A DNA stretch of 64,000 nucleotides, taken from positions 1-64,000 of the forward strand of contig PGYM01000002.1 of the NCBI GenBank assembly GCA_002839675.1, read 5' to 3'. The notes beneath the pieces are model-generated. The model was given only the letters and a program-made list of their open reading frames with translations, was not told the origin of the DNA and did no database searches. The DNA is from Methanomicrobiales archaeon HGW-Methanomicrobiales-1 (GTDB taxonomy: Archaea > Halobacteriota > Methanomicrobia > Methanomicrobiales > Methanospirillaceae). Every line of letters begins with the position of its first letter. Position 1 is the first letter of the stretch. Positions 1 to 64,000 of the stretch are shown in pieces. A program made the position numbers and the translations under genes.

Positions 1-105
1 TATATCAGATTCAGAAGAAGGAAATCTCTTGTAAGATCATTCTCGCTAACATTGACCGGTTCATACTATTTGTCTGGATTGAGGTTTTCTACAGAGCAAA
101 AAAAT

Positions 106-305
106 AAAATCAAGCTTCGATTTAAAAATAAAAATCAAGCTTTGATTAAAATTTTAAAACCAAGGATCAAATGAAAATTTAAAATCAAGATCCGTTTTAA
201 AAATTAAAATCAAACTTCGATTCAAAAATAAAAATCAAGATCCGATTTGAAAATAAAAAACAAGCTTCGATTCAAAAATAAAACCCAAATTCCGGCCAAA
301 AAAAA
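106..305. repeat. Tandem array of eight 25-bp AT-rich units
   Basis: Counting bases gives an exact 25-bp period with no insertion or deletion: units begin at 106, 131, 156, 181, 206, 231, 256 and 281. The shared core is AAAATCAAG, then a variable CTTCGATT or ATCCGATT block, then an A-rich tail. Units 3 and 8 are the most diverged. The array ends 17 bases before the stop codon of the minus-strand FKBP gene, so it lies in that gene's 3' region. No open reading frame explains it and there are no unique spacers, so it is not a CRISPR array. Confidence 0.9.
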
Positions 306-321
306 TATCCAAAAAAAAGTA

Positions 322-897
322 TCAGGCTTTCTGGATCTCAATCATCCGGATCCTAAAGACAAGATCTTTTCCTGCAAGTGCGTGGTTCTCATCAATGGTA
401 AATGTCGAGGGCGTAACATTGAGCACCTTCACCAGATCGACAGCCCCATCGGTTTGCCGGATAATTTTCAAAACCCCGCCTTCCACCGGAGTTATGTTGG
501 CAGGCAGTAACGAGCGGTTCATCACATGGATAAGGTCCTGGTTATACGGTCCATAAGCCTTGTCAGCCGGAAGATTCACTGTCTTTGTCTCCCCAACAGA
601 CATCCCTTTGACGCCTTCTTCAAAAATAACCCGGCCCTGCCCGATGATAAACGTGAGCGGTGTTGCGTTCACGTTCGTATCAAAGACCGTCCCGTCAGGA
701 AGACTTCCGGTATATTCAACCGTCACCATATCCCCGCTCTTTGCCCCATTGGGATTGAGGACGGACGGATTGAGCACCAGGTACGCCGCAATTATAATAA
801 TCAGGATTCCCGCTGCCGCAACCAGCGCAAGCTTCGGGTAGAGTTTCTTTCTCGCCGCCACCGCTTCCCTGCCCTTGACCTTCTCAGACTTCTTCAT
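322..897 (-). CDS. Membrane-anchored SlyD-like FKBP-type peptidyl-prolyl isomerase
   Basis: A 191-residue protein with a basic N-terminus, one membrane segment at about residues 21-42, and an extracytoplasmic FKBP domain from about 51 onward. Recognisable FKBP signatures are VTVEYTG, the FDTN turn, VIFEEGVKGMSVGE and, near the C-terminus, NHALAGKDLVF, which is the SlyD-type strand after an insert-in-flap segment. The family catalyses cis/trans isomerisation of prolyl bonds and helps fold proteins; here it would act outside the membrane. The start at 897 is preferred over an upstream in-frame ATG at 936 because GGAG lies seven bases before it and the extension is not FKBP-like. It is monocistronic. 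Confidence 0.9.
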   Translation of the reverse strand: MKKSEKVKGREAVAARKKLYPKLALVAAAGILIIIIAAYLVLNPSVLNPNGAKSGDMVTVEYTGSLPDGTVFDTNVNATPLTFIIGQGRVIFEEGVKGMSVGETKTVNLPADKAYGPYNQDLIHVMNRSLLPANITPVEGGVLKIIRQTDGAVDLVKVLNVTPSTFTIDENHALAGKDLVFRIRMIEIQKA

Positions 898-1029
898 GGT
901 AATCTCCAGTACAATAATCCGGTCAGGCTTATACATTTACCCCGTTGAGACAAGGCTGGTAAACAAAAAACCGGGCGTACTGACAGGCAGGCAGATCTCT
1001 TGTTCACCGTGATGCACTATCACGATTGC

Positions 1030-1045
1030 ACGGTATTTATACCAA
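1030..1045 (+). promoter_or_regulatory. TATA box with 12-bp palindrome upstream of nifB
   Basis: GGTATTTATACC at 1032-1043 contains a TATA-like core and is a perfect inverted repeat. Its centre is 33 bases before the ATG at 1071, so transcription would start near 1063 and leave a leader of only a few bases. The palindrome could also bind a regulator; it does not match the GGAA-N6-TTCC pattern known for NrpR. Confidence 0.5.
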
Positions 1046-1070
1046 CAGAACGAAAGTAGTGGTGTTGATT

Positions 1071-1964
1071 ATGGCTGATCAAGTGCAAGTCGCAGACGTT
1101 GCGGGGAAAAAAGTCGAGTGGGATGCAGCGCAGATGCGCAAAATAAATGAACATCCCTGCTTTTCCGAAAAAGCATGCCACACCTTCGGCAGGTGCCACA
1201 TACCCGTAGCACCCAAGTGCAATATCCAGTGCAATTACTGCATCCGGGACTTTGACTGCGTAAACGAGAGCCGCCCCGGCGTCACCACGCGGGTACTGAA
1301 TGCCGATGAATCCATGGACATGGTCAAGAAAGTAGTGGAGAAGTACAATTACATCAAGGTCGTCGGTATCGCGGGCCCCGGCGAACCGCTGGCAAACGAA
1401 GAAACGTTTGAAACCCTCCGCCGCCTTCACGATGAATATCCCAATGTTATCAAATGCATCAGCACCAATGGTCTCCTCCTCCCCGACAAGATCGACCTGC
1501 TCGAAAAATATGATGTCGGTAATGTCACCGTAACGCTCAATGCAATCGATCCCGAGATCGGCGCAAAGATCTACCAGTTCATCGACTACAATGGCAAGCG
1601 CTATACCGGTCTCGAAGGCGCAAAAATCCTCCTCTCCCAGCAGATGAAGGGCATCGAAGAAGCCGTAAAGCGGCACATGATCGTAAAGATCAACACGGTC
1701 TACATCCCCGGCATCAACGAGGATCATATCCCGGCAATAGCCAAGAAAGTCGGCGAGATGGGCGTATACACGTTCAACGTCATCCCGCTCATCGCCCAGT
1801 ACAAATTTGCCGACATTACCCCGCCCACGCAGGAGATGAAGCGAAAGATGCAGGACGAGTGTGGGAAATATGTCAAGCAGATGCGCCACTGCCAGCGCTG
1901 CCGGGCCGACGCGATCGGCAAACTCGGCCACGACGTCCAGTCGTGCATGTATGAAAAGAAATAA
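1071..1964 (+). CDS. nifB: NifB-type radical SAM protein (nitrogenase cofactor biosynthesis)
   Basis: NifB uses radical SAM chemistry to fuse iron-sulfur clusters into NifB-co, the precursor of the nitrogenase FeMo cofactor. The radical SAM motif is C50-x3-C54-x2-C57 followed by the NifB-specific DCVNESRPGV. The N-terminal HPCFSEKA and the C-terminal CQRCRADAIGKLGHD supply the cysteines that hold the auxiliary clusters in NifB. At 297 residues it is the short archaeal form without a NifX domain. The start at 1071 (MADQVQ) is chosen because a TATA box at 1032-1043 lies downstream of the alternative start at 1026. No nifHDK genes are nearby. Confidence 0.93.
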   Translation: MADQVQVADVAGKKVEWDAAQMRKINEHPCFSEKACHTFGRCHIPVAPKCNIQCNYCIRDFDCVNESRPGVTTRVLNADESMDMVKKVVEKYNYIKVVGIAGPGEPLANEETFETLRRLHDEYPNVIKCISTNGLLLPDKIDLLEKYDVGNVTVTLNAIDPEIGAKIYQFIDYNGKRYTGLEGAKILLSQQMKGIEEAVKRHMIVKINTVYIPGINEDHIPAIAKKVGEMGVYTFNVIPLIAQYKFADITPPTQEMKRKMQDECGKYVKQMRHCQRCRADAIGKLGHDVQSCMYEKK

Positions 1965-2012
1965 TTTCCTATTTTAATAATTTTACCGGACAAATACCGG
2001 AAAAAAAGAGAA

Positions 2013-2525
2013 TCAATAATTCAGGTTTGCAAACGGACGATCAACCCGCTCCCCGTTGCCACTTAAAAACAGGATCCGGTTCATCTCTTCAATCACCGGC
2101 TGCAAGGACGGGGGAACTGCAGATTCCTCGGCATTTACCGTCTTGCTGTGATAACTTATGGTATACCGGTAATAATCGGCAGAACCATGCCGGGCTGTGT
2201 AATTCCCCCCAAGCTGGGAAAACTGTGCCGCGTTGAAAATACCGGTTATCCGTTCGAGATCCGTCTGGTTCAAAAGGGTCTCCGTGCTGACGGTTTTCCG
2301 GGAGATGATGGTAACCCCGTTGTCAAAAATAACCAGCCGGTCATCCACACCGGCTATCCCGCCCGTGCGGTGGTAATCAACAAATACCGCCGGGGTAGCG
2401 GGGCGTGTCACGGGGGGTGTCTTAACGCCCAGGCACCCGGATACCGCTACGGCTGCCAGAATGACGATTATACATAGTGCTATCCATTTCCTGATGATTA
2501 TCCCTCCGCCAGTGAATTTAACCAA
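2013..2525 (-). CDS. Lipoprotein with emfourin-like domain
   Basis: A 170-residue predicted lipoprotein. A hydrophobic stretch ends in the lipobox VAVSGC at about residues 26-31, so the mature protein would be lipid-anchored outside the cell. The mature part starts with VDYHRTGGIAGVDDRLVIF and has a middle ADYYRYTISY strand and a PPSLQPVIEEMNRIL helix, an arrangement resembling the protealysin-inhibitor (emfourin) family; that match is from memory. The start is uncertain: the only standard in-frame codon is TTG at 2525, while a strong GGCGGAGGG motif lies five codons inside it with no ATG, GTG or TTG at proper spacing. Confidence 0.7.
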   Translation of the reverse strand: MVKFTGGGIIIRKWIALCIIVILAAVAVSGCLGVKTPPVTRPATPAVFVDYHRTGGIAGVDDRLVIFDNGVTIISRKTVSTETLLNQTDLERITGIFNAAQFSQLGGNYTARHGSADYYRYTISYHSKTVNAEESAVPPSLQPVIEEMNRILFLSGNGERVDRPFANLNY

Positions 2526-2536
2526 TAATTACGGAT

Positions 2537-2863
2537 TTACAGCTGCACTACATCTGCCTTGACGGGCTTTCCTGCAGTTTTTCGTCCAGTAACTTCTTCC
2601 AGGACATTAATAAGATTGTCGAGTTTTTCATTTTTGAACGCTTCCCGGAAAGCATGCAGTTCAGCGGCATTCATGATCATGATCCCTTTTTTCTTCATGG
2701 GAAGCCCGTTTTCGCCGATGGGGTTGATATCAATCGCAAGGGAAGCCGCCCGGTTCTTGTACGAGGGAAGCCGGATGATAGAAACTCCCTTTACGGAAGT
2801 ATTCTTTCGTTCCCAGTCCGCTCCTTCTTCGATAAATTCCTTAAGGCTTTCAGCTAGTTCCAT
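2537..2863 (-). CDS. Conserved hypothetical cytoplasmic protein, 108 residues
   Basis: Begins MELAESLKEFIEEGADW and is soluble, with no signal peptide or membrane segment. A central beta-rich part containing SIIRLPSYKNR and LAIDINPIGENG is followed by a helical C-terminus and a basic tail. I do not recognise a named family. The start at 2863 is chosen because a TATA-like TTAATATATAAC sits about 23 bases upstream, which fits a leaderless transcript; the longer reading from 2995 would run through this promoter. It lies just upstream of the lipoprotein gene on the same strand, but that gene's promoter is unclear. Confidence 0.7.
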   Translation of the reverse strand: MELAESLKEFIEEGADWERKNTSVKGVSIIRLPSYKNRAASLAIDINPIGENGLPMKKKGIMIMNAAELHAFREAFKNEKLDNLINVLEEVTGRKTAGKPVKADVVQL

Positions 2864-2877
2864 AAGAACAACTTTTG

Positions 2878-2892
2878 AGTTATATATTAAAA
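2878..2892 (-). promoter_or_regulatory. TATA box giving a leaderless transcript
   Basis: On the minus strand TTAATATATAAC lies about 23 bases before the ATG at 2863 with no Shine-Dalgarno motif between them, the usual geometry of a leaderless archaeal promoter. Confidence 0.5.
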
Positions 2893-3033
2893 TGCTATCC
2901 GTTCTGATCCCAACCAATTTTTTGTCATTGCTCAGGATCCTGGAACCGGGCAAAAACACAGGTTTTAATAAAAAAAATGGGTGTGTGGTATCCATATATG
3001 GGTTGAAGGACAGACGTACCGGTACAATATCCT

Positions 3034-3882
3034 ATGCCGAAAATCTCCCTTTCCCCAGACCAGCCATTCTCGCTCGACCAGACTCTGGGGTGTGGCCAGG
3101 TCTTCCGCTGGGAGCAAAAGGCCGACGGGTGGTGGTACGGCATTGTCAGCGACCGGGTCATTAAGATCCGACAGGATGGATCGAGTCTGACCTTTGAGGG
3201 CGCTGACACCGCGTTTATCCGGAATTATTTCTCCTTGGATCTGGACCTGAAAAAGGTAATAAAAAAGATTGACCGGGACCCATTCATCCACGCCGCTATC
3301 CGCAGGTGCGCCGGTCTCCGCCTCGTTCGCCAGCCACCATGGGAGTGCCTGATCTCCTATATCTGTTCCACGAATTCGAACATCCCAACCATCCGGCGCA
3401 GGATTGCCTCGATTGCAGAACAGTTCGGGAACGAAATCGAATTCGAAGGAAAGACTTACTTCTCGTTTCCCGGTCCCTCATCTATCACCTACGAGGGAAA
3501 TGAGGGGCTCACGATATGCAAACTGGGATACCGCCAGCCCTATGTTTTTGGCACGTCCTGCACAGTCACCGATGAAAAACAATGGGAAGAAACAATCCGC
3601 AGGCTCCCGTACGAAGATGCCCGGAAAGAGATGATGAAACTGCACGGGGTAGGGCCCAAGGCAGCAGACTGCATCCTGCTTTTTGCCTTCCAGAAATACG
3701 AAGCCTTCCCGGTCGATGTCTGGATCCGTCGGATCATGCAGCAGAATTATCTCACAGACCTGGATCTCGAAGCCGGGCTCACCAACCGGGATTACAATAC
3801 GATACGACAGTATGCCCGGGAACATTTCGGGGAATACTGCGGGTATGCGCAGGAATATTTGTTTGCGGCGCGGGAAGGATGA
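3034..3882 (+). CDS. ogg: 8-oxoguanine DNA glycosylase/AP lyase (OGG1 family)
   Basis: A 282-residue base-excision repair enzyme that removes 8-oxoguanine and cleaves the resulting abasic site. The N-terminal domain carries the OGG1 signature TLGCGQVFRW. The helix-hairpin-helix is LHGVGPKAADC with catalytic Lys209, followed by FPVDVW with catalytic Asp228, so both active residues are present. The spacing of domains and the length match OGG1-type rather than the shorter Ogg2 or AGOG types. It stands alone, diverging from the hypothetical gene at 2537-2863. Translation starts at 3034. Confidence 0.93.
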   Translation: MPKISLSPDQPFSLDQTLGCGQVFRWEQKADGWWYGIVSDRVIKIRQDGSSLTFEGADTAFIRNYFSLDLDLKKVIKKIDRDPFIHAAIRRCAGLRLVRQPPWECLISYICSTNSNIPTIRRRIASIAEQFGNEIEFEGKTYFSFPGPSSITYEGNEGLTICKLGYRQPYVFGTSCTVTDEKQWEETIRRLPYEDARKEMMKLHGVGPKAADCILLFAFQKYEAFPVDVWIRRIMQQNYLTDLDLEAGLTNRDYNTIRQYAREHFGEYCGYAQEYLFAAREG

Positions 3883-4246
3883 GATTCCGGGTGTTTTTCA
3901 GGTTTTTTAAGCTCAGACAATCGGGATAGTAAAACCATGACACTCGCATTGCGATAACAGGCTTGCAGGGGTGGATAAGCACCCCTGCTTCGCCAATTCT
4001 CGTTCCCAAAAATGGCGATTAATAACACTCATTGCCACCGATGAGGCTCTCCTGTAGCGAAAAATCGACAGTTCTGTTTAGGCAGTTCCATTTAGTCCTG
4101 TTCTCCCGCATTAAACCGACCTAGCGAAGTGGGGATGCTCGCCCATCCCCACGAGCCCGGTATCCTAATGTCGTATGCGAGTGGACGAAAGTAATCTCAA
4201 GAAATGGATCCGAACGGGTGTAAAAAAGAAAAATATTCCGGGATAT
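3883..4246. other. Intergenic region with an inverted pair of related hairpins
   Basis: This 364-base gap holds no convincing gene. It contains two hairpin elements in opposite orientation. The one at 3953-3993 (minus orientation) has a 9-bp stem at 3965-3973/3980-3988. The one at 4124-4164 (plus orientation) has a 9-bp stem at 4129-4137/4144-4152. Aligned by eye over 41 bases they match at 29 positions, and differences in the stems keep base pairing. It separates the OGG gene and the convergent ahcY gene. Confidence 0.7.
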
Positions 4247-5473
4247 CTAAGTCCCGATATCCCAGCTGCACTGGTATTTCTTCTGCTCCTTTGACTGCGT
4301 ATCGATGGAAAGCCCGAGCGAGGAGAGCTTGATATTTGCAACCTGCTCATCGATATCCTGCGGAACCTCGTATACACCGCCCTTGAGTTTCTTGCCGTTC
4401 TTCGCAATGTACTGGGTGCAGAACGCCTGGAGGGCGAAACTCAGGTCCATGACTTCGATTGGGTGACCCATACCCTTGGGGGTCGCAAGATTGACAAGCC
4501 TGCCCTCGGCAAGTACGTGAACCGCTTTGCCCTTGAGCATGAACGTCTCGATACCTTCGCGGGTGATGACCTTGTCGGCATGCTTGTGGAGCCATTCGAT
4601 ATCGATCTCGACATTGAAATGACCGGCATTGGAGAGGATTGCACCGTCTTTGAGTTTCTTGAAGTGCTTCTGGTTAATCACGGCCATGTTGCCGGTCGTG
4701 GTGATGAAGATGTCCCCGAGTGCTGCTGCCTCGTCCATGGTCATGACCATGTATCCGTCCATGTGCGCTTCGAGCGCCCGACGGGAATCGATCTCGGTAA
4801 CGATGACCTTGGCACCGAGCCCGTGCGCCTTCTTTGCAAGACCCCGACCGCAGTAGCCGTACCCTGCAACGACAATGTACTTGCCGGCAATCAGGGAATT
4901 GGTCGTGATCATAATCGAGGTGAGTGCACTCTCTCCGGTCCCGTGGACATTATCAAAGAACCGCTTCATGGGAGTGTCATTCACAGCGATAACCGGAAAC
5001 TCGAGTTTCCCGTCTGCCGCCATGGCACGGAGGCGGTGGATACCTGTGGTTGTTTCCTCACAACCGCCAATCACGGTCTTTAAGAGGTCACGGCGTTTGG
5101 TGTGGATGTAGTGGATAAGGTCCATGCCGTCATCGATGGTGATGGTCGGCTTTGCGTCCAGCACCTGGTCAATGGCAGCGTAATACTCTTCGACCGAGCA
5201 GGCCCGCTTTGCATAGCAGTGAACGTTTTTCACATCATTGAGCGCCTCTGCAACATCGTCCTGCGTGGAGAGCGGGTTGCATCCCGTGATATGCACCACT
5301 GCCCCGCCGGCGGCAAGCGTGGTGACGAGGTTTGCGGTCTTGGCCTCGACATGGAGTGCCATACCAATCGTCATACCGGCAAACGGTTTTTCCTTGACAA
5401 ACTGTTTCTTTATCGCAGCGAGCACCGGCATGTACTGCGCAGCCCATTCCATCTTCAGTTTTCCTGTACTCAT
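4247..5473 (-). CDS. ahcY: Adenosylhomocysteinase (or S-inosylhomocysteine hydrolase)
   Basis: A 408-residue NAD-dependent enzyme that splits S-adenosylhomocysteine, the product of SAM-dependent methylation. Substrate-domain motifs include MALHVEAKTANL and DDGMDL; HGTGESALTSI and the Rossmann loop VVAGYGYCGRGLAKKA bind NAD. Some methanogen homologues (studied in Methanocaldococcus) prefer S-inosylhomocysteine after deamination, and sequence reading alone cannot separate the two. The start at 5473 gives MSTGKLKMEWA and follows the Shine-Dalgarno AGGTGA. A hairpin occupies the leader just before it. The 91-residue N-terminal extension possible from 5746 is not family-like. Confidence 0.93.
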   Translation of the reverse strand: MSTGKLKMEWAAQYMPVLAAIKKQFVKEKPFAGMTIGMALHVEAKTANLVTTLAAGGAVVHITGCNPLSTQDDVAEALNDVKNVHCYAKRACSVEEYYAAIDQVLDAKPTITIDDGMDLIHYIHTKRRDLLKTVIGGCEETTTGIHRLRAMAADGKLEFPVIAVNDTPMKRFFDNVHGTGESALTSIMITTNSLIAGKYIVVAGYGYCGRGLAKKAHGLGAKVIVTEIDSRRALEAHMDGYMVMTMDEAAALGDIFITTTGNMAVINQKHFKKLKDGAILSNAGHFNVEIDIEWLHKHADKVITREGIETFMLKGKAVHVLAEGRLVNLATPKGMGHPIEVMDLSFALQAFCTQYIAKNGKKLKGGVYEVPQDIDEQVANIKLSSLGLSIDTQSKEQKKYQCSWDIGT

Positions 5474-5484
5474 AAAATCACCTA

Positions 5485-5511
5485 GGGACGGTGCCCTTAA
5501 CGGCACCTCCC
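5485..5511 (-). promoter_or_regulatory. Leader hairpin next to the ahcY ribosome binding site
   Basis: GGGA and GGTGCC pair with GGCACC and TCCC, with one unpaired C, giving a 10-bp stem and a six-base loop. On the minus strand this lies in the likely 5' leader of ahcY, 12-38 bases before the ATG and abutting the Shine-Dalgarno. A TATA-like TTTTTATGTAAC at about 5547-5560 places it inside the transcript. It could modulate translation. I do not recognise a known SAH riboswitch fold. Confidence 0.45.
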
Positions 5512-5687
5512 GTATCCTGTCGTACCCTATGAATAGGCACGCCAAGTTACATAAAAACTCCGGGATTCGGGACAGGTACTTCTTTGAATAATCCGGATAG
5601 ATACGGAATAATCCGGATGCATACGGATGAATCCGGAGTATCGCGTTTGAGAAATATAGATAGGGATAGCACACCCAATTTTTACCA

Positions 5688-6494
5688 ATGGTGCTCACGC
5701 GAAGGATCATTCCCTGCCTGGATCTCAAGGACGGGAGGGTGGTCAAGGGGACGAATTTTCTCGGCTTGCGGGATGCCGGTGACCCGGTCGAGCTTGCCGA
5801 ACGCTACAATGAGCAGGGCGCAGATGAAGTGGTGTTTCTCGACATCACCGCGTCAAAGGAGAAACGGGGCATCATCATTGAGCTGATCAAGCGGGCAGCC
5901 GACCAGCTCTTCCTCCCGCTGACGGTCGGCGGGGGTATCCGTTCCTTAGAAGATATCCAGCAGATCCTCCGGGCCGGCGCCGATAAAGTGAGCATGAACA
6001 CGAGCGCCGTGCACGACCCAACCCTCATCACCCGGGGCGCAGAATCCTTCGGCACCCAGTGTATCGTGGTCGCGATGGACGTGCGCCGGAACTTCACCCC
6101 TAACGAGAAAGCAATTCCCGTATTTCTCGAAGACGGCACAAAATGCTGGTATGAAGTGGTCATCTACGGCGGCAGCAAGCCAACCGGTATCGATGCGGTT
6201 GCCTGGGCAAAGGAAGCCGAGGAACGGGGGGCGGGAGAGATCCTGCTCACCAGTATGGAGACCGATGGCACCAAGAACGGGTTTGATCTCGCAATTACTG
6301 CCGCAATATCCGACGCTGCCGGCATCCCGGTAATTGCAAGTGGAGGTGTCGGAAACCTGTCGCATTTCTACGACGGTTTCACAAAAGGCAAAGCCGATGC
6401 CTGCCTTGCAGCAAGCGTTTTCCACTTCGGGGAGTTCACCGTAAAAGAGGTAAAAGAGTATCTCAGAGAACGGCATATCCCGGTACGGCTCTGA
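5688..6494 (+). CDS. hisF: Imidazole glycerol phosphate synthase, cyclase subunit HisF
   Basis: A 268-residue TIM-barrel enzyme of histidine biosynthesis. With HisH it converts PRFAR and ammonia into imidazole glycerol phosphate and AICAR. The barrel starts [16 protein letters not shown] with catalytic Asp12; the second catalytic Asp is in VAMDVRRN. Phosphate-binding loops LTVGGGIRS and VIASGGVGN are intact. The length is close to that of bacterial and archaeal HisF. A TATA-like AAATATAGAT at about 5652-5662 precedes the ATG closely, so the leader is short. It is a single gene; its end overlaps the convergent pheT by 32 bases. Confidence 0.95.
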
Positions 6495-8091
6495 GGTCGA
6501 ACTCGAACGCAGCAACGGAGTGCTCAAGTTCAAACGCTTTCAATACAGCGGGATGAATCTCGCCAAAGACTCCAATCTTTTTTCCGCCGGAAATAATATC
6601 GCCCCGACGTCCCTCGATGAAGGCCGCGTCGGTGGATTCCTTCACTGTATATTCGATGGAGAGCTCGTGGAGCATCGCGTCTGCCGAGGCGTAGGCCTCC
6701 GAGAAGTCCGCGTCCGGGTGGGTGCTGACCCCGGCTGCCTGCTGGTAGGTGAGGCAGGAGTCTACGACATCGCCGACGGTGAATAGGCGCTGCGGGAGTT
6801 CGCGGTGCCGGTTCAGGGTTAAAAATTCAAGAAGCAGGGGGAGGAGCTCGGTCCTGACCACGGTGTTCTCGATGCTGATGGGGTGCATGACATGGAGGAC
6901 ACCTTTCTTTTCGTCGCGCTGCATCTTTCCGTACAGCACATCCTCGTTGGTCAGCGTAAACGGCATCACTTCGAGATAGCCGAGACCGCAGAAGGCTTCA
7001 CGGGCTAAAGCCGCGTTGACCTGCACCGGGTGGGGTTTTCCCACGGTGAAGGTTTTGGGCGGCTGGCTTTCGAGCCGGTCATACCCGTATGCAATTGCCA
7101 CATCTTCGAACAGGTCCCAGTCGTGCATAATGTCAGCACGGTAACAGGGGACCTGTACCTTTACCGTGTCTGCACCTGCCGGTTCAGCACCAAAGCGCAT
7201 CTTCCGGAGGAGTTCTGCCATTGACGCTGCGGTCAGCTCGATGCCAAGAAGCCGTGAGCACTCGCTCACGCTCACTATCCGTTCTGCGGGGGCAAGAGTC
7301 GGGGTCTGCACGCCGCCGATCTCAACACTCTCGATCTTCGCGCCGGCTTCGGCCATCGCGGTGCAGATGATATTGACCGCTACACTGACCGCCCGCTTGT
7401 CGGTGCCGGTCGTGTCGAGAAGAATGTTCTTCGTATCGATGGTCACGCGTGTCCGCTCACCGTTGATGATCGGGGGAAACGAGAGGACGTGGTCGTCGTC
7501 GTCCACGATAAGCGGGTAGAGCGGGAAATCTTTGACGATCTTCGCATAGTCCCGGCCTTTCGGGTGCTTTTCGAGGATCTCCGTCATCGTCATCTTCTCG
7601 GTGAAGTCGAGCGGGATGAAACCCCGGCTTGGCCGGGAAGCGATGTAGTGGAACGGCGATCTGACGGTATCCATGTCGTGGATGCCGATCGCAACCTTGC
7701 TTCTTCCCCTGCCGACTGCCCAGTGGAGCGACTCCTGCAGGGACATGATGCTCTGGATCGACTCGTCATCGAACGAGACTCCCCGGATAACCGCTGCCCC
7801 AAGTACGGGGCGGATGGTTGCAAGCGCGGGATCGACGGTGAATTTTATGCCCGAGGGTTTGACCGGGTAGGACGAGAGACCGGTCTCGATCCCGAGATAG
7901 CCCCGCATGGCCCGGGCCACGCCTTCGGGAGAGAAGAGGTCGGGGCGATCCGGGAAGAACTCCACATCCGCATGGTCCTCTTCGATCCGCTCGACGTCCG
8001 ATCCGATGAGGGCAACCTTGTCGAGGATCGTCTTTTTGTCGGTGCGGGTCAGCCGTTCGAGATACTTGTAGGGGAGCGTAATAACGGCCAT
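6463..8091 (-). CDS. pheT: Phenylalanyl-tRNA synthetase beta subunit
   Basis: A 542-residue archaeal-type beta subunit, shorter than the roughly 800-residue bacterial one because it lacks the tRNA-anticodon and EMAP-type additions. It starts [15 protein letters not shown], contains the B3/B4-like editing region around [14 protein letters not shown], and ends in the class II-like non-catalytic fold ([44 protein letters not shown]). It pairs with PheS in an (alpha-beta)2 enzyme that charges tRNA-Phe. It follows pheS by two bases in the endA-trpS-pheS-pheT run. Its 3' end overlaps hisF. Confidence 0.95.
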
Positions 8092-8093
8092 TT

Positions 8094-9536
8094 TCAGATC
8101 CCTCCCTTCGTGTGGCGCAGCGAAGGCGTCTCGCGGAGGAACGCCACGTCGCTCTTATGCAGAAGCCGGAGATCCTTGAGACCGAGACGGAGCATCGCGA
8201 TCCGGCTCACGCCAAGACCCCAGGCAAGAACGGGGTAATTGATCCCGAGCGGGGCGGTGACCTCCTCGCGGAAGATGCCAGCACCACCCATCTCGATCCA
8301 GCCAATCCCATCAACATATACCTCGGCATCAAGGCTCGGCTCGGTGTAGGGATAGAACGAGGGCTTGAAGCGCACGCTCTCGAAGCCCATGCGGTTGTAG
8401 AACTCCCGGAGGATCCCCAGCAGGTTCCCGAATGAGACGTTCTCGTCCATCACGATCCCTTCGAGCTGCTCGAACTCGGCCAGGTGGGTGGTATCGATCG
8501 TCTCGCGCCGGTACACCCTGCCAACACAGAACGCTTTCACTGGGGGATTCGGGTTATTCGCAAGGTACTGGATCGAGACACTCGTGGTGTGGGTCCGGAG
8601 CACGCACTGCTCGGCCTTCTCCTCCTTCCAGACGCCGCCCCAGCCGGTCGAAGAGGTCTCTCCACCAGACTCGTGCATGGCCTTTACCTTCTCGTACCCC
8701 GGAGGGAGCGGGAGAGTTTCATTGAGATAGAACGTGTCCTGCATCTCCCGGGCCGGGTGATCCTGCGGCTGGAAGAGGGCGTCGAAGTTCCAGTAGGACT
8801 GCTGGACGATCCCGCCGTAAAGTTCGGTAAATCCCATTTCGAGCAGGATCTCCCGCATCTCGCCGATGATCCGCTGGTACGGGTGGATCTTACCGGGATA
8901 CGCCTTTTTGGGGAGTTTGCTCACGTCATACTTACGGAGATTGAGGTTCTTCCATTCGCCCGAGATGATCTGGTCTCGGGTGAGGGTGCCGGTCTCGCCT
9001 CTGAGGTCGAGCCCCTGTTTCACGAGTGCAAGCCCGGCAGGAGTGATGGCGATCGTGTACCGGACAGTTTCGGATTCCTGTAAAATGCCGCGCTTGATGA
9101 GTTCCTTTGTCTTTGGATCGGCATCGGAGGGATTTTTCAGGGCGGCTTCATCCGCATCGGTGGTGGCTCCCGGGGTTTTTGCAACGGACGTGCCCTCGAC
9201 TTTGACCAGCCCTTTCTTTCTCAGCTGGCCAAAACCAATCTTAAACGCCTCGTGCTTCTGGAGATCGGCAAGGGTTGTTCCCGGCAGGATAAAGCGGAGG
9301 AGCTGGGTCTCGGGAAGCCCGTTCTGTGCATAGGCCTTCCCCTCATCGGTGTATACAAACTCCTTTGCCACAATTCTCTCAACAAGAGCGAGACCATTAT
9401 CCTGTGCAAGGTGCGCCCACTGCACCACGGCTTCAGGAGTCGCTTCGAGCAGACCCGCGAGATGCGGGGCATCTGCCTTCTTCTCTTGTTCCAGTATTGC
9501 CAGCAGCCGTTTCTCGTTCTGGGTCAGTTCCGCCAT
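8094..9536 (-). CDS. pheS: Phenylalanyl-tRNA synthetase alpha subunit
   Basis: The catalytic alpha subunit, 480 residues. An N-terminal winged-helix-like region ([14 protein letters not shown]) with a linker precedes the class II catalytic core: [12 protein letters not shown] (motif 2 area), [32 protein letters not shown] and [18 protein letters not shown] (motif 3). The start at 9536 is taken rather than GTG at 9542 because GAGGTG immediately precedes the GTG and is well spaced for the ATG. The trpS stop at 9539 is two bases upstream, so the genes are probably translated from one message. Confidence 0.95.
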
Positions 9537-9538
9537 TC

Positions 9539-10795
9539 TCACACCTCAATTGTGTCCATAGCCACGTCCATCTTCTCCTTGAAGTCGTGCAGGAACGAAA
9601 CCACGCGTTCCGCAGTATCCTTCTTGCACTGGCCGCAGGTAATCTCGCCTGCCGTGCATTTCCGCCGGATCTCTGCCAGTTCCGTATCGTCGGTTACCAT
9701 GTGGAAGAGATTGAGTAGGTAGAGCGAGCACTTGTCCGGTTCCCCGCCGAGCCGCTTCTGCTCTTCCAAAGTCACCCTTCCACCGGTGATCCCGCTCATC
9801 ACTTTCTTTCTTACAACCGACTCGGTCTCGTAGAACGAAATGATGCTCTCGGGAACACTGCTCGACATCTTGCCACCCGTGAGCCCGGGCATAAAGACGT
9901 GATAGGTGGACGAGGGCGTGTAGAATGCATACCCGCCGTGCGCCCGTTCAATCTCCCGGACTTTCGCGCTCACATCAACGCACTGCGCATCTTTGATATC
10001 CACGTGGCCTTCGTATTTCTTCGCGTGCGGGAACGCCTTTTTCACCGCATCGAGTGCTGCTTCGGGAGCATTCTTGGACCGGACACTGATGTACCCGTCC
10101 CGCTCCTCTATCGTAAACATCCGCATCTTATGGGCAACCCCGCGTGTGAGCCGGATGTGCGGGTCCTGGTCAACGCCGACCGGCACGAGCGTAGGAGCAG
10201 GTTCCCGGTCGATCTGGGGATACAGGATATCGGCTACCTGCGTGATCACGCTGTCCGCGTGGGCAATGTCGGTCTCCGGAGAAAAACCGTAGATCGCCGA
10301 GAGGTCCGAGAAGTTCACCTTCATTGCCGCTTCGAACGCGAGATCCTTGAGCCGCTCGTTTTTACTCTGGAAGTACGTGGTGCCCTCGAACCCGAGCGCA
10401 TAGAGGCAGGCGAGATACTCCTTGCCATATTCCTGACACTTCTGCCATGACAGATCCCGGACCGCGTGAGCCTCGCGGTCAGCGATGGTCACGTACCCGT
10501 TACCGCCCTGCTGGACGTGCCAGACCACTTCCTTCATCACCATTAAGTGACCGAGATGCGGGTGACCGCTTGGCATGAACCCGGTGAGGATATGGAAGGG
10601 CGTGCGGTTGCGGATCGCTTTTGCTATCGGAAGGTAATCGCGGTGACCGACAACAATATTCCGCCGCATGAAATAGGGAACGGTGGGGAGTTCGGCGAGG
10701 ACCGAACCTATCGGGTCGATACCAAAATCGGCGAATGTTTTTTCGATATCGAGAGACGGCGTGCTTGACCAGGGGTTGTTCTGCGGTTCCGGCAT
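9539..10795 (-). CDS. trpS: Tryptophanyl-tRNA synthetase
   Basis: A 418-residue class I aminoacyl-tRNA synthetase of the archaeal/eukaryal type. The HIGH-like motif is PSGHPHLGHL in the Rossmann fold and the KMSKS-like loop is GGKMSSSVP. The C-terminal helical domain contains a CTAGEITCGQCKKD cysteine cluster that may bind metal. It charges tRNA-Trp. The ATG at 10795 is nine bases after the endA stop. The downstream neighbours are pheS and pheT, so four translation and tRNA-processing genes share a transcription unit. Confidence 0.95.
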   Translation of the reverse strand: MPEPQNNPWSSTPSLDIEKTFADFGIDPIGSVLAELPTVPYFMRRNIVVGHRDYLPIAKAIRNRTPFHILTGFMPSGHPHLGHLMVMKEVVWHVQQGGNGYVTIADREAHAVRDLSWQKCQEYGKEYLACLYALGFEGTTYFQSKNERLKDLAFEAAMKVNFSDLSAIYGFSPETDIAHADSVITQVADILYPQIDREPAPTLVPVGVDQDPHIRLTRGVAHKMRMFTIEERDGYISVRSKNAPEAALDAVKKAFPHAKKYEGHVDIKDAQCVDVSAKVREIERAHGGYAFYTPSSTYHVFMPGLTGGKMSSSVPESIISFYETESVVRKKVMSGITGGRVTLEEQKRLGGEPDKCSLYLLNLFHMVTDDTELAEIRRKCTAGEITCGQCKKDTAERVVSFLHDFKEKMDVAMDTIEV

Positions 10796-10804
10796 GAAAG
10801 GTGC

Positions 10805-11815
10805 TCACAGTTTGATTCGTGCAAATTCAACGAATTGGATTCCGTTAGTATGTACAGTGCCAAACAACATCTTCTTTTTGACACTGTGCGCCATCCGGAC
10901 CGAGCGCGAGATCGTGCTCATGGGAAGCGCAGCATCCTTCTCCACTGCATGTACCAGCAGGTCGGAATGCACGTTCTTCCCGCAGTAGACCCGGAAGTGG
11001 TGCCCGAATTTGTAGCCGGTCCGGGGCGTGTAATCGTGCGACCGGAGTTCGGTGTATACCTTGTCTTTCTCGGGGAGTTCCGGATCATTCTCGCGGGCGA
11101 GTTCAAAATATTCCGGGGTGCTGATGGGGACATCTCCTTTCCGGAGCTCCACGGTACCTTTTCCCATGAGATAGAGCAGTTCAACCGGTGAGAGCATGAG
11201 CCGTTCGTCATCCAGGCGCTTGCCAAAACCGGCTGCCTCGAGATCGGAGGGGGGATTAATCCGGACCATTGCGGATTTCCCGATAAGGACTGCTTTATGT
11301 TTCGAGAGCGGTGTCAGGGTAGTGCACGCATCTGCCAGGACCTGGAGCTTGATCTCGTAATACGTGAGTTCCTCTTCATCATCGACAACTGCGAGCACGT
11401 ACTGTTTGCGCATATTCCGGGACGCAACTACTTCTTCGATCAGTTTGGTAAACCGGATGGGATCGCGTTCCGAGAGCACCCGTACCAAGTAGAGCGATTC
11501 TCCGGTACCGGGTTTCTCCCCGCGTCGGAATAACCGGAAGTCATGCGGGCCGGTCTGCACCACGTATCCTCGTTCGCGGAGATCGCGGTACACCAGGAAA
11601 CTCCGCAGGAAATTGCGTTCGCTGGCGAACTCTGAAAACAGACTGTCGAACGTATAGCCGTCGATTGCGATCTTCTGGCGGTGGATGAGATAGAGCGCCT
11701 CCTGCGGTGCAAGTTTCACGCCATCCTTTTCCAGGCGCCCGTACCCGCTCTGTTCATAGAGCACGCGCCCGTCCTTTCCCACCCGCACAGCGGTGCCGTC
11801 AAATATCGCTTTCAC
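10805..11815 (-). CDS. endA: tRNA-splicing endonuclease, tandem-repeat type
   Basis: It cuts bulge-helix-bulge motifs to remove archaeal tRNA introns. Two EndA-like repeats are visible: the N-terminal degenerate copy (about residues 1-160 here) and a C-terminal catalytic copy containing RTGYKFGHHFRVY, NVHSDLLVH and a VKKKM lysine region, which supply the Tyr-His-Lys triad. This is the alpha2 homodimer architecture. The start is uncertain: GTG at 11815 gives a family-like MKAIFDGTAVRV and sits about 30 bases after TTATTATCC, which suits a leaderless start; TTG at 11887 would add 24 residues. It heads the trpS-pheS-pheT run. Confidence 0.9.
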   Translation of the reverse strand: MKAIFDGTAVRVGKDGRVLYEQSGYGRLEKDGVKLAPQEALYLIHRQKIAIDGYTFDSLFSEFASERNFLRSFLVYRDLRERGYVVQTGPHDFRLFRRGEKPGTGESLYLVRVLSERDPIRFTKLIEEVVASRNMRKQYVLAVVDDEEELTYYEIKLQVLADACTTLTPLSKHKAVLIGKSAMVRINPPSDLEAAGFGKRLDDERLMLSPVELLYLMGKGTVELRKGDVPISTPEYFELARENDPELPEKDKVYTELRSHDYTPRTGYKFGHHFRVYCGKNVHSDLLVHAVEKDAALPMSTISRSVRMAHSVKKKMLFGTVHTNGIQFVEFARIKL

Positions 11816-11933
11816 TGCCGGATATATTGTCTGTACAGGATAATAAGTCACCCCGAACTCCAAGCGGTGTTTCTGCGCGATGGGCAAATCACTGAGCGAA
11901 ATCCTTATGAATTACATTAATTCGTTTCAATGG

Positions 11934-12047
11934 CTATAAAAAGGGTAAAATTCAATATGTATAGTCAGATCGTATCTCATAAGTATGCTTATTTGCACGT
12001 CCCCGCGGGTGAATTCATTCCGGGAAATTATGGGTAATACTATAAGA
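11934..12047 (+). promoter_or_regulatory. Two TATA boxes upstream of the radical SAM/AAA operon
   Basis: CTATAAAA at 11934-11941 and CTATAAGA at 12040-12047 both match archaeal TATA boxes on the plus strand. The second would start transcription near 12070, leaving a leader of about 30 bases before the ATG at 12102. No obvious inverted-repeat operator was seen between them. Confidence 0.45.
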
Positions 12048-12101
12048 TAGATCGATCACCCACACCGGAATCATTTAACAGCCATAAAACGCGGCGGAAA
12101 A

Positions 12102-12752
12102 ATGAAGGTGCATTATACCAACGACCACGGATGCCGACGTAAGAGCGCGATCAACCTTGCAGGTTTTCTTGCACGGTCATCAGTGAACGGACCCGGCATC
12201 CGTTCCGTCGTCTGGGTGCAGGGATGCCCTCTCCATTGCGAGGGCTGTTTCAACCCGCAGTTTTTACCATTCACTCCCGCTCAGCAGGTTACCCCATCGA
12301 CCCTTGCTGACACCATTTTCGCACAGGAACCCATTGACGGGGTCACGTTCTCGGGCGGCGAACCATTTGCACAGGCAGATGCACTGGGTGAACTCGGCGA
12401 ACTCCTGCGGGAACGTGGCCATTCACTTGTCACATTCACGGGATTTTCAGCAGATCGTGTGCTCGGGTCAGCCCACCCGTCATGGAAACGCCTGCTTGCA
12501 GTCACCGATCTCCTGGTTGCCGGCCCCTATATCCCGGCCCTGAAATGCAATACACCGTTGATCGGTTCATCGAACCAGCGGATCATCCCGCTCACCGATA
12601 CCATTGCCTTGCCCGAATCCCACGCATCCCTATCAGCCGCTTCAGGACAGGTTACCGAGTTCACGATCTATGCCAACGGGACTCTTACTGCTACCGGCTT
12701 TCCCGAAGCCCGGTTTGTCAACGAGCTCGCGCACCGCTGCACGGAGGGCTGA
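12102..12752 (+). CDS. NrdG-like radical SAM activase
   Basis: A 216-residue small radical SAM protein. The cluster motif is C42-x3-C46-x2-C49 in VQGCPLHCEGCFNP, and the SAM-binding GGE motif is VTFSGGEPF. LAGFLARSSVNGPGIRSVVW before the cluster is typical of NrdG/PflA-type activases, which abstract hydrogen from a protein glycine. No class III ribonucleotide reductase lies nearby; the gene instead opens the Ycf35/AAA/WD40/Hsp70 operon, so its substrate is probably a member of that set. The next gene starts eight bases downstream. The C-terminal third (FTIYANGTLTATGFPE) has no recognised auxiliary-cluster motif. Confidence 0.85.
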   Translation: MKVHYTNDHGCRRKSAINLAGFLARSSVNGPGIRSVVWVQGCPLHCEGCFNPQFLPFTPAQQVTPSTLADTIFAQEPIDGVTFSGGEPFAQADALGELGELLRERGHSLVTFTGFSADRVLGSAHPSWKRLLAVTDLLVAGPYIPALKCNTPLIGSSNQRIIPLTDTIALPESHASLSAASGQVTEFTIYANGTLTATGFPEARFVNELAHRCTEG

Positions 12753-12760
12753 TAAGGACC

Positions 12761-13159
12761 ATGTCGCACTTCAGCCGCATCCGGACACAATTCCGTCACC
12801 GCGAGGCCCTGATCCAGTGCCTTGAGGAATTAGGCCACACGGTTGAAACCGATACCACCATCAAGGGATATCACGGGCAGCATACCGTCGATATCGCCGC
12901 GATACAATCCAGTGGCTACGGGGTCGGTTTTGTGAAGAACAGCGATGGCACCTACGACATGGTTGCCGACTGGTGGGGAGTGTCCGGCACCGGGCAGAAA
13001 AAAATTGCCGACGAGCTGAAGCAGCAGGCAGAGACGATCCAGAAGGAGTACGCGAGGAAGATGGTGCTTGAGCAGACAGCAAAGGACGGGTTTGAGGTAG
13101 TGTCGCAGACCAATGAAGCGGACGGGACCGTGCGGATTGTTGTGCGGAGGTGGACGTAG
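12761..13159 (+). CDS. DUF1257 (Ycf35 family) protein
   Basis: A 132-residue protein starting MSHFSRIRTQFRHREALIQ, the typical opening of the DUF1257 family known from cyanobacteria and red-algal plastids as Ycf35. Further family features are TTIKGYHGQHTVDIAAI and GVGFVKNSDGTYDMVADWWG, followed by a charged helix and a C-terminal beta strand (GTVRIVVRRW). The biochemical role of the family is not established. The start is supported by AAGGA nine bases upstream. Its TAG stop shares a base with the GTG start of the AAA gene, implying translational coupling. Confidence 0.88.
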   Translation: MSHFSRIRTQFRHREALIQCLEELGHTVETDTTIKGYHGQHTVDIAAIQSSGYGVGFVKNSDGTYDMVADWWGVSGTGQKKIADELKQQAETIQKEYARKMVLEQTAKDGFEVVSQTNEADGTVRIVVRRWT

Positions 13160-14718
13160 TGCAGCACAAGGAGCCGGATTTCGCGCGAAAACTGAATGTC
13201 TCCCTTCGGGCCCGTGTTACCCTGATTGTCGTGATGACGCCGGAAGAGGAGCGGGTGGTTGCGCAGGTAAAAGAGGTCTGCGAGAAATGGGAACCTTCCC
13301 GCCAGTGCATTGCCTGGGACAGCGTGGACGGGTTCTCGGTTGTCTGCGGAAATTCGGGTTTTCTCGCCCAGTCCCGCGACCCGCTTACGGCTCTTGACGA
13401 TATGGCCAAGACCGACGAGAATGCGGTGATCCTGCTCAAGGACTTCCACGAGTACTGGAATAACCCGCAGGTGAAACGCAAGATCCGCAACTTTTCCCAG
13501 AAGTTTAAGTACAGCCGGAGGACGATGGTGATCGTCACCCCGGTACAGCGCGTGCCTGAAGAGATCCGGGACGAAGCAGTCCTCATTCATTTCCCTCCCC
13601 CCGGGGCTCCTGAACTCTCAAAAGAGCTTGACAGCCTCCTTGCAACGAGCGGGATTACCAGTTCGCTCTCGGAAGCGGGCAGGGAGAAACTGATCCAGGC
13701 TGCGCTCGGCATGACACTCAACCAGGCCCGGCGCTCGTTTTCCCGGGCAATTGTCACGCACGGCACGCTTGACGACCGGGATATCGATGCCATCATCGCG
13801 GACAAGAAAGATGTCCTGAGCCAGTCAGATGCGCTTGAGTTTTACAGCCTTACCGAAAATCCCGATAATGTCGGCGGGCTTGCCCAGCTCAAGGACTGGC
13901 TCCGGCTCCGGGAGCGGGCGTTTACGCAGGAAGCCCGGGACTACGGTCTTCCTGCCCCCAAGGGCATTGCCCTTATCGGGATTCCCGGAACAGGAAAGAG
14001 TCTCACGGCCAAGATGATCGCTGATCTCTGGCACCTGCCCCTGCTCCGGCTCGATGTGGGAGCCTTATTTGGCAGCCTTGTAGGAGAATCCGAGGAGCGG
14101 ACGCGCCGGGCCCTCTCCCTTGCTGAGACGATTGCACCCTGCATCCTCTGGATCGATGAGATCGAAAAGGCATTTGCATTCGGCAGCGGCGATGCCGGCA
14201 CCAGCCAGCGGGTCTTTGCCCACCTGCTCACGTGGATGCAGGACAAGACGGCTCCCTGTTTCGTGGTGGCAACGGCCAACAACATTGCTGCCCTTCCGCC
14301 CGAACTCCTGCGCAAAGGGAGGTTTGATGAGATTTTCTTCCTCGATCTTCCCAGTACCGAAGAGCGGCGCGAGATCTTTTCCGTTCACCTGAAAAAACGC
14401 AAGTGCCTGCCGGCCGAGTTTTCCTTAGATGCGCTTGCAAAGGAGAGCGAAGGCTACGTGGGGGCCGAGATCGAGCAGACCGTGATCGACGCGATGTACT
14501 TAGCGTTCAACGAGAATATGCGCCGGGTCACCACTGAAGATATCCTCGGCTGCATGAAAACCCAGGTGCCGCTAGCAATCTCCCAGCGCGAGACCGTTGC
14601 TGCACTGCGGGCATGGCTTGCCGAGGGACGGGCTATCTCCGCGTCACGGGCAGTCCCTGCACATGGACATACCGAACGGACAATCGCGCTCGAAACCTTT
14701 GAAAGCATCCCTACGTGA
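13159..14718 (+). CDS. Ycf46-type AAA+ ATPase with degenerate N-terminal AAA-like module
   Basis: A 519-residue ATPase. The C-terminal AAA+ module has Walker A GIPGTGKS (about 274-281), Walker [10 protein letters not shown] (328-336), sensor 1 VVATANN (369-375) and the arginine-finger region RKGRFDE (385-391). [21 protein letters not shown] leading into it is characteristic of Ycf46. Residues about 60-160 look like a second AAA domain that has lost its Walker A but keeps a Walker B-like [11 protein letters not shown] and [20 protein letters not shown] at 13159 is chosen because GGAGG is eight bases upstream. The gene overlaps the WD40 gene by four bases. A protein-remodelling role is inference. 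Confidence 0.9.
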
Positions 14719-17522
14719 GCGGCATGAAGTATCCTGTTTCTGCCCCCCTCATAGGTCCGTGGCTGTACCGGCGTTCAGTTAAGGAACTCGCACAATGGGC
14801 ACGTCAGGGTGATGAGGCAGCAGTGCGGAGCCTTGCCGGGATTTTTTGCATTTCCAAAGATGAGGCTGCACGGGGCATTGCCCGGACTGCGCTGTGTTCT
14901 CTCAATTCCTTACCTGCCATTGATGCGTTCTGCACAGATGTGCTGGAACGGAACGATGCTGCATTGAACAGCATCGCGATCGAGAGCAATTACCAACCCT
15001 CTGATCCTGAAACACTGGCGCTCTTCCTCTTCATCACCGGTCAGCGGGAACGATATGCGCACTGCGACCCGTTACCGCCTCACCCGCTGCTCGCCACAGG
15101 CTATGCCCGGGCAACAAACCGGGTCCGGTTTCACACCCGCAGTGCGGCGAAAATGACTGGGCAGTACCCTGTGCTTGCAGCAGCACTTATCGGAACAGAA
15201 CAGCAAGGGAATCCGGTCGCATGGTCTGAAGAGGAATGGGAGATCGTCATTTCCGGCCTCATCCAGGACACTGAGTGGAAGGAACTCTGGCGATTGGTTG
15301 TTCATGCACCGCCATCTCTTGCAATCACTGCCTTATCCACCATGAGAGCAGCCGGGTGGAAACCCGTTGGTGAGGACCGGGTACTATGGGAAGAGATCTG
15401 CCATGCTCTGCCCGTTGCATGGAGCAGCCCGGTGCCGTATGATGCACCATCCCCACCCACGTGGAGCCCGGACAGCCAGCCCCTTCGCCTTGCTTTTTCA
15501 GGAGACTGCACCCTGCTCGCAGCCACCTGTGCTGACGGAACTGTGTATCTCTGGAATACGAAAACGGGAACACTTCTCTTCGAACTCCCCGCAGGGCCCT
15601 GCACCACCAGCGGGCTAGCCTTTTCACCCGATAACACCCACCTGCTCTGTGCGGGAACCGATGGCACACTCCGGTGCCGGGATGCCATGACAGGTACACT
15701 CCTCTGGTCGGTCGCCACCGGGGGAAAGGTCCCGGTACATTTTGCCTGTTCGCATAACGGTACGGCAGTTGTCCCCTTGAGTACCGGAGGGAAGATCCAG
15801 ATCGTTGACATGACAGATGGGCAGGCACAGGATAGTTCTGGAGGTCATGATGCCGCAGTCACCTGTTGTGCACTCTCATCAGATAACCGGTATTGTGCAG
15901 TGGGATATGTGGACGGGGCCGTGGGTATATGGGATCTTCAGCAAGCGGATTACCTGCAAACGCTGGAAGGTCTGGGCAACCCGGTCAGTTGCCTCTCTTT
16001 TGGTGAACATGGTGATGAGTGTCTCGTTATCTATGAACAGAACAAGCCCGCACGGTGGAAAATACCTTCCGGTGAACGCACCCGAACCTATACCGGCACT
16101 ACCGGCCCACTGCGTTGTTGTGCCATCACACCGGGCGATAATGCATTTGCAATTGCAGGCGATGACCGGATTCTCAGGTTCTGGCAGGCAGGAAAAAACA
16201 CTCCCATTGCAGAGATCCCCCTCTACAACCGCCCCCTTGCTGCATGTGCTTCGTCTGCTGACGGCAGGATCCTGGCTGCCGGGTGCACGAACGGCACCCT
16301 CCGAATCTATGCCATGAACACCGGTACGGTAATCCATGAAAAAAAGGCACACAAACAGGCGATAACGGCGATTGTCCTTTCGTCTTCGGCAGAGATGATC
16401 GCGAGCGCTGGAGGGGACGGTGCGGTGAAACTCTGGAACACGGATTCAGGTGAAATTATCCACACGCTCCTGAATCCTGCCGGGGGAGTGACCGGGATTG
16501 CTGCAACCCCCGATGGAGCGACAATTTTCGCAGGATATATAGACAGTAAAGTCCGGCAGATTTCATGCGAACCGGGAGTATTCAGCCGTACGCTCGATAT
16601 GTACACGAGCACCATCCTGGCGATTGCCATAAATCCTGACGGTGCCCTGTTAGCCTGCGCCGGGGGGGATTCCACGCTGCGGATATGGCATGGAACCGGC
16701 GGGCTTGTTGCCAGCGGCGAGGGACTCACCACCACCCAGCAGTGCCTTGCCTTTTCCCCGGAGGGAACGATGCTGGTCTCCGGGGGGTGGGACGGGAAGT
16801 TGCGCCTCTGGAGCATGCAGGACTGCCAGCTGCTCACAACACTTACCGGCCATACCAGTACGATCACAGCCCTTGCAATCTCACCGGATGGCACCATGCT
16901 AGCGACCGGCAGCAATGACCGGAGTGTCCGGCTCTGGACACTTTCCGATGGAAGGTGCGTTTCTGTACGGGAAGATTCCCGCAGCGAGGTGAGTGCATTG
17001 GCCATTTCTCCCGAAGGCAGCCTGCTCGCATACGCGGGAGCAGATGCAGTTATTCACATCTGCCATCTGCCGGAGGGCCGGCCTGCTCCTGATATTCATG
17101 CACTCCCGGGTACGATCACCACACTTGCATTTGCGGGAGACGGGCGGGTGCTGGTGGCCGGCTTTGATACTGGAACCGTAGCAGTCTTTTCCTGCGCAGG
17201 GCGACACCTGCTGCGAGCTATCCCAGCCCATACCTCAACAGTGACGGGGATCGCTGTTCTTCCCGGCGGGGAGTCAGTGCTGACCGGCAGTCTTGACGGA
17301 CAGGTGCGGCGCTGGAAACTGCCCTGGACCCGGCCTCTTGGTGAAACTACCCTTGATGTTATCCCGCTCATTACCGAGTATGAACGCACCTGTTCCCGGC
17401 CGGAGCCACAGGAGCAATGGACATTTCTCCACAACATGCTCGCGGCCCGGTTCTGCCATGATATCGAACTCTGCACCACTGTCAATGACGAACACATGTA
17501 TGATATCCAGATCGTGGGGTGA
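14715..17522 (+). CDS. Large WD40-repeat protein
   Basis: A 935-residue protein. Residues 1 to about 230 are helical with no recognised domain. From about 255 to 880 I count about 15 WD40 repeats, each with a pattern such as AISPDGTMLATGSNDRSVRL, enough for two seven-bladed propellers; a 45-residue tail follows. No signal peptide or membrane segment is visible, so it should be a cytoplasmic scaffold that docks partners encoded beside it. GTG at 14715 overlaps the AAA stop (GTGA); ATG at 14724 is an alternative. WD40 proteins of this size are uncommon in methanogens. Confidence 0.88.
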   Translation: MSGMKYPVSAPLIGPWLYRRSVKELAQWARQGDEAAVRSLAGIFCISKDEAARGIARTALCSLNSLPAIDAFCTDVLERNDAALNSIAIESNYQPSDPETLALFLFITGQRERYAHCDPLPPHPLLATGYARATNRVRFHTRSAAKMTGQYPVLAAALIGTEQQGNPVAWSEEEWEIVISGLIQDTEWKELWRLVVHAPPSLAITALSTMRAAGWKPVGEDRVLWEEICHALPVAWSSPVPYDAPSPPTWSPDSQPLRLAFSGDCTLLAATCADGTVYLWNTKTGTLLFELPAGPCTTSGLAFSPDNTHLLCAGTDGTLRCRDAMTGTLLWSVATGGKVPVHFACSHNGTAVVPLSTGGKIQIVDMTDGQAQDSSGGHDAAVTCCALSSDNRYCAVGYVDGAVGIWDLQQADYLQTLEGLGNPVSCLSFGEHGDECLVIYEQNKPARWKIPSGERTRTYTGTTGPLRCCAITPGDNAFAIAGDDRILRFWQAGKNTPIAEIPLYNRPLAACASSADGRILAAGCTNGTLRIYAMNTGTVIHEKKAHKQAITAIVLSSSAEMIASAGGDGAVKLWNTDSGEIIHTLLNPAGGVTGIAATPDGATIFAGYIDSKVRQISCEPGVFSRTLDMYTSTILAIAINPDGALLACAGGDSTLRIWHGTGGLVASGEGLTTTQQCLAFSPEGTMLVSGGWDGKLRLWSMQDCQLLTTLTGHTSTITALAISPDGTMLATGSNDRSVRLWTLSDGRCVSVREDSRSEVSALAISPEGSLLAYAGADAVIHICHLPEGRPAPDIHALPGTITTLAFAGDGRVLVAGFDTGTVAVFSCAGRHLLRAIPAHTSTVTGIAVLPGGESVLTGSLDGQVRRWKLPWTRPLGETTLDVIPLITEYERTCSRPEPQEQWTFLHNMLAARFCHDIELCTTVNDEHMYDIQIVG

Positions 17523-17528
17523 CTTCAG

Positions 17529-19145
17529 ATGCAGGAAAAACCACCCGTGGAAAAGAGCAGGCCGCGTCTGGGCGTGGACTTTGGCAATAGCACGACGGTC
17601 GTTGCCCTGCGGGATGAGACCGGCACAATCAGGCTCCCTGATTTTTCCGGATGGTCAACCTCCTTTCCGGTCGCCGGGCAGGAACACCACGTTCCCCGGA
17701 TTCCGTCACAAATCCGGTACAGCGATACCGGCACCCGGTACTTCGGGGCGGAGGCGCAGCAGGAGGGGATGGCACCTGCCGGTGTGGCACGATGGCTGCG
17801 CCATTACATCCTTGAGAACAGCACCGTGCAAGTCCCGGGAGCGGACGGGAAGATGACCGGGTACAGGAACGCAGGCTCTGATTTCCTCACCGCACTCCTC
17901 ACCCATGCACTCCGCAACACTACGGGCACCAGCGAAGTGGTCTTCTCCGTTCCGGTAAATGCATCCGGTATGTATTCCACATGGCTCCATGCGGTGGCAA
18001 CTGCCGCAGGGTTCAGTGTCCCGTTTTTCATCGATGAGGCCTGTGCTGCTGCACGGGGATATGGCCTGCCCCTTGTGCCCGGGTCACTCTTCCTTCTGAT
18101 CGATTTCCACCCGGACGGGCTCGATATTGCTCTTGTCACTCCATGCGAATTCTCGCCCGATGCAGGGAGCCAGCATTCCCGGGTGCTCGGGCAGGCGCAT
18201 GATGACATCGGCGGATCGGTGATCGACGCGTGGATGGTGCAGGATATCTTTACCCGGAACCGGTTGCAGGAAACCGATCCCAGGACCGCCCGGCTGCTCC
18301 CCCTTATCCGGAACGAAGCGCAGCGGGTCCGGCTGGCGCTGGTGCAGGATTCGGAAGCGGAAGTCCGTATGAGCGATCCGGTGTCAGGATTTTCTCTCGC
18401 CGAACAGGTCAGCAGGACGGACCTTTGCCGGATCTTTGACGAGCGGAGACTGTTTGCAACCCTCAACCGCACCATCGACCGGGCACTGTCCGTGTCGGGC
18501 ATACACGGACAGGAAGAGAAGCGGATCACGGCTGTGCTGATGGTGGGGGAGTGCAGCGCGATTCCCTGCGTGCAGGACGCGATAAAACAGCGATGGGGAG
18601 CCGGGAGGGTTTACTGCGATCATCCGACCGATGCGATTGCCCGGGGTGCGGCAATGGCGAGCCCGGAAATCCTTGAACCCAACCGGATCCGGAATGATTA
18701 TGCCATACGTCACTGGGACCCCGTTGCCCGGGAATACCGGTACCGGTTTATCGTCCGTAACGGGGCCCGCTACCCCAGTGCCGGGCAGGTTGCACGGTTC
18801 ATCATCAGCGGGGTTTACGACGGGCAGGCGTACCTGGGCATCCCGCTTTGCGAGATTTGCACTGCGGGAGATGACCCGCACAGCCACATCGAACTGGTCT
18901 CAAATAACAAGGGAGAACTGCAGATCGCCGGGCCTGCTTCCGATGCAATGCCGGCAGTATGCCCGGCACTCGTGAACATGCAGGAACCAACCCTGCTCCA
19001 TGCATCACCCCCGGCAAAAAAAGGCGAACCGCGTTTTGAACTCACGTTTTTCCTTGACCGGCAGGGATACCTGTGCCTCACTGCACGGGACCTGCTCACC
19101 GGTCTTATCGTAAAACGGGATGCTCAGGTATTCAGGCTGAATTAA
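17529..19145 (+). CDS. Degenerate Hsp70/DnaK-like ATPase-fold protein
   Basis: A 538-residue member of the actin/Hsp70 superfamily. Phosphate loop 1 is LGVDFGNSTTVV (residues 14-25), the second-lobe signature is IGGSVID (227-233) and the adenosine region is VLMVGECSAIP (336-346). Phosphate loop 2, normally DLGGGT, reads DFHPDG (192-197), so the glycine-rich loop is lost and ATP turnover may be altered. The C-terminal 160 residues form a short beta-rich substrate-binding-like part ending in a strand with GYLCLTARD. It begins six bases after the WD40 stop. It is not the housekeeping DnaK: no dnaJ or grpE is adjacent. Confidence 0.85.
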   Translation: MQEKPPVEKSRPRLGVDFGNSTTVVALRDETGTIRLPDFSGWSTSFPVAGQEHHVPRIPSQIRYSDTGTRYFGAEAQQEGMAPAGVARWLRHYILENSTVQVPGADGKMTGYRNAGSDFLTALLTHALRNTTGTSEVVFSVPVNASGMYSTWLHAVATAAGFSVPFFIDEACAAARGYGLPLVPGSLFLLIDFHPDGLDIALVTPCEFSPDAGSQHSRVLGQAHDDIGGSVIDAWMVQDIFTRNRLQETDPRTARLLPLIRNEAQRVRLALVQDSEAEVRMSDPVSGFSLAEQVSRTDLCRIFDERRLFATLNRTIDRALSVSGIHGQEEKRITAVLMVGECSAIPCVQDAIKQRWGAGRVYCDHPTDAIARGAAMASPEILEPNRIRNDYAIRHWDPVAREYRYRFIVRNGARYPSAGQVARFIISGVYDGQAYLGIPLCEICTAGDDPHSHIELVSNNKGELQIAGPASDAMPAVCPALVNMQEPTLLHASPPAKKGEPRFELTFFLDRQGYLCLTARDLLTGLIVKRDAQVFRLN

Positions 19146-19159
19146 TACGGAGAGAGAAA

Positions 19160-19363
19160 ATGACCATGCAGGAACTGGAAATTACGATTGACAACGAAGG
19201 CAGGGTACTGATTCACGTCAACGGGGTAAAAGGAGAAGATTGTCTCGCGCTGACAAAAAACCTTGAAAATGCGGTCGGCGATGTGCAGGAGCGATCCTTT
19301 TCTTCGGACTACTATGAACAGCCGGTCACTGTATCCCAATCGCAGAAAAACGGGCTGCGGTAA
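19160..19363 (+). CDS. DUF2997 small protein
   Basis: A 67-residue protein with the DUF2997 pattern: beta strand ELEITIDNEGRVLIHVNG, then VKGEDCLALTKNLENAVGDV and a C-terminal SDYYEQP. DUF2997 proteins occur beside Ycf35 and Ycf46 homologues in bacteria (from memory), which supports reading the six genes here as one system. GGAGAG six bases upstream supports the ATG at 19160; an in-frame ATG two codons later is also possible. A single Cys in GEDC and the Tyr pair could be modification sites for the radical SAM protein, which is speculation. Confidence 0.82.
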   Translation: MTMQELEITIDNEGRVLIHVNGVKGEDCLALTKNLENAVGDVQERSFSSDYYEQPVTVSQSQKNGLR

Positions 19364-19412
19364 AAATTTTCATCAGAATATTTTTATCGGGATAGCCGTC
19401 CCGGTCAGGCAA

Positions 19413-20450
19413 TCAGCAGAAATTCTCGGTTACGTAAATCTTGTCATCAGAAGAGAACGCAACACCAATTCCTTCAAACTGGTACCGCGAAGTGAGGATA
19501 TTGTGGCGGTGACCGGGGCTGTCCATCCACCCGGTGACCGCCCGCTCGGCAATCTCGTCTACTGTACTCCAGTTATATGCAGTAATTACCCCTTCGGCAT
19601 TGGAATAGTACGAGGCGTACCGTGTTCCCAGGTAGAGGTTTTCCGAGATTCCGTTATACGAACCGCCCTTGACGACCCTGATACAGGGATAGCCCGCAGC
19701 ATTGCCCCGGTCCCTTGCCAGCAGACCGTCGGGATTCATATGTTCGAAAAAGTTCCTTATCACCATGTCCCAGCTGTGCCCCCGCGCAATATCTGCAAGG
19801 AACGGATCGTAGGAAAGGGTAGAGAGACCGTTCTGCTGTCGCTGGTTATTGATGAGTTCATGTACCCGCACCTCCAGTGCGGCAGGATCAAGGTAAGGCG
19901 CTCCCAGGGTGCTGCTGGTGTAGGAACTTACCGGGGGCTGCGGGGGCACCTTCGTGGTTTCGAGCGTAATGACGGTGGTTGGTGCAGCGGTTGGCACTGT
20001 CGTTGTGGGTGTGGGAGGAAGAGTCCTCGTTGTTTGCACGGATGTCAGAGTTGTTATTGGAGCCGTTGTTGTTGCTGAAGGTACCGTTTTCGTGGCTACC
20101 GGAGTAGCCGTTGTACCGGTCGCAGGGATAGTAGTCACGCCGGGCAGGGGCATTCCCGACGGGGATTGCTGAAGAGGGAGATTATTGTTGGCGCTTGCCG
20201 TGCCGGCCAATGCGGTACCGGTCACCGCCATAAGCTGTGGGAGCAGGAAAATGGCTGCAACACCAAGGATCAAAATAACGGCGATTGCAATAATCCGGAC
20301 CGGCATACCAGAGCTGGCGGGACCTGCCCCCTGAACATCTGGCATCGCAGCAGGGGCCGGGTCCGGAAGCGGTGCCCCGCAGGACGTGCAGAACTTCTGG
20401 ACGGAAAACTCCTGTGCTGCGCCGCATTTCGAACAGAATCTCCGGGCCAT
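19413..20450 (-). CDS. Zinc-ribbon, membrane-anchored CAP-domain protein
   Basis: A 345-residue protein. The N-terminus has a double CxxC zinc ribbon (CSKCGAAQ, CTSCGAPL), then one membrane segment at about residues 50-75, a long Thr/Pro linker, and an extracellular CAP (SCP/PR1) domain from about 195. CAP signatures are HELINNQRQQNGL, ARGHSWDM, GISENLYLG and TGWMDSPGHRHNIL. The domain is commonly secreted and of unclear biochemical role in archaea. It is convergent with the DUF2997 gene and stands alone. Confidence 0.88.
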   Translation of the reverse strand: MARRFCSKCGAAQEFSVQKFCTSCGAPLPDPAPAAMPDVQGAGPASSGMPVRIIAIAVILILGVAAIFLLPQLMAVTGTALAGTASANNNLPLQQSPSGMPLPGVTTIPATGTTATPVATKTVPSATTTAPITTLTSVQTTRTLPPTPTTTVPTAAPTTVITLETTKVPPQPPVSSYTSSTLGAPYLDPAALEVRVHELINNQRQQNGLSTLSYDPFLADIARGHSWDMVIRNFFEHMNPDGLLARDRGNAAGYPCIRVVKGGSYNGISENLYLGTRYASYYSNAEGVITAYNWSTVDEIAERAVTGWMDSPGHRHNILTSRYQFEGIGVAFSSDDKIYVTENFC

Positions 20451-20494
20451 GAGTGTATGAGCATGGTTACCGGACAGGAAAAAAGATATCGGGA

Positions 20495-21334
20495 TTAACC
20501 GGCCAGTTCCCGTACCCTGGCAATATTCCCCCGATCATCCCGCCGGTCATCGACCGGTGTCTCGCAGACGAGGGGCAGGTCCTTAAAGGCCGGGTGGTGG
20601 AGGATGCGCCGGAACCCGTCCTCCCCGATAAAACCCATGCCGATATGCTCGTGCCGGTCAAGACCGCTGTTCCGGTCGGCTTTCGTGTCGTTCAAGTGCA
20701 CAACTTTGAGGTTCTTTATACCGAGTAATTCATCGAATTGTGCCACCGTCTCTGCGATGCCCTCATCAGTCCTCAGTTCGTAGCCTGCGGCAAACGCATG
20801 GCAGGTGTCAAAGCAGATGCCCACGCGGGCGGGGGTATCGATTCCGTCCATGATACCCCGGATATGCTCGAAACTGCTCCCGACACTGTTCTTCTCGCCC
20901 GCGGTGTTCTCAAGGAGCAGCATCACGGAATTACCCGAAGCGGAAAGGGAGGTATTGATCGCTTTGATTACCCGCGCTCTCCCACCGGCAATCCCGTCCC
21001 CGAGGTGGTGCCCGAGATGCGTGACAAGATAGGGAATTCCCAGTTTCCCGCACCGGTCAAGTTCCTCGGTTAAGGAGGTGATGGATTTTTCGTAAACCTC
21101 CGGTTTCGGGGAGGCAAGGTTCGGGAGATAGGGCATGTGGTCGACCGGGAGGAGACCGGTTGTTTTAATTTTGGCCCGGTACGCTTCGCAATCTTCATCA
21201 GTCAAGGGTTTGAATCCCCATCCCCGCGGGTTTCTTGAGAACTGCTGGAAGACATCGCAGCCGGCATCCATTGCCCGGTCCACTGCGAGATCGAGCGAGC
21301 CAGCCATTGAAACATGAACACCGACACGTACCAT
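20495..21334 (-). CDS. nfo: Endonuclease IV (AP endonuclease)
   Basis: A 279-residue TIM-barrel enzyme that cleaves DNA 5' of abasic sites in base-excision repair. Metal-binding and family motifs are VGVHVSMAGSL, THLGHHLGDG, LLLENTAGEKNSVGS, VGICFDTCHAFAAGY, HLNDTKADRNSGLDRHEHIG and LVCETP, all intact for a three-zinc site. The ATG at 21334 is preceded by AAGGTG at good spacing, so the upstream ATG at 21352 is rejected. Together with the OGG gene at 3034 it covers glycosylase and AP-endonuclease steps, though the genes are not linked. Confidence 0.95.
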   Translation of the reverse strand: MVRVGVHVSMAGSLDLAVDRAMDAGCDVFQQFSRNPRGWGFKPLTDEDCEAYRAKIKTTGLLPVDHMPYLPNLASPKPEVYEKSITSLTEELDRCGKLGIPYLVTHLGHHLGDGIAGGRARVIKAINTSLSASGNSVMLLLENTAGEKNSVGSSFEHIRGIMDGIDTPARVGICFDTCHAFAAGYELRTDEGIAETVAQFDELLGIKNLKVVHLNDTKADRNSGLDRHEHIGMGFIGEDGFRRILHHPAFKDLPLVCETPVDDRRDDRGNIARVRELAG

Positions 21335-21417
21335 TGCACACCTTGTATGCATTCCGGTTCGGGGCAGAGCTATGATAAGGTTGTGATCGTACCGGGCAAA
21401 AAAAGGCCGAAAAAAAG

Positions 21418-22308
21418 TTATTCTTTTCTCATCACAAGGATGAGTCCTGCAAGCCCGATCGCGCCGATTGCAGCGAGCGGCAGCATGCCGGATTTTGTAG
21501 TCGGAATCATTGCCGGAGATGAAGTGGTAGCAACCGTTGGGGCTGCTGTCCTGAGCGCCTCATCCGGCCGGGTGGTGGTTGCTGTGCGGATGTCAACCTG
21601 TGCTGCGCTGATGGGCGGCACTACCTTGATGATATAGACCGAAACCGCCTGGGGCCCGATCATGCCAGCTTTACCCGGGCAACTCGAGGAGAGTGCCTGC
21701 CCTTTGACAAAGGTGACTGCCACACTGGAGCCATCGTTCCTGCCATTGTAGTTTAAGGTCTCACCGGGCTTGAGTGCCTGTGCAAAGACTTCCCTTCCCT
21801 CGCTCATTACCTTCACATTTGATGACTGTGCTGTGCAGGTCGTGCCCGTGCAGGCAGCACAGTCCGGAACCGTGGTTGCATCCAGCGCGTAATTGCCCAT
21901 AAGTGGCGTTGGTATCGTGCTGAAATCTCCAACAATATCGGTTACAAACTCCTCGTTGGGCCGTGAACCGAACAGTTTTGCGAGCGTGATCCAGGTCTCC
22001 CCGGCACCCCCGATGCTGGTTGCAACAACCGGGTCACCGTTGGTAAAAACCGAGAAAACAGCCGGATCCGGTACCGTTCCGGTAAGCACCTCAACACTCA
22101 TCGGCGTATAGGTACAGACCGGTGCACCGGTTGCAGGATACGAGCACCCGTATTGCTGGGGGTGTTCAATAGTCAGCATATTCTTGGGCTGGTTGAGAGT
22201 TGCAACCGTTCCCTTGAGGGTGACTTCCTGGATGATCGCACCGACCGGTACACACATGCAGCATAAGAACAGGGCTGCAACAATGACGATAAGCGTTGTC
22301 TGTTTCAT
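21418..22308 (-). CDS. Secreted, C-terminally anchored surface protein
   Basis: A 296-residue protein with a signal peptide (VIVAALFLCCMCVPVGA), a folded region of about 200 residues with several Cys pairs (DCAACTGTTC), a Thr/Pro linker, and a C-terminal hydrophobic segment followed by RKE. The tail is a simple membrane anchor; it lacks the PGF motif of archaeosortase substrates. I do not recognise the core domain. AAGGAGATTTGATT upstream of the ATG at 22308 is an excellent ribosome binding site, so the longer reading from 22398 is rejected. Confidence 0.8.
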   Translation of the reverse strand: MKQTTLIVIVAALFLCCMCVPVGAIIQEVTLKGTVATLNQPKNMLTIEHPQQYGCSYPATGAPVCTYTPMSVEVLTGTVPDPAVFSVFTNGDPVVATSIGGAGETWITLAKLFGSRPNEEFVTDIVGDFSTIPTPLMGNYALDATTVPDCAACTGTTCTAQSSNVKVMSEGREVFAQALKPGETLNYNGRNDGSSVAVTFVKGQALSSSCPGKAGMIGPQAVSVYIIKVVPPISAAQVDIRTATTTRPDEALRTAAPTVATTSSPAMIPTTKSGMLPLAAIGAIGLAGLILVMRKE

Positions 22309-22409
22309 AATCAAATCTCCTTTTTGTTTATCGACCATCGATGTACAGGAATAAAAAAGGATCACTGAAACCTGAACTATTTTGCCGTTGGAGAGCACAC
22401 TTCACTGGT

Positions 22410-23153
22410 ATGAAGGTCACATTCCTCGGTACCAATGGCTGGTTTGATACCGCAGCCGGCAATACGGTCTCCGTGCTTGTCCAGTCAGAAGAGTATGATA
22501 TCATCTTCGATGCGGGGAATGGGATTGCAAAAGTGGACCGGTATATCACCCAGAAAAAACCGGTGTACCTCTTCCTCAGTCACCTCCATATCGACCACAT
22601 TGCCGGGCTGCACACGCTCGTCAAATTCCGGTTGAAAGGAGGCCTGCATGTCTTCACCCAGAAGGGAAGCATGACCGATCTCAATACCTTTGTCCGGGAC
22701 CCCTACACCGTGCCGTTTTCCGGTCTTCCCTACAAGGCAGAGATCACTGAACTGGCTGAGGGCAGGCATTTCCTGCCATTTACCGTGGAGTGCCGCCCGC
22801 TCGTTCACCCGGCCCCCTGTTTCGGGTACCGGCTGGAGATTGATGGAAAGGTGATCACCTACTGCACCGATACCGGCGTCTGCGACAATGCCATTGCCCT
22901 CGGGCGGGATGCGGATCTCCTTATCACCGAATGCGGGCTCAAACCCGGCGAGGAAAGCCCGGGGTGGCCGCACCTCAATCCGGAGAACGCGATCCATATC
23001 GCACAACAGGCGCACGCAAAGCAGCTTGCCCTCATGCATTTCGGTGCGGAAGTGTACAAGACAGTGGACGAGCGGCTCGCCCTGAAGCAGCGGTACGAAA
23101 AAGAATGGCCGGGCCTGATTATTGGGATAGATGACCTGACAATTGAGGTATAA
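22410..23153 (+). CDS. Metallo-beta-lactamase-fold hydrolase (RNase Z-like)
   Basis: A 247-residue protein. It opens MKVTFLGTNGW, with the metal motif FLSHLHIDHIAG (HxHxDH), a later YCTDTG carrying the bridging Asp, and a C-terminal LALMHFG His. The layout resembles RNase Z and related phosphodiesterases, but the exosite arm of true RNase Z is not evident, so the substrate is unknown. The ATG at 22410 is the first family-like start; the upstream 23 residues possible from 22341 overlap the promoter of the divergent surface protein gene. Confidence 0.85.
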   Translation: MKVTFLGTNGWFDTAAGNTVSVLVQSEEYDIIFDAGNGIAKVDRYITQKKPVYLFLSHLHIDHIAGLHTLVKFRLKGGLHVFTQKGSMTDLNTFVRDPYTVPFSGLPYKAEITELAEGRHFLPFTVECRPLVHPAPCFGYRLEIDGKVITYCTDTGVCDNAIALGRDADLLITECGLKPGEESPGWPHLNPENAIHIAQQAHAKQLALMHFGAEVYKTVDERLALKQRYEKEWPGLIIGIDDLTIEV

Positions 23154-23169
23154 CAAAAGGGGAAAAAGA

Positions 23170-23745
23170 TTATTCTTCCAGCTTCTTCATCAGCCACGCC
23201 ATGTTGATGCCCAGCGTCTTCATGGTCATAATACCTTCATCATCGCCGTTCACATCACCGGGTGCAAGACCTATGCCGACATTCCAGTACGAGGAACCCG
23301 GCACCATCATCTGGTTGATGAAGAAGAAGTGGTTGAGGGTATCAAACGCATGAATACCCCCGCACCTGCGTACGGCAATCACTCCGGCCCCCACTTTCCT
23401 CCGGAACATGTCCTGGTTTGCCTTGGCCACAAACCCCGCCCGGTCAATGAGCGCCTTCATCTCTGAGGACACATCGGAAAAATAGGTGGGGGATGCAAGG
23501 ATGATCCCGTCTGCATCGAGCATCTTCTCAATGCATTCATTGACTACGTCCCCTTTTACTGCGCACCGCTTGTCCTGGTTCTCAAAACATTTCATGCAGG
23601 CAGTGCAGCCCCGGATCTTCTTTCCTGCAAGCTGCACGAGTTCGGTTTCAATACCCGCTTTTTTCAGTTCATCAAACACCGTATCGACAAGGATTGCCGT
23701 GTTTGCGTCTTTTCGCGCACTGCCACTGAATGCTACAACTTTCAT
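23170..23745 (-). CDS. Iron-sulfur flavoprotein (Isf family)
   Basis: A 191-residue flavodoxin-fold protein starting MKVVAFSGSARKDANT, the FMN phosphate loop. C47-x2-C50-x2-C53-x7-C61 (CTACMKCFENQDKRC) is the compact cysteine motif that holds a 4Fe-4S cluster in Isf proteins. PTYFSDVSSEMKALIDRAG forms the flavin ring site. Isf proteins are dimeric electron carriers in methanogens linked to ferredoxin and oxidative-stress reduction. GGAGATCTCTT precedes the ATG. It ends 16 bases from the convergent MBL gene. Confidence 0.88.
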   Translation of the reverse strand: MKVVAFSGSARKDANTAILVDTVFDELKKAGIETELVQLAGKKIRGCTACMKCFENQDKRCAVKGDVVNECIEKMLDADGIILASPTYFSDVSSEMKALIDRAGFVAKANQDMFRRKVGAGVIAVRRCGGIHAFDTLNHFFFINQMMVPGSSYWNVGIGLAPGDVNGDDEGIMTMKTLGINMAWLMKKLEE

Positions 23746-23833
23746 AAGAGATCTCCGATCCTTGGTTTTGTTTTGGATCCTATAGAATGATCGTCAGGCA
23801 CTCATGCGAAAAACGTCCCGGGTGCCGGAACGA

Positions 23834-25414
23834 TCAGGATTTTTCCGCAAACCGGTATTCCCCTTTTGGTACCAGCATCTCGAACCGGGCCCCTTTTCCT
23901 TCTGTACCGGTCTCTTTGATCGTGATGTCCGTGATGGAGAGGATCTCCCGGACAAGGTACAGGCTCATACCACTCTTGCCTTCAATTTTTCGTTCGAATA
24001 TTTTTTCTTTCCACGGTTCCGGAATCCCGGTTCCATTATCCTCAAAGATCAGGAGGAGCCCCTCGGGAATTTCCTGGTAACGGAGAGCGATTTCTGTTGC
24101 CGTTTTACCATGGATGATCACATTTTCTGCCAGTGCCTGAAAGACGTTTTCGAGAAACGGATCAGAGTAGATTTCAAGGTGATCCAGCTGAATGGTCCGG
24201 CTCAGGTGCGAACTGTCGACATGCGAAATTCCCAACGCAAAGACCTGTGAAACATCCTGCCATGCCGGGGGTTTTCTCCCGAGATCCTGGTAATTCTTCG
24301 CAAACTGGAGTGTGGAAGATATCGTTTGGATAATCTTCTCCTGTTTCTGCCGGTAGCCCTGTGTTTTTTCATCAGCGGGCTGCTGTTTTTCAAGTTCGAA
24401 GTACCCGGAAAGAGAGAACAAGGCATTCTGGATATCGTTAAAGGTGATAGCATTGAGTATACTCAGTTTCCGGGTTGCCCGGTTCAGTGCATCTTCTGCC
24501 CGCCTGCGCTGATCCAGTTCCGCATTCAGTTCCGCCGTCTTCTGCGCTACATTACTTTTCAGCATGTGGTTCCAGATCACCAGCAGGACGATTACCAGGA
24601 TGACTGCGCCGGCCAAAAAGGCAACGATCCGGAAATATTCTGTGTTCACAACGGGAGTGCCGTACCAGGTGCGGTCCAGGGCATCGTACTCACTCTGGGG
24701 GATCTTGACAAATCCCTGATTTATCTCAGTGAGAAGTACGGTATTTCCCTTCTTCACCGCACGGTGGAGGGCTCCTGACAGGATTGGGGAAGTGTACCTG
24801 AACTGGTCCTGTATCCCCTGGTTGTAGAGATAATAGATACCGCTGGGCTTGTCAAGGATAAATACGACAATATCGCCGTCTTTTGCTGCTTTGACAACCG
24901 ATGCATAGCTGTCATATTCCCTGACGGTGACGCCTCTCATTTTCACATCCGCAATCGAGCTGTCGCCCTTATGCATACCGACAACAAATCCATCCAGAGA
25001 GTCAAGACTGGAAATGCCCGGGACATTTGCGTTGAAAAATATTACCACGTCCACATCGGTATAAGAGGGAGTGAAATCGTAGACCTTCGCCCGTTCATCT
25101 GAAAAAAAGATTGTGTCGATGACATCGAACTCCCCGGCTTCCATACGGTGGATCGCGTCATCCCATGCAAGACCGGTGATCTCCACTTTTTTACCGGTCT
25201 GCTTCTCCCAGAGCCGCCACATGTCCACCGAGATCCCGACAAGGTTTCCCTTTGCATCGCGGAACGAGAACGGGGGATAGTTATTATCCATGACAACGGT
25301 GATGACACCATCACTGACCGACTTGTCAGTTGCTGCAAGAGAAGGAGTAAAGACGAGGGTACACACGAGCAAAAGCAGGACAATAAGAAGCGATGTGCGA
25401 TAACCGGAAATCAT
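23834..25414 (-). CDS. Sensor histidine kinase-like protein lacking the phosphoacceptor His
   Basis: A 526-residue protein. A signal sequence is followed by a periplasmic solute-binding domain (SBP_bac_3 type, about 35-250), a membrane segment (263-281), a coiled coil and a kinase region. The ATPase part has N box ENVIIHG, G1 FEDNGTGIP and G2 GKSGMSLYLVREIL, so ATP binding looks intact. In the dimerisation helix, related methanogen kinases have HDIxNQ; here it is FNDIQN, with Asn326 (codon 24439-24437) in place of His. It may signal without phosphotransfer or act as an atypical receptor. No response regulator is adjacent. Confidence 0.85.
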   Translation of the reverse strand: MISGYRTSLLIVLLLLVCTLVFTPSLAATDKSVSDGVITVVMDNNYPPFSFRDAKGNLVGISVDMWRLWEKQTGKKVEITGLAWDDAIHRMEAGEFDVIDTIFFSDERAKVYDFTPSYTDVDVVIFFNANVPGISSLDSLDGFVVGMHKGDSSIADVKMRGVTVREYDSYASVVKAAKDGDIVVFILDKPSGIYYLYNQGIQDQFRYTSPILSGALHRAVKKGNTVLLTEINQGFVKIPQSEYDALDRTWYGTPVVNTEYFRIVAFLAGAVILVIVLLVIWNHMLKSNVAQKTAELNAELDQRRRAEDALNRATRKLSILNAITFNDIQNALFSLSGYFELEKQQPADEKTQGYRQKQEKIIQTISSTLQFAKNYQDLGRKPPAWQDVSQVFALGISHVDSSHLSRTIQLDHLEIYSDPFLENVFQALAENVIIHGKTATEIALRYQEIPEGLLLIFEDNGTGIPEPWKEKIFERKIEGKSGMSLYLVREILSITDITIKETGTEGKGARFEMLVPKGEYRFAEKS

Positions 25415-25583
25415 AGTCTTGTTGCCCCTTATCGTGCCAGAATAAAATGACTATTGCCTTTACGATGAAGCGCCATAAAAATATTGTCCCGTGAGCCGGG
25501 AAGAAATTCATGGTTTATGCCGGGTAATAATCCATGGATCAGTACGCCATCTTATGAGCTCTCACGCTAAATAGAGCAGCGAT

Positions 25584-27185
25584 ATGAATACTCGTATACA
25601 GTTCTCCGATTTCAACCTCTCAAAGGAGATCGGAAAAGCCATTGAAGATATGGGCTTCGAAGAGCCCTCGCCTATCCAGGCACTCGCCATTCCTCTCATA
25701 CAGGCCGGGCGTGACGTAACCGCCCAGGCACAGACCGGGACCGGCAAAACTGCCGCATTTGGGATTCCTGTTATCGGAAAGATCGATCCATCCAAACGTG
25801 TAGTCCAGGCCATTGTGCTCTGTCCCACCCGTGAACTTTGTATCCAGATCGCAGAGGAGTTCTCACATCTCCTCGCGCATCTCCCGAAGATCTTCGTTCT
25901 TCCGGTGTATGGCGGCCAGCCTATCGACCGGCAGCTCCGGGCACTCCATTCAGGAGTCCACATCGTGATCGGCACCCCCGGGCGTGTCATGGACCACCTT
26001 GACCGCAGGACGCTCGTCCTCCATGATGTTCATACCGTTGTACTCGATGAAGCCGACCAGATGCTCGACATGGGATTCCGGGATGATATCGAACTTATCC
26101 TCAAGAAAGTCCCGCAGGATCGCCAGACCCTGCTCTTCTCGGCAACCCTTCCCCAGCCAATCATTGACATCTCGAAGCGGTTCATGAACAAACCCGAGTT
26201 TGTCAAGGTCCAGTACGCTGAACTAACGGTGCCGAAGATCGAGCAGAGTTACATCGAGGTCAAGGAACGCGAGAAGATCGATATTCTTTGCCGGTTAATC
26301 GATATCGCCGATCCGCACCTGACTATCATCTTCTGCAACACCAAGCGCCGGGCAGAAGAACTTGCCGGCAAGATCAAGGCCCGGGGCTACCGGGCAGAAG
26401 AGCTGCACGGTGACATGAAACAGTCCCAGCGCGACCGCGTTATGCAGGGATTCAGGAAAGGCTCCATCGAGATCCTGATTGCAACCGATGTTGCTGCACG
26501 CGGGATCGATGTCGATGACGTCGACATGGTGATCAACTTTGACATCCCGCAGGATGTGGAGTACTATGTCCACCGTATTGGCAGGACCGGGCGCGCAGGC
26601 AAGAGCGGCAAGGCAATCACCTTTGTCTCGCCCAAGGACTTCAACAAGCTCCGCGAGATCCAGCACTATGCAAAGGTCCAGATACCCCGCATCCCCGTTC
26701 CCTCGCAGAGCGATGTGGCAGAGACCAGGACCAAGGCAGTGCTCGAAGCAGTGCGCGAGACCATTGTGGCAGGAGGTCTCGAGACCTTCATCCGTGTCAT
26801 CGAAAAGGAGACCGAAGGAGATCTCAACACCGTTGACATCGCCGCTGCACTCTTAAAGATGCAGATGGAAGAGCGCCTCGAGGCCCCGACAGAGAAACGC
26901 GAAGATATGAACTTTGCCGACACCGGCGCAGAAGTCGGCATGGTCAGGTTCTTTTTGGCGGTCGGAAAGCAGCACAAGGTTGCCCCAAAAGACATTGTCG
27001 GCGCCATTGCCGGTGAGACTGGCATTCCCGGAAAAGCGATCGGTGCGATCCGGATCCTTGACTCCTACTCCTTTGTCGAGATCCCCAAGGAAAACGCTAC
27101 CGAAGTCTATACCATTATGAAAGATCGGACCATTCGCAACCAGCCAACCGGTATCGAGCCGGCAGCGGGTAAGAGAGCGTACTAA
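25584..27185 (+). CDS. DEAD-box RNA helicase with DbpA-like RNA-binding domain
   Basis: A 533-residue ATP-dependent RNA helicase. It has the Q motif (GFEEPSPIQ), motif I AQTGTGKT, Ia PTRELCIQ, Ib GTPGRVMDHL, II LDEADQML, III FSATLP, IV IIFCNTKRRAEEL, V TDVAARGIDVDDVD and VI YVHRIGRTGRAG. After a helical insert the C-terminal 75 residues (VRFFLAVGKQHKVAP...GAIRILDSYSFVEIP) form a DbpA/CsdA-type RRM. This layout is seen in helicases for ribosome assembly and cold adaptation. A T7 run at 27194-27200 follows the stop as a terminator. Confidence 0.95.
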   Translation: MNTRIQFSDFNLSKEIGKAIEDMGFEEPSPIQALAIPLIQAGRDVTAQAQTGTGKTAAFGIPVIGKIDPSKRVVQAIVLCPTRELCIQIAEEFSHLLAHLPKIFVLPVYGGQPIDRQLRALHSGVHIVIGTPGRVMDHLDRRTLVLHDVHTVVLDEADQMLDMGFRDDIELILKKVPQDRQTLLFSATLPQPIIDISKRFMNKPEFVKVQYAELTVPKIEQSYIEVKEREKIDILCRLIDIADPHLTIIFCNTKRRAEELAGKIKARGYRAEELHGDMKQSQRDRVMQGFRKGSIEILIATDVAARGIDVDDVDMVINFDIPQDVEYYVHRIGRTGRAGKSGKAITFVSPKDFNKLREIQHYAKVQIPRIPVPSQSDVAETRTKAVLEAVRETIVAGGLETFIRVIEKETEGDLNTVDIAAALLKMQMEERLEAPTEKREDMNFADTGAEVGMVRFFLAVGKQHKVAPKDIVGAIAGETGIPGKAIGAIRILDSYSFVEIPKENATEVYTIMKDRTIRNQPTGIEPAAGKRAY

Positions 27186-27193
27186 CGCCTCCC

Positions 27194-27200
27194 TTTTTTT
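27194..27200 (+). terminator. T-run terminator after the DEAD-box helicase
   Basis: Seven T residues begin nine bases after the helicase stop codon on the plus strand, the usual intrinsic signal for archaeal RNA polymerase. Confidence 0.5.
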
Positions 27201-27245
27201 CATTATCCCATAACACTCAAATATTTCTTAGTGAGAAGTGTGTGT

Positions 27246-27746
27246 ATGAACACCAGATGGGTTTTTTCCCTCTTCTTCGTCCTTGTCGTCCTGCTCCTCG
27301 CAGCAGGCTGCACCCAGACGCCACCCGCAGCCCCTGCAACACCGGTACCAACCGCTGTCGAAACTATGGAAGCAACAACACCGGCTCCTGTAGCAACTAC
27401 CGCTGCATCGCTGACACCCGGCCCCGTCCAGACCCTGCCGGATGCCTGGGGCATAGATGTCCAGGTAGCGAGCAATGGCGAGGCAGTCGACCCCCAGATT
27501 ACAGTAACGTGTATGGGTGGAAAAGGGCTCAATGTTGTAACACAACTGGATGTAGTAGTTACCCGATCGGATGGCGTAGTGGAGACCGGTTCCATCAAGA
27601 GGCCACTCTATAAAGGAGCCTCGGTATCATTGCGCAGCACCACAAAACCCGGATACGTTGACCGGGCAGAAGTCTATGCATACACCCCCCAAGGTGACAA
27701 AGTAAAGATCTATGATGCGTACGTACCATTCCGGTCGTACCACTGA
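27246..27746 (+). CDS. Small lipoprotein with Pro/Thr linker
   Basis: A 166-residue lipoprotein. The signal peptide ends in the lipobox LLLAAGC, followed by a Pro/Thr/Ala linker to about residue 70, and a compact beta-sandwich-like domain (VDPQITVTCMGGKG, LDVVVTRSDG, DRAEVYAY). No named family is recognised. The same plan (lipobox, P/T linker, small domain) recurs in this window at 50345 and 54706. The ATG at 27246 is about 22 bases after a TATA-like AAATATTTCTTA, suggesting a leaderless message. Confidence 0.8.
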   Translation: MNTRWVFSLFFVLVVLLLAAGCTQTPPAAPATPVPTAVETMEATTPAPVATTAASLTPGPVQTLPDAWGIDVQVASNGEAVDPQITVTCMGGKGLNVVTQLDVVVTRSDGVVETGSIKRPLYKGASVSLRSTTKPGYVDRAEVYAYTPQGDKVKIYDAYVPFRSYH

Positions 27747-27866
27747 GTGGGTAATAAAAAACCCAACTTTTTTTGTTAAACACCACCGAACGTGGTGCGA
27801 CATTCATTCCCGTTAAAAAAAAACAGAAGGCCGGTTCTTACCGGCAAGTAATTCCTGCAAACCGTA

Positions 27867-28052
27867 TCATTGGTATCGGCATTCGCCCAGCTTTGCCACC
27901 GAAAGGACAATAATCGGGATAAGAATCCCCCCTGCAATGATAGCATACCCTACGGGTTCATCCCCAAAAGGCGGCATGTATACCACCCACACACCGTTTG
28001 CTATCACAAACAAGGCAACAAAAAAACTCATGACTTTTATTATGGTGTCCAT
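27867..28052 (-). CDS. Small two-TM membrane protein
   Basis: A 61-residue protein with two hydrophobic segments, about residues 6-26 and 37-54, separated by PPFGDEPVG, and ending CRYQ. Nothing identifies a function. The ATG has a GGAG motif nine bases upstream, which supports it as a real gene. Confidence 0.6.
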   Translation of the reverse strand: MDTIIKVMSFFVALFVIANGVWVVYMPPFGDEPVGYAIIAGGILIPIIVLSVAKLGECRYQ

Positions 28053-28125
28053 CAGCCTGCTCCTGTGGGTAATATAAAAAGTCCAAGTAAAAAAGGACTT
28101 CTGCCGGAAAAAATGCTGAGTTTTT

Positions 28126-28581
28126 TTATGAATCTGCTATCTTCATCGTCTGCCATGAAACCGCTTTGTTCTCAACGGCATTGCGGATCACCCGCTGTGT
28201 CCGCGTGAGGGTTCCCGTACCGTGTTTCACATCCATGAACACGATCCGTATGTCTTTACTCTTTTCATCGGCGACTTCGGTCAGGCCATCAAAGATAATG
28301 TAATCAATGGGAGACCCGATAAACCGGGCATCCGCAGGATTGAACGGGAACTCCGGTAATATCGGTGCCATCTGCTCTGCGATCTTTCCCTTGAGCGTGG
28401 AGCGCGACCGGTTCACTGAATCTTTCCGTATCTCTCCGGCCGCCTCCATCTTCCACGTCTCGAGGTCTGCCCGGTATTTTCCCTCAATTGCGGTGATCTG
28501 CGCTTTTACAAAATAATACCCGAGCGCAAAACCGAGAACAAGCGAGATGATGATGGGGATGAGAAGATCCTCTAGCGGCAT
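28126..28581 (-). CDS. Membrane-anchored nuclease-like protein related to Holliday junction resolvases (COG4741 type)
   Basis: A 151-residue protein with one N-terminal membrane segment (LLIPIIISLVLGFALGYYF), a charged helix, and a C-terminal restriction-endonuclease-like domain. The PD-(D/E)xK core is visible as IDYIIFDGL and IRIVFMDVKHG, and ends LTRTQRVIRNAVE. The family is annotated as a predicted secreted endonuclease distantly related to archaeal Holliday resolvase. Whether the domain faces in or out is not clear from sequence. It stands alone. Confidence 0.78.
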   Translation of the reverse strand: MPLEDLLIPIIISLVLGFALGYYFVKAQITAIEGKYRADLETWKMEAAGEIRKDSVNRSRSTLKGKIAEQMAPILPEFPFNPADARFIGSPIDYIIFDGLTEVADEKSKDIRIVFMDVKHGTGTLTRTQRVIRNAVENKAVSWQTMKIADS

Positions 28582-28671
28582 GACAAGAGGGTTGGCGATG
28601 CTGCTATAACTCGTTTGAGATGGGGAGGCACACGGGACAAATCATCCGGCAGGAGGTGAGGGAATCAGGAA

Positions 28672-29544
28672 TTATTCGAAGAGCCGGGTGATTTTTTCCT
28701 TAACATTGCACTCCAGCCCGGGAATAGTCCTGATATCCTTCACTGCATCTACGTGGTCGATGAGCACTTCCCCAGCCGGTTCAATATCCAGGTTCCGCAG
28801 GAACGGAGAAATCACGCGGGTGATGCAGGTAAAATTTTCCTCTCCCTTTCTTCCGGCAACGGAGAAGATCAATCCTTTCTGTCCCTGCTTCCCGCCGTAT
28901 AACACCCGCTCTGCATGGTACGCCTGGCAGCGGTCGATGACCAGCTTGAGCCCGGCGGGCACGGTATTGGTATAGACCGGGGAGCAGACAACGAGAAGTG
29001 ATGTTGCCCGGATTGCGCTGATGATCTCTTCCATGTCATCATCAAAGACGCACGCGCCGGTATTGTAGCACTGGTAACACCCGATGCAGCAGTGGATGCT
29101 CATGTCATGCGGGTAGATGACCTGCACCGTTTTACCCAGCCCGTGCGCAGCCCCGGCTGCCCAGCCGGCAAGGATGCCGCAGTTCCCGTCCCCACGGGGG
29201 CTTCCCTGGATCACGACCAGATCGGGCGAGGAGGCACGCGGATGCCGGGGGGACTCGGGCCGGTGATCCTGGAAAAAAAGATCGGGGTTGGCACGGAGTT
29301 GCTGTTCCCAGTCGTCGGCGGCCTGGAAGGCAACCGTCTCTGCTTTCAAGGGGACCAGGGGCGAGTACTCAAACGAATTGGTCCGGAATACGGCGCGGAT
29401 CTTATCGTTGGATGAAACGGCCAGCGTATATCGTATCATGCCGGGATATACGGCGGAAAAATCCTCGCGGTGCAGGGTAAGCGACAGGCGACTGGCATCG
29501 TCACCAATCTCCCTGCTGCGCAGGAGTTCACGCACCGGTTCCAT
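28672..29544 (-). CDS. Flavodoxin-fold FMN reductase family protein with N-terminal extension
   Basis: A 290-residue protein. The first 100 residues form an unassigned alpha/beta domain. From about 107 a flavodoxin-like FMN reductase domain begins with VVIQGSPRGDGNCG (FMN phosphate loop), followed by the Cys cluster CCIGCYQCYNTGACV, and SPVYTNTVPAGLKLVIDRC. The cysteines resemble the cluster site of iron-sulfur flavoproteins. It probably transfers electrons between ferredoxin-like donors and an unknown acceptor. ATG at 29544 is preferred to the start at 29646, because the extra 34 residues are not family-like. Confidence 0.8.
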   Translation of the reverse strand: MEPVRELLRSREIGDDASRLSLTLHREDFSAVYPGMIRYTLAVSSNDKIRAVFRTNSFEYSPLVPLKAETVAFQAADDWEQQLRANPDLFFQDHRPESPRHPRASSPDLVVIQGSPRGDGNCGILAGWAAGAAHGLGKTVQVIYPHDMSIHCCIGCYQCYNTGACVFDDDMEEIISAIRATSLLVVCSPVYTNTVPAGLKLVIDRCQAYHAERVLYGGKQGQKGLIFSVAGRKGEENFTCITRVISPFLRNLDIEPAGEVLIDHVDAVKDIRTIPGLECNVKEKITRLFE

Positions 29545-29673
29545 GACCGTACTGACACACCGGAGAGGAAAAATGCTGCGGTAGTATCCTCCCGCTGAAC
29601 GAAAACCCTCGAAAGAGCAATAAACACTGCCAGCACAATTTCCCACAAACCGTTGAGGTGATCCTTCATTTCC

Positions 29674-30372
29674 ATGATGCCCATTCCTTTACGTATCGCT
29701 GCCCTGACGATGGAGCGTTGCAGCCTCCTTGATTTCCCCGTTGAGCGTCTCGCAGAAATAATACGGGATATCAAATTCCGCTGTACTTCCTGCGCAAAAT
29801 GCTGCACGCGGGAGTTCAACGGGCATGTCTTCCTGTTAGACCGGGATGTGACGGCAGTAAAAGCCATTGAACCCGATGCGCTGGAACCCGCCCCGTCGCC
29901 GGAGTTCTGCGACCAGAACGGGACGTTTTACGTCTCCGGGTATGCCCTGCGGACAAAGGACGACGATCACGGTTCCTGCTGGTTTTTGGAAAATGGCAAA
30001 TGCCGCATCTACGAGAACCGCTTTGCCATCTGCCGCGTGTACCCGTACATGCTCCACCGCGAACCCGATGAACAGGGCGTCGTGGACTGGCGGCAGTTCT
30101 CCGGGCTTGACCAGCACGGGGAATATGATGCCACCATCCCTGACGAAGAAAGCCTGGCGCTCGCCCGCGAGACCAAGGAATACGAGAACGCGTTTCTCAC
30201 GCAGGAGATCCAGTTCCTCGAATACATGCAGCACTATTTCGCCCGCCACCATCTCCGCCACGTGCAGAAGATTTATGACGACAAGTTGAGGGGATTTTTG
30301 AAAGGCGATGAGATCACTGTCAAAGTCTATTATGACGGGGCTCTCGAAGAGCACCGGATCGTAAACGGTTAA
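29674..30372 (+). CDS. YkgJ-family cysteine cluster protein
   Basis: A 232-residue protein of the YkgJ/UPF0153 family, thought to bind a zinc or iron centre. The main cluster is CTSCAKCCTREF near the N-terminus, with further Cys in GSCWFLENGKCRIYENRFAICRVYPYM. The C-terminal 80 residues are helical and then a beta strand. The function is not established. The ribosome site GAGGTGATCC at 29654-29663 matches the anti-Shine-Dalgarno closely, 11 bases before the first of two adjacent ATGs (29674 and 29677). Confidence 0.82.
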   Translation: MMPIPLRIAALTMERCSLLDFPVERLAEIIRDIKFRCTSCAKCCTREFNGHVFLLDRDVTAVKAIEPDALEPAPSPEFCDQNGTFYVSGYALRTKDDDHGSCWFLENGKCRIYENRFAICRVYPYMLHREPDEQGVVDWRQFSGLDQHGEYDATIPDEESLALARETKEYENAFLTQEIQFLEYMQHYFARHHLRHVQKIYDDKLRGFLKGDEITVKVYYDGALEEHRIVNG

Positions 30373-30550
30373 ACCGTTTGAAAATTCCCCATACGGTTCA
30401 TTTTTTTTTACCGGGTTCAACCCCGTTTTTAGCAGGAACCGGTTCAGGATTTGCCGGCAATGATCGTTCCAAAACAGGGGGCAAAATCCCCCCGCTCCAC
30501 TGCAAAAAACGGTCCGGATCGTTATGTATGACGGGGTGTTGAACGATCCA

Positions 30551-31174
30551 TCAGGACTCTTCCGTCTGCTTGGCCGGGCAGAAATTACAGATGGAGGAGA
30601 ACACTTCCTTTTCCTTGTCCCGGATCAGGCAGTAATAGTCCCTGCCCCGCTGCTCGACTTTGAATCCCCCGGGAAACGGCATGCCTACCGGGTGACCTGG
30701 TTCACCGAGCACGAACATGGAAAACGCTGCGATCAGGTAATAGAAGAGCCGGTTCTTCGGGTTCCGGAAGTACGGGTTGCGCTCGCTCGCTTCATTGAGG
30801 TCAAAGCACCCTTCCGGCAGCATATCGCAGAATTTCTGGAATGTTTCCGGATCGGCAAGGGGCGTGTCCATCCGTTCAAACGCCCCGCGCCGGTGAAAGG
30901 ACAGGAGTTCGTGATGCTTCCCGAAGAGCTGCTTGTGGAAGTAGGGGCGGATTGCCTCGCGGTACGGGGACGGGAGTTTTTCTATATCATTGTAGAGCCG
31001 CCCGCCGATGATCTGGAGATCAAAAAGGGAGTATTTGTGCACTTCATGGACAAGGATGATGCCGAGTTCCCCGCGGGTCCGGGCGCTGCGGAGACGCCGG
31101 GCTGCATCCTGTATCATGCCGGCCTCTTCTGCATATTCCCCGGAGAGTTCGGGCGATTCCGTTACGGATTCCAT
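30551..31174 (-). CDS. DUF2115 (UPF0305) methanogen protein
   Basis: A 207-residue soluble protein of the DUF2115 family, found in methanogens and without known function. Family-like stretches are SLFDLQIIGGRLYNDIEKLP, YREAIRPYFHKQLFGKHHEL and NPYFRNPKNRLFYYLIAAFS; a CNFCPAKQ pair lies at the C-terminus after DYYCLIRDKE, suggesting a metal site. The ATG at 31174 is favoured over 31186 because GAGGTG lies nine bases before it. The gene is convergent with the YkgJ-type gene. Confidence 0.8.
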   Translation of the reverse strand: MESVTESPELSGEYAEEAGMIQDAARRLRSARTRGELGIILVHEVHKYSLFDLQIIGGRLYNDIEKLPSPYREAIRPYFHKQLFGKHHELLSFHRRGAFERMDTPLADPETFQKFCDMLPEGCFDLNEASERNPYFRNPKNRLFYYLIAAFSMFVLGEPGHPVGMPFPGGFKVEQRGRDYYCLIRDKEKEVFSSICNFCPAKQTEES

Positions 31175-31186
31175 GCAGTCATGCAC

Positions 31187-31911
31187 CTCGTACTATTCAG
31201 TCTCGAAAAGAAACGGGAAAAAGGTATGCGTTGGGGGCAGGTTTTTCCACGGTTATTGCGCGAAGGCTGGATCCTGTACTTCAAATTTATTTTCTGATGA
31301 TACCCTGATGGCGTCATCCGGCCGCCACGACAGGACGGGTTGTGGCATCTCCGGAAACTGATCCGGGCATGCCGGAGATCAGTTCCGGTAAAAGAGGGGG
31401 TGGGAGCCCCTCATGTGCCCGGAGGGGTACCCACCCCTCAAGATAATGAGGGGGGACCCCCTACCCCCCACTCTTTCGAAAGACAGGGGCCCACCCCCCT
31501 CCGGTTGCATGCATCCGGCCACCGCTTCCGATGGAGTCACGACGGATGGGCCATCCCGTCTTTCAAAATAAAAGGGGGGGTGGGTACCCCTCTCTCAGCA
31601 TGACAGGGGGGTACCCCTCCCCCACTCTTTTGAAAGACAGGCTCCCACCCCCCCCTCCGGTTGCATGCACCCGGGCGCGGCTTCGCATGGAGACACGACG
31701 GAGAGTGTGACTCACGATCGCCAAATTCGCGAGGGGGGTGGGGGCCCCTCTTAGACCCGGAGGGGTACCCACCTCCTCCCCCGCTCAAAAAAATGAGGGG
31801 GGACCCCCCACCCCCCTGTCCTCAGCAAGACGGGGTACCACCCCCCACTCTAGGGAATCACCCGGTCGCATTGCGGAAGTTTATCGGGACAAGACAACCG
31901 TCCCAGGATTC
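31187..31911. repeat. Mosaic of G-run/C-run palindromic repeats
   Basis: This 725-base gap has no credible gene. From 31394 to 31860 it is built of recurring modules. Module 1, GAG(G)nTGGGnnCCCCTC, occurs at 31394-31412, about 31573-31592 and 31731-31750. Module 2, CCCGGAGGGGTACCCACC, is at 31419-31436 and 31756-31773. Module 3, ATGAGGGGGGACCCCC, is at 31446 and 31793, with looser copies at 31602 and 31829. Module 4, GAAAGACAGG...CCGGTTGCATGCA, is at about 31479 and 31632, 153 bases apart. Runs of four or more G or C occur throughout. The remainder (31187-31393) shows nothing notable. Confidence 0.85.
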
Positions 31912-32187
31912 CTACAGCTTAAATTCCGGTGTGGCATCGAAGAGTTTTTGGTACAGCGAGGAGAAGAGCCCGATATACTCTGCCGCTGCCGGTGTCACAT
32001 GATAACGGGTCTTTTCCCCTTCGGTTACCAGGGCGAGATATCCCCTCGCCACCAGGAATTCAAGGTAATCCTGCCCGGTCTTTGAGTTCAGGTCACACCG
32101 GTTGATAATGCCGGTGAAGGATCGCGGGGATTTGCAATAGACAAGGATCTCCCAGTAGATCTCGTACACGGTCCGCCGTCCACTCAT
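31912..32187 (-). CDS. Winged-helix DNA-binding protein
   Basis: A 91-residue archaeal winged helix (HTH_45-like): RTVYEIYWEILVYC, TGIINRCDLNSKTGQDYLEFLVARGYL as the recognition region, and a wing with EGEKTRYHVTPAAAEYI. Its ATG overlaps the stop of the upstream membrane protein gene (ATGA), so the pair is translationally coupled. It probably regulates the operon or senses through its membrane partner, which is inference. Confidence 0.82.
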   Translation of the reverse strand: MSGRRTVYEIYWEILVYCKSPRSFTGIINRCDLNSKTGQDYLEFLVARGYLALVTEGEKTRYHVTPAAAEYIGLFSSLYQKLFDATPEFKL

Positions 32188-32840
32188 TGCTCATCCAGCC
32201 CCAGCGTCTTTTTTAAGGTGCATTCCGATTCATCGATCTCATGGAGGCGACGGTCCCAGACTTTTGCGAATTTCGAGAAATAATACGACGAGAGCAGGCT
32301 TGCCAAGGCAATGCCGAGCGTGAGGAGCATGGCGGGGATGAGAAGGAGATTATCGAGCGTGAACGCAAAACCGCCCGCTGATACGGACAGGGCTTTGAGA
32401 CTGTGGGCGATCCCGAGCACAAAGAAGCATCCCCCGCCCAGCGTGCAGACAAGGATCATGGTCCGGATTGTCTTGTGATTATCCCGGTAATGGGCGAGCA
32501 TCCGCACGATTAGGCAGGTAAGGCGCTCGTCCGTGATTGCATCGCCGGCTTTTTCGAGATCATCTTTGATCGTAACGATACCCTCAAAGATCCTGACCGT
32601 TGAGAGTATCCAGCGGATACCGAGCCCGAAACAGATCAGGGCTATCGCCCCGGTGAAGATCCGTAACCCGGGGATCATGGGAAACCCGGGGATGAGCGGG
32701 TCGATGGTCTGACTGAGAATGGCAGTAACCATGTACTGCACGCCAATTGCGATCGCAATGGCTGCAAAGACGAGGTTGAGGAGCGATACCAGATAGAATT
32801 GCCGGATTTCGGTTCGGAACTGGCTGAGTACTGGATTCAT
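32184..32840 (-). CDS. Four-TM membrane protein paired with a winged-helix regulator
   Basis: A 218-residue protein with hydrophobic segments at about 18-45, 58-80, 125-150 and 160-190. The loop between the second and third segments contains TIKDDLEKAGDAITDERL, and the C-terminus is a soluble helix (KVWDRRLHEIDESECTLKK). No named family is recognised. It is the first gene of a two-gene unit with the wHTH gene. Confidence 0.72.
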   Translation of the reverse strand: MNPVLSQFRTEIRQFYLVSLLNLVFAAIAIAIGVQYMVTAILSQTIDPLIPGFPMIPGLRIFTGAIALICFGLGIRWILSTVRIFEGIVTIKDDLEKAGDAITDERLTCLIVRMLAHYRDNHKTIRTMILVCTLGGGCFFVLGIAHSLKALSVSAGGFAFTLDNLLLIPAMLLTLGIALASLLSSYYFSKFAKVWDRRLHEIDESECTLKKTLGLDEQ

Positions 32841-33043
32841 GATTCACCGGCTTATGTGTACTTTGGCGTTCTGCAAATAAAGAGCATGAAACTAAGTTAC
32901 GTAGCCGGCATTCTGGGGGGGATTTCCACGACCCGGCCTGGGTAAAAAAAAAACCAAAAAGAATCATTGATTAAAGAACGGTGCATAACTATCATGTTTT
33001 TGGACAATAACAATTGAAATCCTTAAACCCGGGAGAATGTTAT

Positions 33044-35545
33044 ATGCACGAGCGCGCAGTCCCTGCGATAATTATTATAGGTCTTTTGGTATTCATGACT
33101 CTCGCCGTGACTGTCGTTGCGGCAGCGGTACCCAGTTATCCAATAGATTCCACCGTAAAAACAACCGCCGACAGGACCGTTAGTATTGCTCCCAATGTCA
33201 CGCCAAGGCCCACACTTATACGTCCTGATGATGTTGCAAACTATACCAACTATGGTTACGGTAGCTGGATATACGGCCCGCCGCTGAGTTATCCAAAAAG
33301 ACTGGATATTATGCCAGCCGGATATACCGCCGGTTCCGTGACCCATACGAGCAAACTAGTTCACTTCTTTACCATAACCGATATCCATATTACCGATGAA
33401 GAAACTCCTGCATCAGCGATATGGTTTGGCCTCTTCGGCGGTGTTTCTTCGGGATATTCACCGGTTATGCTCCTGTCGACACAGGTTTTCGACGCGGCCA
33501 TCCAGACAATAAACGCCCTGCACCTGCAGGATCCGTTTGATTTCGGGATCTCGCTTGGCGATGCCGCCAACAACAACCAGTACAATGAAGTGCGATGGTA
33601 TATTGATGACCTGGATGGGAAGGAGATAGACCCGGATTCCGGTATAATAGATGATCCGATCGATGGGCCACTCAACGATTATCAGGATAAATTCCAGCCA
33701 GCCGGAATTAATTCATCGATCAAGTGGTACCAGACGCTCGGCAACCACGATCATTTCTATACGGGTTTCCTGCGACAGGATGCTTATTCCCGACAGACGT
33801 ATACCGGCCTGGATCTTCTCAACCATGGAAATGTATTTGGCGTCGCTGACGGGGTCAACAGCCGGGGTATGTGGATGGGGACAATAAACGGTACTACCCG
33901 CAATGGTACGGCGTATGGTGCCGGCTTTAACGATTCCTTCTCCACCCCGCCGCAGGTACTTGCGGCCGACCTGAACCGCACATCTCTCACAACGTCGCAG
34001 TGGATGTCCGAATTTTTTAATACCACAACATCCCCCGTGGGACACGGGTTCAGCCAGGCCGACGCAGCAACAGGGTTTGCCTGCTATTCGTTTGAACCAA
34101 AGCCCGGCATCAAGATGATCGTTCTCGACGATACCCAGAACGAGACCGATTCCGTGGATCCCACGTCTTACGGGTATGGACATGGAACAGTTGATAAGGC
34201 TCGTTATGACTGGCTGGTAAACGAGCTTGACGCGGGTCAGCGGGACGGCAAGCTCATGATCATCGCTGCGCATGTACCGATAGGTGTATTAGATCCGTCA
34301 AATGATGCGAGCTGGAGTAATTATTCGTATCGGAAAGAGGATCAGATAATTGCCAAACTACATACCTACCCGAACTTCATCCTGTGGATCGCGGGACATC
34401 TTCATCTGAATCAGGTATCCGCATTTCCATCGCCTGATTCCAGCCATCCCGAATATGGATTCTGGGAGGTCCAGACCTCATCATTACGGGATTATCCCCA
34501 GATGTTCCGCATGTTTGAGATTTACCGCAACAGCGACAGTACCGTTTCAATCATGATAACGGACGTCGATCCCGCAGTTGATCCGGCGGTTGATCCGGCG
34601 GTTGGTAGAGGGTCGCTTGCCAATCTGTCGCGTTCGTATGGTGTCACCGCTCAGCAGATCTTCGTCAATCAGATGAACCCATCACCGAATGGTTCATACA
34701 ATGCAGAACTTTTCAAAACATTAACTGCTCCTCCAGCTCCACCATCGGTACCTCCGGGTGACGGTGACTCCAGAACGGCCCCTGTCACCACCGGCCCCGC
34801 CGGGCAGGCAAGCGTAACCATAAAGACCAATGATCTTGGCCAGACCATCGCGCCTTACACCGTCCAGACAACAACACTATCTCCAATCGAGGTGACGGTC
34901 GACGTCCCGCAGTCAACAAAAGCCCTTGCAGCTGATGGAGGGCATTTAGGCGAAGTAACGGTAACCCCTCTCTCGCAGGAGGCAGTTACCGCAATCGCCG
35001 GGACAACCGCACCGGCAGGCATGGTCTTCACGGCAGGAGGCCTCGGGGTTGAATGTACGCCAGCAGGAGCAACTTTCGATCACCCGGTTTCCATCACGTT
35101 TACCATGACTGAGACCCAGTGGGGTGCCGCTCTTTCACAGGCAGGAGGAAAAGCTGAGGCGATAACGATCCAGTATTACGATACCACAACAAAATCCTGG
35201 GTATCTCTCCCGACATCCGCTGCAACCACAGCCCGCTCCGTTACTGCTACAACGAACCATTTCAGCCTCTTTGCGGTATTTGTAAAGACCTCCACCGGCT
35301 CTGTACCCACACAGACCACCTATTCCGGGGAGACACCGACACCGGTCGCGGTGGTTCCCACAACGGCAGCAGTCGTCACCACCGCAACTCCCGTTCCCGT
35401 ATCCCCGCCAGCCGAGCCCCAGCTGCCGGTTGTGACGATTGTCGCCATCATCGCAGGGATCGCAGTCATCATCGCGGGAGCCCTGCTCCTGAGACGCTGG
35501 TGGATACGCAGGCAGAACCCTGCTTTGTTCCGAAAGTACGACTGA
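33044..35545 (+). CDS. Surface-anchored calcineurin-like metallophosphoesterase
   Basis: An 833-residue exported protein. After a signal peptide, the metallophosphoesterase core shows FTITDIHITDEE, FGISLGDAAN, TLGNHDHFYTG, LMIIAAHVP and LWIAGHLHLN, which supply the two-metal site. It resembles the large TIGR03768-type family (from memory). A C-terminal beta-rich region from about residue 570, a Thr/Pro linker and a membrane segment (VVTIVAIIAGIAVIIAGALLL) anchor it. ATG at 33044 has GGGAG eight bases upstream. A 12-bp repeat encodes DPAV three times (34568-34603). Confidence 0.85.
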   Translation: MHERAVPAIIIIGLLVFMTLAVTVVAAAVPSYPIDSTVKTTADRTVSIAPNVTPRPTLIRPDDVANYTNYGYGSWIYGPPLSYPKRLDIMPAGYTAGSVTHTSKLVHFFTITDIHITDEETPASAIWFGLFGGVSSGYSPVMLLSTQVFDAAIQTINALHLQDPFDFGISLGDAANNNQYNEVRWYIDDLDGKEIDPDSGIIDDPIDGPLNDYQDKFQPAGINSSIKWYQTLGNHDHFYTGFLRQDAYSRQTYTGLDLLNHGNVFGVADGVNSRGMWMGTINGTTRNGTAYGAGFNDSFSTPPQVLAADLNRTSLTTSQWMSEFFNTTTSPVGHGFSQADAATGFACYSFEPKPGIKMIVLDDTQNETDSVDPTSYGYGHGTVDKARYDWLVNELDAGQRDGKLMIIAAHVPIGVLDPSNDASWSNYSYRKEDQIIAKLHTYPNFILWIAGHLHLNQVSAFPSPDSSHPEYGFWEVQTSSLRDYPQMFRMFEIYRNSDSTVSIMITDVDPAVDPAVDPAVGRGSLANLSRSYGVTAQQIFVNQMNPSPNGSYNAELFKTLTAPPAPPSVPPGDGDSRTAPVTTGPAGQASVTIKTNDLGQTIAPYTVQTTTLSPIEVTVDVPQSTKALAADGGHLGEVTVTPLSQEAVTAIAGTTAPAGMVFTAGGLGVECTPAGATFDHPVSITFTMTETQWGAALSQAGGKAEAITIQYYDTTTKSWVSLPTSAATTARSVTATTNHFSLFAVFVKTSTGSVPTQTTYSGETPTPVAVVPTTAAVVTTATPVPVSPPAEPQLPVVTIVAIIAGIAVIIAGALLLRRWWIRRQNPALFRKYD
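34568..34603 (+). repeat. Three copies of a 12-bp in-frame repeat
   Basis: GATCCGGCGGTT-type units repeat three times inside the metallophosphoesterase gene and encode DPAV three times. The first copy differs by two bases. The copy number can change without shifting the reading frame. Confidence 0.85.
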
Positions 35546-35902
35546 TTCGCTACAACTGGTGACAACCAACCGGCAGCAATTGCCGGATACAATCCTTTTT
35601 AAAAATAATTTTCAATGAAAGAAATTACAGTGTTTTCTCTTGTACAGGAAACTGAAATTAAAAACGTTTTTTGTAAAAAGGTTTGCGAGATTTGATCTGA
35701 AATTGGATTCACGATCGAATCAAAAGGTTGTTTGAGCTTGTGATTTCCTAAGGAGGGTTCCCCGCCTCTGGGGTTCTCCGAGGCACGGCGGGGCAATGGG
35801 TTTTATTTTTTTAGTCATTGAAACCGCCACACATGAAACCCCTTCGGGGTACTCCAAATCTTTTTTTAATATTCTTATATGAAAAAGTGTGCGTTGGAAG
35901 AG
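35546..35902. other. Intergenic region with hairpins and a terminator
   Basis: This 357-base gap contains no credible gene. A long hairpin pairs CCCCGCC (35760-35766) with GGCGGGG (35787-35793), with an inner CCTC/GAGG pairing. A second hairpin at 35838-35850 has the stable UUCG tetraloop (CCCC-TTCG-GGG), followed 14 bases later by a T7 run, and could end plus-strand transcription. The flanking sequence becomes AT-rich toward 35900, the edge of a compositionally distinct island. Confidence 0.6.
35838..35871 (+). terminator. UUCG-tetraloop hairpin plus T-run
   Basis: ACCCCTTCGGGGT forms a four- to five-pair stem capped by TTCG. The run of seven T at about 35864-35870 follows. It lies 290 bases after the metallophosphoesterase stop, so it may also belong to the convergent AT-rich gene's 3' end. 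Confidence 0.4.
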
Positions 35903-36754
35903 TTAGGGATTAACTCGAATATTTGATAGTATAAAGAAGATAAAACTGATAATAAATGGAATAAGAATGATTGTAAATATAAAAATTATTTTTTCTCTCT
36001 TAATTTTCTCTATCTGCGCGTGTTCGGGACCCATAAAAAATTCAATGCAGGGGTATAATTTTTCAATATAACTGACGAGGGGCCAGACGATAAAGAGTGA
36101 CATATATAATCCAATAAATGAGAGTATTCCAAATGATAGAAGAAAATTCTTACCTGGCCAAAAAAAATAGATTAGAGATGTTAGAATGTAAGCTGAAGAT
36201 ACTCCAATAATCAATCCTGAAAATAATTCAAAAAATCGTTTATTCTTATATATCCATGTATCTTGATTTTGCCAATTATCAATTAATTCATTAATCTGAT
36301 TAAAAATGCCATTGACCCAAACTTCATCGCTTCCCGATACAGCTACATAGTTGTTATTATAACTACAATCTATGTGGTGGTGAAGTTTTACATGAATTCT
36401 ACCATTATTTATTCGCGTATAGGTAATTTCTATTGAAGTAATTTTTTTATTTAATAAATTATCTCCCTCTATGATGTCGATGTTTGAACCGTTGACACTA
36501 TTATTTTCCCAAATGGTTTCAAAAGAGATACGTGGTTTATCGGCAGGGTAAGATATTTGATCTAATTCATCTTTTTTTATCTCGTTCTTTAAATATTTTT
36601 CTTTAGCAAGGTCATAAGCATTTTTAGCCTCATTATAGAGTCCCAAAATTTTTAAATAATCATCATATATGAATCTCGCAAGTTCGCGGGCATTTTGAAC
36701 TTTTATTACTTTATATTTAATCTTACGTTGTTTTGAAAGACAAACATTTTCCAT
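35903..36754 (-). CDS. Hypothetical membrane protein in an AT-rich island
   Basis: A 283-residue protein, Lys-, Asn- and Ile-rich. The first 60 residues are helical and charged; a middle soluble part (about 65-165) has alternating strands such as ITSIEITYTRINNGRIHVKL. Three or more hydrophobic segments follow, at about 175-200, 205-230 and 255-280. No family is recognised. Its codons prefer A/T at third positions, unlike neighbours on either side, which suggests recent acquisition. No mobility gene is attached. Confidence 0.7.
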   Translation of the reverse strand: MENVCLSKQRKIKYKVIKVQNARELARFIYDDYLKILGLYNEAKNAYDLAKEKYLKNEIKKDELDQISYPADKPRISFETIWENNSVNGSNIDIIEGDNLLNKKITSIEITYTRINNGRIHVKLHHHIDCSYNNNYVAVSGSDEVWVNGIFNQINELIDNWQNQDTWIYKNKRFFELFSGLIIGVSSAYILTSLIYFFWPGKNFLLSFGILSFIGLYMSLFIVWPLVSYIEKLYPCIEFFMGPEHAQIEKIKREKIIFIFTIILIPFIISFIFFILSNIRVNP

Positions 36755-36979
36755 ATCATTTGAAAATTAGAGATTTGAATTAAAAAAAGGTTCCTAAAAT
36801 AAAATATATTGAATTTAAAAACCGCAAAGATAAATTTAGTAAAATAAAATAAAAAAATACGTAATTATGGGTTAAAAGTCAGTCATAATAAGGAACCGAT
36901 TGATCTATACGCGGTCACGCTTCTCTAACTCGTCCACTGCACAACCGCCATCTTTCAAAGCCGTGAAAAAAACCCGAAT

Positions 36980-38230
36980 CTACTTCCTCCCCACCACCGC
37001 CCGCTTAACCCGTCCCCCCATTCCCATCAACCACATCGCCCCGCCCATCACCGCTTTCATCGCAAACCGCTTGGCAACCATACCCCTGCCTTCCATGACA
37101 GCCGAGACTTCTTCGAGACGCTGCTGGATGGGAATATGCTGCGGGCAGATCCGTTCGCATTTCCCGCAGTGCTTACACAGCCCGGCATAGGAAGGGGTAT
37201 CCCCCATTATCCCGCCGAGACGGCCGATGTAGAGAAACTTGTTCTCCCGGCTGTGCGGGAAGAACGCGGTGTTGTTGTAGAACGCAAAGCACTCCGGGAT
37301 GTTGACGCCCGCCGGGCAGGGCATACAGTAGCGGCAGCCGGTACAGTCCACCTTCATTAACCGCCGGTAGGTCTGGCGGGCCTCTTCGAGCACCGCGAGG
37401 TCGGCTTCGGTGATCGAACCCGGCAACGCGGTCTCTGCCACCCGCAGGTTCTCTTCGATATGGGCCTCCTCGTTCATGCCCGAGAGGACGACCGTGACTT
37501 CCGGATGGTTCCAGACCCAGCGCAATCCCCACTCCGCAGCGTTCCGCTTAATGGGTGCCTCATCCCAGATCTTCTGCACATCATCCGGCACATGGCCGGC
37601 AAGGTTCCCGCCCCGCAGCGGTTCCATCACCATGACGGCAATCTTCTTTGATGCCGCGTACTTCAGTCCCTCGATCCCGACCTGGTTGTGCTCATCGAGG
37701 TAATTGAACTGGATCTGGCAGAAGTCCCAGTTGTACGCATCGATGATCTCCCTGAATGTCTCCGTGTTGCTGTGAATCGAAAACCCGGCATTTTTTATCC
37801 GGCCATCTTTTTTTGCGGTATCGAGAAATTCGAGCACGCCGAGCCGCACGAGTTTTTCCCACGAGTCCTTGCCGAGACTGTGGAGCAGGTAGTAATCGAT
37901 ATGATCGGTGTTGAATATCTCCAGTTGTTCCGCGAGAATGCGGTCCATGTCAGCCCGGGAAAAGACCGACCAGGGCGGGAGTTTGGTAGCGAGCCGGACT
38001 TTCTCCCGGTAACCGTCGGTAAGCGCCCGACCGAGGATCGGCTCGCTCTTGCCGAAATGGTAGATAGGCGCGGTATCGACATAGTTGACGCCGTGATCGA
38101 TCGCGTACCGGATCTGCCGGATTGCCCGTTCTTCATCAATGCCGCCGCCTTTTTTCATCGGCAGTCGCATACAGCCAAAGCCAAGGATGGAAAGTTTATC
38201 GCCGTTTTTTGGGACAGTGCGGTAGAGCAT
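36980..38230 (-). CDS. Aldo/keto reductase with C-terminal ferredoxin domain
   Basis: A 416-residue protein. The N-terminal 300 residues form an aldo/keto reductase barrel with NYVDTAPIYHFGKSE (Asp and Tyr of the tetrad), ATKLPPW (Lys) and YYLLHSL (His). The C-terminus has two cluster motifs, CTGCRYCMPCPAGVNIPEC and CKHCGKCERICPQHIPIQ, typical of a 2[4Fe-4S] ferredoxin. The fusion is widespread in anaerobes and probably couples ferredoxin to a carbonyl substrate, which is unknown. A basic, Gly-rich tail follows. Confidence 0.9.
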   Translation of the reverse strand: MLYRTVPKNGDKLSILGFGCMRLPMKKGGGIDEERAIRQIRYAIDHGVNYVDTAPIYHFGKSEPILGRALTDGYREKVRLATKLPPWSVFSRADMDRILAEQLEIFNTDHIDYYLLHSLGKDSWEKLVRLGVLEFLDTAKKDGRIKNAGFSIHSNTETFREIIDAYNWDFCQIQFNYLDEHNQVGIEGLKYAASKKIAVMVMEPLRGGNLAGHVPDDVQKIWDEAPIKRNAAEWGLRWVWNHPEVTVVLSGMNEEAHIEENLRVAETALPGSITEADLAVLEEARQTYRRLMKVDCTGCRYCMPCPAGVNIPECFAFYNNTAFFPHSRENKFLYIGRLGGIMGDTPSYAGLCKHCGKCERICPQHIPIQQRLEEVSAVMEGRGMVAKRFAMKAVMGGAMWLMGMGGRVKRAVVGRK

Positions 38231-38340
38231 GGAAGTTCCTTACCGGAAATAGGTGCGGAAGCGGATAAGGATAATGGAGGGGAGAGGAGAGGGGGGAGGA
38301 GTTTGCCGGTTCATGAGAGCAAACATCCCGGTTGCGGGGA

Positions 38341-40458
38341 TTATTTGGCCGGAACCGGGATGTGCAGGCGTTCGTAGAACACATCCATGCCGGGCTCTTT
38401 TCCTAAGAATCCCCGGAGCAGCACATCGCCGTCCTGCATGTTCCCCGGCTCAAGAATCCAGTGACGGTAATCCTGGCCGGTCGTCGTGTTGGTCAGGCCG
38501 TCGCTCCTGAAACGGGCATAGACATTCAGGGCGTACACTCTCGACCAGAGGTAACCATAGTAACCGGCATCGTAATCCCCCATGAAATGGCCGATGGTTG
38601 CCGGTTCATGGCCACCAGCGATCGGAGGGATCCCCATCATCTCTTCGTACATTGCATCAGAGATGTTGGTGACATCCACCGGACCGGTGGCGGTATGGAA
38701 TGCCATATCCTCATTGGAGAACATGAGCTGGCGGGCATAGTAGATCCCCGCATCCAGATCGCGGGCCTCGATCATCCGGGTGCGGATATCAGCAGGAAGT
38801 TTCTGTGCAGGATCGGTGTACAGGCCGGAGATCGCATCGAGCACCTGCGGCTGCCATGCCCATTCTTCCAGCGCCTGCGAAGGGGTCTCGACAAAATCCC
38901 ATTCAACATTGAAGCCCGACAGGGTGGAATACGGTGCACGGGTCAGGCTCACATGGAGGCCGTGGCCGAGTTCGTGGAAGAGCTCGATAACATCATCGTG
39001 CGAGAGCAGCGAGGGTTTGTCCCCCACCGGTGCCCGCACATTGCCGATGAGGACCGAGACCGGGATACTGTACGAACCATCAGGTCCTGCCCGGCCGACC
39101 TTCAACTGGGACATCATCATACCACCGTATTTTCCCTCGCGGGGAAAGAGGTCAACATAGAGATACGCAATCGTAGTTCCCGCAGTTGCATTCTCGATCC
39201 GGTAGAGTTTGACGCCATCTGCCCAGACTTTTGCGTCCTTCACCTCGACAAACCGGATCCCGAGAAGACCGGAGTACTGGTCAAAAACACCCTGCAGGGT
39301 TGCATCGAGCGGGAAATACGGCCGGATTTTCTCGTCATCAAGAGTATATTTTTCAACACGGACTTTTTCATCAACCCAGAAAATGTCCCAGGGCTCTAAA
39401 GTGGTGGCCGAAGGATCGATCTTTTTCTTTACCGCAAGGAGTTCTGCCATCTCCTGCCGGTTTTTTTGTATGAGGGGCTCTTTGAGTGCGGCAAGGAACG
39501 CAAGCACATTTTCTTTATTTCCTGCCATCCGCCCGTCAATACGGTAATCCGCCCATGTCGCATACCCGAGTTCTTTTGCGATCTCTTCCCGCAGGACAAT
39601 GGCTTCTTCCAGCAGCCGGGTGTTCTCAACGGACTGGCGATTATTATACGCGTAATACATCCGCTTCCGGGTCTCCTCCCTGCCGGCACCCAGTATCACG
39701 GCTAAATAATCCGGATATTTTGTGGTGACAATATACGTTCCCCGGTCAGTCTGTTTGAAACCGGCAAGGATGTTTACCGGTACCCCCGACAGATCCTGCG
39801 GGGTAAACTCAAGGGTGGTATTGTCGTTGTTCAGATTGGTTGTGAACCGGCTCTCAAGCGAGGAGAGGTTTGCCATCATCTCCCGCACGTTTGCAAGCCG
39901 GTCGTCCGGCAGACGGAGACCGTTTTTCTCGAACCGCTGTATCGTCTTGTTGTATAACCGTGCTTCATCCGCATTGCGGGGAGTCAGGCCTTGCATTGCC
40001 GTATAGAGATCGCGGCGGGTGTAGACATTGACCATGAAGATCCCCGTCTTTTCTTCGCAGGCCGAGCCTTCTGCCGAGATCGCGGGATCGGGATAGAGAT
40101 AACTCATCATCGACAGGGGCAAGGTTGCATCCGAAAAATCCCCCATGGCGTCTTCGAACCTGAGCAGGGTATTGTCCACCGTGCGGCCGGCCGGGGGAGT
40201 TGCGGCAATCGCGTCAAGCGTTGCATTCGCAGATACTAACGCTGCATCGCAGCGCTGCGCAATCTCGCCCGGGGCATACCGGGAACTGACCGGCTCCCGG
40301 GGATCAGGTGCTGTAAGGTTCGGTTGGATCCAGGGTGACGGGGAAACCGGCTGGGCTGCTGGTGACTTGCCAATGCCCGCGGGAAAAAACTGGGCAGTGA
40401 GCAGGACTAAGGACATCAGCACGACAAAGATAATAATCCCGTATTCAATTTTTTGCAT
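38341..40458 (-). CDS. Membrane-anchored M3-family metallopeptidase
   Basis: A 705-residue oligopeptidase-type protein. An N-terminal membrane segment (YGIIIFVVLMSLVLLTAQFF) and linker precede the M3 fold. The zinc site is HELGHGLH (HExxH) in VIELFHELGHGLHVSL, with the downstream Glu in ETPSQALEEW. The rest is helical as in thimet oligopeptidase and oligoendopeptidase. The anchor makes it unusual, because many M3 enzymes are cytoplasmic, and places it outside the cell. ATG at 40458 is taken; the reading from 40539 adds 27 residues that are not needed for the anchor. Confidence 0.88.
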   Translation of the reverse strand: MQKIEYGIIIFVVLMSLVLLTAQFFPAGIGKSPAAQPVSPSPWIQPNLTAPDPREPVSSRYAPGEIAQRCDAALVSANATLDAIAATPPAGRTVDNTLLRFEDAMGDFSDATLPLSMMSYLYPDPAISAEGSACEEKTGIFMVNVYTRRDLYTAMQGLTPRNADEARLYNKTIQRFEKNGLRLPDDRLANVREMMANLSSLESRFTTNLNNDNTTLEFTPQDLSGVPVNILAGFKQTDRGTYIVTTKYPDYLAVILGAGREETRKRMYYAYNNRQSVENTRLLEEAIVLREEIAKELGYATWADYRIDGRMAGNKENVLAFLAALKEPLIQKNRQEMAELLAVKKKIDPSATTLEPWDIFWVDEKVRVEKYTLDDEKIRPYFPLDATLQGVFDQYSGLLGIRFVEVKDAKVWADGVKLYRIENATAGTTIAYLYVDLFPREGKYGGMMMSQLKVGRAGPDGSYSIPVSVLIGNVRAPVGDKPSLLSHDDVIELFHELGHGLHVSLTRAPYSTLSGFNVEWDFVETPSQALEEWAWQPQVLDAISGLYTDPAQKLPADIRTRMIEARDLDAGIYYARQLMFSNEDMAFHTATGPVDVTNISDAMYEEMMGIPPIAGGHEPATIGHFMGDYDAGYYGYLWSRVYALNVYARFRSDGLTNTTTGQDYRHWILEPGNMQDGDVLLRGFLGKEPGMDVFYERLHIPVPAK

Positions 40459-40569
40459 GATCGTCACTGGTATCTGTGCATCTGAATATGATAAGCAGAT
40501 GGTTATTGCGCCTGCCCCTACTGCAAGATTATTAATCATCCTCTCCTTTGATTGTTAATGGTGTTCTGA

Positions 40570-41862
40570 ATGGCAATCGACTGGTACAAGGAATTTGTAA
40601 ACCTCGGGTATACACCCGCAAAGGATGAACTCATCTGCCTCTTTTATTTCGAACCGGCAGCAGGCATCAGCCACGAAGAAGCAGCCGGGCGGATCGCGTC
40701 CGAGAGTTCAACGGGAACATGGACAACGCTATTTACCATGCCCCCCCGTATGAAGAAATTACAGGCAACCGTCTTTGAGATCGAAGGGAACTACACGAAG
40801 ATCGCATACCCGCTCGCACTCTGGGAAGAGGGCAATGCGGTGCAGCTGCTCAGCGGGATTGCCGGCAACATCTTCGGGATGAAGGCGCTCAAAAATCTCC
40901 GGCTGATCGATGTCTCGTTCCCGGCCGCATACATCAAAAATTTCAAGGGACCGCACTTCGGCAACGACGGCATCCGCAAGATGATGAAGGTATATGATCG
41001 CCCTCTCACCGGTGCCGTGCCAAAGCCCAAGATCGGGTTCTCGGCACAGGAGCACGCCGATATCGCGTACGAGACCTGGATGGGCGGGTTTGATTTCGTC
41101 AAAGACGACGAGAACCTGACCTCGACCTCGTTCAACCGCTTTGAGGAACGCGTAAAGTTCATGACCAAACTGCGGGACAAGGCAATGAAGGAAACCGGTG
41201 AAGAGAAATCCGCGTATCTCAATATTTCCGCCGATGTCGAGACCATGAAGAAGCGGGCGCAGTTACTGGCCGACAATGGCTGGAACTTTGCGATGATCGA
41301 TGTGGTTGTCGCAGGCACGGCAAGCGTCATGACGATGCGGGACTACTGCTCCGATCTCGGGCTGGGCATTCACGCCCACCGGGCCATGCACGCAACCTTT
41401 GACCGGAACAAAAAGCACGGCCTCACGATGCTGTTCCTGGCAAAACTCATGCGGCTCATCGGCGTCAGTCAGATCCACACCGGCACCGCGGTGGGAAAAC
41501 TCGTTGGCACGAAAAAAGAAGCCATGCTGCTTGCCGATGTGCTGCGGGAGAGAAAGACCCACGGGGTTGAACATATGGCACTCGACCAGGACTGGGGCTC
41601 AATCAAAAACGCATTCCCGGTCTCATCGGGGGGACTGCACCCCGGGCTTGTTCCCGAAGTGCTGGACATCTACGGCTGCGAACTCGTGCTGCTCGTGAGC
41701 GGGGGCATCCACGGCCACCCGAAGGGCACCCGGGCGGGGGCAAAGGCAACCATGCAGGCGATTGAGGCATGGCAGGAAGGCGTCACGCTCGATGAGAAGG
41801 CCAAGAAGGCAAAGGAACTGGCCGAAGCCCTGAAGAAGTGGGGATATTACAAGCCCAAGTAA
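40570..41862 (+). CDS. rbcL: Ribulose-1,5-bisphosphate carboxylase, form III
   Basis: A 430-residue archaeal RuBisCO that fixes CO2 onto ribulose bisphosphate, either from nucleotide salvage or from the reductive hexulose phosphate route described in Methanospirillum. Active-site residues are in place: SSTGTWT (Glu60, Thr65 in plant numbering), GNIFGM (Asn123), AVPKPK (Lys175, Lys177), DFVKDDEN (carbamylated Lys201, Asp203, Glu204), HAHRAMH (His294, Arg295), IHTGTAVGK (His327, Lys334) and SSGG (Ser379). Loop 6 reads GKLVG where most sequences have GKLEG. No small-subunit or phosphoribulokinase gene is adjacent. A T8 run at 41881-41888 follows. Confidence 0.95.
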   Translation: MAIDWYKEFVNLGYTPAKDELICLFYFEPAAGISHEEAAGRIASESSTGTWTTLFTMPPRMKKLQATVFEIEGNYTKIAYPLALWEEGNAVQLLSGIAGNIFGMKALKNLRLIDVSFPAAYIKNFKGPHFGNDGIRKMMKVYDRPLTGAVPKPKIGFSAQEHADIAYETWMGGFDFVKDDENLTSTSFNRFEERVKFMTKLRDKAMKETGEEKSAYLNISADVETMKKRAQLLADNGWNFAMIDVVVAGTASVMTMRDYCSDLGLGIHAHRAMHATFDRNKKHGLTMLFLAKLMRLIGVSQIHTGTAVGKLVGTKKEAMLLADVLRERKTHGVEHMALDQDWGSIKNAFPVSSGGLHPGLVPEVLDIYGCELVLLVSGGIHGHPKGTRAGAKATMQAIEAWQEGVTLDEKAKKAKELAEALKKWGYYKPK

Positions 41863-41880
41863 GTGCCGGAAGGTTCACCC

Positions 41881-41888
41881 TTTTTTTT
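41881..41888 (+). terminator. T-run terminator after rbcL
   Basis: Eight T residues begin 18 bases after the rbcL stop, followed by a further T-rich stretch, as expected for archaeal termination. Confidence 0.55.
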
Positions 41889-42108
41889 AATTTTACTTGA
41901 TGAACAACAATTCCTGCAAAAACAATACTGAGACTTTTAATATCAAAAACCTGACAACAGCATTTCCGTTCGGGGAGTCTGGTTCATCCCGGTAAAATAT
42001 ATGTATTCGGGAGGAGATGGGGTTGTTCCCGCATATCTGCCGTCAGGAGAACTTCCCGGAAAGAGAAAGGTCTTAAAAAAATTTCATGGTGATCGTGACA
42101 ATTCACCG

Positions 42109-42372
42109 CTAATATCCATAGCAGTCCTTGCGGCAGAGACCACGATAATTAGTGCACGCCCAGTCTGGAAGCCCATCAGCTATGCAATCATCATATACCC
42201 ACTCACAGGACATTTCGCAATAATCGTTGGTAGGAGCAGTAATCGCTTTCTGTGCCGGAAGATCCACGGCAAAGTAATGAACTCCTGCAACCAGAGATCC
42301 CGCGATCGATAAGCAGACCATGAATAGTACGAGCCGGCCAAGGGGCGTGCCGGTGGATTGTGAAGATGTCAT
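42109..42372 (-). CDS. Small membrane-anchored cysteine-rich protein
   Basis: An 87-residue protein with one membrane segment near the N-terminus (LGRLVLFMVCLSIAGSLVAG) and a cysteine-rich C-terminal 40 residues, CEMSC, DDC, C and CRKDC, spaced as for three disulfide bonds. It is probably exported with the Cys domain outside. No family is recognised. GGAGAGGA lies nine bases upstream of the ATG at 42372, supporting it as a gene. Confidence 0.65.
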   Translation of the reverse strand: MTSSQSTGTPLGRLVLFMVCLSIAGSLVAGVHYFAVDLPAQKAITAPTNDYCEMSCEWVYDDCIADGLPDWACTNYRGLCRKDCYGY

Positions 42373-42545
42373 TTGCGTCCTCTCCGAAATAACTGATAAT
42401 ATTCTTTTTTTTGTTTAATTACCTATAAAGGTGCGAGTCTGGAATTAAAAAAATGAAAAAAAGTTCCCCTGTCGTTCCGGGACAGGATGCTTAAAAAAAG
42501 TCCCCGACAGAAAAATTCATCATCTCCCATTCCCGATTGAAGAAC

Positions 42546-42740
42546 ATGCACGATATTGTGACCAGCAAAAAGATGGAGAACGGCATTGTTGTTTTCTGGA
42601 GCGAGAGAGGTGAGAAGAAAGATGAGTCCTTCAATTACTCAGAACTCGTCGACATGAAGATCAATGCACTCGATCTGCTCGAACGCCCGAAGTCTTACAA
42701 GGTTGACACTGCAGCGCACAAACTGATTGTGCAAAAATAA
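42546..42740 (+). CDS. Hypothetical 64-residue protein
   Basis: A soluble protein, MHDIVTSKKMENGIVVFW onward, with an antiparallel strand pair and a helical middle (YSELVDMKINALDLLERPK). No family is recognised. The reading frame is open and codon use resembles the neighbours, but the ribosome site is weak (TTGAAGA). Its boundaries are clear; its reality is moderately supported. Confidence 0.5.
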   Translation: MHDIVTSKKMENGIVVFWSERGEKKDESFNYSELVDMKINALDLLERPKSYKVDTAAHKLIVQK

Positions 42741-42866
42741 AAAACCAGAATATTGAAGGAAAACACAAATACAAAAAATAAGCGAACGCTATAATCTTTT
42801 TTTTGGAACAGTCATGCACCGCTCTTTGCCCGATCTCTTTTTCTCCTCATCTGCCAACAATCGTGC

Positions 42867-43427
42867 ATGACCGGAGAATCTGATGCAGTTAAAACCGTAG
42901 CCGGGCTCATGGCACTCTCGGCACGGACCGCACCAAAGGCAGTAGGACTCGACTCAATCCATATCGAAATCCTGACCGGAAAAGAGCAGGAAAAACTCGG
43001 AAACCAGATGATCAAAGTCGGAAAAGAGATCAAGATGGACTTTTTCTGGATCAATGGCGAGCAGGTAAAAGTGAGTGACGTTACGCTCCTGATTGGGGTT
43101 GAAGGCCGGAAAGGCCTTGGTATCAATTGCGGCGGGTGCGGGCATGCAACCTGTGCAGAGATGGCAAAAGCCGTAAAAGCAGGAAAGAACGCAAAGGCGC
43201 TCTACCCGGGCCCGAACTGTGTGATGAAGATCACCGATCTCGGCATCGCGGTCGGTTCAGCGGTAAAAACCGCCAGCATCCACAACGTGGATAACCGGGT
43301 CATGTTCAGTGCCGGGGTTATCGCCCTGCAGCAGGGCCTGCTCAAAGGGTGCAGTGTTGCGTATGGCATCCCGCTCAAGGCATCCGGCAAGAATATCTTC
43401 TGGGACACGAAGTTTGCCGGGCACTGA
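42867..43427 (+). CDS. DUF2148 ferredoxin-domain protein
   Basis: A 186-residue protein of the DUF2148 family. The start MTGESDAVKTVAGLMALSARTAPKA is followed by a C-terminal half with the cluster-like motif CGGCGHATC and later Cys in GPNCVMK and LKGCSVA, enough to bind an iron-sulfur cluster. The family is common in methanogens; its activity is not established. ATG at 42867 has GGAG-like CCGGAG context within the gene rather than upstream, so the start rests on family length. Confidence 0.82.
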   Translation: MTGESDAVKTVAGLMALSARTAPKAVGLDSIHIEILTGKEQEKLGNQMIKVGKEIKMDFFWINGEQVKVSDVTLLIGVEGRKGLGINCGGCGHATCAEMAKAVKAGKNAKALYPGPNCVMKITDLGIAVGSAVKTASIHNVDNRVMFSAGVIALQQGLLKGCSVAYGIPLKASGKNIFWDTKFAGH

Positions 43428-43763
43428 TGCTCATCTCTTTTTTTTTATTTTGCGATAGTGACCCCCTTTCTCCCCCAGAGGGGGAAGCAGCCCAAGGGGA
43501 GCATCCCCTTGACCCCCCTGACGGATCAAACGTCGATCTCCTTCTTAGCCCGGAAAACGCCCGACGAGGCGACCGAGCGACCCGAAGGGGTGGACATGCT
43601 CGTTTCACCAGAGCCGAATTGTGCTAATAAAAAAACGGCCATCAAATCGCCGCTGGGGCGCCCCGTCGGGGGCGGCGACGTTGATCGTATACGGGGGTAT
43701 GGGGGTCTCAACCCCCATCTCTTTAATTCACTCAATATCTGCGTTACCCGCTAAAAAATTCCC
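43428..43763. other. Intergenic region with C-run/G-run hairpins
   Basis: This 336-base gap has no credible gene. AAGGGGA-GCA-TCCCCTT and ATGGGGGT-CTCA-ACCCCCAT (43707-43726) are perfect hairpins. CGAAGGGGTGGACATGCTCG at about 43580-43600 resembles the hairpin family seen at 3953-4164, but is too diverged to be sure. A T9 run at 43438-43446 follows the DUF2148 gene as a terminator. Short open frames here are G/C-run artefacts. Confidence 0.6.
43438..43446 (+). terminator. T-run terminator after the DUF2148 gene
   Basis: Nine T residues lie 11 bases after the DUF2148 stop codon on the plus strand. Confidence 0.5.
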
Positions 43764-44801
43764 TCACCCGTTTTTATTACGAGATTCCGGCTTCCCCGGG
43801 ATCTCATATTTCTTCAGCGCCTTTTCAATCGCCCAGCGCCCGCGCCCGAGTGTCTCTCCCAGCGCAGCAATAATCGCTTTTTTGGTCTCGCCCCGGGCCC
43901 GGCGTTTCCTGAACTCCTTCGTGAGATACCGGATATCTTTGTCAGTCCAGGCTTTCCTCCGGTTTTTCCGTGGCTGGACAGCCGGTTCCCGCATCAGGGC
44001 TAAGAGATAACCGGGTTGCAGCGCCTCAATCTCCTTAATCCGGGTATCAAAGATCGCCGGTGAGATCTCAAAACCGGTTGCCCGGCGGTTAAGCCCGATG
44101 GCGGCTTTGACAGTGGAAAAACCCCCTAAGAAAAAGTCGCAGACAAGGTCTCCTTCGTTGCTGCTGTACTGGATCATTTTGGTCAGCAGTTCGGGAGGGA
44201 GCTCGTTCTTGTTCTTTACCATGCCGGGCTTGTACTCGCGGTTGATCTGCCAGACATCCTCGCGATCGGTATTATTGAGCGAGCCCCCGCCCCCGTTCTT
44301 CTCGCCAAGGCCGTACCGGGATTCGAGATTGAACGTCCTCCTGCCGCCGGGTTTTTCATAGAAGAGGATATGGTAATGGCTTGATACGAATTTCCTCCAA
44401 GTAAAGACGCCGAAGGGATATTTCCAGATGATATGGTTGACCTCTTTGAGGCCGGTCTTTCGCAGGGCATCGAGAATGTGGTAGAGATTCGTGTATCCCG
44501 AGACAATGTAGAGCGAGCCGCCAGGGCACAGCACCCGTTCAGCCTGGGCGATCCATTTCCGGGAGAACCTGCCGTACTCCTCCAGTGGAATCTCAACGTA
44601 ACCGTCGACAACGAATTTCTCGTTGCGGTTGTAGTGCTTGTGGAGCGTATCGCCGTTGATGCCATACGGGGGATCGGTGATGATGAGGTCTACGGAATTG
44701 TCAGGGATGTACCGGGCGGCTCCGCTGATGCAGTCGCCGTTGTAAAACGTGCCAGCAGGGAGCGTGACAGAACGCAGATCAGGCCCGGACTTTTTTACCA
44801 T
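43764..44801 (-). CDS. Solitary N6-adenine/N4-cytosine DNA methyltransferase
   Basis: A 345-residue DNA methyltransferase. The catalytic DPPY is at residues 43-46 (IITDPPYGING), and the SAM-binding F-x-G-x-G is the variant CDFFLGGFSTVKAA near the C-terminus of the domain, giving the beta-type order. The central region between them (about 110-210) would be the target-recognition domain. An unusual basic C-terminal part from about 280 (KAWTDKDIRYLTKEF...LGRGRWAIEKALKKYE) resembles a Myb/SANT-like helix-turn-helix. No restriction endonuclease gene is adjacent. Confidence 0.88.
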   Translation of the reverse strand: MVKKSGPDLRSVTLPAGTFYNGDCISGAARYIPDNSVDLIITDPPYGINGDTLHKHYNRNEKFVVDGYVEIPLEEYGRFSRKWIAQAERVLCPGGSLYIVSGYTNLYHILDALRKTGLKEVNHIIWKYPFGVFTWRKFVSSHYHILFYEKPGGRRTFNLESRYGLGEKNGGGGSLNNTDREDVWQINREYKPGMVKNKNELPPELLTKMIQYSSNEGDLVCDFFLGGFSTVKAAIGLNRRATGFEISPAIFDTRIKEIEALQPGYLLALMREPAVQPRKNRRKAWTDKDIRYLTKEFRKRRARGETKKAIIAALGETLGRGRWAIEKALKKYEIPGKPESRNKNG

Positions 44802-44909
44802 TATAGTTCCATGAACCGGTTGGTGGCGAGGCTAGATAATAAATGGCAAAAAGACTGATGCTTAAAAAAGGTAAATTTCTTGTAAGAGAGCAAGAGATGA
44901 GATGATACT

Positions 44910-46016
44910 ATGGGAATTCCGTACCTGAACAGTGATGAATCCATAATCCTGTCAACGCACAATGTCCTTGTCGATGCTGCGGTTTCAGAAATGATACTGA
45001 CAAACGGGCGTCTCCTCATTGTGGACAGCGACAGTACCGTATCCCAGCATAAGGAGATACCGTTTGCTGCGATCGAGACCGTAACCACCATGGAAAGCGG
45101 GTCTGCTGACCCGGCGATATCGCTTGCGATTTTCACCCATGATTTGGGAACACGACCTATGCAACTGGTCTTTTCCCAGCAGCCCCGTTCCGACCGGACC
45201 AGCGAGCGGGATGAATGGGCGCAGAAGATCAAAGAGCAGATGGGTCTCCTGCCAGCCGGCACAGCCCCGGCCTATGTGGATTTTGCAGAGGATGAAGGAG
45301 AGGATCTGAAAAAACTGATCGGCTACAAATCCGAAGGCGCGCCCGCTGTTACCGAGGACAGAAATGTCCCAGTGGGCTCCGGCCCGAAACGGAAGACTTC
45401 ACCCCGTTCCAGTGCTCCTGCATCAGCAGCATTGAACAAGAACATGGTCATTGCAGCCGGGGCAATCATTGTTATCATCCTGCTGGTTGCCGGTGCAGCA
45501 TTCATCTACCCGGGTTTCCTGTCGGCAAAGAGCAGCGAACCTCAGCTTCCGGTAACACTGGTGCCTACACCTGGAGGCCCCCATCCAACAGTCCCAACAC
45601 CGGTACTTACCGCTGAACCAACCCCGGTGGCAACCGCTGCTCCCGAACAGACACCCGCATCGCAGCCAACCGCGATTACCACACCCCAGCTCCAGACCGC
45701 TATACCAGCGAGCGGCGTCTGGGTACAAATCACGTACGACGGGGATTATACCGGATCGATTGGATCGGGTGGAAGAATGCGCGAAGTGAGCGGGACGGGC
45801 GGGCGTTTCTACCAGATATCGGCAGCCAGCACCGATATCATTGAGGTATCCATCCAGAAACTCGATACAACCGGCCTCCCGATGACCGTTGAGGTCTTCA
45901 ATAACGGCGTGAAGGTCAGTGACAAGACTATCATCACTCCCAAAGGTACGCTGTCCATGACCGTAGATCTCAAAACAACCCCGGTACTTATCGCCACCCC
46001 TGCAGTTACTCAGTAA
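44910..46016 (+). CDS. Membrane protein with PH-like N-domain and extracellular tail
   Basis: A 368-residue protein. Residues 1-115 form a PH-like beta domain (STHNVLVDAAVSEMILTNGR, VDSDSTVSQHKEIPF). After a basic linker one membrane segment (MVIAAGAIIVIILLVAGAAF, about 180-200) leads to a Pro/Thr linker and a C-terminal beta-sandwich-like domain (GVWVQITYDGDYTGSIGSGG). No named family is recognised beyond the PH-like impression. The start is the first ATG after a T-rich promoter region; a weak GAGATGAGATG precedes it. Confidence 0.72.
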   Translation: MGIPYLNSDESIILSTHNVLVDAAVSEMILTNGRLLIVDSDSTVSQHKEIPFAAIETVTTMESGSADPAISLAIFTHDLGTRPMQLVFSQQPRSDRTSERDEWAQKIKEQMGLLPAGTAPAYVDFAEDEGEDLKKLIGYKSEGAPAVTEDRNVPVGSGPKRKTSPRSSAPASAALNKNMVIAAGAIIVIILLVAGAAFIYPGFLSAKSSEPQLPVTLVPTPGGPHPTVPTPVLTAEPTPVATAAPEQTPASQPTAITTPQLQTAIPASGVWVQITYDGDYTGSIGSGGRMREVSGTGGRFYQISAASTDIIEVSIQKLDTTGLPMTVEVFNNGVKVSDKTIITPKGTLSMTVDLKTTPVLIATPAVTQ

Positions 46017-46236
46017 CTTCACAGTTATCTAAAAAAAATCCCGGATGATACCCGGAAAACCAGAATTCTTTTTTTAATCCTGCCGGGGCCCGGGGGTCGT
46101 GGACATGATCCGGGGCATCAGGCACCGGCCCATGAAGTGGAGACCGGCAACATCCCCTGCAACGAATATAACTGCGGGATTTGCATTCGTTGACCGGGAA
46201 CGAACCTGTTAAATGAGAGAAAGGAGATGAACGATT

Positions 46237-46575
46237 ATGAAAATTACTGATGTAGCCAAGGTCCAGTCAGGACCAAACCCCCACCATGTAGATGCACGGA
46301 AAATTTACGATACCGATAATGCAATCGCAGTCGTAATCACCCTCCAGCCCGGCGAGGCGCTCAAAAAGCACATGACGCCGGTCGATGTCTTCTTCTACGT
46401 GCTGGAAGGCACCGGGATTGTTGAGATAGGAACCGAGAAAGAGACCGTGACAAAAGACCAGTTAGTCGAGAGCCCGGCCCGGATCCCGCACCTGTGGAGA
46501 AACGAGAGCAACGCGGTCTTCCGGGTGCTGGTTGTCAAAGTGCCAAAGCCTAAGGAAGAGACAAAACTGCTCTGA
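46237..46575 (+). CDS. Cupin-domain protein
   Basis: A 112-residue single cupin. The first motif has HMTPVDVFFYVLEGTG and the second has PARIPHLWRNES with a metal-ligand His. The fold binds a metal and is used by many small enzymes and sensors; nothing here identifies the substrate. AAAGGAGATGAACG gives a strong ribosome site. A T8 run at 46591-46598 ends the transcript. Confidence 0.85.
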   Translation: MKITDVAKVQSGPNPHHVDARKIYDTDNAIAVVITLQPGEALKKHMTPVDVFFYVLEGTGIVEIGTEKETVTKDQLVESPARIPHLWRNESNAVFRVLVVKVPKPKEETKLL

Positions 46576-46590
46576 AGGGGTACTCTTCTC

Positions 46591-46598
46591 TTTTTTTT
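46591..46598 (+). terminator. T-run terminator after the cupin gene
   Basis: Eight T residues lie 15 bases after the cupin stop codon on the plus strand. Confidence 0.5.
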
Positions 46599-46668
46599 AC
46601 CGGGGGACTTGCTTCCGGATAATGACCGGGAAAAATTCATGGACCAACAACCAAAACACTATTGATTC

Positions 46669-47268
46669 ATGAATAATTCCGTGCCCGATAAAAAGGATAC
46701 ACAAATCGCTGTATTATCCATCAGTACCGAACGGCTGGAACTAATCCCTGCCACCCTGGCGATCCTGACTGGCGATCTCAGGGACAGAACCGCACTTTCA
46801 CGGCTTCTTGATGCCACCATTCCCGCATCCTGGCCGCCACCCCTTATGGATAAAGAAGTGCTCACGGAGTTTGTCCGGATGAGATCAGAGAATACCGATC
46901 CCCTCTTTACCACGTGGTACTGGATGCTGGTGGATCCGGTTACAGGGACACGCACACTCATCGGGAGCGGGGGGATTGCTTCGACGACTACGGCAACGGA
47001 TACCGTGGTCATGGGATATTCGGTGCTGGACGAATTCCAGAATCGGGGTTATGCGACCGAGGCGATACGGCATCTCATCCCGATCATATTTTCCCTGCCG
47101 GGCATCCGGAAGATTCTGGCCACAACATACCCGGACCTGAAGCCATCAATACGGGTGCTTGAGAAGAACGGGTTTGTATGCACCGGCGTGTGTCACGAAG
47201 GAGAGGGAATCGAAGAAGGGACCGTCGCATTTATTCTTGAGAGACAGGATTTTCATCCATTGAAATAA
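46669..47268 (+). CDS. GNAT N-acetyltransferase (RimJ-like)
   Basis: A 199-residue acetyltransferase. Strand 4 and the acetyl-CoA loop are visible in VVMGYSVLDEFQNRGYATEAIRHL (the R/Q-x-x-G-x-A motif), followed by LATTYPDLKPSIRVLEKNGF, the typical RimJ/RimL asparagine region. It probably acetylates a small molecule or protein N-terminus; the substrate is not predictable. The N-terminal 40 residues look acidic. The gene stands alone. Confidence 0.85.
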   Translation: MNNSVPDKKDTQIAVLSISTERLELIPATLAILTGDLRDRTALSRLLDATIPASWPPPLMDKEVLTEFVRMRSENTDPLFTTWYWMLVDPVTGTRTLIGSGGIASTTTATDTVVMGYSVLDEFQNRGYATEAIRHLIPIIFSLPGIRKILATTYPDLKPSIRVLEKNGFVCTGVCHEGEGIEEGTVAFILERQDFHPLK

Positions 47269-47344
47269 GGAGAAAGTATCATCTCCATCCGGTCTTTCCC
47301 CCGCAGAAACGGTAACCGGTGTGCAACCGGTCACCCACTGGGCA

Positions 47345-47614
47345 TTATGCCCGGGGACCCCGGGTCACGGTTCCACCGGCAGCCCGGAGGGTTTCTTCAA
47401 TTTTTACGAGCAGTTCTTCGTCGTTGAGGGCAAACGCTAAGTGTTCATACTTGTTCACGAGCGGGATGGGCTTTAGGATGGCGAGCGGCTTTTTTCCTGC
47501 GGTCTCGCCACTATAATCGGGTGGCACCAATGTTATTGTATCATTATCCCACACAGCGAGATTCCCATTCCCCGCCTCATCCCAGAGTTTTTTTACAATA
47601 TCCTGCGTGATCAT
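47345..47614 (-). CDS. Hypothetical 89-residue protein
   Basis: A small soluble protein, MITQDIVKKLWDEAGNGNLA onward, with an N-terminal helix, a strand pair (AVWDNDTITLVPPDY) and a second helix (LALNDEELLVKIEETLRAAG region). No family is recognised. The ATG at 47614 has GGGAGAAG seven bases upstream; the reading from 47695 has no such motif and is rejected. Confidence 0.65.
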   Translation of the reverse strand: MITQDIVKKLWDEAGNGNLAVWDNDTITLVPPDYSGETAGKKPLAILKPIPLVNKYEHLAFALNDEELLVKIEETLRAAGGTVTRGPRA

Positions 47615-47788
47615 ACGATCTTCTCCCGGTATCACTGCAATAGAGACCGATGTTTTCGGATATAAAACCGTGTTCTGATACTTGCCGGGAAACATTCCCT
47701 CGTTCCACGCCTCCGGTGAAATCGTGAGAAATCCTAAAAAAAGGATGGGGATCGTTTACCAAAACTCCCGAACGGTCACAGCAACCAT

Positions 47789-48886
47789 TTATTTCCTGAT
47801 CTTCCGGATTGCCACAATTCCCAAAAGGGACAGGAGAGCGGGTACCAGTTCGAACCCGGGGGTTTTTGGCAACGGGGAGAGCCCGGATATATATTCAGAC
47901 GTTGTTCCTCTCTCGATCATAATGGTTGTTTTCATATCGCTGTAACCTGCCATGATCAGGGTGACCGAATGCGATCCATCTGAGAGCCCGGGAATTGTTG
48001 TGGGGGTGACACCTTTCATCTCTCCGTCGATATAGACCTGGGCACCTAAAGGCGATGTTGTCACGGAAAGGGAACCTGAGTCCGGTTCTGGTGCGACAAC
48101 AGTCTGCCCGGGTCTTACGGTTACCGACCCGGTCGTCTTTGTGGTTGCTGCAACAGTCGGAGGTGAGGATTCCCCACGGGTGAGTGCAACACTGACGGGC
48201 TGCAGGATTCCCATCACCGTAATCGTACGGGAAACATCATCGTAGCCGTCAAGCCGGATGATCAGGATATGATTGCCATTCGGGACTGCATCGAGAGTGA
48301 GCGGGGTGAGCCCCTTGTAGGCATTATCGAGATACACATTTGCCCCGGAGGGGTATGAGGTAACCCCAACACTGCCGAATGCAGGGGTAGGCACGGGCGT
48401 GGGTTCGCCGATGAGATGATCGATAGTAACGATAGAATAAGGGATCGCATATCCCCGTGCATCAATTTCCTGGATCTTCAAAAACGTTTTTGTCGCACCC
48501 AGTATCGAAGATGGGGGAATGGTTCCCTGTACGGTTGCCTTCACGATCACTTCGTCCTGGTTCCGGTATCCCAGTTCAAACCCGGTAATGGTTAACGTGC
48601 GCCCCCTCTCGGGGGAACGGACATTTTCCACGCCATTGACCAGGATGGAATATGACCATAGGGGATCATTGAGCTCGGATACAAACTGGAGGTCATCATA
48701 GGAGGGAAATGCCACACCCGATGCAGCAATCGCGGTGACGGAAATGGTGACCGGATCACCGGGATGTAACGATCCCGATGGATCGATTGTCTGGCCGGAC
48801 AAGGTAAATGCCGATACACCGGAAATTAAGAATAAACCCACACAACACCAGAGAACAGGGTTAAAAAAACTCATCATCCGGACCAT
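47789..48886 (-). CDS. PEGA-domain surface protein with PGF-CTERM-like tail
   Basis: A 365-residue exported protein. A signal peptide precedes an N-terminal beta domain, then two PEGA repeats (VTSYPSGANVYLDNAYKG and VTTSPLGAQVYIDGEMKG), each ending in a VTL/ITV strand. The C-terminus PKTPGFELVPALLSLLGIV and a basic end match the PGF-CTERM signal that archaeosortase A processes for lipid attachment. GGGAG before the ATG at 48886 sets the start. PEGA domains are common in methanogen surface layers. Confidence 0.85.
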   Translation of the reverse strand: MVRMMSFFNPVLWCCVGLFLISGVSAFTLSGQTIDPSGSLHPGDPVTISVTAIAASGVAFPSYDDLQFVSELNDPLWSYSILVNGVENVRSPERGRTLTITGFELGYRNQDEVIVKATVQGTIPPSSILGATKTFLKIQEIDARGYAIPYSIVTIDHLIGEPTPVPTPAFGSVGVTSYPSGANVYLDNAYKGLTPLTLDAVPNGNHILIIRLDGYDDVSRTITVMGILQPVSVALTRGESSPPTVAATTKTTGSVTVRPGQTVVAPEPDSGSLSVTTSPLGAQVYIDGEMKGVTPTTIPGLSDGSHSVTLIMAGYSDMKTTIMIERGTTSEYISGLSPLPKTPGFELVPALLSLLGIVAIRKIRK

Positions 48887-49205
48887 GATACTCCCATGTA
48901 ATGCTCCCGGTTTATAGTTCTTAGGTTTGTTTGCAGAAACAGGGAGGGTGAAGCCTACAAGGAACACGGTGAATCCGGCAACAACACCGGACGATTGGAG
49001 GGAAACAAAAAAGTGAGACTGCAAAAACGGGAATGAAATGGATTTATTTGTAACTTTTTTTTTAATTTCAATAGATTATTTTGCACCATATGCGGGATCT
49101 TTGATAAGATCAGTCAAACACGTTGAAGAGTCGCTGGACAACCTCCAACATCATTTCAGCAGGTTTAATTACAGGCGTTAATAAAAAAATTAAATGGTAA
49201 TTTTT
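48887..49205. other. Intergenic region, no gene seen
   Basis: This 319-base gap separates two divergent genes for exported proteins. It includes AT-rich TATA-like sequence near 49170-49190 (TTAATAAAAAAATTAAA) that could serve the plus-strand lipoprotein gene. No other conserved element was seen. Confidence 0.4.
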
Positions 49206-49637
49206 ATGAAAAAAACAATGGTTATTATCCTTGCCTGTCTCATGCTGATGGCTGCCGGCTGCACGAGCACATCCGGTACAACACCGGCAACACCTGCTGC
49301 TGAGGCAAAATCCTGGTCCGGCCTATGGAGCACGACATGGACATCTGCGGATAACGCGACCCTGGTACCTGGGGATGACATTACGTTCACCCAGACGGGC
49401 TCATCGGTAACCGGAACCTATATTAATCCCGAACAAAAGTTCACAGGGTTAATCACGGGTACGGTTGAAGGAACCACAATGACCGGCACCTGGTCTGAAT
49501 CTGAAAATGGTATCCCCGGGACATCCGGTACTATGAAATTTGTAATATCAGCTGACGGAAATTCCTTCACCGGAACATGGGACCGCGCAAATGACGCGAG
49601 TAAGGCTACGTATCTCTGGAACGGTGTCCGCAAATAA
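49206..49637 (+). CDS. Small lipoprotein with Gly/Thr-rich beta-barrel-like domain
   Basis: A 143-residue lipoprotein: MKKTMVIILACLMLMAAGC ends in a lipobox. The mature part repeats a GTTMTGTW / NSFTGTWDR pattern typical of a small antiparallel barrel that may bind a small ligand. No family is named. A second in-frame ATG at 49194 would add four residues. The gene lies divergently from the PEGA protein gene. Confidence 0.72.
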   Translation: MKKTMVIILACLMLMAAGCTSTSGTTPATPAAEAKSWSGLWSTTWTSADNATLVPGDDITFTQTGSSVTGTYINPEQKFTGLITGTVEGTTMTGTWSESENGIPGTSGTMKFVISADGNSFTGTWDRANDASKATYLWNGVRK

Positions 49638-49699
49638 TATTCAGGCGAATCTCTGATTCAGCCAACCTTTTTTTTGTTCATTCACAATTCACGTTCATT

Positions 49700-49850
49700 C
49701 CGTTTTCAATGCAGATAATCCGATAGTAACCGGTTCGTATCAGATCCTCAGGTTGCAGCAGGGGCAGACCGGTGACTATTAGCTCGACCCGGAAGCCCCG
49801 GCCGATAAGAAGGAACAGGCAACGCAACTCTGGGAAAACATTTTTATTCA
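49700..49850 (+). pseudogene. Possible coding remnant with in-frame stop
   Basis: In one frame the sequence reads VFNADNPIVTGSYQIL, RLQQGQTGDY, a TAG at 49780-49782, then LDPEAPADKKEQATQLWEN, before running into an A-rich tract. The composition and turn of phrase look coding, but no start or homologue is recognisable and the fragment is short. It may be the relic of a secreted repeat protein. Confidence 0.35.
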
Positions 49851-49907
49851 AAAAAAAAGATTAATCTTTGTTTTTCAAAAAATACAAGGAATGGAGGTGA
49901 GATAAAG

Positions 49908-50120
49908 ATGAAAAGAGGTGGCAAGGATTGCTGGGGGCACCGGGGCGGTGACGCCTACCAGGGGCACGGCAGACAGGACAGCATCGGCAAGCGGGAACCG
50001 GTGAACCGGGAAAGCGATAATTATCGCGATGCTATGGACAATCCGCAGGACCCGTGGGATCCCGATTTTGAGCAATATGACTGGGATATCAGCAATGATG
50101 ACGACGATGAAATAATATAA
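49908..50120 (+). CDS. Small hydrophilic acidic-tailed protein
   Basis: A 70-residue protein with a Gly-, His- and Arg-rich N-terminus and a very acidic C-terminus (DISNDDDDEII). It has no membrane segment and no recognised family. The ribosome site ATGGAGGTGAGAT is unusually good, which is the main evidence that it is translated. It follows the possible pseudogene remnant. Confidence 0.6.
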   Translation: MKRGGKDCWGHRGGDAYQGHGRQDSIGKREPVNRESDNYRDAMDNPQDPWDPDFEQYDWDISNDDDDEII

Positions 50121-50344
50121 GGTAAGTCCGTTCACTTTGCACATTTTTTCTTTTTTATCATGGTTTCCGCTCCTTATTCCAATGTTATCGTCATTTTGAA
50201 TAATCGCAATGAAAAAAACACAAACGGATTTCCCGGACAACCGGTCTTATGCGAATATTCTGCGGAAAAATCGCAGGATTGACTGATAAGAGAGACGGGG
50301 ATAAAGGACACAAAGGCAGTTGTCCGCCGGGTTTTAATAAATAA

Positions 50345-51067
50345 TTAGTGCCGGGTATAGGTCATCCCGACAGAATCAAAGAGATCGAGTTCATCTGCTT
50401 TTACGGGAACGTAACTGGTCAGGGTGACTTTTTCATCGAGAACCAATGTCCGGGTTGTCGTGAATTGAGCAACGGTCTCTCCTTTGGACTGGACATTTTC
50501 GGTGATAGTATAACTGGCCGGCCTCACATTGGTGGGATTGAGAATGACCCGGATTTCAACAAAATTCCATCCCGGATTCGCCTCGGCTCCCATGCAGGCC
50601 GGGAGAGTTTTTATCGCGGTGTTTTCGGCTTTTCTTTCAGTGTATTTCCAGAGGAATTCATCGTACTGGTCCTGGGTCAGTGCAGTAAGCCGGGGCATTG
50701 GCTGTTGTATACCGTAACCGGGATCATTTGCTATTGCCGGAAAGGCAGTCTGCATCGGGCAGTTGGGGATGCTGTAATCAAAGGTTTTTTTCCGGACCTG
50801 GAGATATTCCAGATGCGGGTTGTCGACCTGTATCCTTGTCGTCTGTGCGGTAACTACTCCATACGAAGGTTGCCCGGCATCGGGCCGGAACGTAATTCCG
50901 GGTGAAACAGTCACAGAAGGAGATGATGTTTCCGGAATATCGGCAGGAGCACTCGTTGGTATTGCCGTTACCGGGGATGCCGGCAAAGAGGATTGCGGAC
51001 TTGTACATCCGCTTACCAGTATTATGCCCAGTAACAAAAATACCAGGAAGATGATCCTTTGTTTCAT
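50345..51067 (-). CDS. Lipoprotein
   Basis: A 240-residue lipoprotein: MKQRIIFLVFLLLGIILVSGC contains the lipobox, followed by a Ser/Pro/Thr linker to about residue 60. The mature domain contains two conserved-looking Cys (IPNCPMQTAF and LPACMGAEANPGWNFVEI) that could form a disulfide, and ends in beta strands. No family is recognised. The ATG at 51067 is the only reasonable start, since the hydrophobic segment begins at once. Confidence 0.78.
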   Translation of the reverse strand: MKQRIIFLVFLLLGIILVSGCTSPQSSLPASPVTAIPTSAPADIPETSSPSVTVSPGITFRPDAGQPSYGVVTAQTTRIQVDNPHLEYLQVRKKTFDYSIPNCPMQTAFPAIANDPGYGIQQPMPRLTALTQDQYDEFLWKYTERKAENTAIKTLPACMGAEANPGWNFVEIRVILNPTNVRPASYTITENVQSKGETVAQFTTTRTLVLDEKVTLTSYVPVKADELDLFDSVGMTYTRH

Positions 51068-51255
51068 GGGTACTGATTAAAATTTTTAGTTCAATAACTC
51101 TCTGTTGAACACCTGTTCCCGTAACTCACCACGAAAAAACCGCATCCCGTACCAGGGAAAGACAGGGATAAGGGGGGAAAAACATCACGGGAAAATATTC
51201 TGGGTAAAATATAATACGTTGAATGATGATTGACTCATGTTGGGAGGGAAAGACG

Positions 51256-51504
51256 ATGGAGACCAGAATTGGAACGGTAATGCATTATTACCCGAAGCTG
51301 AGTGTAGCGGCGGTTATCCTTCAGGACCACCTTACTAAAGGTGAAAAAATCCATATCCATGGAGCCCATGAAGACTTCCACCAGACCGTAACGTCAATGG
51401 AGTACGAACACACACCGATTGCAGAAGCCTCCGAGGGACTGGATATCGGCATTAAAGTGATCCAGAAAGTCCACGAAGGCGATATCGTGTTCAGGGAAAT
51501 GTAA
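51256..51504 (+). CDS. Elongation-factor-like small beta-barrel protein
   Basis: An 82-residue protein, METRIGTVMHYYPKLSVAAV, resembling domain 2 of EF-Tu-type GTPases: LTKGEKIHIHG, VTSMEYEHTPIAEASEGLDIG and VHEGDIVF. Stand-alone barrels of this type are annotated as translation elongation factor-like proteins in methanogens; the function is unknown. GGGAGG nine bases upstream supports the ATG at 51256 over the one at 51223. Confidence 0.8.
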   Translation: METRIGTVMHYYPKLSVAAVILQDHLTKGEKIHIHGAHEDFHQTVTSMEYEHTPIAEASEGLDIGIKVIQKVHEGDIVFREM

Positions 51505-51630
51505 ACGGTGTGCCGGTAAAAATGCAAAATATTCTTTTTTTTAGCAGTTGCGGTGCAGGTTTTTTTAAAATAATATTCAAAAAGAAAAAAAAATGTCAGA
51601 GTTTTTTAAAACACGAGAGGCATCGTGGCG

Positions 51631-52494
51631 TTACAGTAAAACCATCGAGCCTTTGACCGGAACCACGCCCCAGAGATTGCCTTTAACCCGTCCTTCAACC
51701 TGGATACGGATTTCCGGCAGGATTTTTTCCGGAGCCCGGATGATCAGGGAAAATACTGCCTGCATCTCCTTTCCTGTAATTTCGTTATCCACCGTAGGCA
51801 TCGGGGGATAGATCTCCCAGAACATTTCATGATCGTTCTTGAGCATCCCCTGGTATTCCAGTAAAACACCGGCGGGGATAGCGAAAGAATAGCCGGTTTT
51901 TTTGCTGTACGTGCCGGATATTATTTCTCCCGGGCCAACCGGGATCCCAAACCGGTGTTCCGGGTTATCCGGTGGGTTTTTTGTACCGGGGACTGCGGGT
52001 GCCAGGAAATCCAGGTCACGGGAGAGGGAGATCGCATTGCCGCCGCTTTCAATAACCGCAGTAATAATGCCCTGATCTTTTGGGGAATAGTTGAGAATAG
52101 TTACTCCCTGAGGGAAGGAAATATCGACTATCCCATTGATAAAACGGGTTGTTGACGGATCGCCAAGCCGCATACTCATGGTGAGAACGACCGCGTAAAA
52201 TTCAGGGGTTCTCGTAATTTTTTTGTGGCCCGCATCATCTTTGAGCAGGTGTTCGATCTCTTTTCCGGAAATCCGTGTGACAATTTTTGTTAGATAGACC
52301 AGGGCATTGGGCCCGGTCAATTGGTCCTCTACCGGGGAGGTTATGGGTTCCCGGTAAGGAACATATCGTTCCCCGTCCCTGATCTCCCCGGGCGGTTGCA
52401 GGTAGGCATTCTTCATCTCTATCGCTGATGACATCCCGATCTCTGACAATAATGCTATCTCAACGGATTCAACGGAAACGTCATCGCCTGCCAT
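51631..52494 (-). CDS. Hypothetical protein, 287 residues
   Basis: A soluble protein without a signal peptide, rich in predicted beta strands (ITAVIESGGNAISLSRDLD, MQAVFSLIIRAPEKIL, IQVEGRVKGNLWGVVPV) with a helical N-terminus (ESVEIALLSEIGMSSAIEMKNA). I do not recognise a family. The ATG at 52494 is the first with a coding-like continuation; the ribosome motif is weak. The upstream 37 residues possible from 52605 are rejected. It lies convergently with the EF-like gene and apart from other operons. Confidence 0.65.
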   Translation of the reverse strand: MAGDDVSVESVEIALLSEIGMSSAIEMKNAYLQPPGEIRDGERYVPYREPITSPVEDQLTGPNALVYLTKIVTRISGKEIEHLLKDDAGHKKITRTPEFYAVVLTMSMRLGDPSTTRFINGIVDISFPQGVTILNYSPKDQGIITAVIESGGNAISLSRDLDFLAPAVPGTKNPPDNPEHRFGIPVGPGEIISGTYSKKTGYSFAIPAGVLLEYQGMLKNDHEMFWEIYPPMPTVDNEITGKEMQAVFSLIIRAPEKILPEIRIQVEGRVKGNLWGVVPVKGSMVLL

Positions 52495-52760
52495 AAATGA
52501 TTCCCAGTAACACTTAAAAAAAGGGATTAATAAAGTATTGGTTTTGGGGCCATAAATAAGCAAAGATTGACGGGCGGTTTCTCCCGCCCCGGAAGAAGCT
52601 GGCATACGTCACATCGGGTCAATTCCTTGTAAGATAACAACTACCGGGACAATTCCCTTAAAAAATATCCCGGCCCCACACCGGGAAAAGGTATTAAGAG
52701 CACAGCCCACCAGAACGGTGGTATCATGTTCCGGGGAGATCTAAAAGGAGAAGACCTTGA

Positions 52761-53684
52761 ATGAAACGAAAGATCATCAGCATTGATGAAACAAAATGCA
52801 CGGGGTGCGGCCAGTGCATCCCCGACTGCCCCGAAGGAGCCCTCCAGCTCATTGAGGGGAAGGCCCGGCTGGTCAGCGACCTTTTCTGCGACGGGCTTGG
52901 CGCCTGTATCGGCACCTGCCCGGAAGGGGCGATCAGTGTTATCGAACGGGAAGCCGTGCCATACGATGAGCGGGCGGTGATGGCAACTATAGTCCAACAG
53001 GGAGGGCCCGTCATCAAAGCGCATCTCGAACACCTGCTCGGCCACGGGCAGAAACCACTCTACAATACCGCAATCGAGTACCTCATCGAGAACACCATCC
53101 CCATTCCCGAGCACGATAATTCTGCTTATCTCCGGTCTGCCAGACCCGGACAACCTGCAGTCCCCCCGCAGCCCGCTGCCGGGCACCCGGCCGGCTCCTG
53201 TCCCTCCGGGCCGGACCCGAAACATCCCTTTGCCGGATGCCCGGGGTCTGCCGCCCGCAGCATCCCCCGCGGGAGCGAGAGAGGAATGCCACGCCAGCCT
53301 ACGGGGGATTCAACATTCTCTGAGCTCCGCCAGTGGCCGATCCAGCTCACGCTCCTCAATCCCACAGCCCCGTATTTCGATAACGCGGACCTGCTCATCT
53401 CGGCTGACTGCGTACCCTTCGCAAACGCGGCTTTCCACGCGGAGCTGCTCCACGGCCGGATCCTGATCATCTTCTGCCCGAAACTGGATGCGGATATCGA
53501 AGGATACATCGAAAAACTGGCTGAAATCTTCACCCGCCACACGATACAGTCCATCACGATCGCCCGCATGGAAGTGCCCTGCTGCGGGGGCGTCCGGCAC
53601 ATAGTGGACAAGGCGCTTGAAAAAGCGGGTAAACAGATCCCGGTTGTGGAGAAGACAATCACGATCCAGGGAGAGGCGATATAG
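52761..53684 (+). CDS. 2[4Fe-4S] ferredoxin-domain protein with large C-terminal domain
   Basis: A 307-residue protein. The first 65 residues carry two cluster motifs, CTGCGQCIPDCPEGAL and CDGLGACIGTCPEGAI. After a Pro-rich spacer (about 125-180) the C-terminal domain has CVPFANAAFHAELLHGR, IIFCPKLDADIEGYI and VPCCGGVRHIV. It resembles a ferredoxin-containing family of methanogens without known activity. GGAG 12 bases upstream of the ATG sets the start. It is followed 89 bases later by the LigD-phosphoesterase gene. Confidence 0.85.
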   Translation: MKRKIISIDETKCTGCGQCIPDCPEGALQLIEGKARLVSDLFCDGLGACIGTCPEGAISVIEREAVPYDERAVMATIVQQGGPVIKAHLEHLLGHGQKPLYNTAIEYLIENTIPIPEHDNSAYLRSARPGQPAVPPQPAAGHPAGSCPSGPDPKHPFAGCPGSAARSIPRGSERGMPRQPTGDSTFSELRQWPIQLTLLNPTAPYFDNADLLISADCVPFANAAFHAELLHGRILIIFCPKLDADIEGYIEKLAEIFTRHTIQSITIARMEVPCCGGVRHIVDKALEKAGKQIPVVEKTITIQGEAI

Positions 53685-53773
53685 ATCACAGTCCTCTGCA
53701 ACAACCCCGATCCGCTCATCCGGATCAGAAACCCCCCGTCTCTCGTACCCGCGAACCGGAGGGAACTCCGGCT

Positions 53774-54148
53774 ATGAGCGACAAGCGTTTTGTCATCCAG
53801 GAACACCATGCAACCCACCTGCATTACGACTTCCGGCTGGAGCGCGACGGGGTGCTGAAGAGCTGGGCCGTGCCCAAGGGCGTGCCGGAGACCGTGGGAG
53901 AGAAGCATCTCGCAGTAGCAGTCGAGGATCATCCGGTCGGGTATGGGACGTTTGAAGGCGAGATCCCAAAAGGCCAGTACGGGGCCGGCACCGTTTCCAT
54001 CTGGGACAGCGGCACGTACGAAACGAAACACTGGGATGACGAAAAGATCGAAGTTCAGCTCCACGGCCACCGGCTGAACGGCACGTACGTGCTCGTGAAG
54101 TTCAAACGAGCGGGGAAGAACGACTGGCTGGTATTCCGGGCAGCGTGA
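53774..54148 (+). CDS. Stand-alone LigD-type 3'-phosphoesterase
   Basis: A 124-residue protein equal to the PE domain of bacterial LigD, which trims 3'-ribonucleotides and phosphates at DNA ends in non-homologous end joining. The active site is QEHHATHLHYDFRLE: His11, His17, Asp19 and Arg21 match His42, His48, Asp50 and Arg52 of the Pseudomonas enzyme, and His53 in EDHP corresponds to His84. There is no ligase or polymerase domain here and no Ku gene in the window. GGAGGGAAC upstream supports the ATG. Confidence 0.92.
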   Translation: MSDKRFVIQEHHATHLHYDFRLERDGVLKSWAVPKGVPETVGEKHLAVAVEDHPVGYGTFEGEIPKGQYGAGTVSIWDSGTYETKHWDDEKIEVQLHGHRLNGTYVLVKFKRAGKNDWLVFRAA

Positions 54149-54211
54149 ACTGCCCGGGCAGCGGGGCAAAGATCCACTACGTATATTACCCGGAAGCAGA
54201 AACATACGGGT

Positions 54212-54478
54212 ATGCCTGAAACCGGATGCCCGTCGTTCCTGGAGATCGTGTTCTATCTTTTTTACATCATCTTCTCCCTGGCCATCATCGGGTATACCTG
54301 GCTGGGACTCGCTGCCGGGAACGGGGGCGATGTTCCGCTCTATTCGATCGTAACCGGGGCAGCATTTCTGATTCTCGCACTCTACAGTGCCGCAAAACTT
54401 ATCCTGCTGCTCTTCCCCGCCCGGAGAAAAACTTGCCCGGCCTGCCGCCTGCTGGCAAAGGTTATCGAGATCGATTGA
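54212..54478 (+). CDS. Small two-TM membrane protein
   Basis: An 88-residue protein with two hydrophobic segments, about 10-33 and 45-68, and a C-terminal CPAC pair after FPARRKT. It may bind a metal on the inner side. No family is recognised. The ATG is preceded by CGGGT only, so the start is moderately certain. Confidence 0.55.
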   Translation: MPETGCPSFLEIVFYLFYIIFSLAIIGYTWLGLAAGNGGDVPLYSIVTGAAFLILALYSAAKLILLLFPARRKTCPACRLLAKVIEID

Positions 54479-54705
54479 ACCGCCTCACACTGGAAGGCAA
54501 AAATCCGGAACATTACCCGGGGTTTTGCCGGCACTCACCGGGGAAAATTCCATTTCACCCGGCAAGACCGCCTCTTTGTTGTTTCAAAAATTGTTTTTAA
54601 AATCCGGGTTTCACGATCTCTCCTCTGAACCCCAATCACCTGCTCTGTTATGAGTTCCCCCGTCCACCAAAACCTATAATCACTCGCCCGTATATTAAGC
54701 AGGTT

Positions 54706-55386
54706 ATGAAACATTTTGGCATTGGAATCCTTATATTCCTCATCGCCCTGCTCCTGTCAGCCGGGTGCACCCAGTCGTCACCCGCTCCGATCCAGCAACC
54801 GGTCGCAACTGCGGCAACACTCCTTCCAACCCCGGTGGTAACCCCCATGTCTGCCGCCACTACGAGCGCACCGCAGGTCACCGTTACCGTGATCCATTAC
54901 ATCGTACCCACGAAAGTCTGGAAGGATGCAGAACTCCATATCACTTTCACAGCGCCGCAGGACTGGGAAGTAATGACCCAGCGGATGAGCATGCCGGAGG
55001 GATCGCAGGGTCTCATGTACAAGACCGAACTCGTCCCAAATGACGTCTTCTCTGTTGTTACGTATCCCATCAGCCTCAACCAGGACCAGACCTACCGGAA
55101 TACATTCCGGGGCTGGAACCCGGCACCGGTCGAGTCCACAGTCACGTATAACGGCATCACCTTCGATCGCTTCGAGTCAACAAAGGATGGAATGACCCAT
55201 GTCGGCTACGTAGCCCAGAAAGCCAGTGCCAGTGATATCGGTTTTTCCAGCGTGATCGTGTTCACAGCTGATGCAGCCCACCCGTTCGAGAAGGAGGATT
55301 TCGACACGGTTGTTGCATCGTTTGTGTACTTAACCAAGGATAACGCAGCCACGATGCCTGGCGAGGAGATCCCCCGGGTCCGGTAG
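54706..55386 (+). CDS. Lipoprotein with PsbP/DcrB-like domain
   Basis: A 226-residue lipoprotein: MKHFGIGILIFLIALLLSAGC has the lipobox. A Pro/Thr linker leads at about residue 70 to a domain with ITFTAPQDWEVMTQRMS, VTYNGITFDRFESTKDGM and VIVFTADAAHPFEKEDFDTVVASF, the strand-helix pattern of PsbP/Mog1-like folds. That fold match is an impression. The ATG at 54706 is the only plausible start. Confidence 0.78.
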   Translation: MKHFGIGILIFLIALLLSAGCTQSSPAPIQQPVATAATLLPTPVVTPMSAATTSAPQVTVTVIHYIVPTKVWKDAELHITFTAPQDWEVMTQRMSMPEGSQGLMYKTELVPNDVFSVVTYPISLNQDQTYRNTFRGWNPAPVESTVTYNGITFDRFESTKDGMTHVGYVAQKASASDIGFSSVIVFTADAAHPFEKEDFDTVVASFVYLTKDNAATMPGEEIPRVR

Positions 55387-55486
55387 GGGCCGGAAAATTA
55401 TTTTTTTTTGAGAGGAACCGGGGAAAATTCCCGGGCTGGAATTGCCAGGGCCAAGCGTTAAAAATAAAAAAAAAAAAAATTCCGGC

Positions 55487-56425
55487 CTATCGTCTTCTTT
55501 CCGCAGGTTTTCTTGTGGAGGTATTTCTTGTTGGCGCATGTTTGCGGAACTGGCTGGGGGGCGCTGATGATCGCGGCGCAGCGGATTTTGCCTTACCCGA
55601 GGATCTCTTCGCATCTCCGGATTCTGCCTTGCCGAGTTGCGCCGAACCTTTCCGTTGGGTTCCGGGTTCTGCTTTCAGGAGCTTGGCCGGACTTTTTTTG
55701 GGAGCAGGGGATCGGGCATCTGCCGGTTTCTTTGCTGCCTGCATGGAAGGTGCCGGGGATTTTGGCGAAGCGGGATGGGGGCGGGCAGGTACTTGCCGGG
55801 CGGGAAGCACCGGTTCCCCGCGGGCAGATGAGGGTGCCGGCGCCGGTTTCCGGGGGCCTCCCTCTTCTTTCTTGGTAATACCGAGCCGGGTCTTGTACTT
55901 GCTCAGGTACTGCAGCAGTTTGAGCACCGCTTCGGTCTCTTCCCGGACAAAGTGCTCGATCTTTTTGAAATCCTTATTCTCGTACCATTTTCTCATATGG
56001 CTGCCATCATATTTTTTCGATGAGAAGAGATCGAGCCGGGCTCCGGCAAACCGGCCGTCGTTCAGCAGCACCACGATGGACCGGAGGTCAAAGCGGGGCC
56101 GCTGGAAATAGAGCTGGTGGCTGGTGATCGCGGGCAGCTTGTATTGTCTGCATTTCGCGATGATCATCTCGTATTCATAATCGAGACTCATCCCCACCGG
56201 GATAAAGTGGGTGACCGGCATCTCCGGCCGGAAGAACTCATTGTAGAACGTGGTGATGATCTGTTGTTCGGAACTCTCCCATTCCTTAAGAATGGTAAGT
56301 TCTCCCAGCGGTTCGCCGGTGGTAAGATCGATCTTCTGGTATTGGATGGTGATGAGTTTATCGACAGCGGGGTCGGGTTTTTCCCCGGTGTGATATCCTT
56401 CCATGGCAAAATAGTAGGCAGGCAT
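55487..56425 (-). CDS. DnaQ/RNase H-like protein with a long basic, disordered tail
   Basis: A 312-residue protein. The N-terminal 180 residues resemble a degenerate DnaQ-like 3'-5' exonuclease fold: YYFAMEGYHTG in the first acidic motif position, IPVGMSLDYEYEMI in the second and ENKDFKKIEHFVREETEAVL in the third, with RPRFDLRSIVVLLNDGRFAG between. One acidic residue of the first motif looks replaced. The last 120 residues are Pro-, Ala-, Lys- and Ser-rich and basic, without predicted structure, and may bind nucleic acid. The classification is uncertain. Confidence 0.55.
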   Translation of the reverse strand: MPAYYFAMEGYHTGEKPDPAVDKLITIQYQKIDLTTGEPLGELTILKEWESSEQQIITTFYNEFFRPEMPVTHFIPVGMSLDYEYEMIIAKCRQYKLPAITSHQLYFQRPRFDLRSIVVLLNDGRFAGARLDLFSSKKYDGSHMRKWYENKDFKKIEHFVREETEAVLKLLQYLSKYKTRLGITKKEEGGPRKPAPAPSSARGEPVLPARQVPARPHPASPKSPAPSMQAAKKPADARSPAPKKSPAKLLKAEPGTQRKGSAQLGKAESGDAKRSSGKAKSAAPRSSAPPSQFRKHAPTRNTSTRKPAERRR

Positions 56426-56508
56426 AAACTGATCTTAATACAGGAGATGTGAGATAAAAACTTTTTGTGTGGATTGTGTCAAAATTATTTTGAACGATCC
56501 CAGAATTT

Positions 56509-57321
56509 TCAATAGTTCATCTTGAATTTTACCTGGCTTTTGGTATCATTTCTTTTAAAATCCATGTTATACATCATCTCTACGGCTCTCCAGTCACTGA
56601 TACTCAGTCTTGTTGCAGTGTCCGTTTCAGGGTAGAAAATACTGTCTTTGTTTTCTGAATACCCGGGAAACCCAAGCCCGAGAAGAACGCCCCGCATGAT
56701 CGAATAATTGCGGAATTCTCCACTATCAGCATTGATATATATCCGTTCCTTGTAGATGGACGAACCCAGGATCGGCTTGCGAATCAGGAGGGTTTGTCCG
56801 GTGAGATTACTATGCAGGATAAAATCAGTCGGGTGTAGGATATCACGATCATTGGTGACCTGATCCAGAAATGATTCGGATACAAGGATAATTGTCACAG
56901 GCTGGTTATCATCCTGATACAAGGTCGCGTGGGTTATTGCAGAGTGTTTATTAAAATCCTGGAAAAAATTATCGATCATCTGGTAGTCGGTATCACGGTA
57001 ACTCCCGGAAATGCCCATTTTCACCACAGGATCGTCCCATTTCATAAGATATGGGGGCCCATAGCCAAATGCAATATTCAGGAAATTCGTATTAGTGTCC
57101 TGGCTGCTGAAGACGGGCAGCATAGTTGGATCCGGTGAAATGACAGGTGGGATCTCTTTAGATGGTGCAGACTGAACCGGTGCTGAAGTTGGCAATATCT
57201 TTGTCTGAGTAGGTTCTGCTACGGGGGGTTTTGTAAGATCTTCCGGGATTGAACAACCTGCAGAGATTATCACAGAAATTATAAGAAAAACAATGATGAA
57301 ATTTAGATCACCTGTTTTCAT
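56509..57321 (-). CDS. Lipoprotein with metallopeptidase-like (DUF2927-type) domain
   Basis: A 270-residue lipoprotein. The signal peptide ends SVIISAGC; a Pro/Thr/Ser linker follows. The domain begins FLNIAFGYGPPYLMKWDDPVVKMGI and ends with an IMRGVLLGLGFPGYSENKDSIFY region and ISDWRAVEMMYN, which follows the plan of DUF2927 metallopeptidase-like proteins, except that the HExxH zinc motif is absent. GGAGGT lies ten bases before ATG 57321. The gene is AT-richer than its neighbours. Confidence 0.65.
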   Translation of the reverse strand: MKTGDLNFIIVFLIISVIISAGCSIPEDLTKPPVAEPTQTKILPTSAPVQSAPSKEIPPVISPDPTMLPVFSSQDTNTNFLNIAFGYGPPYLMKWDDPVVKMGISGSYRDTDYQMIDNFFQDFNKHSAITHATLYQDDNQPVTIILVSESFLDQVTNDRDILHPTDFILHSNLTGQTLLIRKPILGSSIYKERIYINADSGEFRNYSIMRGVLLGLGFPGYSENKDSIFYPETDTATRLSISDWRAVEMMYNMDFKRNDTKSQVKFKMNY

Positions 57322-57566
57322 ACAAACCAATACCTCCAGATCAAAGATAGTATTCTATAATAATTATAAAATGATTTTAACATTTTTATTGTTTGCTGTT
57401 TTATTTTTCATTATTTGTCGATATATTTAATGCCGGAAAATCTATCTTTAAATTTTTTACTTCATGTTTATCGGATCCATTTCAGGACATCTGGATCTTT
57501 TTCTCATTACCGGAGGGAAACAAAAACATAGAAATAATTATAATATATATTGAATAATTCTCCTTT

Positions 57567-57905
57567 ATGCCAAATGTAATTGTGCGGTGTAATAAATGTG
57601 AAAAATATTTCGATTTCGAAGTATCCCCCGATCAGCAATCTCTTCTTGTGGAGTGTCCTGAAGGAAAAGATGGACACAAATTATTTTCAATGGTCCCAAA
57701 CGGGGTAACACTTCCACCAGATGCTGTGCCAATTCGTGTTTCACTCATCAGCGAGTTCCCTTTCCCTATTCGAGCCGTAGTACCCCTTCACATTCCCCCT
57801 ATCGAAATCCCATTAGCTGACATTGAAAGTCGTAGTGACGAATCCAGATTTTCAAAGAATGAATTATCAGAAATCCCGCGGGCTAGTAAAAAGGACAAGG
57901 ATTGA
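57567..57905 (+). CDS. Hypothetical protein with N-terminal zinc-ribbon-like motif
   Basis: A 112-residue protein starting MPNVIVRCNKCEKYFDF, with a CxxC pair and a later Cys in LLVECPEGKDGH, suggesting a small metal site. The rest is Pro- and Ile-rich and then charged. No family is recognised. The stop codon lies five bases before the ATG of the next gene, so the two form a unit. The region is AT-rich. Confidence 0.55.
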   Translation: MPNVIVRCNKCEKYFDFEVSPDQQSLLVECPEGKDGHKLFSMVPNGVTLPPDAVPIRVSLISEFPFPIRAVVPLHIPPIEIPLADIESRSDESRFSKNELSEIPRASKKDKD

Positions 57906-57910
57906 AAGTT

Positions 57911-58558
57911 ATGGATCAAAAAAAGGAGGCTACCAACAACAACTCCCCGGATATTCCCGAAGAATGGATGGAGTGGCAAAAATATGGTCATTCTCTCATA
58001 AAGGAGTCGTTGAAAACACAGGATGAAACTGCAAAATACGTTATCGGACTCGTTTCCACAGTTGTTGCACTTTACACATCGATATTGACGTATTTTGGTC
58101 TTTCCGGACAAGCAAACATTTCAATTTTCGTAATTATTCCTTTGCTATGCATGCTCGTTAGTCTGGGGGTCGCATTACTGGTGTTTAAACCAGAGATGGA
58201 AATACTCGATCTTAACGATCCGGTAAGAATCATGAAAACCGTTGCGCACAGAAGCAGACATAAGTATATTTTCCTCTCCATTGGGATTATTGTCTTTGTT
58301 ATTGGCATTCTCACAATTCCTTTTGTAATCGGAATCGGTACTGTGCACAACCCGGAAAAAGTCCAGTTTGTTGTCATTGAAGATAAAAAACCGGTATTTG
58401 AGAACTTATCAGTTTCTTTTGAAACAAAGTCTGTTAAAACAATCCCGTTGGTACTAGTTCAAGAGGATCCAAAGACCTATACGATTCAATTATCGAATGG
58501 CAACAGTGTAAAAATAAATAAAGAATGGGTTCAAGGAGTGATATTTATTAAAAATTAA
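57911..58558 (+). CDS. Hypothetical three-TM membrane protein
   Basis: A 215-residue protein with an N-terminal charged helical region, then hydrophobic segments at about 42-62, 70-92 and 118-142, and a C-terminal soluble beta-like part (KVQFVVIEDKKPVFENLSVSF). No family is recognised. It is coupled to the preceding CxxC gene with a five-base gap, and AAGGA precedes the ATG by about 14 bases. Codon use is AT-rich. Confidence 0.62.
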   Translation: MDQKKEATNNNSPDIPEEWMEWQKYGHSLIKESLKTQDETAKYVIGLVSTVVALYTSILTYFGLSGQANISIFVIIPLLCMLVSLGVALLVFKPEMEILDLNDPVRIMKTVAHRSRHKYIFLSIGIIVFVIGILTIPFVIGIGTVHNPEKVQFVVIEDKKPVFENLSVSFETKSVKTIPLVLVQEDPKTYTIQLSNGNSVKINKEWVQGVIFIKN

Positions 58559-58966
58559 TTTTTTCATAAATTGTTTGTAATTCATATTTGTCACCTGTTC
58601 AGATTACTACAAAAAAAGACACGCTCCATAACAACAGGTCAAAAGCGCCGGTGTCACATATTTTACGAAAAAATCCAAAATTTTCTCAACCATTACAATT
58701 TCCCCATGCATCCAACCGCCCGGTTAGCTGAACGATGCGGCACCATCCCTCCAATCCTGCATAATTTTTCAGAAAATTCCCCGTAAAACCCTTCGCCTCT
58801 GCACCCCGTGTGCCGCGCCTGTTGAAAGGAAAATCCCGGCCGGGCAGTCCGCACAAAACCGACCGCAATCCACGCCCGGATTCTCCTAAAAATCCGAAAT
58901 GACTGCGAAATTTTTCCCAGTAATGGGAAACCTTTTAAAAGTGATTTTTCAACAGGAGAATATAGC
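58559..58966. other. Intergenic region, no gene seen
   Basis: This 408-base gap contains mostly AT-rich then GC-rich sequence. A TATA-like CCTTTTAAAAGTG at about 58930-58942 lies before the next gene. No conserved RNA or credible open frame was identified. Confidence 0.4.
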
Positions 58967-59272
58967 ATGTCAAACGAATTCTGCACACAAACAGCGAGGA
59001 AAATCCGGAAGCTCGGAGTCGCGCCAAAGGCAGCGGCTTTCTACTCCCGGTTCTTCTACCTCTCGATGCTGTCTGTCAGCGGAATTATCATCACCGGTCT
59101 GCACCGCAGGAAAGGAGTGAAAGTTCTTGGGGATGAAACCCCCAGCTCCCTCATGCACACGCTTGCCGGCCTCATCGCATTGCCCGACAGGATATCCGGC
59201 GCGGGGACCATCATCGCGGGACCCGCTGCTGAAATTATCGTGCCCGCCTCTTCTCGTATACGTCGTAATTGA
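58967..59272 (+). CDS. Hypothetical 101-residue protein
   Basis: A basic, mostly soluble protein with a hydrophobic stretch (FFYLSMLSVSGIIITGL, about 29-45) and a Gly/Ala-rich C-terminal part. Evidence for translation is a good promoter and ribosome site: TATA-like CCTTTTAAAAG followed by CAGGAG eight bases before the ATG. No family is recognised. It precedes a row of three more unrecognised genes on the same strand. Confidence 0.5.
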   Translation: MSNEFCTQTARKIRKLGVAPKAAAFYSRFFYLSMLSVSGIIITGLHRRKGVKVLGDETPSSLMHTLAGLIALPDRISGAGTIIAGPAAEIIVPASSRIRRN

Positions 59273-59461
59273 CCGCCGGTTCCGGTCGTTAATTTCCTGG
59301 CACATTCGTAACGGCTGAGCCTGCCGTCCGCGTGTGGATTGGGACCTGAGTTGCTGCGAAGAGCTGCGGCTCCGGCCGGAACCGGCGCTGGAAAGGCGGC
59401 ACTCCACTGTGAGTGCATGAACAGGAGTTGGTGAACAAAAAAAGGAAAAAGGTGGTTGATT

Positions 59462-59962
59462 ATGGGAATTGGTTTGGAGTTCCAGCGGGATGCTGTGGGA
59501 CCGGAGCAGTCCGGTGCAGTAAAGGAAGAAACGGAGATCAGCGAACTGGAATGGGCAAGGAGGCACCAGGCATCTCTTCAACCGGAACTGAAGGATCGGC
59601 AGGATGACGGGGAACAGGGAACGGATTGTTCCGGGAAAAACGGAGCTGTACCGGGACACTTTGAATCCCGCAGAACGGCCACGGCTGGAAAAAACCCGGT
59701 AAAACCTGTGGAGAGGAAGACCGGATTGCGGGGACAGGCCATTGCGCCCGGAAAAAATCCGAAGATCCGGAGGCAGGCCATCATCCGGGAACTGATGGAG
59801 AATAACTCCGATATCCCGTATGCTGCGGTCGAGAAGGCGAACCAAGACCTGATCTGTTCGCTGATCGAGCGGCAGGACCGGGCAATCGAGGGGGTGCTGC
59901 TGTTGATTACCGATATGCAGTACCGGCTCGATGATCTTGAAGACGCGGGGCGATCCGGATGA
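59462..59962 (+). CDS. Hypothetical charged protein with C-terminal helical region
   Basis: A 166-residue hydrophilic protein. The N-terminal two-thirds are low in hydrophobic residues (Glu, Gln, Arg, Gly); the last 55 residues (RQAIIRELMENNSDIPYAAVEKANQDL) form predicted amphipathic helices, perhaps a coiled coil. No family is recognised. AAGGTGG before the ATG and an ATGA overlap with the next gene support it. It is the first of three coupled genes. Confidence 0.6.
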   Translation: MGIGLEFQRDAVGPEQSGAVKEETEISELEWARRHQASLQPELKDRQDDGEQGTDCSGKNGAVPGHFESRRTATAGKNPVKPVERKTGLRGQAIAPGKNPKIRRQAIIRELMENNSDIPYAAVEKANQDLICSLIERQDRAIEGVLLLITDMQYRLDDLEDAGRSG

Positions 59963-60219
59963 ACGCAGTCCGGATACACACAGCGGCCGCAATACAGGCC
60001 CGGGTGATCCCGCTGGCCGGGGCAACACCGGTCTGGATGCATTATGTCCCACCGGTCCGTGCACGCAGGCCGCTCCGCCATTATTTTGGTGTGACGGTAA
60101 GGACCGGGATCGTGTACCGGGAACTCCAGCGCAAAAATCGCATCCCGGTCGCGGCTTGCAGGGTACCGTATATTCCCCGGGATCATCCGGAGGGCGACGG
60201 ACCCGGGTGTGTCGCATGA
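59959..60219 (+). CDS. Hypothetical 86-residue basic protein
   Basis: A small Arg/Pro-rich protein (PPVRARRPLRHYFGVTVRTG). Its ATG overlaps the stop of the previous gene (ATGA), and its own stop overlaps the start of the next. Coupling on both sides is the main evidence for translation. No family is recognised. Confidence 0.5.
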   Translation: MNAVRIHTAAAIQARVIPLAGATPVWMHYVPPVRARRPLRHYFGVTVRTGIVYRELQRKNRIPVAACRVPYIPRDHPEGDGPGCVA

Positions 60220-60608
60220 CGCGGGGGCGCAGGCCGGAAAAAGGGTTGGTGGATGCGATCCCGGTAGCGCGTATGCGGGGCTCGATCATGAGATTCCTGC
60301 CGGATGTAGAGTGTGTGAGTAATTTTGTGATCAGCGGGGGCGGGCTTCTCGTGTTTGTCCGGATCCGGAATGCCCAGCGGTTGTATGGGACTCTCACGGA
60401 AATGGAGGCCGAGTGCCGGGAACCGGTCAGCCGGCTCCGGTCGCTCCCCGGTTCAGGCCCGATCCTCCGGGAACTCTGGTGCTATTCCCGACACGGGAAC
60501 TGGCGGTACTTCAGGGTCGGGGACTCCGGCATAACCGAGATCGGCCCGCAGGGGTTACCGGTGACTGTGCCAGTAAAAGAACTGGCAAAACCGGGAGGGG
60601 GGGGCTGA
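60216..60608 (+). CDS. Hypothetical 130-residue protein
   Basis: A protein with an N-terminal RGRRPEKGL stretch, a strand-helix-strand part (VISGGGLLVFVRIRNAQ), a predicted helix (GTLTEMEAECREPVSRL) and a C-terminal beta hairpin. The ATG at 60216 overlaps the preceding stop (ATGA). No family is recognised. The end is the third in the coupled row at 59462-60608. Confidence 0.55.
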   Translation: MTRGRRPEKGLVDAIPVARMRGSIMRFLPDVECVSNFVISGGGLLVFVRIRNAQRLYGTLTEMEAECREPVSRLRSLPGSGPILRELWCYSRHGNWRYFRVGDSGITEIGPQGLPVTVPVKELAKPGGGG

Positions 60609-61371
60609 TGCGACCGGGGCAGTTCCGGCCCGGAGATAACCGGATACCCCCTTTTTTTGAAGGGTAAAAGAGCATGGAAGAGATGAGACCAGATATCCCC
60701 TTTACGGGCTCCGTTTGCCGGTTCCGGAAGGTTTCCTGACAGGAATTCGCGAAAAAACGACACTATTGTTTTGCAATTCCGTCAATTCTTCCTCCGTTTC
60801 GGCTGAATGTGGGTAAAATGCGGCTGAAAATATCCGCTAATAGCATCAATTGGGAGGCATATCGTTTTCCGGGTCTGCATGGGTATTGGGGAAATGAAAG
60901 AATACGGGTTTTTGAGAGGGGCCGGAAGATCTTTCCGGTAGCCTGGAACACTCATTATGACATGAGACCAGATCTCCCCTTTACGGGCTCCGTTTGCCGG
61001 TTCCGGGAGGATTGTTGACATGAATTCGCGGAAAAACGACACTATTGTTTTGCTATTCCGTCAATTATCCCTCCGTTCAGGCTGTAGACGGGCGTATCAT
61101 GGCCAGAAATATCCGCTAATAGCATCAATTGGGGGGTAGAACGTTTTCCGGGTCTGCACGGGTAAGTGGGAAATGAAAGAATACGGTTTTTGAGGAGGGG
61201 CAGCGCTTGGGTCGCTCGTACTGCTGGCCCACCGCCACCACGCTCAGTCGCAGCCGCACGCCGGATTGGAACGAATGGGGCGGACGAACTCGTGCTATTC
61301 GATGAGACTTGTGAAAAACAAATATCTCAAAGAGAGATTATACCATTTGGCGAGAGATTTGATCAAAGTCG
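60609..61371. repeat. Two direct repeats of about 240 bp
   Basis: Copy 1 runs from about 60683 to 60925 and copy 2 from about 60962 to 61200, the same orientation, 279 bases apart at the shared ATGAGACC. Both include CCGTTTGCCGGTTCCGG, CGACACTATTGTTTTG, ATATCCGCTAATAGCATCAA and GAAAGAATACGG. By eye they are about 85% identical. No gene-like frame is shared convincingly by both strands. From 61200 to 61371 there is a GC-rich to AT-rich transition that holds no recognisable gene. Confidence 0.8.
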
Positions 61372-61851
61372 TTATATCCGGATTTGTTCTTCCACCCATG
61401 CAACAATTTTTTCCGCTCTAGCTAGGAGATCTGTGTATCCTTGTTCAGGTAGTGGATCGTATTGTCCAGGATATCGTCGATCAACTGCGTAATTCATCAG
61501 TGAAGCCGTTGACCCAATTTTCCACGGGATGATCCAAGGGATTGTCCAACCCCCGTAAAAAAATGGAGTGTTTGATGCATTTTTAATGTCATCAGGAACG
61601 ACAACATTTAATTCTTCAATTTTTTTAATTAAGAAATTAAGCGAATGTCCATTCCGCCCTTGTGGAGGTTTATAATTTGGTTCGATGTGATGAAAAACAA
61701 GCAAAGCTTTGAGCGCTTTTTCTACTGCAGCATGACAATTATTACCCAGATCTTCGTACATAAGATCCTCGGAAATTTTCCCTATTCGTGCTATAATTAG
61801 ATTGCTCTTCGCTCTTACCAGCCATTTTTCAGATTTCGATTGATTTTTCAT
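61372..61851 (-). CDS. HEPN-domain protein
   Basis: A 159-residue four-helix HEPN protein: KWLVRAKSNLIIARIG, NNCHAAVEKALKALLVFHH, HSLNFLIKKIEEL and the C-terminal YTDLLARAEKIVAWVEEQI are standard for the family. The RxxxxH RNase motif is not evident, so it is probably of the non-nuclease type paired with a nucleotidyltransferase antitoxin. No such partner gene lies adjacent. An AT-rich promoter region separates it from the divergent dGTPase-like gene. Confidence 0.85.
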   Translation of the reverse strand: MKNQSKSEKWLVRAKSNLIIARIGKISEDLMYEDLGNNCHAAVEKALKALLVFHHIEPNYKPPQGRNGHSLNFLIKKIEELNVVVPDDIKNASNTPFFYGGWTIPWIIPWKIGSTASLMNYAVDRRYPGQYDPLPEQGYTDLLARAEKIVAWVEEQIRI

Positions 61852-61854
61852 AAC

Positions 61855-62023
61855 AATGCATTATAATTTTCCAGCAAACGCCTTCCCAGCACTGCCTACG
61901 TCAACCGCTTGCATCGTCGGCCCGCTCCCGAAGCAACTTCCTGATCGAACACATCCGCACGCTCAAACGGCAAATCGAAACGACAAACGATCTCGTACTG
62001 CTCGGCAATGGGGAACAAATATA
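61855..62023 (+). pseudogene. Possible 3' remnant of a gene
   Basis: One frame reads SSARSRSNFLIEHIRTLKRQ, then IETTNDLVLLGNGEQI, before a TAA at 62021-62023. The residues look coding, but there is no start and it is cut by the AT-rich junction. It could be the end of a transposase or other protein lost upstream. The call rests only on codon-like appearance. Confidence 0.3.
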
Positions 62024-62028
62024 ATCAA

Positions 62029-62042
62029 GTTATTTAGATACC
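62029..62042 (+). promoter_or_regulatory. TATA box for a leaderless dGTPase-like gene
   Basis: GTTATTTAGATA at 62029-62040 is about 25 bases before the ATG at 62058, with no Shine-Dalgarno between, suggesting transcription starts at or near the start codon. Confidence 0.45.
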
Positions 62043-62057
62043 GAACTATTAAAAGAT

Positions 62058-63485
62058 ATGAATACCCCTTCTGCCGAAAAGATCCTTCACCCACTTGCGA
62101 CAAAAAATACCGGTCATCACATTACCAGAAAAAATCCTGAACATAAAAAAGATACCGGAAAACAACATTTCCACGATGAAAGAACTGATTTTCAAAGAGA
62201 TCGTGATAGGATCTTGTATTCTCAAGCATTTCGCAGGTTAATTCATAAAACTCAAGTGTGTTTTACCGGGGAAATGAATGAAAATATCCGGACGCGTCTG
62301 ACTCACACACTTGAAGTAGCTCAAATCGCTCGAAGTATCGCTCGTCAGATACATGCAAATGAGGATCTCGCAGAGGCAATAGCACTCGGACATGACGTAG
62401 GTCATACCCCATTCGGGCATTCCGGTGAGAAAGTCCTGTCTGACATCCTAGATGGAACTGACATAAAAATAAAAAATGATTTCAAACTTGATCCAGAGCA
62501 ACTAAAAATCGGATTCAAACATAATTTTCAAAGCGTGCGTGTTTTAATGAAATTAGAAGAGGGATATGGGGAATCGGGCGGACTGAATCTCACGTATCCC
62601 GTTCTTGAAGGGATCTTGAAACACACGACAATTTATCCAAAAAATTCGAAGGGAAAGACCCCCGTCTATTATTATCAAATTGTAACTGATGAGGCATTAT
62701 TTATTGATCTGCCCTTCTCGGCAACATTAGAAGGACAAATCGTAGCATTAGCTGATGAGATTGCCCAAAAGTGCCATGATGTGGAAGATGCAATTGTTGG
62801 GGATTTTGACAGCAGAAAGATCATTTTAGCGCATCTTGAAGATATGGTAAATCAAGGACTTTTGAAAGGCATCGAAAGTCAGGATTGTATTGGAACCTCT
62901 AACGGTAAGGCGTTCATCAAGCCAGATCACATAAAACAATTTACCAGCTGGATTATCGGAAAAATAATTTTAGATTCTGTAGAGGAAATTAGCAAAAATA
63001 TGGATAAGTATGTGGAAAAAAAATCTGAAGATAAGCGGGTCTCTGATTGGTATCCAATCACTGAGGCACTTGCGACCGCCAAAGTCCTGAATGGGAATAA
63101 AGTGTTTGAAAGATTAATAGAAATTCAGAAACATTTTGTAATAAATAATCAAAAAATTGATCGAGAGGATGGCAAGTCTCGATTCATATTAAGACGGATA
63201 TTAAAAGCATATTTGACAAATCCCCGTCAATTGGATGATTCCGTTCTAAAAAAATATACAAAAATTTGTGAGTTGAAGGGATTGAAAGATGAAATCGAAA
63301 AAATGAGTATGAAAACTAAAAATATTCGCTATCTTGACAGTAAAATTTTTGAAACTTACAAAGATGAAATAATCAGAGATAATCATTTTCAAAGAATATT
63401 ATGTGATTACATATCTTCGATGACTGATGTTTTTGCAGTTTCCGAGTACCAAAAATTATACAGTGGTGATAGGATTGGAGAATGA
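62058..63485 (+). CDS. dGTPase-like HD-domain dNTP triphosphohydrolase
   Basis: A 475-residue protein of the dGTPase family, which hydrolyses dNTPs to nucleosides and triphosphate. The HD site includes [11 protein letters not shown] (His83), [14 protein letters not shown] (His112, Asp113) and a downstream VALADEIAQ Asp. [24 protein letters not shown] is the family N-terminal signature. Some dGTPases deplete nucleotides to stop phage. The base composition is AT-rich relative to most of the window, and a HEPN gene lies divergently, so the pair may be an acquired defence or stress island. Confidence 0.9.
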
Positions 63486-63670
63486 AAAATGCATTTTAAT
63501 TAAATTCTATCCCCTCAATCTAACAAAATAATCGAATATCATTTTCTCACACATCTACACCCTAATTGATCACACACCCTCCCATTTTTTCCCGCACCAT
63601 CCCCGCCCAATCCCCACCTCGTTCCCCATAACCAAAGAAACACCTCCACCAGGTTCCCATAATCTCACAA

Positions 63671-63710
63671 TGAATACATTTTTTACTCAATTGAATACAT
63701 TATGTACTCA
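63671..63710 (+). promoter_or_regulatory. Duplicated palindromic operator overlapping a start codon
   Basis: TGAATACAT-T-ATGTACTCA at 63692-63710 is an inverted repeat with one mismatch. A second copy of the left half, with a looser right half, TGAATACAT-T-TTTTACTCA, starts at 63671, exactly 21 bp (two helical turns) upstream. The last A of the downstream copy is the first base of the ATG at 63710. A dimeric winged-helix regulator, perhaps the product of the gene itself, could bind both sites. Confidence 0.7.
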
Positions 63711-64000
63711 TGCTCGAAGCGCTCATCTCCTCAAAGACCCGGGTGAAACTCCTCACCCTGTTCCTGCTCAACCCGGAGAGCGAGTATTATATCCGCGAGA
63801 TAGTGCGGATGACTAAAGAGAATTACAATGCCGTGCGCCGGGAACTGGCAAACCTCGAAGCTTTCGGTCTCATTGCGGGACAGAAGAAAGGAAACCAGCA
63901 GTACTACACGGTCAACCGGGATTTTTTCCTGTACAGCGATCTGCAGAAGATCGTGCTGAAGACCGAAGGGATTGCAAAAATTATCAGGGACGATCTCACG
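63710..64000 (+). CDS. Winged-helix regulator, truncated by window end
   Basis: The first 97 residues are seen; no stop codon occurs before the window ends. MLEALISSKTRVKLLTLFL, SEYYIREIVRMTKENYNAVR, RRELANLEAFGLI and KKGNQQYYTVNRDF give an ArsR-like winged helix. In many archaea such a domain is followed by an MNT nucleotidyltransferase, which would fit a HEPN partner, but the continuation is not visible. The start overlaps a palindromic operator, so autoregulation is likely. Confidence 0.8.
   Translation, partial: MLEALISSKTRVKLLTLFLLNPESEYYIREIVRMTKENYNAVRRELANLEAFGLIAGQKKGNQQYYTVNRDFFLYSDLQKIVLKTEGIAKIIRDDLT

Follow-up and report, generated by a model that had tools for sequence, protein, structure and literature searches.

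The window analysed here is a 64,000-nucleotide stretch of contig PGYM01000002.1 from Methanomicrobiales archaeon HGW-Methanomicrobiales-1. Six plus-strand genes, separated by gaps of no more than 14 bases or joined by one of two overlaps, lie within positions 12102-19363, just as an earlier note on this DNA had described. The first (12102-12752, plus strand) encodes a short, activase-like radical-SAM (rSAM) protein of the NrdG/PflA type (216 aa; Pfam Fer4_12, 7.7e-29) and is followed after 8 bases by the gene for DUF1257, or Ycf35 (12761-13159, plus strand; 132 aa from an ATG at 12761; Pfam, 2.4e-23). This overlaps by 10 bases the gene for a Ycf46-type AAA+ ATPase (13150-14718, plus strand; 522 aa, GTG start; Pfam AAA, 4.5e-31, plus AAA_lid_3), which in turn overlaps by 4 bases a WD40 gene (14715-17522, plus strand; 935 aa, GTG start; Pfam WD40, 1.8e-80). 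An in-frame ATG lies 9 bases downstream of the GTG of the WD40 gene. Six bases beyond the WD40 gene begins the gene for a lidless Hsp70-like protein (17529-19145, plus strand; 538 aa; Pfam HSP70, 1.9e-11, nucleotide-binding domain (NBD) only) and, after a further gap of 14 bases, that for DUF2997 (19160-19363, plus strand; 67 aa; Pfam, 6.1e-15). Two minus-strand genes outside the system serve as landmarks of the insertion site: on the left endA, encoding the tRNA-splicing endonuclease (10805-11887; Pfam and synteny), and on the right an nfo-like endonuclease IV gene (20495-21352), named from sequence alone and placed by synteny and empty sites. The 214 bases that separate the divergently oriented endA and rSAM genes (11888-12101) are the presumed promoter region, with enough room for one promoter.

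Predicted products of the six genes

The rSAM proteins share the motifs CX3CX2C, NGPGxR, GGEP and GSxNQ in alignment, and the window's copy carries the superfamily signatures CPLHCEGC and SGGEP, with a further Pfam radical-SAM match slightly below its cut-off. The cluster motif is conserved throughout the alignment except in one bacterial locus (L058), where the first cysteine is lost. The nearest solved relative is the PFL-activating enzyme (E 4e-7), and there is no glycyl-radical enzyme in the operon. In the AAA protein the C-terminal half retains Walker A (GIPGTGKS), Walker B (ILWIDE) and the lid by alignment and Pfam, and the catalytic motifs are kept across the alignment. Its resemblance to Ycf46 is full-length with one apparently active C-terminal AAA module, at 44-47% identity over ~490 aa to cyanobacterial chromosomal proteins that we called Ycf46 from their near-universal presence in cyanobacteria, since the comparison set contained no named Ycf46. 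Identity to two cyanobacterial plasmid copies is higher (59-61%). The N-terminal half is possibly a degenerate AAA domain: hhalign aligned the two halves with E 0.0059 and the sensor/lid part in register, at low probability.

DUF1257 matches PF06868 over its full length (82.7 bits against a cut-off of 22.2), and DUF2997 matches PF11211 (55.3 against 24.1). The AF2 model of DUF1257 (pLDDT 86.8) gave no Foldseek match at E <= 0.001; in fold comparison the candidate SRPBCC (helix-grip) fold gave middling matches, PR-10 and related chains at Z 6-7.2 (rmsd ~3 over 80-90 residues), tied with KA1 domains. That of DUF2997 is beta-beta-alpha and found no usable match, which should not be read as a sign of a new fold, and sequence searches of the PDB with either protein returned nothing usable. 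Apparent DUF1257 fusions in several open frames were dismissed because their reading frames differ from that of the AAA gene. DUF2997 contains an invariant G-x2-C motif (Gly25-x2-Cys28), a feature that lends some support to the suggestion in the earlier note that it is possibly the substrate of the rSAM enzyme. The suggestion is weakened by the occurrence of DUF2997 away from any nearby radical-SAM gene in phages and cyanobacteria.

The WD40 protein is built of beta-propellers, with N-terminal HEAT repeats (HEAT_2) added in several bacterial counterparts; its gene has no tandem DNA repeats except one 15-base stretch. The Hsp70-like proteins comprise an NBD and a beta substrate-binding domain and stop at ~530 aa, directly after the latter, so that they have no alpha-helical lid. 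Nucleotide-binding motifs are intact in 16 of the 30 sequences compared and have been lost in the window's genus, Methanoregula, where the window's own copy lacks part of them. In the window, phosphate-2 reads DFHPDG against DFGGGT in intact relatives and the adenosine motif is VGECS, and the description of this protein as degenerate in the earlier note is thereby upheld. A GrpE gene often stands before the Hsp70 gene in the bacterial sets. GrpE adjoins the Hsp70 gene in L036, L053, L056, L057, L058 and L114, and is also found in L060. The NBD motifs are intact in all six Hsp70s that are accompanied by GrpE, and not intact in 14 of the 24 that lack it (p = 0.02, the rows not being independent). 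A separate canonical DnaK and GrpE are encoded elsewhere in the genome. Within the genus the WD40 and Hsp70 proteins evolve about 5x faster than the AAA protein (mean identity 41%, 44% and 82%; mean dN 0.62, 0.56 and 0.13, respectively), and dN remains below dS.

Conservation and origin of the set

The same six genes in the same order were found in all 14 other Methanoregulaceae loci examined, one of which (L017) ends at a contig boundary inside the Hsp70 gene. Thirteen of the 14 occupy a single site beside endA, the exception being L014, whose flanks did not match. In eight of 11 relatives that lack the operon, nfo and endA adjoin with no operon gene between them, and the set was therefore gained or lost as a block. 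We conclude that these genes form a real conserved unit, and they probably act as one functional unit. Since 13 of the 14 loci share that site, we rejected the idea that the set moves as an island within this archaeal family.

The nearest relatives of the AAA protein occur with reshuffled partners in Bacillota, Chloroflexota, Planctomycetota, Verrucomicrobiota, Actinomycetota and on one cyanobacterial plasmid (L036, L051-L058, L062, L202, L203 and the truncated L186), and some of these loci miss some partners. The AAA tree places the window's protein in a clade of 34 (SH-aLRT 99) in which the archaeal rows are monophyletic (100) beside Sporomusa (99), with the archaeal operons nested among bacterial ones. 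From this placement the archaeal set appears to have been acquired from bacteria, and it is therefore not an archaeal speciality. Among bacterial members of the clade the Hsp70-like gene is present in 10 of 19 loci and WD40 in 14 of 19, some loci being truncated; canonical DnaK matches in L059 and probably L111, which are HSP-labelled in the tree, were excluded from the counts. Distant DUF1257 loci mostly lack WD40 and Hsp70, and some have no radical-SAM gene nearby. The association of WD40 and Hsp70-like genes with DUF1257/Ycf46/DUF2997 loci that had been proposed thus holds always in the window's family and usually in the bacterial AAA clade, and fails for most distant loci; it is real but an extension of a smaller core. 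AAA, DUF1257 and DUF2997 make up this wider core, which radical SAM frequently joins as a fourth member; WD40 and Hsp70 form the conserved extension, with GrpE added in many bacteria. Phages carrying the core were also seen; a scan of viral contigs with a single AAA sequence found no relatives.

Discussion

Ycf35, Ycf46 and DUF2997 have, to our knowledge, no settled role despite their conservation in cyanobacteria; Ycf35 and Ycf46 are also conserved in many algal plastids. The reading that we tentatively prefer, at somewhat less than an even chance, is a two-layer system in which AAA-powered protein remodelling is coupled to an activase-like radical-SAM modification, and whose mechanism and client we infer. 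The Ycf46-type ring would supply the ATP power, with DUF1257 and DUF2997 as small dedicated partners or adaptors, and the fast-evolving WD40 and Hsp70-like proteins would form a platform that recognises and holds the client. In bacteria GrpE would drive an active Hsp70 cycle, while in Methanoregula the role of the Hsp70-like protein may be largely structural. The NrdG/PflA-type enzyme would then modify the exposed client, or DUF2997 through its G-x2-C motif. In cyanobacteria it is the [4Fe-4S] ferredoxin Fed7 that fills the Fe-S slot beside DUF2997 and DUF1257, so the general business of the core may be Fe-S or radical chemistry. Modification cannot be the core's only job, since some distant core loci lack a nearby radical-SAM gene. 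The scaffold, remodeller and modifier scheme of the earlier note is consistent with these parts, as a proposal. More speculatively, and with a good deal less confidence, the set might represent an undescribed class of cellular machine that hard-wires an rSAM enzyme to an AAA+ remodeller and Hsp70/GrpE. Such a machine would unfold a protein or hold it open for subsequent radical modification, possibly at the invariant Gly or Cys of DUF2997, which would serve as a small subunit bearing a radical or a thiol; plastid Ycf35 and Ycf46 would then be relics of it. The three open-access papers found to mention DUF2997 or DUF1257 contain no description of the six-gene set, most subscription journals falling outside that search.

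That the six genes are chance neighbours assembled in one genome is scarcely credible: variable gene order in bacteria is the sole point in favour, set against a block that shows one gene order throughout the Methanoregulaceae loci examined and that recurs in several bacterial phyla, and chance adjacency was rejected. Almost as improbable is the idea that the rSAM protein is the cell's NrdG, activating anaerobic ribonucleotide reductase, with the other five genes as bystanders. Its score of 87 bits is the best NrdG match in the genome, and NrdD is present there, apparently split. However, it scores well below the cut-off of the NrdG equivalog TIGR02491 (NCBIfam; 86.4-87 against 126.1 bits), and a full-length NrdG-like protein is lacking from nine of the ten relatives without the operon (best ~34 bits), so it cannot be the family's general NrdG and was rejected as such; in nearly all genomes compared the gene is confined to those bearing the operon.

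Two further explanations are each unlikely, though clearly less remote. One is an Fe-S or redox maturation or repair system that would serve the purpose of the cyanobacterial Ycf35-DUF2997-Fed7 cluster and of Ycf46, with rSAM in place of ferredoxin. A DUF2997-DUF1257-ferredoxin cluster was seen in Nostoc (L134), and such a cyanobacterial cluster has been described with Fed7, a [4Fe-4S] ferredoxin that binds a DnaJ-like protein; low levels of iron or of inorganic carbon elicit a response of fed7, and a fed7 mutant is sensitive when iron is limiting (PMC4284462). The slr0374/ycf46 operon responds to oxidative stress and to a deficiency of iron, sulphur or nitrogen (PMC7496141), and ycf35 and ycf46 are jointly missing from freshwater red-algal plastids (PMC5940233). 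The operon, however, has no cluster-scaffold or cysteine-desulphurase gene, and many relatives do without the set. The host also belongs to a family of methanogens, which are strictly anaerobic and non-photosynthetic.

The other is a biological-conflict (anti-virus) system like the chaperone-thresholded ones of Kaur et al., 2020, in which WD40 and Hsp70 would be a variable sensor and the rSAM enzyme would arm a peptide. This would fit the patchy distribution and cross-phylum transfer, the rapid evolution of WD40 and Hsp70, carriage of the core by phages, and defence genes as neighbours at some loci (EcoRI restriction-modification inside L059 and, on the Geminocystis plasmid, RloB/ATPase and DndB); for related classes that study describes AAA proteins whose N-terminal AAA domain is dead, together with standalone radical SAM and with beta-propellers (PMC7159879). 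Against it, 13 of the 14 Methanoregulaceae loci are fixed at a single site amid housekeeping genes, unlike a defence island; the genes scanned (the operon and extra genes in relatives) include no effector domain and neither MoxR nor vWA; PADLOC gave generic AAA and WD40 cross-matches and no whole-system match; and dN is below dS.

The repeated occurrence of these genes together across archaea and bacteria, and their gain or loss as one block in an archaeal family, give Ycf35, Ycf46 and DUF2997 defined and testable partners, namely an activase-like rSAM protein, Hsp70 with GrpE, and WD40. The loci also offer a natural series of Hsp70s that stay within their operon as the ATP-binding motifs decay.

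Relationship to known systems

The FtsH ternary and beta-propeller ternary systems resemble the set in standalone radical SAM, beta-propellers, multi-gene chaperone logic and AAA proteins with an active C-terminal domain, and possibly also in the inactive N-terminal domain of those proteins (PMC7159879). They are defined, however, by the MoxR and vWA genes not found here, on which ground membership of the FtsH ternary systems was rejected, and the paper makes no mention of DUF1257 and confines Hsp70/GrpE to another class (PMC7159879). NrdG and the PFL-activating enzyme are likewise short radical-SAM proteins with the same four motifs, but the operon's enzyme falls under the family cut-offs and has no glycyl-radical enzyme beside it. 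The DnaK-GrpE pair shares the Hsp70 NBD and beta substrate-binding domain, with GrpE adjoining in the bacterial versions; the present set differs in having no alpha-helical lid, no DnaJ that we could see and, in Methanoregula, a loss of NBD motifs. The cyanobacterial/plastid Ycf35-DUF2997-Fed7 cluster has, instead of rSAM, a ferredoxin, of which Pfam finds none among the six genes here; it also has an unlinked AAA gene and no Hsp70-like or WD40 gene, yet it shares with the archaeal operon the adjacent DUF1257 and DUF2997 genes, an Fe-S protein beside them and a Ycf46-type AAA protein in the same genome.

Conservation and inheritance of the operon

All six genes claimed for this locus in the earlier note are present as described, as judged by Pfam and sequence. 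They lie on the plus strand of contig C2 of the 2.47-Mb genome and encode a radical-SAM protein (12102–12752; Fer4_12), DUF1257 (12761–13159), an AAA protein with lid (13150–14718), a WD40 protein (14715–17522), an Hsp70-like protein (17529–19145; a weak HSP70 match, nucleotide-binding domain (NBD) only) and DUF2997 (19160–19363). The sole tRNA called in the window is at 31387–31477, anticodon undetermined.

Across 295 genomes sampled evenly from the phylum, DUF1257 was present in 12, all in the window's family. The six genes occur in identical order at the 11 other family loci from this sample (L017 is cut by a contig end) and at three more Methanoregulaceae loci, drawn from the genome collection (L049, L050, L091). 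On one flank, 13 of these 14 loci carry the tRNA-splicing endonuclease gene endA; on the opposite flank, 11 of the 13 carry the endonuclease IV-like gene nfo, L017 ending before nfo and L019 showing none within the fetched stretch. In 11 relatives that lack the operon, no gene of the six was found near endA, and in eight of these relatives nfo adjoins endA, the aligned ends being about 70–100 bases apart in L221 (a close relative, endA 89% identical) and L226–L229, and 240–310 bases in L220, L223 and L224. Since the genes are either kept together at one site or wholly missing beside endA, the set behaves as a single heritable block. At L014 the operon is intact and none of the usual flanking genes was matched; judging from these flanks it must occupy another site, and the block may thus have relocated there. 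A CAP-domain gene downstream of the operon does not consistently belong to the set.

Bacterial relatives and a probable transfer

Scanning the genome collection with the AAA protein alignment gave more than 560 relatives, of which we kept the top 80 and ran local profile searches on them. The nearest bacterial AAA relatives are surrounded by the same partners in shuffled order: WD40–Hsp70–DUF1257–AAA–DUF2997–rSAM (radical SAM) in Sporomusa, AAA–WD40–WD40–Hsp70–DUF1257–DUF2997–rSAM in Anaerolineales and DUF1257–DUF2997–rSAM–AAA–DUF1257–WD40–GrpE–Hsp70 in Planctomycetota. A GrpE gene immediately precedes the Hsp70 gene in L036, L053, L056, L057, L058 and L114, and follows the AAA gene in L060 and L063. 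A second survey, searching DUF1257 and so selected independently of AAA, gave matches in 33 of 392 Planctomycetota genomes (many partial) and 5 of 400 Chloroflexota genomes. In 14 Planctomycetota loci with near-full-length DUF1257, DUF2997 was present in 14, AAA in 12, a radical-SAM gene in four (one of them 7 kb off), an Hsp70-like gene in two and WD40 in one; two of four new Chloroflexota loci had all six partners. On these counts AAA–DUF1257–DUF2997 is the core, the radical-SAM protein a frequent fourth member, and WD40 with Hsp70 an extension that occurs mainly in a single AAA clade. The WD40/Hsp70 association, for which the earlier note had proposed a neighbourhood search, is therefore real as an extension of that core: it recurs in bacterial relatives but is rare in the Planctomycetota loci of the second survey.

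We built an AAA tree of 91 rows by a quick method with midpoint rooting. Set-bearing loci fall mostly within one of its clades, of 34 rows (SH-aLRT 99), Methanoregula and Methanolinea (Methanoregulaceae) being the named close relatives. The archaeal rows form a monophyletic group (100) that has Sporomusa as its sister (99) and is nested among bacteria. The simplest reading is a single bacterial-to-archaeal transfer followed by vertical descent, its direction resting on this nesting and on midpoint rooting of a tree with long branches elsewhere. The Hsp70 labels of L059 and L111 in the tree are probably ordinary DnaK.

Several bacterial and phage loci show further features. Two different DUF1257 genes share one Planctomycetota operon in L056 (8760–9146, 11528–11932) and L055 (4855–5289, 7640–8044), and many Planctomycetota proteins (L169–L183) match only the DUF1257 C-terminal part (model positions about 60–102), possibly as a separate family. 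In a cyanobacterium (L114, 12073–15077), the GrpE encoded between the Hsp70-like and DUF2997 genes carries a Cro/C1-type HTH at its N-terminus and adjoins a response regulator. An EcoRI-type restriction endonuclease and methylase separate AAA from DUF1257 in one Anaerolineaceae genome (L059, 11591–13447); a Geminocystis plasmid has defence-type genes, RloB/ATPase and DndB (L037, 6168–8098 and 22696–23520), close to AAA/DUF1257/DUF2997, and an AAA_21 ATPase gene similar to the Geminocystis one lies inside a Pseudanabaena plasmid cluster (L036, 10143–11210). A Treponema succinifaciens plasmid (L038, 1977–13578) has an AAA and radical-SAM pair amid contractile-injection/baseplate genes. Core genes also occur in phage loci (L046, 5863–9263; L048, 3491–6626; L047, 3802–4378): AAA, DUF1257 and DUF2997 are in close proximity in Rhizobium and Aeromonas phages, cyanophage P-SSM2 has DUF2997-DUF1257 but the part of it that was read contains no AAA, and mycobacteriophage Dylan has AAA, with neither DUF1257 nor DUF2997 found in 6 kb.

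Properties of the encoded proteins

The AAA protein retains its catalytic motifs, and an in-register alignment of its N-half with its own C-half (E 0.006) weakly suggests that the N-half may be a dead AAA domain. The radical-SAM protein has a complete NrdG/PflA signature yet falls below the NrdG cut-off; a role as general NrdG was rejected because nine of ten operon-less relatives had no full-length NrdG-like protein. The genome's own NrdD, the class III ribonucleotide reductase, appears to be in two pieces: the match of the 728-aa body (L231, C1:508914-510638) stops short of the glycyl-radical end, and a distinct protein of 120 aa with Cys pairs and RVTGYL is encoded on a different contig (L232, 1315–1677; C2, about 364305). 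In DUF2997, a Gly and a Cys spaced three residues apart are invariant in 25 aligned sequences and still conserved in a wider set of 46. The confidently predicted DUF1257 structure (pLDDT 86.8) is an alpha+beta fold whose arrangement is helix-grip-like; its structural matches were only middling.

The Hsp70-like protein is without a lid. Among 30 sequences, NBD motifs were intact in all six Hsp70s with a GrpE neighbour and not intact in 14 of 24 without one (p = 0.02, indicative only because the rows are related); these 14 include all seven examined from the window's genus, which bears out the earlier description of the protein as degenerate. HEAT repeats are also present in the N-terminal part of the WD40 protein in the bacterial counterparts L053 and L056. 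Within the genus, identity is 82% for AAA, 67% for DUF1257, 60% for DUF2997, 58% for the radical-SAM protein, 44% for Hsp70 and 41% for WD40. The mean dN of AAA is 0.13 and that of WD40 is 0.62; dS values are high, with dN below dS in the pairs shown.

Proposed mechanism and known systems

The make-up and linkage of the set, its position among bacterial versions, the loss of motifs and the rates are shown by the data; the working steps we infer. An AAA ring would remodel a client protein with DUF1257 and DUF2997 as adaptors, WD40 and Hsp70 would recognise or hold clients and diverge along with them, and the radical-SAM enzyme would modify the client or DUF2997. Our confidence in the whole scheme is moderate, just short of even odds. 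The core families and the cyanobacterial DUF2997–DUF1257–Fed7 cluster, which includes a [4Fe-4S] ferredoxin, are already known; that cluster has been described, with Fed7 binding a DnaJ-like protein (PMC4284462), and its order was seen in a locus read here. This supports a link between the core, Fe–S chemistry and chaperones. We found no description of the window's gene combination in the open-access literature. Multi-gene chaperone/AAA/radical-SAM systems are known (PMC7159879), but they differ from the window's set in gene make-up.
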